A DNA stretch of 30,750 nucleotides from a virus, in the IMG/VR virus record IMGVR_UViG_3300005045_000020, positions 1-30,750 of that record, one strand, 5' to 3'. Numbering within the stretch: position 1 is the stretch's first letter; every line of letters begins with the position of its first letter. The notes below the pieces were generated by a model that was not told where the DNA came from, did no database searches, and saw only the letters and a program-made list of their open reading frames with translations. Position numbers and translations under genes: made by a program. Positions 1 to 30,750 of this stretch are shown piece by piece.

Positions 1-729
1 GCAATTAGCTTCGCTAAGCGAGTCGCTGCGGAGTCGGGTGTCCTGAAGAAAAGGCTTACTCATGGCGAGGCAAGTTACGCCGGTGAAGTGAAGTCGAAAG
101 CGGAAACCACGATCGAAATGGCCAAGCGGAGGTACAAAGACGCGTACGAATCAGGTGACGCGGACAAGATGGCTGAAGCGCAAGAAGACCTCACAAATGC
201 AACAATTGCGAAGTCTAATGCTGAAAAATGGCAAAATCATGCGAATCAGCAAGTAAATGCTTTACAAGAAGACACTAATGATGTATATATACCACAAACG
301 CGTCAAGAAAGTCCTAGACAAGCGCCGGTAGATACACGAGCGAGTGATTGGGCCAGCGAGAATGAGTGGTTTGGGTCTGAACCTGAAATGACTTCATTAG
401 CGTACGGCGTGCACGAAAAGTTACTTAAAGCAGGTATTCATCCCGATGCGGATGCTGACGAGTATTACGAGGCAATCAACTCAGCAATGAGAAAACGATT
501 CCCGGAATATTCTTGGTCTGATTCTGAAACAGGACAGACAACCACGAAACACAAACAGGCTGCCCAGCCTGCTGCCAAAAAACCCATGACTAATGTTGCA
601 CCTGTGACTCGTTCGAGCGCAGGCAAAAACAAAGTTGTGCTGACCAGAACGCAAGTCAGTCTTGCGGAGAAGTTCGGACTTACTCCAGAACAGTATGCCC
701 GCGAACTTATTAAATTGAATGGAGCTTAA
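1..729 (+). CDS. Capsid scaffold-like protein, 5' end outside window
   Basis: The frame is open from base 1, so the true start lies upstream; a GTG at 88 is only an internal codon. The visible part is highly charged and helix-rich, with a probable coiled coil at roughly residues 20-75 of the visible part (many K/E/A/D, motif AKRRYKDAYESGD). It then has a conserved-looking segment with NEWFG, MTSLAYGVHEKL and EYYEAINSAMRKRFPEY, and a basic C-terminus (TRTQVSLAEKFGLTPEQYARELIKLNGA). This layout, and its place just before the decoration and major capsid genes, is typical of podovirus scaffolding proteins, which direct procapsid assembly from inside the shell. The role is inferred from position and composition. 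The next gene follows at once, and its SD (GGAG, 721-724) lies in the last codons of this gene. Confidence 0.7.
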   Translation, partial: AISFAKRVAAESGVLKKRLTHGEASYAGEVKSKAETTIEMAKRRYKDAYESGDADKMAEAQEDLTNATIAKSNAEKWQNHANQQVNALQEDTNDVYIPQTRQESPRQAPVDTRASDWASENEWFGSEPEMTSLAYGVHEKLLKAGIHPDADADEYYEAINSAMRKRFPEYSWSDSETGQTTTKHKQAAQPAAKKPMTNVAPVTRSSAGKNKVVLTRTQVSLAEKFGLTPEQYARELIKLNGA

Positions 730-731
730 TC

Positions 732-1184
732 ATGACCACTAACCGTACCCCCCGTGATTTAACTACGCGTGAAAAAAGTACGAGGCCAGCATCTTGGCAA
801 GTGCCTGATACGCTCCCGACACCGACTCCGCAGGAAGGTTGGGTGTTTCGCTGGATTAGGTCTGCAACACTAGGCCAAGCTGACCCGACGAACATACATC
901 GTTCACGTCGTGAAGGCTGGGAACCGGTCCGAGCAGAAGACCATCCAGAAATCGCCATTATGGGTCTTGGCGCGCAGCATAAGGATGCAGGGATTGAAGT
1001 TGGCGGGTTGATTCTTTGTAAAGCCCCAGCCGAGTTTATGCAGCAACGCGCTGCGCACTATTCTCAGCTTACGGAACAGCAAACACTAGCCGTCGACAAC
1101 AACCTGATGAAAGAAAACGATCCGCGCATGCCTCTGTTTTCAGAACGCAAGTCGTCAACCTCGTTTGGTAATGGCACCAAGTAA
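732..1184 (+). CDS. Conserved small virion/head protein, 150 aa, function unknown
   Basis: ATG at 732 is preceded by GGAG at 721-724, which overlaps the end of the scaffold-like gene, so the two are probably translationally coupled. The protein has a Pro/Thr-rich N-terminus (residues 1-35). A central part contains EGWVFRWIR, and IHRSRREGWEPVRAEDHPE resembles a compact head-associated domain often found next to major capsid genes in podophages. The helical C-terminal half carries KAPAEFMQQRAAHYSQLTEQQ. There is no signal peptide, membrane segment or catalytic motif. The neighbours (scaffold before, decoration and capsid after) suggest a structural or assembly role in the head. I recognise the general type but cannot assign a biochemical function. 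Confidence 0.75.
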   Translation: MTTNRTPRDLTTREKSTRPASWQVPDTLPTPTPQEGWVFRWIRSATLGQADPTNIHRSRREGWEPVRAEDHPEIAIMGLGAQHKDAGIEVGGLILCKAPAEFMQQRAAHYSQLTEQQTLAVDNNLMKENDPRMPLFSERKSSTSFGNGTK

Positions 1185-1216
1185 TTGGGGCTCCCTTTAA
1201 TAGATAGGAGAATGAT

Positions 1217-1819
1217 ATGAGTGCTACTGCAGCTCCGTACGGCCTGAAGCCCGTCGGACTCATTGGTGGTCAACCGTATACCGGAGCTTTCCGGGAATAC
1301 AAGATGACTGTCAATTCCGCGACCGGTATTTTTAACGGCGACATTGTTGGCCTGAAAGCCGGCCAACCAACCGCAGGTGCCGCATCGCCTACGACCACCA
1401 TCAGCGACAACACCCCAATCGGTGTTTGCGTCGGTGTTCGTTATGTGACCCCGGGCCTGAAACAACCAATGCACGCACAGTTCTTGCCTGCAGGTGCCAT
1501 CACTGCTGGCTACACAGATGTGTTCATCAAAATCGTCGATGATCCAGATGTTGTATTCATGGTGCAAGGTGCTGGTTCCATTGATCGTGCTGATATTGGC
1601 TTGAATGCTGCGCTGGGTAACTTTGGCGCTGGTTCTACCGTTACTGGCAACTCGAAGATCAACCTCGTCGATCCTGCTGCAACCAACACCCTCGCGATGC
1701 GTGTGGTAGATGTTGTGGACAATATCGGCAACGGTTCGGTCCCCGGTGATGCTTACACTGATGTGCTCGTTAAATTTAACGTCGGCGTCCATCAGTATAA
1801 CGTCGTTCTTGGCCAATAA
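1217..1819 (+). CDS. Probable head decoration/stabilisation protein, 200 aa
   Basis: ATG 1217 has a good SD (AGGAG just upstream). The N-terminus contains the APYGLKPV...GGQPYTG pattern seen in many phage structural proteins encoded directly upstream of the major capsid gene. The rest is rich in Gly, Val, Thr and Asn with alternating hydrophobic residues, as in beta-sandwich proteins (for example GIFNGDIVGLKAGQP, and the end NVGVHQYNVVLG). It has no cysteine-based zinc site, signal peptide or enzyme motif. Only about 12 bases separate it from the capsid gene, which has its own SD, so the two probably share a transcript at high level. Decoration or capsid-stabilising function is inferred from position and fold-like composition; a minor coat or head-completion protein is the alternative. 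Confidence 0.7.
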   Translation: MSATAAPYGLKPVGLIGGQPYTGAFREYKMTVNSATGIFNGDIVGLKAGQPTAGAASPTTTISDNTPIGVCVGVRYVTPGLKQPMHAQFLPAGAITAGYTDVFIKIVDDPDVVFMVQGAGSIDRADIGLNAALGNFGAGSTVTGNSKINLVDPAATNTLAMRVVDVVDNIGNGSVPGDAYTDVLVKFNVGVHQYNVVLGQ

Positions 1820-1831
1820 AGGAGAATACTC

Positions 1832-2743
1832 ATGGCTGCTATTAGTCGTTCGCAATTACTGAAGGAACTCCTGCCGGGACTGAACGCCCTGTTTGGTATG
1901 GAGTACAACCGTTATGCTGAAGAGCATAAGGAAATCTATTCGATCGAAAAATCGGATCGCTCCTTCGAAGAAGAAGTAAAACTGTCCGGTTTCGGTGCTG
2001 CGCCTACCAAGGCTGAAGGCGCTGGAATCTCCTACGATTCCGCACAGGAAGCGTTCACCGCTCGCTACACACATGAAACCATCGCCCTTGGCTTTGCGAT
2101 TACTGAAGAAGCAGTCGAAGATAACCTCTACGATTCGCTGTCAGCTCGCTACACCAAAGCGCTGGCCCGTGCCATGGCCTACACCAAGCAAGTCAAAGCT
2201 GCGTCCTTACTGAACAACGCGTTCAGTGGTTCGTACTTGATGGGTGACGGCGTGGCTCTGTGTTCGGTATCCCATCCAACCGTCGGCGGCGCCGTAAACG
2301 CCAATACCCCGTCGGTGCAGGCAGACTTGAATGAGACTTCGCTGGAAGCAGCAATCATCCAAATCGCCGGCTGGAAGGACGAGCGTGGTCTATTGATCGC
2401 TGCTAAACCAGTGAAATTGATTCTCCCACCTGCGCTTCAGTTCGTTGCAACTCGCTTGCTGCAAACCGAAGGCCGCGTAGGTACGGCAGACAATGATCTG
2501 AACGCACTGAAAACCAATGGCGCCATCCCCGGCGGCTATTCCATCAACCACTGGCTGACAGACACCAACGCTTGGTTTATCAAAACCGACGTTCCAAACG
2601 GCGCCAAAATGTTTGAGCGCGTGAAGTTGGCTCAATCGATGGACGGTGATTTTGATACCGGCAATGTAAGATATAAAGCTCGCGAGCGTTATAGCTTCGG
2701 TATCTCCGATCCGCTGGCCATGTGGGGTTCGTCAGGTAGCTAA
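1832..2743 (+). CDS. Major capsid protein, HK97 fold (Mu gpT-like)
   Basis: The 303-residue protein starts at ATG 1832 behind AAGGAG. The N-terminal helix region (residues 1-45) is followed by SFEEEVKLSGFGAAPTKAEG, which fits the E-loop/P-domain entry. A long spine-helix region follows with HETIALGFAITEEAVEDN and SARYTKALARAMAYTKQVKAASLLN. The A-domain part holds PVKLILPPALQFVATRLLQTE, and the C-terminus RYSFGISDPLAMWGSSG is typical of gpT-like major coat proteins. These subunits form the icosahedral shell around packaged DNA. About 300 residues is normal for the family, with no obvious N-terminal delta domain, consistent with the separate scaffold gene upstream. The gene is closed by a strong terminator at 2772-2797, so the capsid message ends here. 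Confidence 0.9.
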   Translation: MAAISRSQLLKELLPGLNALFGMEYNRYAEEHKEIYSIEKSDRSFEEEVKLSGFGAAPTKAEGAGISYDSAQEAFTARYTHETIALGFAITEEAVEDNLYDSLSARYTKALARAMAYTKQVKAASLLNNAFSGSYLMGDGVALCSVSHPTVGGAVNANTPSVQADLNETSLEAAIIQIAGWKDERGLLIAAKPVKLILPPALQFVATRLLQTEGRVGTADNDLNALKTNGAIPGGYSINHWLTDTNAWFIKTDVPNGAKMFERVKLAQSMDGDFDTGNVRYKARERYSFGISDPLAMWGSSGS

Positions 2744-2771
2744 TAAGTCTTTAGTATTTAAAGGACTGTTT

Positions 2772-2797
2772 AAACCGCCCTTCGGGGCGGTTTTTAT
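2772..2797 (+). terminator. Intrinsic terminator after capsid gene
   Basis: A perfect 9-bp stem, AAACCGCCC (2772-2780) and GGGCGGTTT (2785-2793), is closed by a UUCG tetraloop, with a T-rich stretch from 2791. It lies 29 bases after the capsid stop codon and just before a new promoter, so it separates the capsid message from the tail message. Confidence 0.93.
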
Positions 2798-2822
2798 TTG
2801 TGTGTTACACCGCATAAATTTA

Positions 2823-2851
2823 TTGACAAAATGAGTTAATACACGTATAAG
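2823..2851 (+). promoter_or_regulatory. Sigma70-type promoter for tail/virion block
   Basis: A perfect -35 box TTGACA (2823-2828) is separated by exactly 17 bases from TATAAG (2846-2851), five of six matches to the -10 consensus. Transcription should start near 2858. It lies directly behind the capsid terminator and 80 bases ahead of the next gene, so it restarts transcription by host RNA polymerase. Confidence 0.82.
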
Positions 2852-2860
2852 TATTTTAAC

Positions 2861-2903
2861 GCTCAGACTGCTTAACCTAAGCAGACTCGGTAGTAGACTG
2901 AGC
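2861..2903 (+). promoter_or_regulatory. Structured 5' leader with nested inverted repeats
   Basis: Just behind the predicted start site, GCTCAG (2861-2866) pairs with CTGAGC (2898-2903). Inside it CTGCTTA (2868-2874) pairs with TAAGCAG (2878-2884) across a three-base loop. The leader RNA would begin with a branched or nested hairpin about 30 bases before the SD (AAAGGA) of the gene at 2932. There is no T tract, so it is not an intrinsic terminator. mRNA stabilisation or a protein-binding site are possible roles. Confidence 0.6.
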
Positions 2904-2931
2904 CCCTACAACACTACCAAAGGAAATTATC

Positions 2932-3183
2932 ATGTCTAGGTCTACGTTCTCAGGACCAGTCGCGCCCACAAATGGCTTCGAAGGCAACCTCACAGGCAAT
3001 GTCGCCGGTGTAGTAACCCCTTCAATCTCCACCATCGCAGCCCTTCCCGCAGCCGCAGCAGGCAATGCTGGTCAAATTCGCCTTGTTAGCGACGCTGTTA
3101 GTGGCGCAGCTGCTACGCCTGTTGTATCTACCGGTGCAGCATGGATTGACCTGATTACAGGCATCGCTGCTACTGCAACCTAA
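2932..3183 (+). CDS. Small virion-associated protein, 83 aa
   Basis: ATG 2932 follows an AAAGGA SD and is the first gene after the promoter at 2823. The protein begins MSRSTFSGPVAPTNGFEGN, a pattern I associate with short conserved phage proteins encoded behind the capsid gene. It continues as a Gly/Ala/Val/Thr-rich stretch without charged clusters (residues 20-83), compatible with a small beta-rich decoration or fibrous protein. There is no signal peptide or enzyme motif. It is followed after 12 bases by another small Thr/Val-rich gene with its own SD. A structural role is inferred from context only. Confidence 0.72.
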   Translation: MSRSTFSGPVAPTNGFEGNLTGNVAGVVTPSISTIAALPAAAAGNAGQIRLVSDAVSGAAATPVVSTGAAWIDLITGIAATAT

Positions 3184-3195
3184 TAGGAGAACGAC

Positions 3196-3516
3196 ATGAG
3201 TTCGTTTTCTGAAACAATTACCGCAAATGGTGCCACTCCAGTTCTAGGGAAGTGGTTCGCGCTGGATTCAAAGCAACCGTCATGTGAAGTGGGCATTGGT
3301 TGCACTGTGACAGGGACCGTCACTTACGCCGTCGAGCACACCTACGACGATGTTTTGAATCCTTCCGTTACGCCTGTTGCGTTTACTCACGCGACGATAA
3401 CCGGCAAATCTGCCGCGTTTGAAGGTTCCTACTCGACCCCCGTAAAAGCGTTTCGTGTAAAAACGACTGCTGGCACAGGGACGGTGACAATCAAAGCAGT
3501 TCAATTTGGAGTCTGA
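3196..3516 (+). CDS. Small beta-rich virion protein, 106 aa
   Basis: ATG 3196 is preceded by TAGGAG. The protein is compact, with alternating Thr/Val/hydrophobic residues (GCTVTGTVTYAVEHTYDDV, SYSTPVKAFRVKTTAGTG) and the ending TVTIKAVQFGV, which suggests an immunoglobulin-like or jelly-roll beta fold. It has two cysteines (positions 30 and 35) in a short loop, with no metal-binding spacing elsewhere. It sits between two other small virion genes and its stop codon lies just before the next start. Probably a minor capsid or decoration protein; no family can be named with confidence. Confidence 0.72.
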   Translation: MSSFSETITANGATPVLGKWFALDSKQPSCEVGIGCTVTGTVTYAVEHTYDDVLNPSVTPVAFTHATITGKSAAFEGSYSTPVKAFRVKTTAGTGTVTIKAVQFGV

Positions 3517-3517
3517 T

Positions 3518-3940
3518 ATGGCCACAAAGAAACCTAACCCATTCATGAAAATGATCGCGGAAAAGAAAGACAAAGCAGGCGACAAAAAAGCCGGCTTGAA
3601 AGAAGGTAGCAAGAAGGACATGGCTACTGACAAAAAGAAGGGCTTCGCTGCTGGCGGAGGCGTACCACCAATGCCGCCTAGCCCTGCTGGCGGGCGCGCG
3701 TTCCCCGGGGTAGGTCGCGGGATGGCTCCCTCCAGCCCCAGTCGCCCTAGTTTTTCTAGTTCTCCGCGTCCGTCAGCACCCCCCGCACCTCCTGCTGGCG
3801 GCGCACCTACTGCGCCCCTCCGTCCGAGCTGGTCATCCCCCAGTTCAGGCAGCGCGCTAATAGGGAAGAAGGTAGGCGCTGTGGGAATGGGAATGGGCAT
3901 GAAAAAAGGCGGCAAGGTAAAGGCAAAAGGTAAGTGCTAA
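3518..3940 (+). CDS. Lys-rich, Pro/Ser-rich virion protein with GFAAGGGV motif
   Basis: I chose ATG 3518 because GGAG (3508-3511) is well placed for it; a TTG four codons upstream overlaps that SD and is less likely. The 140-residue protein has three parts: a lysine-rich, probably helical N-terminus (residues 1-41), a Pro/Ser/Gly-rich disordered middle (50-112), and a glycine/lysine tail (GMGMGMKKGGKVKAKGKC). Its GFAAGGGV motif (residues 42-49) recurs in two other virion proteins of this window. The strong positive charge suggests contact with DNA or with negatively charged capsid surfaces. Function unknown. A terminator follows immediately. Confidence 0.72.
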   Translation: MATKKPNPFMKMIAEKKDKAGDKKAGLKEGSKKDMATDKKKGFAAGGGVPPMPPSPAGGRAFPGVGRGMAPSSPSRPSFSSSPRPSAPPAPPAGGAPTAPLRPSWSSPSSGSALIGKKVGAVGMGMGMKKGGKVKAKGKC

Positions 3941-3945
3941 ACAAG

Positions 3946-3970
3946 CGGGGGATTCGTCCCCCGTCTTTTT
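3946..3970 (+). terminator. Intrinsic terminator with UUCG loop
   Basis: CGGGGGA (3946-3952) pairs with TCCCCCG (3957-3963) around a TTCG loop, followed by TCTTTTT (3964-3970). It lies 6 bases after the stop codon at 3940. The SD of the next gene (AAGGGA, 3971-3976) begins at the end of the T tract, so read-through is needed for the neck genes unless another promoter exists. Confidence 0.9.
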
Positions 3971-3981
3971 AAGGGAACGTG

Positions 3982-4665
3982 ATGGCTACAGCGACGTACA
4001 CGATGGACCTAGCAGAAATCATTGAAGAGGCTTTCGAGCGCGCTTCGGGCGGTACACGCGAGCTGCGTTCCGGGTACGACTACAAGACAGCAAAGCGCTC
4101 ACTGAACATGCTGATGATGGAGTGGGCGAACCGTGGGCTCAATCTCTGGACCTTCGAAGAGGGTTCAGTCGCGCTCGTACAGGGCACAAGTGCCTACGTC
4201 ATGCCAGCGGACACCGTGGACTTGATCGAGTTTTCTATCCGGCAGAATGAAGGCACGACCAATCAGACCGACCTACCGATGCAGCGAGTATCCGTTTCTA
4301 CGCATGCGGCGATACCAAACAAGCTAGTGCAAGGGCGCCCGACACAGGTGTTCGTGCAGAGGGGCGTAACCGCCCCCACAGTCAACGTATGGCCCATCCC
4401 TGACACAAACACCTACAAGCTGGTGTACTGGCGCCTACGGCGCATACAGGACGCTGGTGAGACGGGTGCCGCGACAATGGATGTACCGTTTAGATTCGTA
4501 CCTGCGATGGTCGCTGGGCTGGCGTTTCATATCGCCCAGAAAATTCCACAAGGTGAGGCTCGCGCGCAGCTGCTGAACGCAGCTTATGAGCAGGCGTTTT
4601 CTCTGGCGGCAGATGAAGATCGCGATAGGTCAACCATCCGATTTGTCCCAAGGATACGGCGATGA
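3982..4665 (+). CDS. Head-to-tail adaptor-like protein, 227 aa
   Basis: I chose ATG 3982 with SD AAGGGA (3971-3976); a GTG one codon upstream is also possible. The N-terminus (ATYTMDLAEIIEEAFERASG) and the helical RSGYDYKTAKRSLNMLMMEWANRGLNLW segment, followed by a beta-rich region (DTVDLIEFSIRQ...VNVWPIPDTNTYKLVYWRLRRIQ) and a C-terminal helix bundle (FVPAMVAGLAFHIAQKIP), match the phage adaptor proteins of podophages (SU10-like/gp4-like adaptors). These form a ring under the portal and join head to tail. The assignment rests on sequence pattern and place behind the capsid genes. The stop overlaps the next start (ATGA, 4662-4665), indicating translational coupling. Confidence 0.78.
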   Translation: MATATYTMDLAEIIEEAFERASGGTRELRSGYDYKTAKRSLNMLMMEWANRGLNLWTFEEGSVALVQGTSAYVMPADTVDLIEFSIRQNEGTTNQTDLPMQRVSVSTHAAIPNKLVQGRPTQVFVQRGVTAPTVNVWPIPDTNTYKLVYWRLRRIQDAGETGAATMDVPFRFVPAMVAGLAFHIAQKIPQGEARAQLLNAAYEQAFSLAADEDRDRSTIRFVPRIRR

Positions 4666-4967
4666 ACAAGTTTGCATCCGGCAAGCACGCGAAGGGCACA
4701 TGTGATGTGTGTGGCTTCACGACGAAGATGAACGCGCTGAAGGCGCTGATTGTGAAGGGGAAGACGACGGGGGTGCTCGCTTGCGAGCCCTGCTGGGTCC
4801 CAGACCATCCGCAACTTCATATCGGAGAACGTAAGGTGGTAGATGCTCAATCCCTGCGCCGGCCACGCCCAGATGTATCCAGAGAAGCGTCGCGCAACAT
4901 CGCTTGGGGTTGGAACCCGATATGTGGAGCAGCAGCAGTATCTGAGATAGGACAGGTCACAGTATGA
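4662..4967 (+). CDS. Zinc-ribbon phage protein, 101 aa
   Basis: The start overlaps the stop of the adaptor gene (ATGA), and its own stop overlaps the start of the next gene in the same way, so three genes are translationally coupled. Two CxxC pairs (C14/C17 in CDVC and C41/C44 in CEPC), separated by about 23 residues, form a zinc-ribbon knuckle pair. The segment CWVPDHPQL followed by SLRRPRPD is a hallmark of a small protein widely encoded beside phage neck genes. Its molecular role is not established as far as I know. The tight packing between two adaptor-type genes suggests a part in neck assembly, but a regulatory protein is possible. Confidence 0.8.
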   Translation: MNKFASGKHAKGTCDVCGFTTKMNALKALIVKGKTTGVLACEPCWVPDHPQLHIGERKVVDAQSLRRPRPDVSREASRNIAWGWNPICGAAAVSEIGQVTV

Positions 4968-5602
4968 ATTACACCGAACTCGTAGCATCGATGCAGGACT
5001 ACCTACAGACAGACGAGGCTTCGTTTGTCACGCACATCCCTACGTTTGTGCAGACGGTAGAAAATCGCATCTACAACGAAATACAGCTGCCGGCTTTACG
5101 CAAAAATGCTGTAGGTGAGTTTACTGACGGAAATCGCTACCTGACTTTACCTGACGACTTTCTAGCTCCGTTCTCACTGGCAACGATCGATCCGACAACA
5201 GGCGTATATAACTATGTGCTGTTTAAAGACGTGAACTTGGTACGTGAAATGTATGCTGACCCGACGGTCAAGGCGGTGCCGAAGATTTACGGGCTGTTCG
5301 ATGCCAACACGGCCATAGTCGGGCCAACGCCAAACAAGGACTTTGGGGCCGAGCTGCACTATTTCTACTACCCGGAGAGTCTGGTCACTGCCGGCACAAG
5401 CTGGGTCGCCACGAACTTCCCATCAGTAATTTTGTATGGCTGCCTGTCTGAAGGGTATCGCTACCTGAAGGGCGACGAAGCCATGCAGAAAGTGTACGAC
5501 GAACAATACAAAGAGGCACTTAGCTTGCTGCGCAAGTTGGGTGAAGGACGCAATCGCGGCGACGCGTACCGCGACGGGCAGGCGAAGCTAAAAGTTTCGT
5601 AA
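4964..5602 (+). CDS. Second head-to-tail adaptor/neck protein, 212 aa
   Basis: ATG 4964 overlaps the preceding stop (ATGA). The N-terminal half is helical: NYTELVASMQDYLQTDEASF, then FVQTVENRIYNEIQLPALRKN. A beta-rich core follows with GEFTDGNRYLTLPDDFLAPFSL and the ADPTVKAVPKIYGLFDANTAIVGPTP stretch, and the C-terminus is helical (SEGYRYLKGDEAMQKVYDEQYKEAL). This is the layout of the SU10-type phage adaptor family, which binds portal clips to make the head-tail connector. Length (212) fits. Two adaptor-like proteins in a row could form successive rings of the neck; which is proximal cannot be told from sequence. Confidence 0.8.
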   Translation: MNYTELVASMQDYLQTDEASFVTHIPTFVQTVENRIYNEIQLPALRKNAVGEFTDGNRYLTLPDDFLAPFSLATIDPTTGVYNYVLFKDVNLVREMYADPTVKAVPKIYGLFDANTAIVGPTPNKDFGAELHYFYYPESLVTAGTSWVATNFPSVILYGCLSEGYRYLKGDEAMQKVYDEQYKEALSLLRKLGEGRNRGDAYRDGQAKLKVS

Positions 5603-5612
5603 GGAGAAAGAC

Positions 5613-6047
5613 ATGGCTTTTAATGGATCGACATATTGTGTGAGCTACTTGAAGGAGCTGATGCTGGCAACGCACAATCACGCCGTCGGAGGGAACGTAT
5701 TCAAGATGGCGCTGTATACCGACGCTGCAACGCTGGACGAGACAACGACTGTCTACTCTGATGTGGACGAAATCGTTGGCACAAGCTACGTGGCGGGCGG
5801 GATAACGCTGGTGAATATTGATCCTGTCGCGAGCGCAACGAAAGCCTATACCCAGTTCGAGAACCCTGTGATTCTGAACGCCACAGTGACTGCTAGAGGG
5901 GGGCTGATTTACAACTCAACCAACGGCAACAAGGCCGTGGCGGTAATCGATTTTGGGTCGGACAAGACGGTAGTAGGCGCTGATTTCACCATCACAATGC
6001 CTTTGTTTACTGATACAACCGCACTGCTGCGTATAGCTGCAGCATAA
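5613..6047 (+). CDS. Tail/neck-associated structural protein A, 144 aa
   Basis: ATG 5613 has SD AAGGAG. The protein starts with a helix-like segment (SYLKELMLATHNHAVGG), then FKMALYTDAATLDETTTVY, GTSYVAGGITLVN, and a beta-rich C-terminal half (GLIYNSTNGNKAVAVIDFG). It resembles small phage proteins encoded between neck and fibre genes. The next gene (6061) has the same order of segments and is probably an old tandem duplicate. No catalytic motif or signal peptide is present. Role inferred as structural, possibly at the distal tail where fibres attach. Confidence 0.72.
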   Translation: MAFNGSTYCVSYLKELMLATHNHAVGGNVFKMALYTDAATLDETTTVYSDVDEIVGTSYVAGGITLVNIDPVASATKAYTQFENPVILNATVTARGGLIYNSTNGNKAVAVIDFGSDKTVVGADFTITMPLFTDTTALLRIAAA

Positions 6048-6060
6048 TTAGGAGAGCATC

Positions 6061-6498
6061 ATGGCAGCATATAATAAATTTCTAGATTTCTCAGAGCAAC
6101 TTATCAAAGGCGTACACGACTGGGACGCGCATGTGTTCAAGGTTGCGCTTACCAACGTACTACCTGTAAATACGCAGGTATCACTTGATACCGTCACTGC
6201 ACACGCCGCCCCTGCTGCGGCGAATGGGTACTCGGCAGGCGGCACCGCCACGACGATCGCAGTCAGTGAGGCGGCTGGCACCACGACGGTTACAGGCACG
6301 CAGGTAGTGTTTACAGCGACAGCTGGCGGCATTGGCCCGTTTAGATACGCCATCGTATATAACGACACGGCAACTTCACCTGCTGATGCGCTGGTATGTT
6401 GGTTTGACTATGGGGCGGCAACAACGCTAGCTGTGAACGAAACATTGACTGTTAAATTTAATGACGCTAGCCCCGGCGCGATCTTAACCTTGGCGTAA
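6061..6498 (+). CDS. Tail/neck-associated structural protein B, 145 aa
   Basis: ATG 6061 lies behind TAGGAGAG. Segments match the preceding gene in order: FSEQLIKGVHDWDAHVFKVALTN near the N-terminus, NGYSAGG, and PFRYAIVYNDTATSPADALVCWFDYG near the C-terminus, against FKMALYT, YVAGG and GLIYNSTNGNKAVAVIDFG in protein A. Overall identity is low, so divergence is old. Length is almost equal (145 and 144). It directly precedes the S74 fibre gene, consistent with a fibre-attachment or tail-tip role, but nothing in the sequence proves this. Confidence 0.72.
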   Translation: MAAYNKFLDFSEQLIKGVHDWDAHVFKVALTNVLPVNTQVSLDTVTAHAAPAAANGYSAGGTATTIAVSEAAGTTTVTGTQVVFTATAGGIGPFRYAIVYNDTATSPADALVCWFDYGAATTLAVNETLTVKFNDASPGAILTLA

Positions 6499-6509
6499 TG
6501 GAGTAAAGC

Positions 6510-7949
6510 ATGGCTCTTATCATTGCCGACCGCATACTAGAAACGTCAACCACGACAGGCACTGGCGCGCTCACGCTCGCGGGGGCCAAGACTGGTTTTC
6601 GCACATTCGCCTCAGTATGCTCCGTTAGTGATATGTGCTTTTACGCTATCCAAGCAGAAGATGTTTCTGGTATCGCTACTGGGCAGTGGGAGGCTGGGCT
6701 CGGCACATATTCAAGCGCAAACACGCTTACGCGCACAACCGTGTACGCATCCAGCACAGGCACAGCGGTATCGTTCTCGGCTGGAACGAAAGCCGTATGG
6801 CTTGATGTAACTGCGGCGCAGACTACGATGATGTGGGATATGGCTAACAATTCACTGCCATTTCAGGGAGGCACGCTGACTGGTAGTTTGAATTTTTCTG
6901 GTGTTGGAGCAAGAATTACTGGTGATTTTAGTAACGCCACTGGTGCTCTAAGAACCTCGTTCCAGTCGAACGTAGTTAATGGAACAACCTTGCCTTACAT
7001 AATCCCAAATGGAACCGGAACAACCGCAGGTATTGTTGCCACAAATTCTTCTGACCCCACTAATTGCTCATTCGGCGCTTTCTTAACAAATGGCGCGACT
7101 GATGTTCGCATCCAGTCAGGCGCATTTGGCACAGGCACTAACCTTCCATTAGCCTTTATCACAAGTGGTTTAGAGAGACTACGGGTTGGAGAGAACGGCG
7201 CATTGGCAACTGCCGTTAGTGAAGCAGGTTTGTACACTGGTAGAGGAGTCCTGACGGATATATATGGGTATGGCGGTATTAAATTTTATGATGAAACAAG
7301 CGGCAATTTAGAAATCTACTCCCAAAGAGCAAGTGCCACTTATGGAAATATTAAATTTACCACAACCGCGACGCATCTGGAAAGATTACAAATTGAGTAT
7401 GGGGGAATAGTACGTCCCGGAGGAAACAATACACAATCGCTTGGGTCTGCGTCTTACCGCTGGTCAACCGTGTACGCAGGCACTGGAACGATTAATACGT
7501 CCGACGCGCGAGAAAAGACAAGAGTACGTCCTCTAACCCTTTCTGAAATCGCAGCAGCGAAACAACTTGCAAGCGAAATCGGCGCATTCCAGTTCCTTTC
7601 GGCAGTAGCTGATAAAGGCGATTTGGCGCGTGAGCATATTGGTATGACGGTGCAACGAGCCATAGAAATCATGGAATCCCACGGTCTTGACCCATTCAAT
7701 TATGGGTTCATTTGCTATGACGCATGGGAAAAACAAACCTTAGAACATCCGGATAGCTATGAGCAAATTCAAATGCCAGAAACTGAAACAGAGCCAGCTC
7801 GAACAGGGAACGGTGCCTTAATTAAGGCTGCTTGGACAGAAACGCTTCTTGAAGCGGGTGATCGCTATAGTTTTAGATCAGATGAATTACTGTTATTTGT
7901 TGCGCGTGGATTTGAAGCAAGACTTGCTGCATTGGAGGCAAGGCCATGA
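6510..7949 (+). CDS. Tail fibre/spike with C-terminal S74 intramolecular chaperone
   Basis: ATG 6510 has SD TGGAG. Residues 1-115 form a conserved-looking attachment region (ADRILETSTTTGTG, WEAGLGTYSSANTLTRTTVYASS). Residues 120-325 are Gly/Thr/Asn-rich, as in a trimeric beta-structured shaft or receptor-binding part. The C-terminus carries the endosialidase-type chaperone (peptidase S74): INTSDAREKTRVRPL with serine 331 and lysine 336 at the usual spacing, then EHIGMTVQRAIEIMESHGLDPFNYGFICYD. In this family the domain folds the trimer and then cuts itself off just before the serine, so mature fibre would end near residue 330. It is probably the receptor-binding protein. Its stop overlaps the next start (ATGA at 7946). 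Confidence 0.88.
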   Translation: MALIIADRILETSTTTGTGALTLAGAKTGFRTFASVCSVSDMCFYAIQAEDVSGIATGQWEAGLGTYSSANTLTRTTVYASSTGTAVSFSAGTKAVWLDVTAAQTTMMWDMANNSLPFQGGTLTGSLNFSGVGARITGDFSNATGALRTSFQSNVVNGTTLPYIIPNGTGTTAGIVATNSSDPTNCSFGAFLTNGATDVRIQSGAFGTGTNLPLAFITSGLERLRVGENGALATAVSEAGLYTGRGVLTDIYGYGGIKFYDETSGNLEIYSQRASATYGNIKFTTTATHLERLQIEYGGIVRPGGNNTQSLGSASYRWSTVYAGTGTINTSDAREKTRVRPLTLSEIAAAKQLASEIGAFQFLSAVADKGDLAREHIGMTVQRAIEIMESHGLDPFNYGFICYDAWEKQTLEHPDSYEQIQMPETETEPARTGNGALIKAAWTETLLEAGDRYSFRSDELLLFVARGFEARLAALEARP

Positions 7950-8554
7950 GCTTCATTCTCAAATGGCTCACCTTCGCTGTCGTCCTGCTTGTATGGGGAT
8001 TTGCCACCCTCCTTTCCACGCTGATCTATATTCCCTCCCTACTTGTCATCGGCTGGATACTCGCCGCTTTCTGCGACGAAGATGGCAACCTGATCTACGG
8101 ACGCAAGCTATGGCAGACCTTCGATGCGTCTTGTGATGAAGGGCGTAACTGTCGTCAACGTGAGCTTGCTGCTGGACTAGGTGGTGATACATGGACAGCC
8201 TTCAATGCCTTCCCGCTAACCGCTTGGGAAGATTATAAAAACCGCGCATTATGGCTTTTCCGTAACTCCTGCTACGGCTGGTCTTACTACGTTTTCGGTA
8301 TCCCTTGGGTGAAAGCCGACTGGACGATTCATACCTACGAGGACACACCAGAGCGCACCTTCTTCTTTGCCACTTCTGGCTACGCTTTCAATTTGTACTA
8401 CCACGGCAGATGGGGTATGTATAAGCTAGGCTGGAAAGCTTGGAATGTCCATACAGTAGTTGCTGGTATAGCTATATTCACTGATAATGCCGGCATGGGC
8501 GGGTTAGGTAGAATCCCATTGGTTATCTCGGCAAATCCTTTCAAGAGGAAATAA
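7946..8554 (+). CDS. Membrane-anchored phage protein, 202 aa (DUF7338-like)
   Basis: The start overlaps the fibre gene stop, with GGAGG upstream (ggaggcaaggcc), so it is coupled to the fibre. Two hydrophobic stretches (about residues 4-28 and 30-44) predict one hairpin or two membrane passes. A soluble domain rich in aromatic residues follows: WTAFNAFPLTAWEDYKNRALWLFRNSCYGWSYYVFG, and a C-terminal glycine/hydrophobic part ends GRIPLVISANPFKRK. The RN..YGW and the G...PLV.SANPF ending remind me of a phage family of unknown function annotated as DUF7338, but that is from memory. It might modify the host membrane late in infection. Function unknown. Confidence 0.75.
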   Translation: MSFILKWLTFAVVLLVWGFATLLSTLIYIPSLLVIGWILAAFCDEDGNLIYGRKLWQTFDASCDEGRNCRQRELAAGLGGDTWTAFNAFPLTAWEDYKNRALWLFRNSCYGWSYYVFGIPWVKADWTIHTYEDTPERTFFFATSGYAFNLYYHGRWGMYKLGWKAWNVHTVVAGIAIFTDNAGMGGLGRIPLVISANPFKRK

Positions 8555-8557
8555 AAA

Positions 8558-9646
8558 GTGCTAGGTTTACGCCCCTTATCAGCAAGCCCTATACGCGCCA
8601 TTGTACGGCAGCTGTCGGTATCGCTTGAGGCCGGCGCGTATGTAGTTTCTGGGACGTCTAGTACGGCAGTAAAAGCTAGAATAGTTTCTACTAATGCGGG
8701 TGTATATGCAGTAACGGGTGTCCAGAACTCGTTAGTGCGAACTAGAATTCTAACTACAGTGGTTGGGTCGTATACCGCCACAGGTGCCGCAAACACACTT
8801 ACGCTGGCAAGAAGGCTCCCAACGGTAGTTGGGGGGTACGCCATATCAGGCGCCCAAAACTCATTCACGCGCACACTAGCGCTCGCTACAGCTACGCGGG
8901 CATATACCATATCAGGTGCAGGTAGTACAGCTGTGCTAGGTATAGTGCGCACCACTGCCACCGGCGCATATGCAGTTACAGGCGCTCAGAGTTCATTCAT
9001 ACGCTCGCTAGTTCTACCGGCAGCAGTGGGTAGCTACGCAACTGCAGGTGCAACGGCGGGGCTGCGGGTTGAGCATATACTCCGCACGGCTCCACAGGCA
9101 TACTCTATAGCAGGAGTTTCTGTCGGCGTAACAGTCGGAAGAGTAAGTTCAACTACCGTCGGCACGTATAGTGTAGTAGGTATCCCTTTAGTATTTTTAC
9201 GTGGAACTGCATTACAAGCATCCGCTGGCATATACGACATTCAAGGCGTACAAGCAACAATGGTGCGCGACTGCCCATTGCCATTAGAAGCGGGCATATA
9301 TTCTTTTGCTGGATATCCTGTAGGTGTAGCACTCGCAATTTACCCCGCAGGAGTAGAAGCCACAGCGACAGCTGGTGTAGTGGGCGCTGCTGGTAGGTTT
9401 GATATAGATGGCGTACTAGCACTGTTCTCGCTGGGCGGAACGCACGTACATGTGCCTTGGTATTCTGCGCAGGACCAGCAGGTCGGTCCGTGGGGTGCAG
9501 TTACAGACGCGCAAAGCAATGTATGGAGCGCAGCACAGGATTCTCAGGCAAATGCGTGGGTAGACGTGAATGATTCGCAAGCCGGCGGCTGGACCGCTGC
9601 CCCTGAAACCCAATCTGGTTCTTGGAACCAAATAAATACACAATAG
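8558..9646 (+). CDS. Virion protein with eleven 22-residue beta repeats
   Basis: GTG 8558 follows the previous stop by three bases, with AAGAGGAA upstream. From residue 25 the protein repeats every 22 residues with the pattern [AV]GxYxVxGxxxxxxRxxxLxxx. Ten copies in register (25-244) are followed by an eleventh and a weaker twelfth, so a beta-solenoid or stacked-hairpin fibre is likely. The C-terminal 60 residues hold a different Trp-rich series (DQQVGPWGAV, AQSNVWSAAQ, SQANAWVDVN, SQAGGWTAAP, TQSGSWNQIN), with a period near 10. Position between two fibre genes suggests an elongated adhesion or tail-fibre-linked protein. Similar repeat proteins are common in phage tail regions but have no assigned function. 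Confidence 0.8.
   Translation: MLGLRPLSASPIRAIVRQLSVSLEAGAYVVSGTSSTAVKARIVSTNAGVYAVTGVQNSLVRTRILTTVVGSYTATGAANTLTLARRLPTVVGGYAISGAQNSFTRTLALATATRAYTISGAGSTAVLGIVRTTATGAYAVTGAQSSFIRSLVLPAAVGSYATAGATAGLRVEHILRTAPQAYSIAGVSVGVTVGRVSSTTVGTYSVVGIPLVFLRGTALQASAGIYDIQGVQATMVRDCPLPLEAGIYSFAGYPVGVALAIYPAGVEATATAGVVGAAGRFDIDGVLALFSLGGTHVHVPWYSAQDQQVGPWGAVTDAQSNVWSAAQDSQANAWVDVNDSQAGGWTAAPETQSGSWNQINTQ
8630..9355 (+). repeat. 66-bp in-frame repeat array (11 copies, diverged)
   Basis: The DNA from 8630 encodes successive 22-codon units that begin AGxY. Units one to ten cover 8630-9289 without any length change, and an eleventh unit reaches about 9355. Nucleotide identity between copies is modest, so the array is old and kept in register by selection on the protein rather than by recent duplication. 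Confidence 0.75.
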
Positions 9647-9655
9647 AGGACAATT

Positions 9656-10987
9656 ATGGCTTCAGTAATATCTCCACTTCTACGCCTTGAGCTGATGGCT
9701 ACTGGCGAGAAAAGCTCCACATGGGGCCTTACCACCAACTCTAACCTGAAGAACGTGCTGGAATCGGCCATCGCCGGCATATCTACATTCGCAGTGCCTC
9801 ACACACTGACAGTGGCAAACAATGCACCAGATGAAGCCCGCAGTGCGATTCTAGTCGCGACCGGAGCCATCGGTAGTGCTCAGAAAATTACAATCCCTGC
9901 AGTCAGTAAAGTGTACGTGGTGCGCAATGCGACGACGGGCGGGTTTGCAGTTACGATCGGTACTGCTGCGGGCGACTTAGCCATAGTCCCATACCAAAGC
10001 ACAATGACAGTGTACTGCGACGGAGCTAATACCTATCCAACCATTGACATGGGGCTAGTAGAAGCTGCAGCTGCTTCGCTCGCCCTTAAAGCCCCTCTAG
10101 CCAGCCCGACGTTTACCGGCACGGCTACGTTCTCTGGCACTGTAGCGGGCATCACAAAGACCACAGTAGGACTAGCTAACGTAGATAACACAACGGATGC
10201 ACTGAAGCCTGTCTCCACTGCGCAGGGGGCAGCCATTGGGCTGAAAGCCAATCTAGCATCGCCGACATTTACCGGCACTCCGAAATCGACCACGCCTGCG
10301 CAGTTCGACGGCACTACAAACATTGCTACCATGGAAGCGGTCCAAGAGGCGCTTGGCAGCCTTAGACCAGATGTTGCTTCATACTCCGCAACTAAGACAC
10401 TGACCGCTGCGGATGTAGGCAAGTCTATTACACTCGGGGGTACCGCAGCATGGACCCTGACTCTACCGTCGGGCGTAAACGCGCCTAGCGGAAGTGCCGT
10501 ACACCTGTACAAAACAGGCGGTGCTGGTACTGTGACAGTACGGTGTGGCGGGACAGATACCATAATTACATCTAGCGGCGCAACCCCAACCAGTATCGCG
10601 CTGGAAAACGGGGCAGACGTTATGTTAGTGAAACATGGCGGGCTGTGGATCATACGGGGTGGGTCTGTCAGGCTTAGATATGCTCCAGATTTCGATAGCA
10701 CTTTCGCTTCTGCAGCTGGCAGTATGTCATTCCCCAACGGATTCACTATGCAGTGGGGCGTGCATAGGTTCACACATGCAAGTGCTGGTACGCTGAATGC
10801 ACTCATAACACTAGAGCACCCGCAGTCTATGTTTTTTTACTGTGACGCAAACGTAGAAACATCTACACCCAATGCATACCACGCATCCGCAATTATGCAC
10901 TCTGCGACTCAGCTAAGAGTGTATTCCTATAACGCTGGGTATGGCGACGTAGATGTGAAGTATTGCGCGTTCGGGATTAAATCTTAA
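9656..10987 (+). CDS. Tail fibre with gp53-like C-terminal domain, 443 aa
   Basis: ATG 9656 lies behind GAGGA. The N-terminal region (residues 1-130) contains GEKSSTWGLTTNSNLKNVLE, a pattern seen in many phage fibre proteins. Two copies of LKAxLASPTFTGT (from about residues 143 and 196) and VGLANVDNTTDALKPVSTAQ belong to the shaft repeats of tail fibres. A carbohydrate-binding-like beta region follows (240-340). The C-terminal 95 residues (FPNGFTMQWGVHRF ... VKYCAFGIKS) match the general layout of the gp53-like receptor-binding tip. It is a second host-recognition protein besides the S74 fibre, and no chaperone domain is visible. Closest function: adsorption to surface polysaccharide or protein, inferred. 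Confidence 0.85.
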   Translation: MASVISPLLRLELMATGEKSSTWGLTTNSNLKNVLESAIAGISTFAVPHTLTVANNAPDEARSAILVATGAIGSAQKITIPAVSKVYVVRNATTGGFAVTIGTAAGDLAIVPYQSTMTVYCDGANTYPTIDMGLVEAAAASLALKAPLASPTFTGTATFSGTVAGITKTTVGLANVDNTTDALKPVSTAQGAAIGLKANLASPTFTGTPKSTTPAQFDGTTNIATMEAVQEALGSLRPDVASYSATKTLTAADVGKSITLGGTAAWTLTLPSGVNAPSGSAVHLYKTGGAGTVTVRCGGTDTIITSSGATPTSIALENGADVMLVKHGGLWIIRGGSVRLRYAPDFDSTFASAAGSMSFPNGFTMQWGVHRFTHASAGTLNALITLEHPQSMFFYCDANVETSTPNAYHASAIMHSATQLRVYSYNAGYGDVDVKYCAFGIKS

Positions 10988-11041
10988 ATTACTGCTAAGA
11001 ATAATGGTGTGGCAGCACACAAATACCTAAAGAGAATTATT

Positions 11042-11389
11042 ATGTCAGCACAAGTAGAATATCAAGTAATACTTAATTGGCTAGGTGGGGCCATCTGTGT
11101 TCTTGGTGGATGGTTCCTGAATAACTTAGATCGCAGGTTTCGTGATAATGAAGTCGTGCAAAAGGGGCACGGAGACAAGATTCAGGCTATCGAGTTGCTT
11201 GTCGCCGGCGACTACGTGAAACGTGAAGATCATGAGAAATACATGGCCGCTATTTTCAAGAAGCTAGACGCCATCGAGGATAAAGTTGATACCGTCCAAG
11301 TGGGGGTAGTAGCAGAGTTAAACGAAGTTAAACTTAAATGCGCAGTCGTACACGGAGGACCTAATGATAACTCCCGCCCAGCTCGTTGA
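11042..11389 (+). CDS. Membrane-anchored coiled-coil protein of lysis cassette, 115 aa
   Basis: I prefer ATG 11042 (AAGAGA upstream); a GTG at 11009 would add 11 residues but has no clear SD. Residues 9-27 (VILNWLGGAICVLGGWFLN) form one membrane segment. The rest is charged and helical, with GDYVKREDHEKYMAAIFKKLDAIEDKVD, a pattern common to short phage proteins encoded beside endolysins (YVRK-D-Y...I...LD.I..K.D). Such proteins are often guessed to be holin-like or holin partners, but this is not established. It overlaps the endolysin gene start by 26 bases, so the two are coupled. Confidence 0.75.
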   Translation: MSAQVEYQVILNWLGGAICVLGGWFLNNLDRRFRDNEVVQKGHGDKIQAIELLVAGDYVKREDHEKYMAAIFKKLDAIEDKVDTVQVGVVAELNEVKLKCAVVHGGPNDNSRPAR

Positions 11390-11900
11390 AATTTATGGAT
11401 GCTCTTATGAGCGTGCGAATCGGTACGCCGGCCCGCTGTCAGCTGCCATGGATAGGTTTGGAATCACATCTATAGCGAGTGTGTGCGCCTTCATCGCGCA
11501 GGTGGGGCATGAATCAGGGCGATTGCGGTACAACAAGGAGCTGGCTAGTGGTGCCGCGTATGACACCGGAAGGCTTGCAGAGCGTCTGGGAAACACACCA
11601 GAAGCTGACGGCGACGGCCAGCGCTACAAAGGGCGAGGTCCTATACAGATAACGGGTACAGATAATTATATTGCTTGTGGAGCCGCACTTGGGCTAGACT
11701 TGATTGCGAATCCTGAACTGCTGGAAACCGCTGAGTATGGCTGCGCTGCTGCTGCGTGGTTCTTCTCTGACCGTGGGTGCATCGAGGCCGCTGACGCCGG
11801 CGACTTTAGGAAAGTAACGAAGATCATCAACGGCGGGTACAACGGTATGGAGGACAGGGAAGAGCTGTTCGCCAACGCACAGGAAGTATTAGGAGGATGA
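11364..11900 (+). CDS. Endolysin, GH19 chitinase-like (lysozyme-type) domain
   Basis: ATG 11364 has GGAGG (11355-11359), inside the end of the previous gene. The 178-residue single-domain enzyme shows FIAQVGHESG with the probable catalytic acid E50, a second glutamate E59 in YNKEL, then GDGQRYKGRGPIQITGTDNY (residues 83-102) and KIINGGYNG near the C-terminus. These are signature positions of GH19-type phage endolysins, which cut the glycan chains of peptidoglycan. No signal peptide or SAR anchor is seen, so it should need a holin to cross the inner membrane. The gene just downstream is holin-like, completing the cassette. Confidence 0.9.
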   Translation: MITPAQLVEIYGCSYERANRYAGPLSAAMDRFGITSIASVCAFIAQVGHESGRLRYNKELASGAAYDTGRLAERLGNTPEADGDGQRYKGRGPIQITGTDNYIACGAALGLDLIANPELLETAEYGCAAAAWFFSDRGCIEAADAGDFRKVTKIINGGYNGMEDREELFANAQEVLGG

Positions 11901-11901
11901 T

Positions 11902-12123
11902 ATGACTAAGGCTGAGTTGAAAGAATATGTCATTGCGCGTCTGACTGAGGCTAGCACATGGCAAGGCATCGGATTCCTTGTGGCGCTGACAGGATGCAAG
12001 GCAGGGCTAGGACTAGACTGGGGGCAGGCTGCTGGGCTGGGTGGCATCTTATCTGCGGTGCTGAAAATGATGTTCCCTGATGCACGACCAGAATCGGAGA
12101 AACCCAATGTTGAATCTACTTAA
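11902..12123 (+). CDS. Holin-like small membrane protein, 73 aa
   Basis: ATG 11902 is preceded by AGGAGG, whose sequence overlaps the end of the endolysin gene. An N-terminal charged helix (KAELKEYVIARLTEASTW) leads into two moderately hydrophobic stretches (about residues 19-37 and 40-58), ending with a charged tail (FPDARPESEKPNVEST). The LTEASTWQGIGFL pattern is frequent in phage proteins annotated as holins. The place between endolysin and spanins supports the call. The protein overlaps the Rz-like gene by 17 bases. It could alternatively be a non-holin membrane protein, with the gene at 11042 being the holin. Confidence 0.75.
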   Translation: MTKAELKEYVIARLTEASTWQGIGFLVALTGCKAGLGLDWGQAAGLGGILSAVLKMMFPDARPESEKPNVEST

Positions 12124-12625
12124 CCCCGGAACATGGCTCGTCGCTATACTGGCGCTCGCAGTATCTTTCGGTGCCGGCTGGATGGAGAAGGGCAAGCGTG
12201 TAGAGGCGGAAAAGGCCGTTGCGGCGAGTATAGCGAAGGACGAGGCGTTATCGAAGGAGCGGCAGGCGCGCGACGCGGTGCAGGCTACGGCAGCTGGGTA
12301 TCAACTTAAACTCGCAGAAAACCAGAAGAGGTCAGATGATGAAATGTCTAAACTTAGAAAAAAACTTGCAGCTATGCCTGTGTGCGCTGTGTCTGGTGAT
12401 ACTGTCGGGATGCTCTACCCCATGGGTGCAGTCAGCCTGCCCGGAAGTACCCCCGCTGGACTCCGCACTAGCAGCTTCCCCGCGTATGCTGATTCTACCT
12501 GTGCAGCTCAACTCGAGCTTGCCGCCCGCAACTACAGAGAAGTCTGCATCCCAAACGCCGAGCAATTGATAGGCGTGCAGAAAGCGTACTCCGACGTACA
12601 GCAGCTGTTTAAAACTAAGAAGTAG
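12107..12625 (+). CDS. Rz: i-spanin (Rz-like), 172 aa
   Basis: ATG 12107 has GGAG at 12096-12099 and lies inside the end of the holin-like gene; an ATG nine codons upstream lacks an SD. Residues 9-25 (TWLVAILALAVSFGAGW) form a single N-terminal inner-membrane anchor. Next comes a long charged coiled coil in the periplasm (about 26-90: EKGKRVEAEKAVAASIAKDEALSKE...), then a cysteine-containing C-terminal part. This is the i-spanin architecture. i-spanins pair with an outer-membrane lipoprotein to fuse the two membranes in the last step of lysis. The partner gene is embedded in another frame at 12336. Length is close to that of lambda Rz (153). Confidence 0.85.
   Translation: MLNLLNPGTWLVAILALAVSFGAGWMEKGKRVEAEKAVAASIAKDEALSKERQARDAVQATAAGYQLKLAENQKRSDDEMSKLRKKLAAMPVCAVSGDTVGMLYPMGAVSLPGSTPAGLRTSSFPAYADSTCAAQLELAARNYREVCIPNAEQLIGVQKAYSDVQQLFKTKK
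12336..12569 (+). CDS. Rz1: o-spanin (Rz1-like) lipoprotein nested in Rz
   Basis: This 77-codon gene lies wholly inside the i-spanin gene in another + frame. Two ATG codons in a row (12336 and 12339) follow AGAGG (about 12327-12331). The N-terminal signal (residues 3-25, LCLCALCLVILSG) ends in a lipobox LSGC with C26 as the lipidated cysteine, and the next residues STP do not give an inner-membrane retention Asp. The short mature part is proline-rich (CPEVPPL, SSLPPATTE), as expected for Rz1. It would sit in the outer membrane and bind the i-spanin C-terminus. Fully embedded Rz1 genes are known in lambda-like phages. Confidence 0.87.
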   Translation: MMKCLNLEKNLQLCLCALCLVILSGCSTPWVQSACPEVPPLDSALAASPRMLILPVQLNSSLPPATTEKSASQTPSN

Positions 12626-12630
12626 CTTAT

Positions 12631-12659
12631 TTGACAGGGTGTGTAGGTGATGGTACTAT
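12631..12659 (+). promoter_or_regulatory. Sigma70-type promoter for RHH regulator
   Basis: A perfect -35 TTGACA (12631-12636), a spacer of 17 bases and TACTAT (12654-12659, four of six matches) lie right behind the spanin stop. The expected start site (12665-12667) coincides with the ATG at 12667, so the message would have no leader. The spacer contains GTGTAGGT, which recurs inverted downstream. Confidence 0.75.
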
Positions 12660-12687
12660 CCGCACCATGAAACGTACAAACCTACAC
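12641..12687. promoter_or_regulatory. Possible operator: inverted GTGTAGGT/ACCTACAC half-sites
   Basis: GTGTAGGT (12641-12648) sits inside the promoter spacer, and its exact reverse complement ACCTACAC (12680-12687) lies in the first codons of the RHH gene. A second ACCTAC follows in tandem (12686-12691). RHH proteins bind such short repeated half-sites, so self-repression is a natural idea. The downstream half also encodes residues TNLHLP, so coding constraint could explain part of it. Confidence 0.45.
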
Positions 12688-12795
12688 CTACCTCAGCAGC
12701 AGCTAGACGCACTTGATGCACTGGCCCAGAAACTCGGTATTTGCCGCGCAGAATTGATCCGCAAAGCGATACAAGATTTTCTTGACCAGCGTTAA
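12667..12795 (+). CDS. Ribbon-helix-helix DNA-binding protein, 42 aa, leaderless
   Basis: The reading frame from ATG 12667 to TAA 12793-12795 encodes MKRTNLHLPQQQLDALDALA and then QKLGICRAELIRKAIQDFLD plus QR. The first residues form a beta strand with alternating side chains (RTNLHLP). Two helices follow (QQQLDALDALAQKLG and CRAELIRKAIQDFLDQR) with the typical turn G-x-C/S-R-AELIR-AI of Arc/CopG/MetJ-type RHH proteins, which dimerise and place the strand in the major groove. There is no SD, and the promoter -10 box ends only 8 bases before the ATG, so leaderless translation is likely. Its position between lysis and tail genes suggests a local transcription regulator, perhaps of its own promoter. 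Confidence 0.82.
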   Translation: MKRTNLHLPQQQLDALDALAQKLGICRAELIRKAIQDFLDQR

Positions 12796-12798
12796 AAC

Positions 12799-12827
12799 TT
12801 GCGCTATTTGTTGTTCTAGTGTAAATT
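12799..12827 (+). promoter_or_regulatory. Weak promoter candidate before the 608-aa tail gene
   Basis: TTGCGC (12799-12804), 17 bases, TAAATT (12822-12827) is a partial match to sigma70 (about four of six in each box). A short hairpin AGCCT/AGGCT (12828-12832/12840-12844) follows. A TATAAA at 12865-12870 is an alternative -10 without a good -35. Some promoter here is plausible because the next gene lacks an SD and is separated from the RHH gene by 100 bases. Confidence 0.35.
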
Positions 12828-12895
12828 AGCCTCACCGAAAGGCTGCATCACTACCTCGGGCGCTTATAAAACTGTCTCAACTACTCATAACAGAC

Positions 12896-14722
12896 ATGGC
12901 GCTCCAGAAACTAGACATTAAACCCGGGGTTTTCAGGAACAATACCAATTACGCATCGGAGGGTAGATACTACTCCTGCGATAAGGTACGCTTCCGCGCG
13001 GGTGTCCCAGAGAAGATTGGTGGATGGGCTAAGAGTAGTGAGGGCACTTATGTTGGAGTCTGCCGAGCATTGTATGGCTGGACCATGCTTTCTGGTATAC
13101 CTCTCGTTGCGCTCGGAACTACCAAGAAATACTATATAGATGATAGTGGCACGCTCAGTGATATTACACCAGTCCAGCGCACTGCCACTCTAACAAATGC
13201 CGCGCTGTCAGTTACGGCGGATAGCCCAACTCTACGCATCGCAGATACCCACACGGCAGGTCTGGGTGACTATGTAACTATATCAGGCGCTATTGGGTTT
13301 GGTGGAGTAGCCGCAGCGGAGATAAATAAAGAGCACATAATTACTGCGGTCGATGCATCCTATGTCGAAGTAACGCTGGCAGTAAACGCGACTTCCACGG
13401 CAACGGGCGGAGCGGGTGCTATCTCAGTAGCATATCAGCTCAACATAGCGCCTGATACGGGCACATACGGGTACGGCTGGGGGGCAGGCATATGGGGGCA
13501 CGAAACTTGGGGCTCTGCTGCTTCTGTTGGAATACCGTCGCAACCTCGGCTGTGGGCACAAACATCATTTGGCGAAATACATGTGTTCGCTCCAGTTGGT
13601 GGCGCTATCTACTACCACACAGGGTCAAATCTGGCAACGAGGGCCCTGCCGCTTACAGGTATGGCTGGTGCAAGTGATGTTCCGTTGATGTGCACTGATC
13701 TGATTATGTCTCGCGCCGATAGGCACCTGATTGCTTTCGGATGCAATACCATAGGCGCCACCGCACAGGACCCGCTGCTAATTCGTTGGTGTGAGACAGA
13801 AGATTTGGCGAACTGGACCCCGACACAGACTAATGCCGCTGGCGATCTACGCGTCGGTGCGGGCAACGCCATCATCTGTGCAGTAAGTGTGAAGCAAGAG
13901 ATTCTGGTGTTCACTGACGGCTCGCTCCATTCAATGCAGTACGTCGGCGCCCCATATACCTATGGCATCACGCCAGTAGGAGATAACATTTCCATCGCTT
14001 CAAAGAACGCAGTAGCCACGGCAAATAGCATAGTCTACTGGATGGGAGTGGACAAGTTTTACGCCTACTCTGGCTCTGTCAACACACTCCCATGTGACCT
14101 GCAAGAATATGTGTTTTCAGACATAAACACAGAGCAATTAAGTCAAGTATGCGCTGGCACTAACGAGGGGTTCAGTGAAATCTGGTGGCACTACCCCTCA
14201 AAAGATAGCCAAGAAGTCGATCGGTATGTCGTATTCAATTACCAAGAGCAGTGCTGGTACTACGGCACTATGGGGCGTACCGCATGGCTAGATAACCCAA
14301 GCCGTAGGTATCCCGTCGCTGCAGCAAATGGATACTTATATAACCATGAGTTCGGTGTAGATGATGACTACTTTGCGCCAATCAACGCGTACATCGAGAC
14401 GGCTGATTTTGATATTGGTGAGGGCGATCGGTTTGCGTTTGTACGCCGCATCCTGCCGGATGTGAATTTCAACGGGTCTGATGCTGTAGCTCCCCAAGTG
14501 ACAATGACAATTACGCCGAGGAACACCCCCGGCAGCGCGTACGCCGACAATAATGCAAAGCCTGTTACGTCTACCAACTTGGACATTACACAGTACACAG
14601 AGCAGTGCCATGTACGCCTGCGCGGGCGCCAGATGAAGTTCCGCATTGAGAGCAACCAGATCGGCTGCCAGTGGCGGCTTGGGCATACCAGAGTTGACAT
14701 TCAGACGGACGGTGCCAAATGA
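12896..14722 (+). CDS. Tail nozzle/hub-like virion protein, 608 aa
   Basis: ATG 12896 has no clear SD, unlike its neighbours, but the N-terminus MALQKLDIKPGVFRNNTNYA, followed by EGRYYSCDKVRFRAGVPEKIGGW, is exactly where this conserved podophage family begins. The body is beta-rich with aromatic and glycine clusters (GYGWGAGIWGHETWG; VFTDGSLHSMQYVGAPYTYG; VYWMGVDKFYAYSG; EIWWHYPSKDSQEVDRYVVFNYQEQCWYYG), suggesting a propeller-like or nozzle domain. I infer the ring protein below the head-tail adaptors, analogous to P22 gp10 or T7 gp12. That functional link is from family knowledge and remains inference. The stop overlaps the next start (ATGA at 14719). Confidence 0.8.
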   Translation: MALQKLDIKPGVFRNNTNYASEGRYYSCDKVRFRAGVPEKIGGWAKSSEGTYVGVCRALYGWTMLSGIPLVALGTTKKYYIDDSGTLSDITPVQRTATLTNAALSVTADSPTLRIADTHTAGLGDYVTISGAIGFGGVAAAEINKEHIITAVDASYVEVTLAVNATSTATGGAGAISVAYQLNIAPDTGTYGYGWGAGIWGHETWGSAASVGIPSQPRLWAQTSFGEIHVFAPVGGAIYYHTGSNLATRALPLTGMAGASDVPLMCTDLIMSRADRHLIAFGCNTIGATAQDPLLIRWCETEDLANWTPTQTNAAGDLRVGAGNAIICAVSVKQEILVFTDGSLHSMQYVGAPYTYGITPVGDNISIASKNAVATANSIVYWMGVDKFYAYSGSVNTLPCDLQEYVFSDINTEQLSQVCAGTNEGFSEIWWHYPSKDSQEVDRYVVFNYQEQCWYYGTMGRTAWLDNPSRRYPVAAANGYLYNHEFGVDDDYFAPINAYIETADFDIGEGDRFAFVRRILPDVNFNGSDAVAPQVTMTITPRNTPGSAYADNNAKPVTSTNLDITQYTEQCHVRLRGRQMKFRIESNQIGCQWRLGHTRVDIQTDGAK

Positions 14723-14949
14723 CAATACCAGCACTTCTCCCTAATATCCCCTCACCGCCAGCGGAGTATAGCAAGGCGTATATGGAGTCTGTCATACAGG
14801 CACTCATGCTGCATCTGAGAACTATGAACGCAATCGGGAACATCACAGTGGCGGGTGCCGTGATGACTGCGCTACCAACAAGTGCCGCAGGCTTGCCGGT
14901 CGGTACGCTCTGGAATGATGCAGGTACAGTGAAAGTGACATTGCCATGA
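14719..14949 (+). CDS. Small conserved phage protein, 76 aa
   Basis: The start overlaps the preceding stop (ATGA), and the stop overlaps the following start (ATGA at 14946), so it lies in a coupled string. The N-terminus is proline-rich (IPALLPNIPSPPAEYS). An amphipathic helix (KAYMESVIQALMLHLRTMNAIGN) and a short beta-rich end follow (PTSAAGLPVGTLWNDAGTVKVTLP); this ending resembles a motif found at the ends of several phage structural proteins. There is no membrane segment or enzyme motif. Tight coupling to the 608-residue tail protein suggests a small partner in the tail. Function unknown. Confidence 0.72.
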   Translation: MTIPALLPNIPSPPAEYSKAYMESVIQALMLHLRTMNAIGNITVAGAVMTALPTSAAGLPVGTLWNDAGTVKVTLP

Positions 14950-15374
14950 GTGCCGTAGCCCTGACAGATGGACAGAAGAAGCTGATGGCGCTGGAAGCGC
15001 AGATGGCTGCATTGCCACAGCATGTGTTCCCTACTCGCCACTTCCAAGCAAATGGCTTGTATGCCCGTGAAATCGTGATTGCCAAAGGCGTGCTTCTGAC
15101 GGGGAAAATCCACAAGTTCAGCCAGATCAATACAATTTCGCAGGGTGACATTTCTGTCATGACTGAGGATGGGATAAAAAGACTGCAAGCACCATGTACC
15201 TTCGTCTCACCAGCAGGAATTAAGCGTGCAGGGTACGCACATGAAGACACGATCTGGACTACCTATTGCGGTACAGAAGAGACAGATTTAGAAAAACTTG
15301 ACGACGCTCTTACCGTAACAACATTTGAAGCATATATAGAATTCTGCGCACCAAAGCAGATCGAAGGAGAATAG
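14946..15374 (+). CDS. Cupin-like phage protein, 142 aa
   Basis: It is coupled by ATGA to the previous gene. After an N-terminal helix (DGQKKLMALEAQMAALPQ) the protein has a run of short strands and turns typical of a small beta barrel: LYAREIVIAKGVLLTGKIHKFSQIN, ISQGDISVMTEDGIKRLQAPCTF, VSPAGIKRAGYAHEDTIWTTY. The G(X)IHK...N..S.GDI.V...G...L.AP.T.VSP.G.KR pattern recurs in many phage genomes and resembles the cupin fold, though the usual metal histidines are not all evident. The C-terminal tail is acidic. Role unknown; it could be a structural protein of the tail or an enzyme-like accessory. Followed at once by AAGGAG and the next start. Confidence 0.75.
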   Translation: MSAVALTDGQKKLMALEAQMAALPQHVFPTRHFQANGLYAREIVIAKGVLLTGKIHKFSQINTISQGDISVMTEDGIKRLQAPCTFVSPAGIKRAGYAHEDTIWTTYCGTEETDLEKLDDALTVTTFEAYIEFCAPKQIEGE

Positions 15375-15375
15375 T

Positions 15376-16653
15376 ATGGCATTCGTATTTTCAGGAATTT
15401 TCGCAGGTACAGCCGCCGCCGGAGCGCTAACCTCTGCCGCAGCGATCGAAGCTGCACTGGCCGCCGGGACTATTACCGCTGTTGAAGCTGCAGCCGCTAC
15501 CGCAGCCCTTGGAACAACTGCCGCAGCCGGTGCAGGTGCATTAGGTACAGCTGCAGCCACAGGAGAAGCGGCAGCAGGTATTGGCGGGATGCTCGAAGGC
15601 GGCGCTGGAGTTGGTGCTATAACTGAAGGCGGTATTGGTGCACTAGCCCCAGAAGTTGGGGGTGGTTTCTTAACTGATGCTGCCGCCACAGGTGGCGGAG
15701 ACTTGGCACTTACACAGGCAGCAACTCCCGGGGAGTATTTGTTATCTGGTGGCGGAGCAGAGACAGGCGGTATGACGGGCGAGATTGTTCCCGCAGCATC
15801 ACAGTCAGCCCCCACACTTGCAAACAGCGCACCACTCCAAACGATAGGCGAAGGCGCAGGTGAAGTCGGTGGGCTGGGCTCGAACACAGGCATTATGCAA
15901 ACCGTCGGTGAGGGGGCAGGTGAAGTTGGCGGACTAGGCTCTGGCACACAGAGCGCGGCGGGGAAAACACTTGGCGAAAAATGGGCAGCAATGACCTTAA
16001 AAGAGCAGATGCAGACAGGCATGCTTGGCGGCTCTGTTGCGCTTATGGGCCTTGGTGCACTGACCAAAAAAGATGATAAGAAGCGTGCACATGCAAAGCC
16101 GTATAACAGGCAGTTCGACCCAAGCATGGGCATTTACCCTAGCATGTCTGGGCAGGGGCTGGGGTTCGCTAAGGGCGGCATTGCATCACTGCCTGCTCCG
16201 GGGATGGACGCGTACGCAGCAAAAAAGGTAGCCACGATACGTCAGCGGTATCGTTCAAAGGCCGACGCAATCGCTGAGCTTAACGACCCGAACAGTGTGG
16301 TTGTGCAAGCAGGTATCAATTCTGCAGACGACCCACTATTGCAGCAGGCTTTCGGGTACACGTCCAGACAAGGAAAACAAGTTGAAAAAGGTCCACAGTA
16401 CATGGCTGGTGGTGGCATGGCTGGTGATGGCATGTCAGACAGTATCCCCGCTACAATCGAGGGGCGCGCCCCAGCAAGACTCGCTGCGAACGAATACGTC
16501 GTACCCGCAGATGTGGTCAGCCACCTTGGCAATGGGTCCTCAGACGCAGGTGCACAGCAGATGAATAGCATGGTCGCCCGCATCAGGAAGGCCCGCACCG
16601 GCACCACGAAGCAAGCACCGAAAGTCAGCCCGAAAAGGTTTATGCCTGCATGA
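15376..16653 (+). CDS. Ala/Gly-rich virion protein with conserved C-terminal module, 425 aa
   Basis: ATG 15376 has SD AAGGAG. Residues 1-200 are almost entirely Ala/Gly/Thr/Glu, with a 20-residue direct repeat (QTIGEGAGEVGGLGS at 155, QTVGEGAGEVGGLGS at 175). A hydrophobic stretch (213-230, QTGMLGGSVALMGLGAL) could insert in a membrane. GFAKGGIA (263-270) matches a motif found in two other virion genes here. The last 75 residues hold GDGMSDSIPATIEGRAPARL, then ANEYVVPADVVSHLGNGSS and the basic end VARIRKARTG...KRFMPA, a conserved module in many podophages. It is probably an internal or ejected virion protein. Its stop overlaps the next start. Confidence 0.75.
   Translation: MAFVFSGIFAGTAAAGALTSAAAIEAALAAGTITAVEAAAATAALGTTAAAGAGALGTAAATGEAAAGIGGMLEGGAGVGAITEGGIGALAPEVGGGFLTDAAATGGGDLALTQAATPGEYLLSGGGAETGGMTGEIVPAASQSAPTLANSAPLQTIGEGAGEVGGLGSNTGIMQTVGEGAGEVGGLGSGTQSAAGKTLGEKWAAMTLKEQMQTGMLGGSVALMGLGALTKKDDKKRAHAKPYNRQFDPSMGIYPSMSGQGLGFAKGGIASLPAPGMDAYAAKKVATIRQRYRSKADAIAELNDPNSVVVQAGINSADDPLLQQAFGYTSRQGKQVEKGPQYMAGGGMAGDGMSDSIPATIEGRAPARLAANEYVVPADVVSHLGNGSSDAGAQQMNSMVARIRKARTGTTKQAPKVSPKRFMPA
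15838..15942 (+). repeat. 60-bp in-frame direct duplication (two copies)
   Basis: Bases 15838-15882 and 15898-15942 encode the same 15 residues with one change (I to V) but differ at many third codon positions. The period is 60 bases (20 codons). The synonymous divergence shows the duplication is old and the peptide is under selection. Confidence 0.8.
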
Positions 16654-17090
16654 AACTCTACGCCATTCCACATGACAAGCTTTTAGTCGTGTTTCTCGAA
16701 ATCGCACAATGGATGCCGAAGGCGGCTTCATGGCAAAGTTTCGACCGTGAGAATGGTGGATATAGGGCTGAGCATGTAGCTGCAGAAATATTTTCAGGTG
16801 AAGTATTACTGTGGGTTTTATTGGAAGAAGACACTGAGAAAGTTCTTGGCTTTCTTACGACAAAGATAGTACAGCGCTCAGCAGGCAAATGCCTGAATGT
16901 TGTGCACTGCGCAGGTGAAGAAGGCTGGTTAGAAGCCTGCATGGATATGGTGTTTGAAACCTTCGAATCATTCGCGCGGGACGCCGGATGCGTAGGGATT
17001 GATTTTTTAGGGCGCCCCGGGTGGGCGCCGTTTGTGAAACAGCGCGGGTATAGCAAGACACCGCATGTGAATTACTACAAAGCGATTTAA
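16650..17090 (+). CDS. GNAT-acetyltransferase-like phage protein, 146 aa
   Basis: ATG 16650 overlaps the previous stop (ATGA). The order of elements fits a small GNAT fold: N-terminal strand and helix (LLVVFLEIAQWMP), EIFSGEVLLWVLLEEDTEKVLGFLTTKIV as the beta hairpin, LNVVHCAGEEGW, then a helix (EACMDMVFETFESFARDAGCVGIDFLGRPGW) and the closing PFVKQRGYSKTPHVNYYKAI. The usual acetyl-CoA loop (Q/RxxGxG/A) is not clear, so catalysis is doubtful. Similar proteins occur between internal virion genes of podophages. It may have a structural or assembly role rather than acetyl transfer. Confidence 0.68.
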   Translation: MKLYAIPHDKLLVVFLEIAQWMPKAASWQSFDRENGGYRAEHVAAEIFSGEVLLWVLLEEDTEKVLGFLTTKIVQRSAGKCLNVVHCAGEEGWLEACMDMVFETFESFARDAGCVGIDFLGRPGWAPFVKQRGYSKTPHVNYYKAI

Positions 17091-17100
17091 GGAGAATATT

Positions 17101-18102
17101 ATGGGCGGCGGCGGATCAACAACCTCTACCAGCTACACCTCGAGCCTGCCAGAGTACGCAGAGCCGTATTTCATCAACATGATGGACCGCGCCGAGAATG
17201 CGTCATTGCAGCCTTACGCTGCCTATCAGGGCGACCGTACTGCGAACACCACAGCAGCCCAGCAGAGCGCCTACAACCAGATTGGCGGCCTACAGGAGCC
17301 CGAACAGTTAGGACAGGCCACAGGGCTCACACAGGCAGCCACAGCTGCCTCTCTAGCTGGTACTGGCAGTTATCAGAGCCAAGACGTCAACTCGACGTAC
17401 GACCCTGAGCAGTTCGGTGCGCAGCAGGCAGCGCAGTACATGAGCCCGTACCAGCAGAATGTGACTGACTCGGCCATCGCTAAAGCCCAGAATATGTACA
17501 TGACTGAGCGTAACGGGCGCGACGCCAATGCAGCGAAAGTTGGTGCGTTTGGTGGCAGTCGTCAAGGGTTGATGGAGAGCGCAGCGCTGAACAACTTCAA
17601 TACTCAGGCATCTGATCTACAGTACAAGGGCATGCAGGATTCTTACACGAACGCACAGCAGCAGTTCGGTGCAGACCGTACCGCCCAGCAAAACGCCGCA
17701 CAGATGCAGCTGGCCGCAGACACATCCAACCAGAGCGCAGACGCACAAGCAGCCCAGATTCGCCAGTCAGGCTACAGCGCCGCACTACAGGGCGCGAACC
17801 AGCTTGGAACTCTCGGAGCGACGGAACAGCAGATGGCACTTGAGCGTGCTAATGCCCTGAACACGGTGGGCAAAGAGCAGCAGGCGACGACGCAGAAAGA
17901 CCTTGACCAGCAGTACGCTGACTTCACAAATGCCCGCGACGCCGAGCGCAACAACCTGACTTTCTACTCAGGCATCCTGCGCGGTACAAACGGTGTACTC
18001 GGCCAAGATTCGACGACCTCGGCACCATCGCCAAGCATGGCATCGCAATTAGGTGGTCTGGGCATTGCAGGCGCAGGCTTGTACGGCACAGCTACTAAGT
18101 AA
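17101..18102 (+). CDS. Gln/Ala-rich internal virion protein, 333 aa
   Basis: ATG 17101 has SD AAGGAG. It begins MGGGGSTTSTSYTSSLPEYAEPYF, then SPYQQNVTDSAIAKAQNMY and GAFGGSRQGLMESAALNN, a set of motifs seen in phage proteins encoded just before the large ejection proteins. Most of the rest (about 90-285) is Gln/Ala-rich helix, probably long coiled coil (QFGADRTAQQNAAQMQLAADTSNQ...). The C-terminal 30 residues are Gly/Ala-rich and mildly hydrophobic (SMASQLGGLGIAGAGLYG). Such composition is typical of proteins that are threaded through the portal and tail into the host envelope (P22 gp7/gp20-like in style). Function inferred from position and composition. Confidence 0.74.
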   Translation: MGGGGSTTSTSYTSSLPEYAEPYFINMMDRAENASLQPYAAYQGDRTANTTAAQQSAYNQIGGLQEPEQLGQATGLTQAATAASLAGTGSYQSQDVNSTYDPEQFGAQQAAQYMSPYQQNVTDSAIAKAQNMYMTERNGRDANAAKVGAFGGSRQGLMESAALNNFNTQASDLQYKGMQDSYTNAQQQFGADRTAQQNAAQMQLAADTSNQSADAQAAQIRQSGYSAALQGANQLGTLGATEQQMALERANALNTVGKEQQATTQKDLDQQYADFTNARDAERNNLTFYSGILRGTNGVLGQDSTTSAPSPSMASQLGGLGIAGAGLYGTATK

Positions 18103-18113
18103 GGGGAATAAAA

Positions 18114-20234
18114 ATGAATCCAATGAAGGCGTACGAAGTAGCCAAGTCCATGCCACAAGAGCAGCTTCTGGCGGCAATGAAGGGCAAGCTCCCCGAGGTG
18201 CCAGCGTATATCGCAGCATCTGTCATGCAGGAGCAAAAGAAAATCAGGGATTCAGCCCAGAGTCAACCCCCCGCTGACACGCGAACAGTCATGCAGGAGC
18301 TGGAGGAAGGAGCCCAGCCACAACCAACTGGTATCGCAGCACTCCCGCAAATGGCCCAAGGTGGTGAAGAAGTTCCTGAAGGCGGGATCGTAGGCTACGC
18401 TGCTGGTGGACAAGTATCTAATGGCAACCCCACGCCTGAAATCAGAGAGCAGATGAAAAACGACAAGAGCGAAAAACTCATGTCTGACTACGCCGAGTAC
18501 AAAGCGAACGGTGGCACGCTGCCGTTGGAAGAATATGCACGCCAACCAAAGGGCTACGCCGAAGGCGGCATGGTGGATGATGATCCTGTCGGTGATATTG
18601 ACGATCTTGAGCGTGAGTACGCCGAGTACGCAGCAATGCAGGGATTCACCGCACCAGAACAAGCTTCTGCCGCATATACCGCAGCGCCAAGCACAGGGCA
18701 AAAGCCTAGTGGCATAGGCACGCTCGCGGACCGCAACAACAACCCGGGCAATATCCGCGACAACGGAAAAACCAAATGGAACGGACAAGTCGGCAGTGAG
18801 AAAGGATTTGTTAAATTCGAGTCTCCTGAGCACGGCAAAGCTGCCATGGAAAAACTGCTTGGCAACTACCAGACCAAGCACGGCAAGGATACTGTTGCCG
18901 GCATTATCGGGCGCTGGGCACCTAGTTCGGAGAACAACACTGGGTCGTATATCTCCGCTATCGCTAAGAAACTCGGCGTAGGCCCACACGACAAGATCAA
19001 TGTACAGGACCCAACAACGCGTAGGATGCTCGCATCGGCTATGGCTACGCATGAAGGCTGGTCACAGGGATATGCCGTAGGCGGGCAGGTAGAAGAGGAC
19101 ATGACTGGATGGTCGCCAGAAGAAATCAAATCGTATAACTTGCGCATGACGCCTGCAATACGGGCTTCCAGAGCATTAGATGCACGATACGATAACGCCA
19201 CCACGCAAGCGGAACGCATGGCGGTGCAGGCAGAGCGCGCAGCTGCGCAAGCGCCTAGTAACGTCAATGGTGGATACAACACCGCTGCAGTATGGCATCC
19301 AGACGTTGATGGAGATACCCGTGGGATTTACCCACAGCAGGATATGGATAATCCGTTTTCTGTACAGCCACTATCAGAGGTAGCCCCTGCAGTAACAACA
19401 CCTAAAGCCCCCGCTGCGCCCGCTCCAGTAAAACCTGCGCCAGCTCCAGCAGTACAAAAAGCAGCAGACACCGTAGCTACGGCGGGTATTCCGGCAGCTG
19501 GTGCAGCGGTCGGCGCGGGATTCGATTACGATAAAGAATACAACACATGGAAAAAACGAGTCAGTGATGAAATCCCGAAGCTCGATCCCAAGTATGCCGC
19601 ACGCAACGAAAAAGAAATGGCAAGATACGAGCGTGATAGAGCCAGAGAAGACGCTACAATATTTGGCATGAGTAATGCTGACCTTATACGGCTTGGTGCT
19701 AAAACTTTGGCTGGCACTAATCCGAACCCCCTAGTGAATTTTGGCGAAGGGCTAGGCGCAATGGCTACAGATAAAACTGCAAGACAGGCGCAGTTAGACA
19801 AGCGGGGAGACAATCTGTCCCAACGCGACTTACTGCTTGCACAGGCGGAGCAGGCGCGCGCAGCGGGCAATGTGCAGCTGGCCATGAAGTACACGATGGA
19901 AGCCAAGAAATACGATGTGTTCGCACAAAGAGCGCAGAACGCTGGAATATCGTCCGACCGTCAGATGTATTATGAGTGGAAGAAGACCAACCCTAACGGT
20001 ACAATAGAAGAGTTTTATCAAGGCATAAATGGAGCGAAGAACTCCGCTAAAGAACAAGCAAAAGCAGATGAACTATTCGCTAAAGATAAAGACTGGAAAC
20101 TAATGAATCCGAAGGGGACTAAATTAGACTGGATGAAAGTGAATTTCCCACATCTAGTCCCAGAAGCTGCGGCGGCAGGCGGAAAAGGGTACTCGCTGAC
20201 CGAGGCCGGTGGTAAGATAACGGCACAACAATAA
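18114..20234 (+). CDS. Virion protein with muramidase-like domain and GYAxGG repeats, 706 aa
   Basis: ATG 18114 lies behind AAGGGGA. Domain order: a helical N-terminus; GYAAGGQV (94-101); GYAEGGMV (147-154); a compact domain at about 203-316; GYAVGGQV (319-326); a Pro/Ala linker (425-470); and a helical C-terminal half (471-706). The compact domain (NNNPGNIRDNGKTKWNGQVG, KGFVKFESPEHGKAAMEKLL, IIGRWAPSSENNTGSYISAI) matches the NNPGNIR...RWAP..EN.T..Y family linked to peptidoglycan-cleaving virion proteins. It would open the cell wall locally during DNA entry. The muramidase role comes from family resemblance, and I cannot fix catalytic residues with certainty. The gene lies just before the giant ejection protein. 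Confidence 0.8.
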   Translation: MNPMKAYEVAKSMPQEQLLAAMKGKLPEVPAYIAASVMQEQKKIRDSAQSQPPADTRTVMQELEEGAQPQPTGIAALPQMAQGGEEVPEGGIVGYAAGGQVSNGNPTPEIREQMKNDKSEKLMSDYAEYKANGGTLPLEEYARQPKGYAEGGMVDDDPVGDIDDLEREYAEYAAMQGFTAPEQASAAYTAAPSTGQKPSGIGTLADRNNNPGNIRDNGKTKWNGQVGSEKGFVKFESPEHGKAAMEKLLGNYQTKHGKDTVAGIIGRWAPSSENNTGSYISAIAKKLGVGPHDKINVQDPTTRRMLASAMATHEGWSQGYAVGGQVEEDMTGWSPEEIKSYNLRMTPAIRASRALDARYDNATTQAERMAVQAERAAAQAPSNVNGGYNTAAVWHPDVDGDTRGIYPQQDMDNPFSVQPLSEVAPAVTTPKAPAAPAPVKPAPAPAVQKAADTVATAGIPAAGAAVGAGFDYDKEYNTWKKRVSDEIPKLDPKYAARNEKEMARYERDRAREDATIFGMSNADLIRLGAKTLAGTNPNPLVNFGEGLGAMATDKTARQAQLDKRGDNLSQRDLLLAQAEQARAAGNVQLAMKYTMEAKKYDVFAQRAQNAGISSDRQMYYEWKKTNPNGTIEEFYQGINGAKNSAKEQAKADELFAKDKDWKLMNPKGTKLDWMKVNFPHLVPEAAAAGGKGYSLTEAGGKITAQQ

Positions 20235-20243
20235 GGGGCGAAC

Positions 20244-23200
20244 ATGTCATACAGAGTTACGTTACCGAACGGAGATTTTGTCGATGTAGATGACTCTGTA
20301 TCGCATGAAGAGTCACGCGCGCAGATCATGCAGGCGTTCCCCGAGCAGTTCCCCAAGGCTGGTGGGTTCGTCAACAACGCTAAAGCTGGTGCGGCGGCTG
20401 GGCTCGGTTCGCTTCTTCGCGCTGGGTCTGAAGCGCTGGATGGGTTCGAAGGTGACTCTGGTGCCGCTGACTGGCTGAAAAAGAAAAGCAAGGACGCGCA
20501 CAACTACGCCAACTCAACTTTTGTCGCGACGCCAGAAAGCGCTGAAGGCTTCGGCAATATGTTCAACCGCAATATCGCGGAGCCTATCGGCGGTATGGTC
20601 GGTGCGTTCGCCCCTACAATGCTCGCCGCTGCGGGTGCTACTGCACTTGCCGGCCCTGTCGCGGGCGCTGCCACCTTCATGCTCCCTCGCATCGGTACAA
20701 ACTACGGCCAGAACGTCGAGTACAACGAAGCCAAAGGCATCGAGAATGATGTAGGCGGGAACCTCGCATCTGCAGTCGGCATGTCTATTCTTGAGCGTTT
20801 CGGTGTCGGACGTATTGTGAATGGTCCTATGGGCGCCGTCGGCCTGCGCACTGCGCAGCGCGTAGCTTCTACCGAGCTGGCTCCGCTTGTACAAGCAGGT
20901 AAATTATCTGTAGAAGAAGCCACAGCGCAATTGCCTAGCCTGCTGAAAAACGCTGGTGTGCACATCGTAGAAAACGCTGGGTCTAATGCCGTCATGATGG
21001 GCGGTATCTCCGCACTCCAGCGCGCGCAGGCCGGTGAGTCACTGACTGATGGCGAAGCCATGACGCGCTACGGTCACGACCTGAAGATGGCAGCTACGCT
21101 GGCACCGGTGTTTGGTCCACTGCATGCGGGGCGCAGGGGTGCTAAGGGTGAGCTGGAGAAAGGTGCAGAGGGCTTCCGTAAGAATTTTGCAGGCCCAGAC
21201 GAGGGATACAAAGAGCCGTATAGGCAGAAGATGGCCGACGAGTCGGCACAGCGCGAAGCCGAGTATGCACCGTATCTTGATGAAGTTGAAGCCGCTCGCG
21301 CTGCTAGCGAAGGCTCCGTCGCAATGCCTCCAACACGGGCTGAGCGCATGGCAGCATTTAATGCCGAGCAACTGGCCCTATCAGAAAAAGCTGCCAGAGG
21401 TGTAGTAGGCGACCATACGCCGTTCGAAGCAAACAGTCAGTGGACTAGGGCTGAAGATGCCAAGGCTGCGTTTTCAGAAGCTACGCCAGACCTGATCGGA
21501 CAGTACCGCCCCGGGGAGAAAACACTACCTGCACCGACGGAGAACCTTGAGCCGATTATCGACCCACAGAATCCTAAGACGGGGAAAGTGGTTGGATATA
21601 AGCCAGCGGAAACACCGCGCCCAGACTTCGCACTTGAGCCATCGAACAAGCAGGTGCAGGGTGAAATGTTCTCGACGGTGCCAGAGCAGGGGCTAGTATC
21701 TAGGACTGCTGGTAATGGGCTGCTCGATTTCGCAAAGATAACGAAAGCAGATGATTTCAAAGGTGTAGTAGCGCCGCAAACGCGCGCAAAACTAGCTGGG
21801 CTCAACGAGTCGAAGTCTGCTGATGTGCAGAAAATCATCGACACACTGCGCGCATACAAAAATATAATTAAGCGAAAAGATGGCAACACTGAAGAGTGGA
21901 TGTTAAGAAATCAAACCGTAGACGAAAGAATAAATTTCTACGAGCAGAGGCTCAACGATATAACCAGAAACGAGACACAGCTGGAAATGCTGTCTACCGC
22001 CGTGCGCGGTGAAGGCCGTGAGCTGTTCGATGCGACTGATGGTAGCGGCACTACGAAGGCAGACCCATATCCACGTGCAGCAAGTGAAGGTGCACCGCGC
22101 GGAACAGGCAGAGAATTATTTACAGCAGCCCCTGAAGCATTGGCGAAGACACTTACACCGGAGGGTAAAAATGAGCAAAGACCTGAAGCTAACGTCCAAG
22201 CAGCTGGAGTCGGTGTGGGAGAGCGAGATATTCGACCAACCGCTGCCCCGGAACGTACGACACCTAACACCCTCACAGATATCGCAAGCACTGGACCTGC
22301 TGGAGACAATCTACGAGCAACAGAAAAACGCAATAATGCACTGACACCCAACACCATCGCGGGGTTAGCAGAAGCTACCGTAGATGCAAATGGACCGCGC
22401 CGTGCAGAAGGTAAGGCTGCTCCGGTAGAGCCTTTTATAGCTGCAAGTGAAGCAGATCGACTATTAAAGCAGGCGGGCATCAAAAACGAGAAGGCACTTG
22501 AGGATGGTATGGCGGCCTCGGCGGTTACTCGCGACGGCGAGGAAGTGTTCAGTAGGGCAAAGCTGGAAGCCCATATAGAAGCGCAGAAGCCTACAACAAA
22601 TGCGTTTACTACTCGCACGTTAGGCGAAGATTTTATTGCCGCCGCCAAGGAAAGAGCGCGGGAGAATGAAAAAGATGATCCCCGCCAGTATGCAGAAGCC
22701 AAGCCAGCTGAAGGCCAGCTGCACCCTGAAGTCGCGGTAGCCGTTGGTAGCAAGAAAGGCTTGAACCATACACTCGATGCGATTATCGCGACAGAGCAAG
22801 ACCCGTTTCTACGCGAAGTGGCGAAGGCGTTGCGCGCGCTCGGGCTGGAGACGAAGCTTAGTGCAGAGCATCTTGGCGAGAACAAGCCGGGAAGTTTCCA
22901 CGAAGGCGCCGACCGTATCGCGATCAACCCAGCATATGCCGACACCCGTACGATTCTGCATGAAGGTGTGCACGCTGCTACGGCGTGGGCGATCAGTAAC
23001 CCTGCCAAACTTAACAACCATCAGCGCGCAGCGATACAGAACCTGAAGCAGATTTTTGCACAGTTGAAGCAGGAGAACCCTGAGCTGGCCAAGAAATATG
23101 GCTTCAAGAACCTGCATGAATTTGTGGCTGAAGCGTTTACGAACAAAGAGTTTCAGGATGCACTGAAGCAGGAGCGTGGTATCAAGGCTGAGCGCGGTGC

Positions 23201-26200
23201 GTTTACCAAAATGTGGGACTCGTTCGTGCAGACCATCAGCAAATTGCTGGGTGTGAAAGAAGGCACCGCGCTGCATGAAGTGCTGGATGCCGGTACGCAG
23301 CTGTTCGATCGCCGTCGCGGCGAGCATGAAGTGCAGGTGCACTACGCGGAAGCACGACCAGCTACAGTTGGTGAAGTAGAGCGTGTAGGCGCGACGCCAG
23401 AGCGCGCAAGGGGAGTTATCGGCGTAACAGCGGACTTTGTAAAAGGTATCGCACACGACGCGGCTAGCGCATTTGATGGGGTGCCACAGGCGCAGATGCG
23501 GTCTGCCCTTGGTAAGTGGCTGAGCGATAAAATCTACAACATAGAGCAACGGCTAGGTGACAGACAGGTAGGGCGCACGCGATATATGCCTACCTCTGGC
23601 TACGTTACTGATGCCGCCGGCACTAAGTGGAATGCTGCTGCTTGGGAAATCAAGGATGGTAAGGCAGCACCAAGCGCACGCTCGCTTGTGCAGGCCCAAG
23701 AATATGGCGTAGGTGTTGCAGAAGCCGCGCTGGCATACGGCAAGGTTGCGTTGAGTAAGGAAGGGATTTTCACGGCCCAGAACGACGCCAACAACCTGCA
23801 TGCACTCAATGACGCTGCGTGGACAGTCAAGATCGAAGGCGTAACGAACCCGCTGCGGCTGGTCAATTCTATCCTCACACAGTTTTCCCAGATGGAGCAT
23901 GAGCAGAACCGCTCTAAAATACGCGACGCTGCCCAGAGATTCATAGATGAAGGCAAAGCAGATATCGAGCGCTCTAAGTTGCTGGAAGGCGAAGCCTTGT
24001 TTGCCGTACGCACGCAGGGTAAGCGCTCTGTAGCAAAGGGTGAGCAGATGCTTGAGGACTCACCTGAGTACACCCGCCCAGCTGGCATGACGGACGCCAC
24101 GCTGGAAAAAGCAAAAGAAATGGTTGCAAGCTCACCAGAACTGCAGAAAGTTCTGGAGATAAATCGCGGTATGAACATGAACACCATCCAGCTGTTGCAA
24201 GAAGGTGGGGTTATCTCCAAAGAAACTGCGGACCTGTGGCGTGAAAACCAGTATTACAGCCCGATGTTCCGCGTGCGTGAGGACAAGGCACTGAACGAAG
24301 CGTTCATGCGCTCCACTGGCAATACCGCCATGAAGAAATTCAAGGGTTCGGAGCGTGAGGTAGATGTTATGTCTAACCATGTGACCCAGCTGGTGTGGGC
24401 TGCAGATGCCGCTGTGCGTAACCAAGCCCAGAAAGCATCAGTTGACTTCTTCATGCGCGACCCGAAAATGGCAGAAGAAATAGGCATGCAGCGGGTGCAC
24501 TCAGCACAGGGAGATAAAACCATCAGCGTACGAGTCAACGGCGAGCAGCAGTTCTATCATGTCGAGGATATCAACGCCTACAAGTCATTCGCTGATGTGC
24601 GCGCGGTGCTGCCGGGGTTCATGAAGCCTTTTGAAATAGCAACACACATGTTCCGTGAAGCGATCATGTTATCGCCCGGGGCCCAGATACGTAATATTAC
24701 CCGTGACCCGATGGAAGCGTGGGCTGCTGGGCACACCACTAGAGGGCTCGTAGGTTCATATGGAGAGTCTGCCAAAATCTTGGCTAAAATATTCCCGGAT
24801 ATGAAGACCACGAACATATCGGCGCTGGGTAAAATATCCGAGGCTGGCGTATTTAAGCATGGCATTACCGGTGTACGCGAGTTGACCAAACAGAGCCGTG
24901 AATTGGACGAAGTATTGCGCCGCGTAAGGCAAGAAGAGGGTATCGCCAGTGGCGTAGATATTCCACTAGATAAAATGGATGGGCTGCTGGGCCGACTGCA
25001 CCACAAAATGCAGGATATTACTCGCGCAGTCGAGGTAGCTCCACGCGAAGCGGTGTACCAGAACACACTGAAGCGCACAGGTAGTGAGCATGAAGCGCGT
25101 ATGGCGGCGATCAACACCATCGATTTCCGGCGCCAAGGCGACTTTACAGGCATCACATACGCCCGTGCACTGATACCGTTCTTCAACTCACAGATTCAAG
25201 GTCTGTATAAAATCCACCGTACGCTGGCGCGCGGCGACTCGATGGGTATGTCCGTAGCAGATGCCCGCGTTGCCATGGCAACCAAGATGCTGATGATGGC
25301 CGGCGCCGCAACGATGTACCACACAGTCATGTCTGCTACAGACGACGAGTACAAAAATACCCCTATGGACGTGAAGGCAAATAACTTCGTCATACCGACC
25401 CCACTAGGGCAGGTAAAAGCTGCGCTGCCGTTTGAATTTGGCGCACTGGCCTACTCTCTCCCACTGCAAATATTAGAAACCGCTAGCGGGCGCCAGAATA
25501 TGGGCGAGTTCGCTGAGGGGCTGAAGTCACTGACGATGAAGCAGATGCCGAGCATGAGTGTGGCATTCGCGAAACCGATGGTAGAAGCAAGAACAAACTA
25601 TGACTTCTTCACAGGGCGCAATATCGAGAGTAAGGCGCAGCAGGGCGTAGCGCCGGAGCAGCGTGTGAACAAGGACACTTCTAAGGTTGCGCAGGGTGTG
25701 GGTAAAGCGATGGGCTGGTCGCCAGTGCAGATCGATCACGCATTTAATGGCTACTTCGGCTCAATTGGCAAGCACGTCGTTGGAATCGTGGACTCTATAA
25801 TCGGTGCTGGCGATGGCAGTGCTGATACCCCATGGCGCCGTACACAAGCAGGCAAAGTTTTCTTCACCGACCCAGAGCGCACCAAGCAAACCGACCAGCT
25901 GTACAACCTGCACAAGCAGCTCGACGAGTCATTGAATACGCTCAACCTATTCAAGAAAGATTTACGGGGTAAGGAGTATCAGGATTACGGTTCACGCGAG
26001 TCAAGCGTTCCGGGGATCACGAATTTCCAAGCGTCGGCGTACGCCAAGCCGGTTGCAGAAGCGATTAAAAATATCTCTAAGATCAGGCAGAATGAATCCA
26101 TCGTGAGGCATGGTAGTTTATCTGGTGCGGAGAAGCAAGCGGAGCTGGCAAGACTGGCGGCGCAACGAAACAACATCGCTATGCAGCTAGCCGAGCCGTT

Positions 26201-26231
26201 ACGAGCCCACCTTAATCTGGAATCCCAATAA
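20244..26231 (+). CDS. Giant polyvalent ejection protein with zinc-peptidase and LPD38-like domains, 1995 aa
   Basis: ATG 20244 follows AAGGGGC. A short N-terminal domain (residues 1-37, YRVTLPNGDFVDVDDSVS...FPEQFP) precedes a hydrophobic region (about 112-150) that could cross or destabilise a membrane. Residues about 590-760 are a low-complexity linker. HEGVH (906-910) with LHEFVAEAF and E963 53 residues after the motif forms a gluzincin-type zinc-peptidase site. From about 1465 onward, SPGAQIRNITRDPMEAW, NTIDFRRQGDF and ARALIPFFNSQIQGLYKI match the LPD38-type domain of large polyvalent proteins. Such proteins are packaged and delivered into the host on infection, where the peptidase could act on host targets. 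The delivery and target are inference. A second gene is overprinted at 22171. Confidence 0.83.
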   Translation: MSYRVTLPNGDFVDVDDSVSHEESRAQIMQAFPEQFPKAGGFVNNAKAGAAAGLGSLLRAGSEALDGFEGDSGAADWLKKKSKDAHNYANSTFVATPESAEGFGNMFNRNIAEPIGGMVGAFAPTMLAAAGATALAGPVAGAATFMLPRIGTNYGQNVEYNEAKGIENDVGGNLASAVGMSILERFGVGRIVNGPMGAVGLRTAQRVASTELAPLVQAGKLSVEEATAQLPSLLKNAGVHIVENAGSNAVMMGGISALQRAQAGESLTDGEAMTRYGHDLKMAATLAPVFGPLHAGRRGAKGELEKGAEGFRKNFAGPDEGYKEPYRQKMADESAQREAEYAPYLDEVEAARAASEGSVAMPPTRAERMAAFNAEQLALSEKAARGVVGDHTPFEANSQWTRAEDAKAAFSEATPDLIGQYRPGEKTLPAPTENLEPIIDPQNPKTGKVVGYKPAETPRPDFALEPSNKQVQGEMFSTVPEQGLVSRTAGNGLLDFAKITKADDFKGVVAPQTRAKLAGLNESKSADVQKIIDTLRAYKNIIKRKDGNTEEWMLRNQTVDERINFYEQRLNDITRNETQLEMLSTAVRGEGRELFDATDGSGTTKADPYPRAASEGAPRGTGRELFTAAPEALAKTLTPEGKNEQRPEANVQAAGVGVGERDIRPTAAPERTTPNTLTDIASTGPAGDNLRATEKRNNALTPNTIAGLAEATVDANGPRRAEGKAAPVEPFIAASEADRLLKQAGIKNEKALEDGMAASAVTRDGEEVFSRAKLEAHIEAQKPTTNAFTTRTLGEDFIAAAKERARENEKDDPRQYAEAKPAEGQLHPEVAVAVGSKKGLNHTLDAIIATEQDPFLREVAKALRALGLETKLSAEHLGENKPGSFHEGADRIAINPAYADTRTILHEGVHAATAWAISNPAKLNNHQRAAIQNLKQIFAQLKQENPELAKKYGFKNLHEFVAEAFTNKEFQDALKQERGIKAERGAFTKMWDSFVQTISKLLGVKEGTALHEVLDAGTQLFDRRRGEHEVQVHYAEARPATVGEVERVGATPERARGVIGVTADFVKGIAHDAASAFDGVPQAQMRSALGKWLSDKIYNIEQRLGDRQVGRTRYMPTSGYVTDAAGTKWNAAAWEIKDGKAAPSARSLVQAQEYGVGVAEAALAYGKVALSKEGIFTAQNDANNLHALNDAAWTVKIEGVTNPLRLVNSILTQFSQMEHEQNRSKIRDAAQRFIDEGKADIERSKLLEGEALFAVRTQGKRSVAKGEQMLEDSPEYTRPAGMTDATLEKAKEMVASSPELQKVLEINRGMNMNTIQLLQEGGVISKETADLWRENQYYSPMFRVREDKALNEAFMRSTGNTAMKKFKGSEREVDVMSNHVTQLVWAADAAVRNQAQKASVDFFMRDPKMAEEIGMQRVHSAQGDKTISVRVNGEQQFYHVEDINAYKSFADVRAVLPGFMKPFEIATHMFREAIMLSPGAQIRNITRDPMEAWAAGHTTRGLVGSYGESAKILAKIFPDMKTTNISALGKISEAGVFKHGITGVRELTKQSRELDEVLRRVRQEEGIASGVDIPLDKMDGLLGRLHHKMQDITRAVEVAPREAVYQNTLKRTGSEHEARMAAINTIDFRRQGDFTGITYARALIPFFNSQIQGLYKIHRTLARGDSMGMSVADARVAMATKMLMMAGAATMYHTVMSATDDEYKNTPMDVKANNFVIPTPLGQVKAALPFEFGALAYSLPLQILETASGRQNMGEFAEGLKSLTMKQMPSMSVAFAKPMVEARTNYDFFTGRNIESKAQQGVAPEQRVNKDTSKVAQGVGKAMGWSPVQIDHAFNGYFGSIGKHVVGIVDSIIGAGDGSADTPWRRTQAGKVFFTDPERTKQTDQLYNLHKQLDESLNTLNLFKKDLRGKEYQDYGSRESSVPGITNFQASAYAKPVAEAIKNISKIRQNESIVRHGSLSGAEKQAELARLAAQRNNIAMQLAEPLRAHLNLESQ
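22171..22344 (+). CDS. Overprinted small gene inside the giant protein, 57 aa
   Basis: In the +1 frame relative to the giant gene, ATG 22171 is preceded by GGAGGG (22160-22165) with a five-base gap, one of the best SD sites in the window. The frame encodes MSKDLKLTSKQLESVWESEI, FDQPLPRNVRHLTPSQISQA and LDLLETIYEQQKNAIMH, then TGA. It looks like a real small protein: two amphipathic helices around a PLP-RNVRHLTP turn, balanced charge and no low-complexity. The host frame here (residues about 643-700) is a Pro/Thr/Ala/Asn-rich linker, which is the place where overprinting costs least. The function is unknown; a small helical binding or inhibitory protein made without any virion part is one idea. 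Confidence 0.68.
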   Translation: MSKDLKLTSKQLESVWESEIFDQPLPRNVRHLTPSQISQALDLLETIYEQQKNAIMH

Positions 26232-26263
26232 AAAACACCCCCGGGAGCGAGCTCGACCGGGGG
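26228..26263 (-). terminator. Intrinsic terminator for - strand block at convergent junction
   Basis: CCCCCGG (26238-26244) pairs with CCGGGGG (26257-26263); the loop holds a further pairing GAGC/GCTC (26245-26248/26251-26254). On the - strand the hairpin is followed by a T6 run from the A tract at 26230-26235, as required for leftward termination. On the + strand no T tract follows, so rightward termination would be weaker. It lies between the convergent giant gene and primase operon. Confidence 0.82.
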
Positions 26264-26298
26264 CTGGGACTACAGCTTATGGGAGATAAGCGAGTTAA

Positions 26299-26466
26299 TT
26301 ATAGCATGCATGGAGAAATACACCATACACGCATGCCGCGCACGCCATTTTCTACTACGCCTTTGATGCCTACGCCGCAGCCGGCTTTGTCTGCCGACTC
26401 CTGCAAGGCTCGCCTATCGTGCTTCCAGTTTACGCTTGGTATGAAAAACGAGCTGGTGTAGTACAT
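26299..26466 (-). CDS. Possible short gene after primase, 55 aa, start uncertain
   Basis: A - strand frame runs from ATG 26466 to the stop at 26299 and encodes MYYTSSFFIPSVNWKHDRRA, LQESADKAGCGVGIKGVVEN, GVRGMRVWCISPCML. It looks protein-like: a hydrophobic strand, a charged helix and a V-NGVRG-RVW strand. The open frame continues upstream through GWCIALDWHL into the end of the primase gene. No ATG with an SD exists: ATG 26466 and an in-frame TTG at 26481 both lack one. It might be read by re-initiation after the primase stop (26504) or by a frameshift. It is the only candidate in the 272-base gap between the two big genes, whose other content is the terminator. Confidence 0.42.
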   Translation of the reverse strand: MYYTSSFFIPSVNWKHDRRALQESADKAGCGVGIKGVVENGVRGMRVWCISPCML

Positions 26467-26503
26467 CAGATGCCAATCCAAGGCAATACACCAGCCGTCA
26501 AGT

Positions 26504-29422
26504 TCAATTCGGCTTCGCCGGTCCTTCTCCTTCTTCGGTAGGGGGAATCTCAAGGTGTACGAGGGCATCATCCCATCCTTCAGTGATGTTGAACCAATAC
26601 GCTCTGCCCGGAGTAGGCGGGAGCGACGTGCCTGCTGCCATACGCTTCGCATCATTCTTGATGTAGTTGCCTGCTTCAAGCTGCCGGTTCAGGTATGCCT
26701 CAAGGTGGATGTTGCGCTCACGGCAGAATTTTCTGAACTCCGCTGCCACAATGTACAGCCGCTTGCACCCTGTCTCATACCTAGCCATAAGCGCGCCGCG
26801 CGGGATGCACACCGGTGGAGCACTCAGCCCTGTGCGTTCATCTTTCCGCTCGTCCAGAACGAGGATGTTGGTGATGTTGCTGTTGATGAACTCAGCCAGT
26901 ACGTTAGCGTCGTTCTCGATTATATCAAGTGCCTCATGGCTTGAGCTGCCGCCCAGACCGGTACGCATACGCTCGACATACTGCAGAATCCATGTGCGCA
27001 TTTTGTCCATGTCATTGTCATGCAGCCCCAACTCACTCGCGATCTGCCCCGCCACGATGGTAGCTGCAAATGCTGCAGACCAGAAACGCTCGCGGCCAGT
27101 AAACCGACCATCACGGTCCAGTGACTCCTGCTCAATTGCTACAAGTTTCTTCACGTGTTCCAGATTCTCGACTACGTACTTCATGAAGATAATGCCAGCA
27201 TGCCCGTAGTTTGTAAGCAGGTGCGGGTACAGCCGGTCAGCTTCGATCTTGGTAAATGCTGTCGGTGGCGGCACGGTCATTTCAATGATGCGGTACTGCT
27301 CACCCTGAGTGCCCTGCCCCTGCGCCTGCAGCATTTCAATCATCGCGCCGTTGGACGACGACACAGCGATAGCGCCCCATGTGGTTGTGTTCGCGCGCTC
27401 TGTATTCGATGCCGAGTTCATCCGGTTACTGCCGCGCCCCTGCGTTACCGCCATGGCAAACGCCTTCACGCGCTCGACGGGGGCATTGGTCGCTTCGTCA
27501 ATACAGATCACGATGTTCTTGTGTACGCCCATCCGGTTAATCACTGCTGCCTGTGTATCGTTATAGGAAAGCAGCAGCGCTTTCGGGTCGCCCCAGATGC
27601 TCAGCGCAGCCATCTGTGCAGTCGACTTACCGGTGCCGGAGCCTTCACTGACCAAGTTGACCTGTACACCTGACAACCCTGTGAGCGCCAGCAGCGGACT
27701 ACCGAAACCGCACATAAATGCGAACGCTTGGGTTTCATGGCCGGGGAGTGCATAGGACGAAATGACTTTCTTCCACGCTTCCAGCGAGCCTTCAGTGTCA
27801 AAGAATTTTGTCAGTGGCGCAAGGCTCGGCGCCGACGGACTGTACTTAATAGAATTATGCGCTGTGATTTCCTTGTTGCCGATCACAAACGACTTCATAT
27901 GCTCGCTCCAACCAAATTGAGTTTTTACCATATCAACCTCCAAATCTTTTGCAAGCGTTTCAAACCATCTGCGCACATAGCTTCTCATGTGAAAAATCTC
28001 CTTCTCCCAAAGCAGCATGCCGTTCATATTCAGTATGTCCCGCAACCTGTCAGGCGCACTGATATCGGAAGTCGACATGATGAAATCAATTACCCCGTCT
28101 TTCGGGTGATGTACACGACACTGCACCATGTAGCCCTCAGACTCCGCGCGCAGGCGGCGTACCATATAAAAATCTCTGTCATATACTTCAATGTCGCCCG
28201 CTTCATCGTCCTTCGGGTTCGGCATGAACACACCACCGTCTTTACCCCTGAAGTACGGAGCCGGATATTCAGGTATCGTATATACAACTTTTTCATCTTC
28301 AACAACTTTGTTTTGGTCGAGCACAATGTTGTCTGCTGCGGTCGCCTTCGGCGTATACTCACCAATCTGGATAGGTGACGTAATGTTGCCTGACAGCTTG
28401 CATCCCTTGCACAAGTCCGGCCAGTTGGCATTGAACGTCGCGCAGGTATACGGCCCAGCGATCAGTTCTGCTTTCCGTATTGTGGCAACAGGGTCATAGT
28501 CCTTGTGGTCCTTGGAAATATTCTGTATCCACAGCTCGCTATCTTCACAAAATTTGGCTATCGACAGACCTGCCCGCCAGCGTGGTTCGTCCATCTTTGC
28601 GCGGTTTGCATTGATATCCTTTATCTGTGAACAGCCCTTGCCTGTCTCACTACGCTCAAGCACTAGAGAAAACTTTTTAGGTTTTCCGCCGACAATGCTG
28701 CGAGTTATGTCATCGATTTCTATGCCGCGCAGGTACTCTGGTATGGCGAACAGTGGGTCGGCTTCCTTTACTTCAGTCTGGATTTCCTTCGCCACCTTGC
28801 CGTACGATGCATCTAATGCGCCTAGAATTTCCTTCTGAGAAAATATAAAAACTTCTCCACGCAGTTTCACCTGCTTCGGGTTGTCTTCGTCCTTCAGGTT
28901 CAGCGTGCCGGGAATCCGTAAGATGCGGGCCAGATCGCTGGTCGTGGTCGGGTCTGCATACAGCTTGTGGGTATTACACAACACTTTCAGTTTCTCAGAC
29001 GCGATCTTGGCCGGCGCCGGTTCCATTGCCGAGTCCATAATCCAGTAAGCATGCACGCCGTTGCCGCTATCGACCGTGACGGGCACAGGCATACCTGTGG
29101 TTTTACAGAAAGCCAGCAAGCCCTCCATCGCTTCTATTTTCGTTTTGTACTCTTTGTTCTCGCCCGAATCGATATCCAGTTTCAACGTCTTGACGGAAAA
29201 TACATTGTCCGCCTTGCGGTTGTCCATATTCTTCAGCGAAGAGGTGCAAAAGTAAGGATTTAGGCCCGATTCACCCAAGCTTACTGCCTCTGCAATAGCC
29301 CCATCGATATCTCCGGGCTCGAAGAATTTCTGTATTGGTTGTCGTTTAGGCCGTAGCCCAACTACACACATGTGCCCATCGGGGTCAAGCGCCGCCGACA
29401 GCAACTGCCGTGCTGCTTCCAT
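26504..29422 (-). CDS. Primase-helicase, 972 aa
   Basis: ATG 29422 has AAGGGG on the - strand. The N-terminal part is an archaeo-eukaryotic-type primase (PrimPol-like): TLKLDID with the catalytic Asp pair D83/D85 and VDSGNGVHAYW with the nucleotide-binding S-x-H-like segment (S119...H124), then LARILRIPGTLNLKD. Cysteines C264, C327, C338 and C341 (LCKGCKLSG) could form a zinc site between primase and helicase. The C-terminal helicase part shows Walker A SEGSGTGKST (592-601) and Walker B NIVICIDE (636-643), followed by QGRGSNRMN and NTTTWGAIAVSSSNG, typical of SF3/DUF927-like ATPases. It primes and unwinds phage DNA. It is the largest gene of the leftward replication block. Confidence 0.87.
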   Translation of the reverse strand: MEAARQLLSAALDPDGHMCVVGLRPKRQPIQKFFEPGDIDGAIAEAVSLGESGLNPYFCTSSLKNMDNRKADNVFSVKTLKLDIDSGENKEYKTKIEAMEGLLAFCKTTGMPVPVTVDSGNGVHAYWIMDSAMEPAPAKIASEKLKVLCNTHKLYADPTTTSDLARILRIPGTLNLKDEDNPKQVKLRGEVFIFSQKEILGALDASYGKVAKEIQTEVKEADPLFAIPEYLRGIEIDDITRSIVGGKPKKFSLVLERSETGKGCSQIKDINANRAKMDEPRWRAGLSIAKFCEDSELWIQNISKDHKDYDPVATIRKAELIAGPYTCATFNANWPDLCKGCKLSGNITSPIQIGEYTPKATAADNIVLDQNKVVEDEKVVYTIPEYPAPYFRGKDGGVFMPNPKDDEAGDIEVYDRDFYMVRRLRAESEGYMVQCRVHHPKDGVIDFIMSTSDISAPDRLRDILNMNGMLLWEKEIFHMRSYVRRWFETLAKDLEVDMVKTQFGWSEHMKSFVIGNKEITAHNSIKYSPSAPSLAPLTKFFDTEGSLEAWKKVISSYALPGHETQAFAFMCGFGSPLLALTGLSGVQVNLVSEGSGTGKSTAQMAALSIWGDPKALLLSYNDTQAAVINRMGVHKNIVICIDEATNAPVERVKAFAMAVTQGRGSNRMNSASNTERANTTTWGAIAVSSSNGAMIEMLQAQGQGTQGEQYRIIEMTVPPPTAFTKIEADRLYPHLLTNYGHAGIIFMKYVVENLEHVKKLVAIEQESLDRDGRFTGRERFWSAAFAATIVAGQIASELGLHDNDMDKMRTWILQYVERMRTGLGGSSSHEALDIIENDANVLAEFINSNITNILVLDERKDERTGLSAPPVCIPRGALMARYETGCKRLYIVAAEFRKFCRERNIHLEAYLNRQLEAGNYIKNDAKRMAAGTSLPPTPGRAYWFNITEGWDDALVHLEIPPTEEGEGPAKPN

Positions 29423-29433
29423 ATGCGTGCCCC

Positions 29434-29616
29434 TTAAAGATAGCTGACTGATTGCAGCTGGGCTCGCTGTTCTGCTGCGGCGCGCAGACGATCATGCTTG
29501 TCGCGCATCCGATAAAAAAGTTCCTTCTGTACTGCCGGCCAGTCTTGAAACGCCCCCGTGACATAGACTTGTTGTACAAGTTCTTCATCCGTTAAATGAC
29601 TTAACTCTGTTTGCAT
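29434..29616 (-). CDS. Small helical protein of replication block, 60 aa
   Basis: ATG 29616 on the - strand is preceded by AAGAAGGA, a strong SD. The protein MQTELSHLTDEELVQQVYV, then GAFQDWPAVQKELFYRMRDK and HDRLRAAAEQRAQLQSVSYL is predicted all helical, with an acidic LTDEEL start. It has no metal or DNA-binding motif. It ends 11 bases before the primase-helicase start, so the two are coupled or co-transcribed. Function unknown; a small partner of the primase-helicase is suggested only by position. Confidence 0.72.
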   Translation of the reverse strand: MQTELSHLTDEELVQQVYVTGAFQDWPAVQKELFYRMRDKHDRLRAAAEQRAQLQSVSYL

Positions 29617-29637
29617 GGTAGTCCTTCTTTTTGTTTG

Positions 29638-29880
29638 TTATCCAGCCAACGATTTGTATAGTGCCTCGATCTTGTCGAGAACTTCTTTTTTTGGTTTGTA
29701 CTCGCCGTCGAGATATCCATACAGCGCCGCACGGGTGATGCCGACTTTCTCTGCCGCTTCTACCACTGGAATGTTATTTTGGATGCACCGCTCAACGAGC
29801 AGGAATACTGGATTGGTCGGGTCTTGTTGGAGTGCAGCTTCAACCCGTTTGACCAGCATATACGAAAAACCCTTAGCCAT
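29638..29880 (-). CDS. Helix-turn-helix DNA-binding protein, 80 aa
   Basis: ATG 29880 on the - strand lies behind GAAAGG with a five-base gap. Residues about 26-76 (FLLVERCIQNNIPVVEAAEKVGITRAALYGYLDGEYKPKKEVLDKIEAL) hold the helix-turn-helix: VVEAAEKVGITRAALYGYL (39-57) is the HTH core, followed by a G-E-Y-x-P turn typical of small XRE/phage-type regulators. The SD begins at the end of the T tract of the terminator at 29893-29918, so expression depends on read-through from the upstream gene or on an unseen promoter. It probably regulates the replication block, though its operator is not visible. Confidence 0.78.
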   Translation of the reverse strand: MAKGFSYMLVKRVEAALQQDPTNPVFLLVERCIQNNIPVVEAAEKVGITRAALYGYLDGEYKPKKEVLDKIEALYKSLAG

Positions 29881-29892
29881 ATATACCTTTCG

Positions 29893-29918
29893 AAAAAAAG
29901 TGGGCCGAAGCCCACTTT
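29893..29918 (-). terminator. Intrinsic terminator with UUCG loop, - strand
   Basis: On the - strand AAAGTGGGC (29918-29910) pairs with GCCCACTTT (29905-29897) around a TTCG loop, followed by a T7 run (29899-29893). It lies 15 bases after the stop of the gene at 29933 and just before the SD of the HTH gene, so it probably attenuates rather than isolates the downstream block. Confidence 0.92.
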
Positions 29919-29932
29919 GTCAAACATTAAAA

Positions 29933-30750
29933 TTACTCGTCGTCCCAAGCAGCCATAACATCGGCTGCGGATTTCGGAGCACTAACTGCGGGCTTGGCAT
30001 CCTTACGGACCACTGCTACTTCCACGACCTCGGTAACTTCTACCACTTCAACCACGTCTTCTGCTACGGAAGCAGGTGCTGGCTTAGGCGCTGGTGCCTT
30101 CGGCGCTGATGTTTTTACTGCTGGCTTAGCCATTGCTACTGCTTGTACCGGCTTTGCCTCGACCGATGCTTTGGCGTCAGACTCTTCTTTGATGAAGAAG
30201 TCATGCTTGATGGCTTCCTGCGCTTCGTACGTCTGGCCTTGCTCGGTACACTGTGCATACTCTTCTGCGGTCAACGGACGCACTGCGCGGAAGAAGATTT
30301 TAGGCGTAGCGGAGTTGGTGTCGAACTCCATTTCAGTGACTACAGCCGTCAGGTTGATGCGGTGTGCCGCGAGTTGCTTGGCGTACGCCTGCAGTGGCAT
30401 GTCATTACCTTCTGCCTTACCGAACAGCGACTGTGCGGGGATAGACAGCTTGTACACGCTACCGCCGAAATCGTTGTCCAGCACGACTGCCAGATTGCGG
30501 CTGAACCGGCATGCGCGCGATGTGCCTTGGCCAGACCCAGCGATATTCTGCGGGCAGGTAGCGCACTTCGATGCCTGTGGGTTCGGCGCTTTTTCGTCTG
30601 GCGTCACATCATCACTCGACCAGCACTCAGGAGAAGCATTCTCGCCTTCGACGTAGGCACCAGCATACCAAGTACGCTGCGTGTGTGGCGACGCAGCAAC
30701 AATAACCACGTTCATCTTGCGGTCGGTGTTCTTGGACACTTCCTCATTAC
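29933..30750 (-). CDS. Cys-containing, acidic-tailed replication-block protein, partial (possible SSB)
   Basis: The frame is open to the right window end, so the start is outside. A GTG at 30739 is inside the frame but has no SD support. The N-terminal part (KMNVVIVAASPHTQRTWYAGAYVE) leads to a cysteine group CATCPQN...RACRFSRN, about residues 59-76 from the GTG, that could bind zinc. A beta-rich core follows (YKLSIPAQSLFG, INLTAVVTEMEFDTNSATPKIFFRAVRPLT). The C-terminal 90 residues are a Lys/Ala/Pro/Val-rich linker ending in AAWDDE. A disordered tail with an acidic tip and position upstream of primase-helicase is reminiscent of ssDNA-binding proteins, but the core shows no clear OB-fold signature. 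Role uncertain. Confidence 0.7.
   Translation of the reverse strand, partial: NEEVSKNTDRKMNVVIVAASPHTQRTWYAGAYVEGENASPECWSSDDVTPDEKAPNPQASKCATCPQNIAGSGQGTSRACRFSRNLAVVLDNDFGGSVYKLSIPAQSLFGKAEGNDMPLQAYAKQLAAHRINLTAVVTEMEFDTNSATPKIFFRAVRPLTAEEYAQCTEQGQTYEAQEAIKHDFFIKEESDAKASVEAKPVQAVAMAKPAVKTSAPKAPAPKPAPASVAEDVVEVVEVTEVVEVAVVRKDAKPAVSAPKSAADVMAAWDDE

Follow-up and report, generated by a model that had tools for sequence, protein, structure and literature searches.

What is encoded when a short open reading frame lies wholly inside one of the largest genes of a phage? The question is raised by the 30,750-base record of an uncultivated phage analysed here at its full length (the window), in which the earlier note had picked out a 57-codon frame with GGAGGG five bases ahead of its ATG, nested in the frame of a 1995-residue protein. 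Coordinates, start and Shine–Dalgarno sequence were all reproduced in our analysis. The small ORF, MSKDLKLTSKQLESVWESEIFDQPLPRNVRHLTPSQISQALDLLETIYEQQKNAIMH, runs for 57 codons from an ATG at 22171–22173 to a TGA at 22342–22344 and lies wholly inside the host ORF 20244–26231, in its +1 frame; it is a complete reading frame in another frame of a second gene, with a start and ribosome-binding site of its own. The features of the locus are:

20244–26231, plus strand: host gene for a 1995-residue phage-type polyvalent protein with LPD38 and zincin-like HExxH, the final gene of the late block
22160–22165, plus strand: Shine–Dalgarno sequence GGAGGG, with a 5-nt spacer (TAAAA) to the ATG
22170–22344, plus strand: overlapped host-frame linker, about residues 643–700, rich in Pro/Thr/Ala/Gly
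22171–22344, plus strand: putative overprinted small gene, 57 codons plus TGA, in frame +1 relative to the giant gene
22890–23270, plus strand: zincin-like metallopeptidase domain of the host protein, with HEGVH at 22959–22973, located 3′ of the small gene
25341–25823, plus strand: LPD38 domain of the host protein (Pfam LPD38, E 2.9e-28)

The host product is a very large multidomain protein that combines a zincin-like HExxH motif with an LPD domain and so belongs among the polyvalent proteins; it resembles those described in PMC5512222 in its zincin-like metallopeptidase, LPD38 and very large size. Among the genes ahead of it are those for an ejection protein and for a virion protein of transglycosylase-like type, and the label "ejection protein" for the giant would follow from its polyvalent-protein domains together with its place after ejection-protein genes. 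Across the small ORF the host frame reads GKNEQRPEANVQAAGVGVGERDIRPTAAPERTTPNTLTDIASTGPAGDNLRATEKRNNALT, a Pro/Thr/Ala/Asn linker in which the residues P, G, A, T, S and N make up 63% of positions versus 40% elsewhere in the host, and leucine falls to 2% from 8%, bearing out the proposal that a Pro/Thr/Asn-rich host linker gives way to the second frame. At a separate locus, L043, an ORF of more than 1,000 codons (9271–12292, plus strand) carries long Thr/Pro repeats of the TTTAAPTTT type.

Such strong residue bias in the overlapped host would fit an alternative, that the small ORF is not a gene: its +1 frame would be open because of Pro/Gly/Thr linker composition, and similar frames in other phages would look alike since such linkers yield Leu/Gln/Glu-rich +1 translations. 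When the linker was recoded synonymously, 6.7% of recodings kept the +1 frame open for at least 57 codons, and an open +1 frame by itself is weak evidence for a gene. What places the small ORF far above chance is the occurrence of homologous +1 ORFs with Shine–Dalgarno sequence and start in related giants, together with frozen host third positions in the overlap of relatives.

The first homologue came from a tblastn search with the 57-residue product on the whole records of 50 relatives, as a weak match (E 0.007) to the virus G018. This match is in register with a 57-codon, ATG-started ORF that G018 carries within its giant gene, again in frame +1. A profile of the window and G018 copies yielded three further members; IMG/VR, searched with the metallopeptidase domain from these giants, returned 70 loci, 58 of them with an embedded member, and a scan with the window-type metallopeptidase returned 80 loci, about 50 with a member. 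A context-blind search of IMG/VR, for which the small family was the sole query, matched 330 stretches; each of the best 80 of these 330 is found inside a giant ORF in frame +1. All fetched loci together gave about 200 hits, 198 of which sit within a polyvalent-protein giant and are read in its +1 frame. The two others fit this picture: L220 lies in +1 within a 235-residue host fragment, left where apparent frameshifts break up the gene, and L429, at the edge of a contig, was also placed in +1. None of the roughly 200 hits in fetched loci is free-standing.

Removal of duplicates left 144 distinct copies with an identifiable start, all from IMG/VR phages and about 57 residues long, which begin with ATG (127), GTG (15) or TTG (2). 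Length, C-terminal ending, residue pattern and start with Shine–Dalgarno sequence are conserved across the family. About 92% of the family's starts have a Shine–Dalgarno core of at least 4 nt ahead of them, and for background ATG/GTG codons in the +1 frame the figure is 5.8%. This contrast is somewhat inflated by the partial use of Shine–Dalgarno strength in choosing starts, but earlier start sets agree with it. The host genes span about 1,800–3,600 codons in tailed phages, and all 50 member records examined for copy number hold one copy per genome. The earlier note had looked to homologues with the same Shine–Dalgarno sequence and start, either inside the giant gene or free of it, for support, and would have been contradicted by their lack or by +1 stop codons in relatives; the homologues found are all inside giants in +1, and in relatives this frame is open with start and Shine–Dalgarno sequence kept.

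We next asked how the window copy relates to this family. A family HMM built without the window gave it about 13 bits, its top local alignment being out of register, and an E of 0.68 when all ORFs were searched; hhalign with a profile that left out the window found only a 16-column, out-of-register match. The near-invariant tryptophan of helix 2, present in 37 of 37 aligned members, is replaced in the window copy by QI. Similarity beyond composition is found by tblastn, by phmmer and by global score. With the window copy alone as phmmer query against 64,298 unique ORFs, family members took 9 of the top 10 places, versus 0–3 for 12 shuffled versions; its global profile score exceeded those of all 600 shuffles and of all other 57-residue stop-free stretches tested in the host's other frames, the next four of which overlap the same ORF. 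Most loci whose metallopeptidase is closest to that of the window carry the small gene. Because shuffle-controlled similarity and these closest-metallopeptidase loci agree with shared frame, length, Shine–Dalgarno sequence and position, we hold with high confidence that the window ORF is an orthologue of the family, of which it appears to be a divergent member. A second weak tblastn match, in G019, lies about 20 kb from that virus's giant gene and was taken as chance.

To examine selection on the hidden frame, we compared 34 disjoint close pairs of relatives that differ by 4–29% in the overlap. Differences at host codon positions 1/2/3 number 426/219/101 in the overlap, 1720/1444/2532 in the near flanks (110 codons on each side) and 10988/8335/21107 elsewhere, so that host third positions account for 14% of differences in the overlap, 44% just outside and 52% elsewhere (chi-square, overlap versus near flank, P 3e-66 with sites treated as independent). 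Host-synonymous codon differences amount to 1.9% in the overlap, 17% near it and 22% elsewhere, and in 34 of 34 pairs conservation is higher for the small protein than for the host frame. Counted in the small frame, differences fall 219/95/420 at positions 1/2/3. In these relatives, purifying selection in the second frame coincides with suppressed synonymous change in the host, the mark of a +1 frame that codes for protein across a relaxed linker in the host. A comparison of synonymous rates had been proposed in the earlier note, and normal third-position freedom in the giant frame would have spoken against the gene; in relatives this freedom is abolished in the overlap (14% versus 44–52% of differences), the window's own clade holding only an identical copy, a 65,357-base IMG/VR record that matches it at every one of 18,507 bases compared. 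In pairs such as L356/L357 and L302/L318, the small gene forms an island of about 93% DNA identity between flanks in which about half of the codons differ, as if recombination or very uneven constraint had acted around it.

Together with the conserved start, Shine–Dalgarno sequence, length, C-terminal ending and residue pattern, these frozen third positions run counter to an origin of the open frame in composition, as do the loss of the family match on shuffling the window protein and the family search of +1 frames from giants that lack the small gene, which returned noise only. Judged by these sequence comparisons the composition reading is already refuted for the family, and we regard it as very improbable overall. 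Still less probable is a frameshifted extension of the giant protein with no start of its own: the +1 frame is open for some way 5′ of the ATG in many members, the window included, but the start with its Shine–Dalgarno sequence is conserved, an in-frame stop lies within 10 codons 5′ of it in 53 of 144 members, and in 9 members the stop directly precedes the start, which excludes frameshift read-in for those 9. A reading in which RNA structure or a regulatory element, and not a protein, accounts for the conservation is similarly remote, since differences track the +1 codon phase (219/95/420) and start, stop and frame are conserved. The small ORF is thus very probably a genuine gene that overprints the giant polyvalent-protein gene and is translated on its own.

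Among 50 records that have related giants or capsids and in which no embedded copy of this putative gene had been found before, 48 hold no copy anywhere; the exceptions, G035 and G048, each carry one embedded in the giant gene. The small gene is not needed by every metallopeptidase-bearing giant, because many giants with the same metallopeptidase lack it. By capsid protein the nearest cultured relatives are Planktothrix phage Pag-Yong1 (68%), DSL-LC04 and Pelagibacter phages HTVC023P and HTVC027P, and profile searches of 13 records of cultured or isolate relatives, these four among them, detected no member. In INPHARED phages tblastn with four query proteins gave no match, and in GTDB genomes and contigs nine pattern hits included no relatives. 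Sequence searches of PHROGs, Pfam and PDB gave no family match, and a fold search with the predicted model found no structural relative at E ≤ 0.001. Single members had weak hits to phrog_3109 and phrog_5825, neither of which was matched in the records of relatives, and weak Pfam hits of single members were rejected. No description of such a gene was found in the accessible part of the literature. Neither PHROGs and Pfam nor the cultured phages searched contain a member of this new family. With no free-standing homologue found and many same-domain giants without the small gene, its most likely origin is de novo in a permissive linker.

We infer that the small ORF is translated, with ribosomes starting at its own Shine–Dalgarno sequence and ATG within the late mRNA. 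The product would be a soluble, acidic helix–Pro-linker–helix protein of about 57 residues. AlphaFold places predicted helices at residues 9–21 and 34–56 of the window protein (mean pLDDT 73) and two helices in a typical family member (pLDDT 83), and inspection predicted neither a lipobox nor a membrane segment.

A role of the small protein in another step, such as assembly of other ejection proteins, host take-over or anti-defence, has close to an even chance; the gene would then sit in the giant because it was born there and is immobile. Embedding alone is no proof of partnership with the host protein, the preceding genes encode, among others, an ejection protein and a virion protein resembling transglycosylases, and the family has no fold or family match. 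Against this, 95 of 98 near-complete host genes encode the zincin-like domain, although many of their loci had been retrieved through that very domain, and in 94 of these 95 the small gene is located 5′ of it. At the remaining locus described here, L321, the small gene lies at host residue 954, downstream of the metallopeptidase domain (residues 753–912) and still within the giant; the order of linker and domains seems to have been rearranged there, with the small gene retained inside. These observations point tentatively to a partner function: the small protein would be supplied in cis to the polyvalent protein with its metallopeptidase, as a chaperone, scaffold or inhibitor, from the giant's own message and in excess over it. 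Such a partnership we can only infer, since a gene that arose within another is not readily moved out of it. PMC5512222 proposes processing of polyvalent proteins by such peptidases. A narrower version, in which the small protein is a dedicated inhibitor or chaperone of the giant encoded in the linker of the giant's gene, is rather unlikely; if true, a weapon and its safety catch would come from one message and be inherited as one piece of DNA. The giants of two loci, L270 and L281, each gave two alignments to the metallopeptidase region of the window, which suggests two copies of that region.

Same-strand +1 overprinting has a precedent in phiX174 (reviewed in PMC8227390), where gene E in D is likewise a whole gene inside another, shifted one nucleotide 3′; the small gene's pattern agrees with the position classes cp13/cp21/cp32 given in that review. 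Unlike E in D, the host here is a tailed-phage polyvalent-protein gene and the product a small two-helix protein with no recognisable relative. For the polyvalent class, a word search of PMC5512222 returned no "overlapping" and one unrelated "reading frame", and we saw no description of an embedded gene for it. Gene finders rarely predict one gene fully nested in another, which is why this small gene, under selection across many lineages of phages, had been overlooked; the case suggests that more hidden genes may lie in giant phage genes of metagenomes. The 144 distinct copies form a deep natural series for the co-evolution of two frames.

The spanins offer a second precedent: the small Rz1 gene sits within the late gene Rz, is read in frame +1 and has a start codon of its own. 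Its product is a lysis-cassette lipoprotein, whereas the new small protein has no lipobox and is encoded in a virion gene; an Rz/Rz1-type identity was rejected, the window protein (P0001) containing no cysteine and its host being no spanin. The window has lysis genes elsewhere. A GH19-type endolysin is encoded at 11364–11900 on the plus strand (Pfam Glyco_hydro_19, E 1e-10; phrog_181, E 3e-66). An Rz-like spanin gene follows at 12080–12625, plus strand (phrog_1327, E 2.7e-6), and inside it a 77-codon +1 ORF (12336–12569, plus strand) has a lipobox-like N-terminus (LVILSGCSTP). These two ORFs are likely an embedded Rz/Rz1 pair, and the window would therefore hold two +1 embedded genes.
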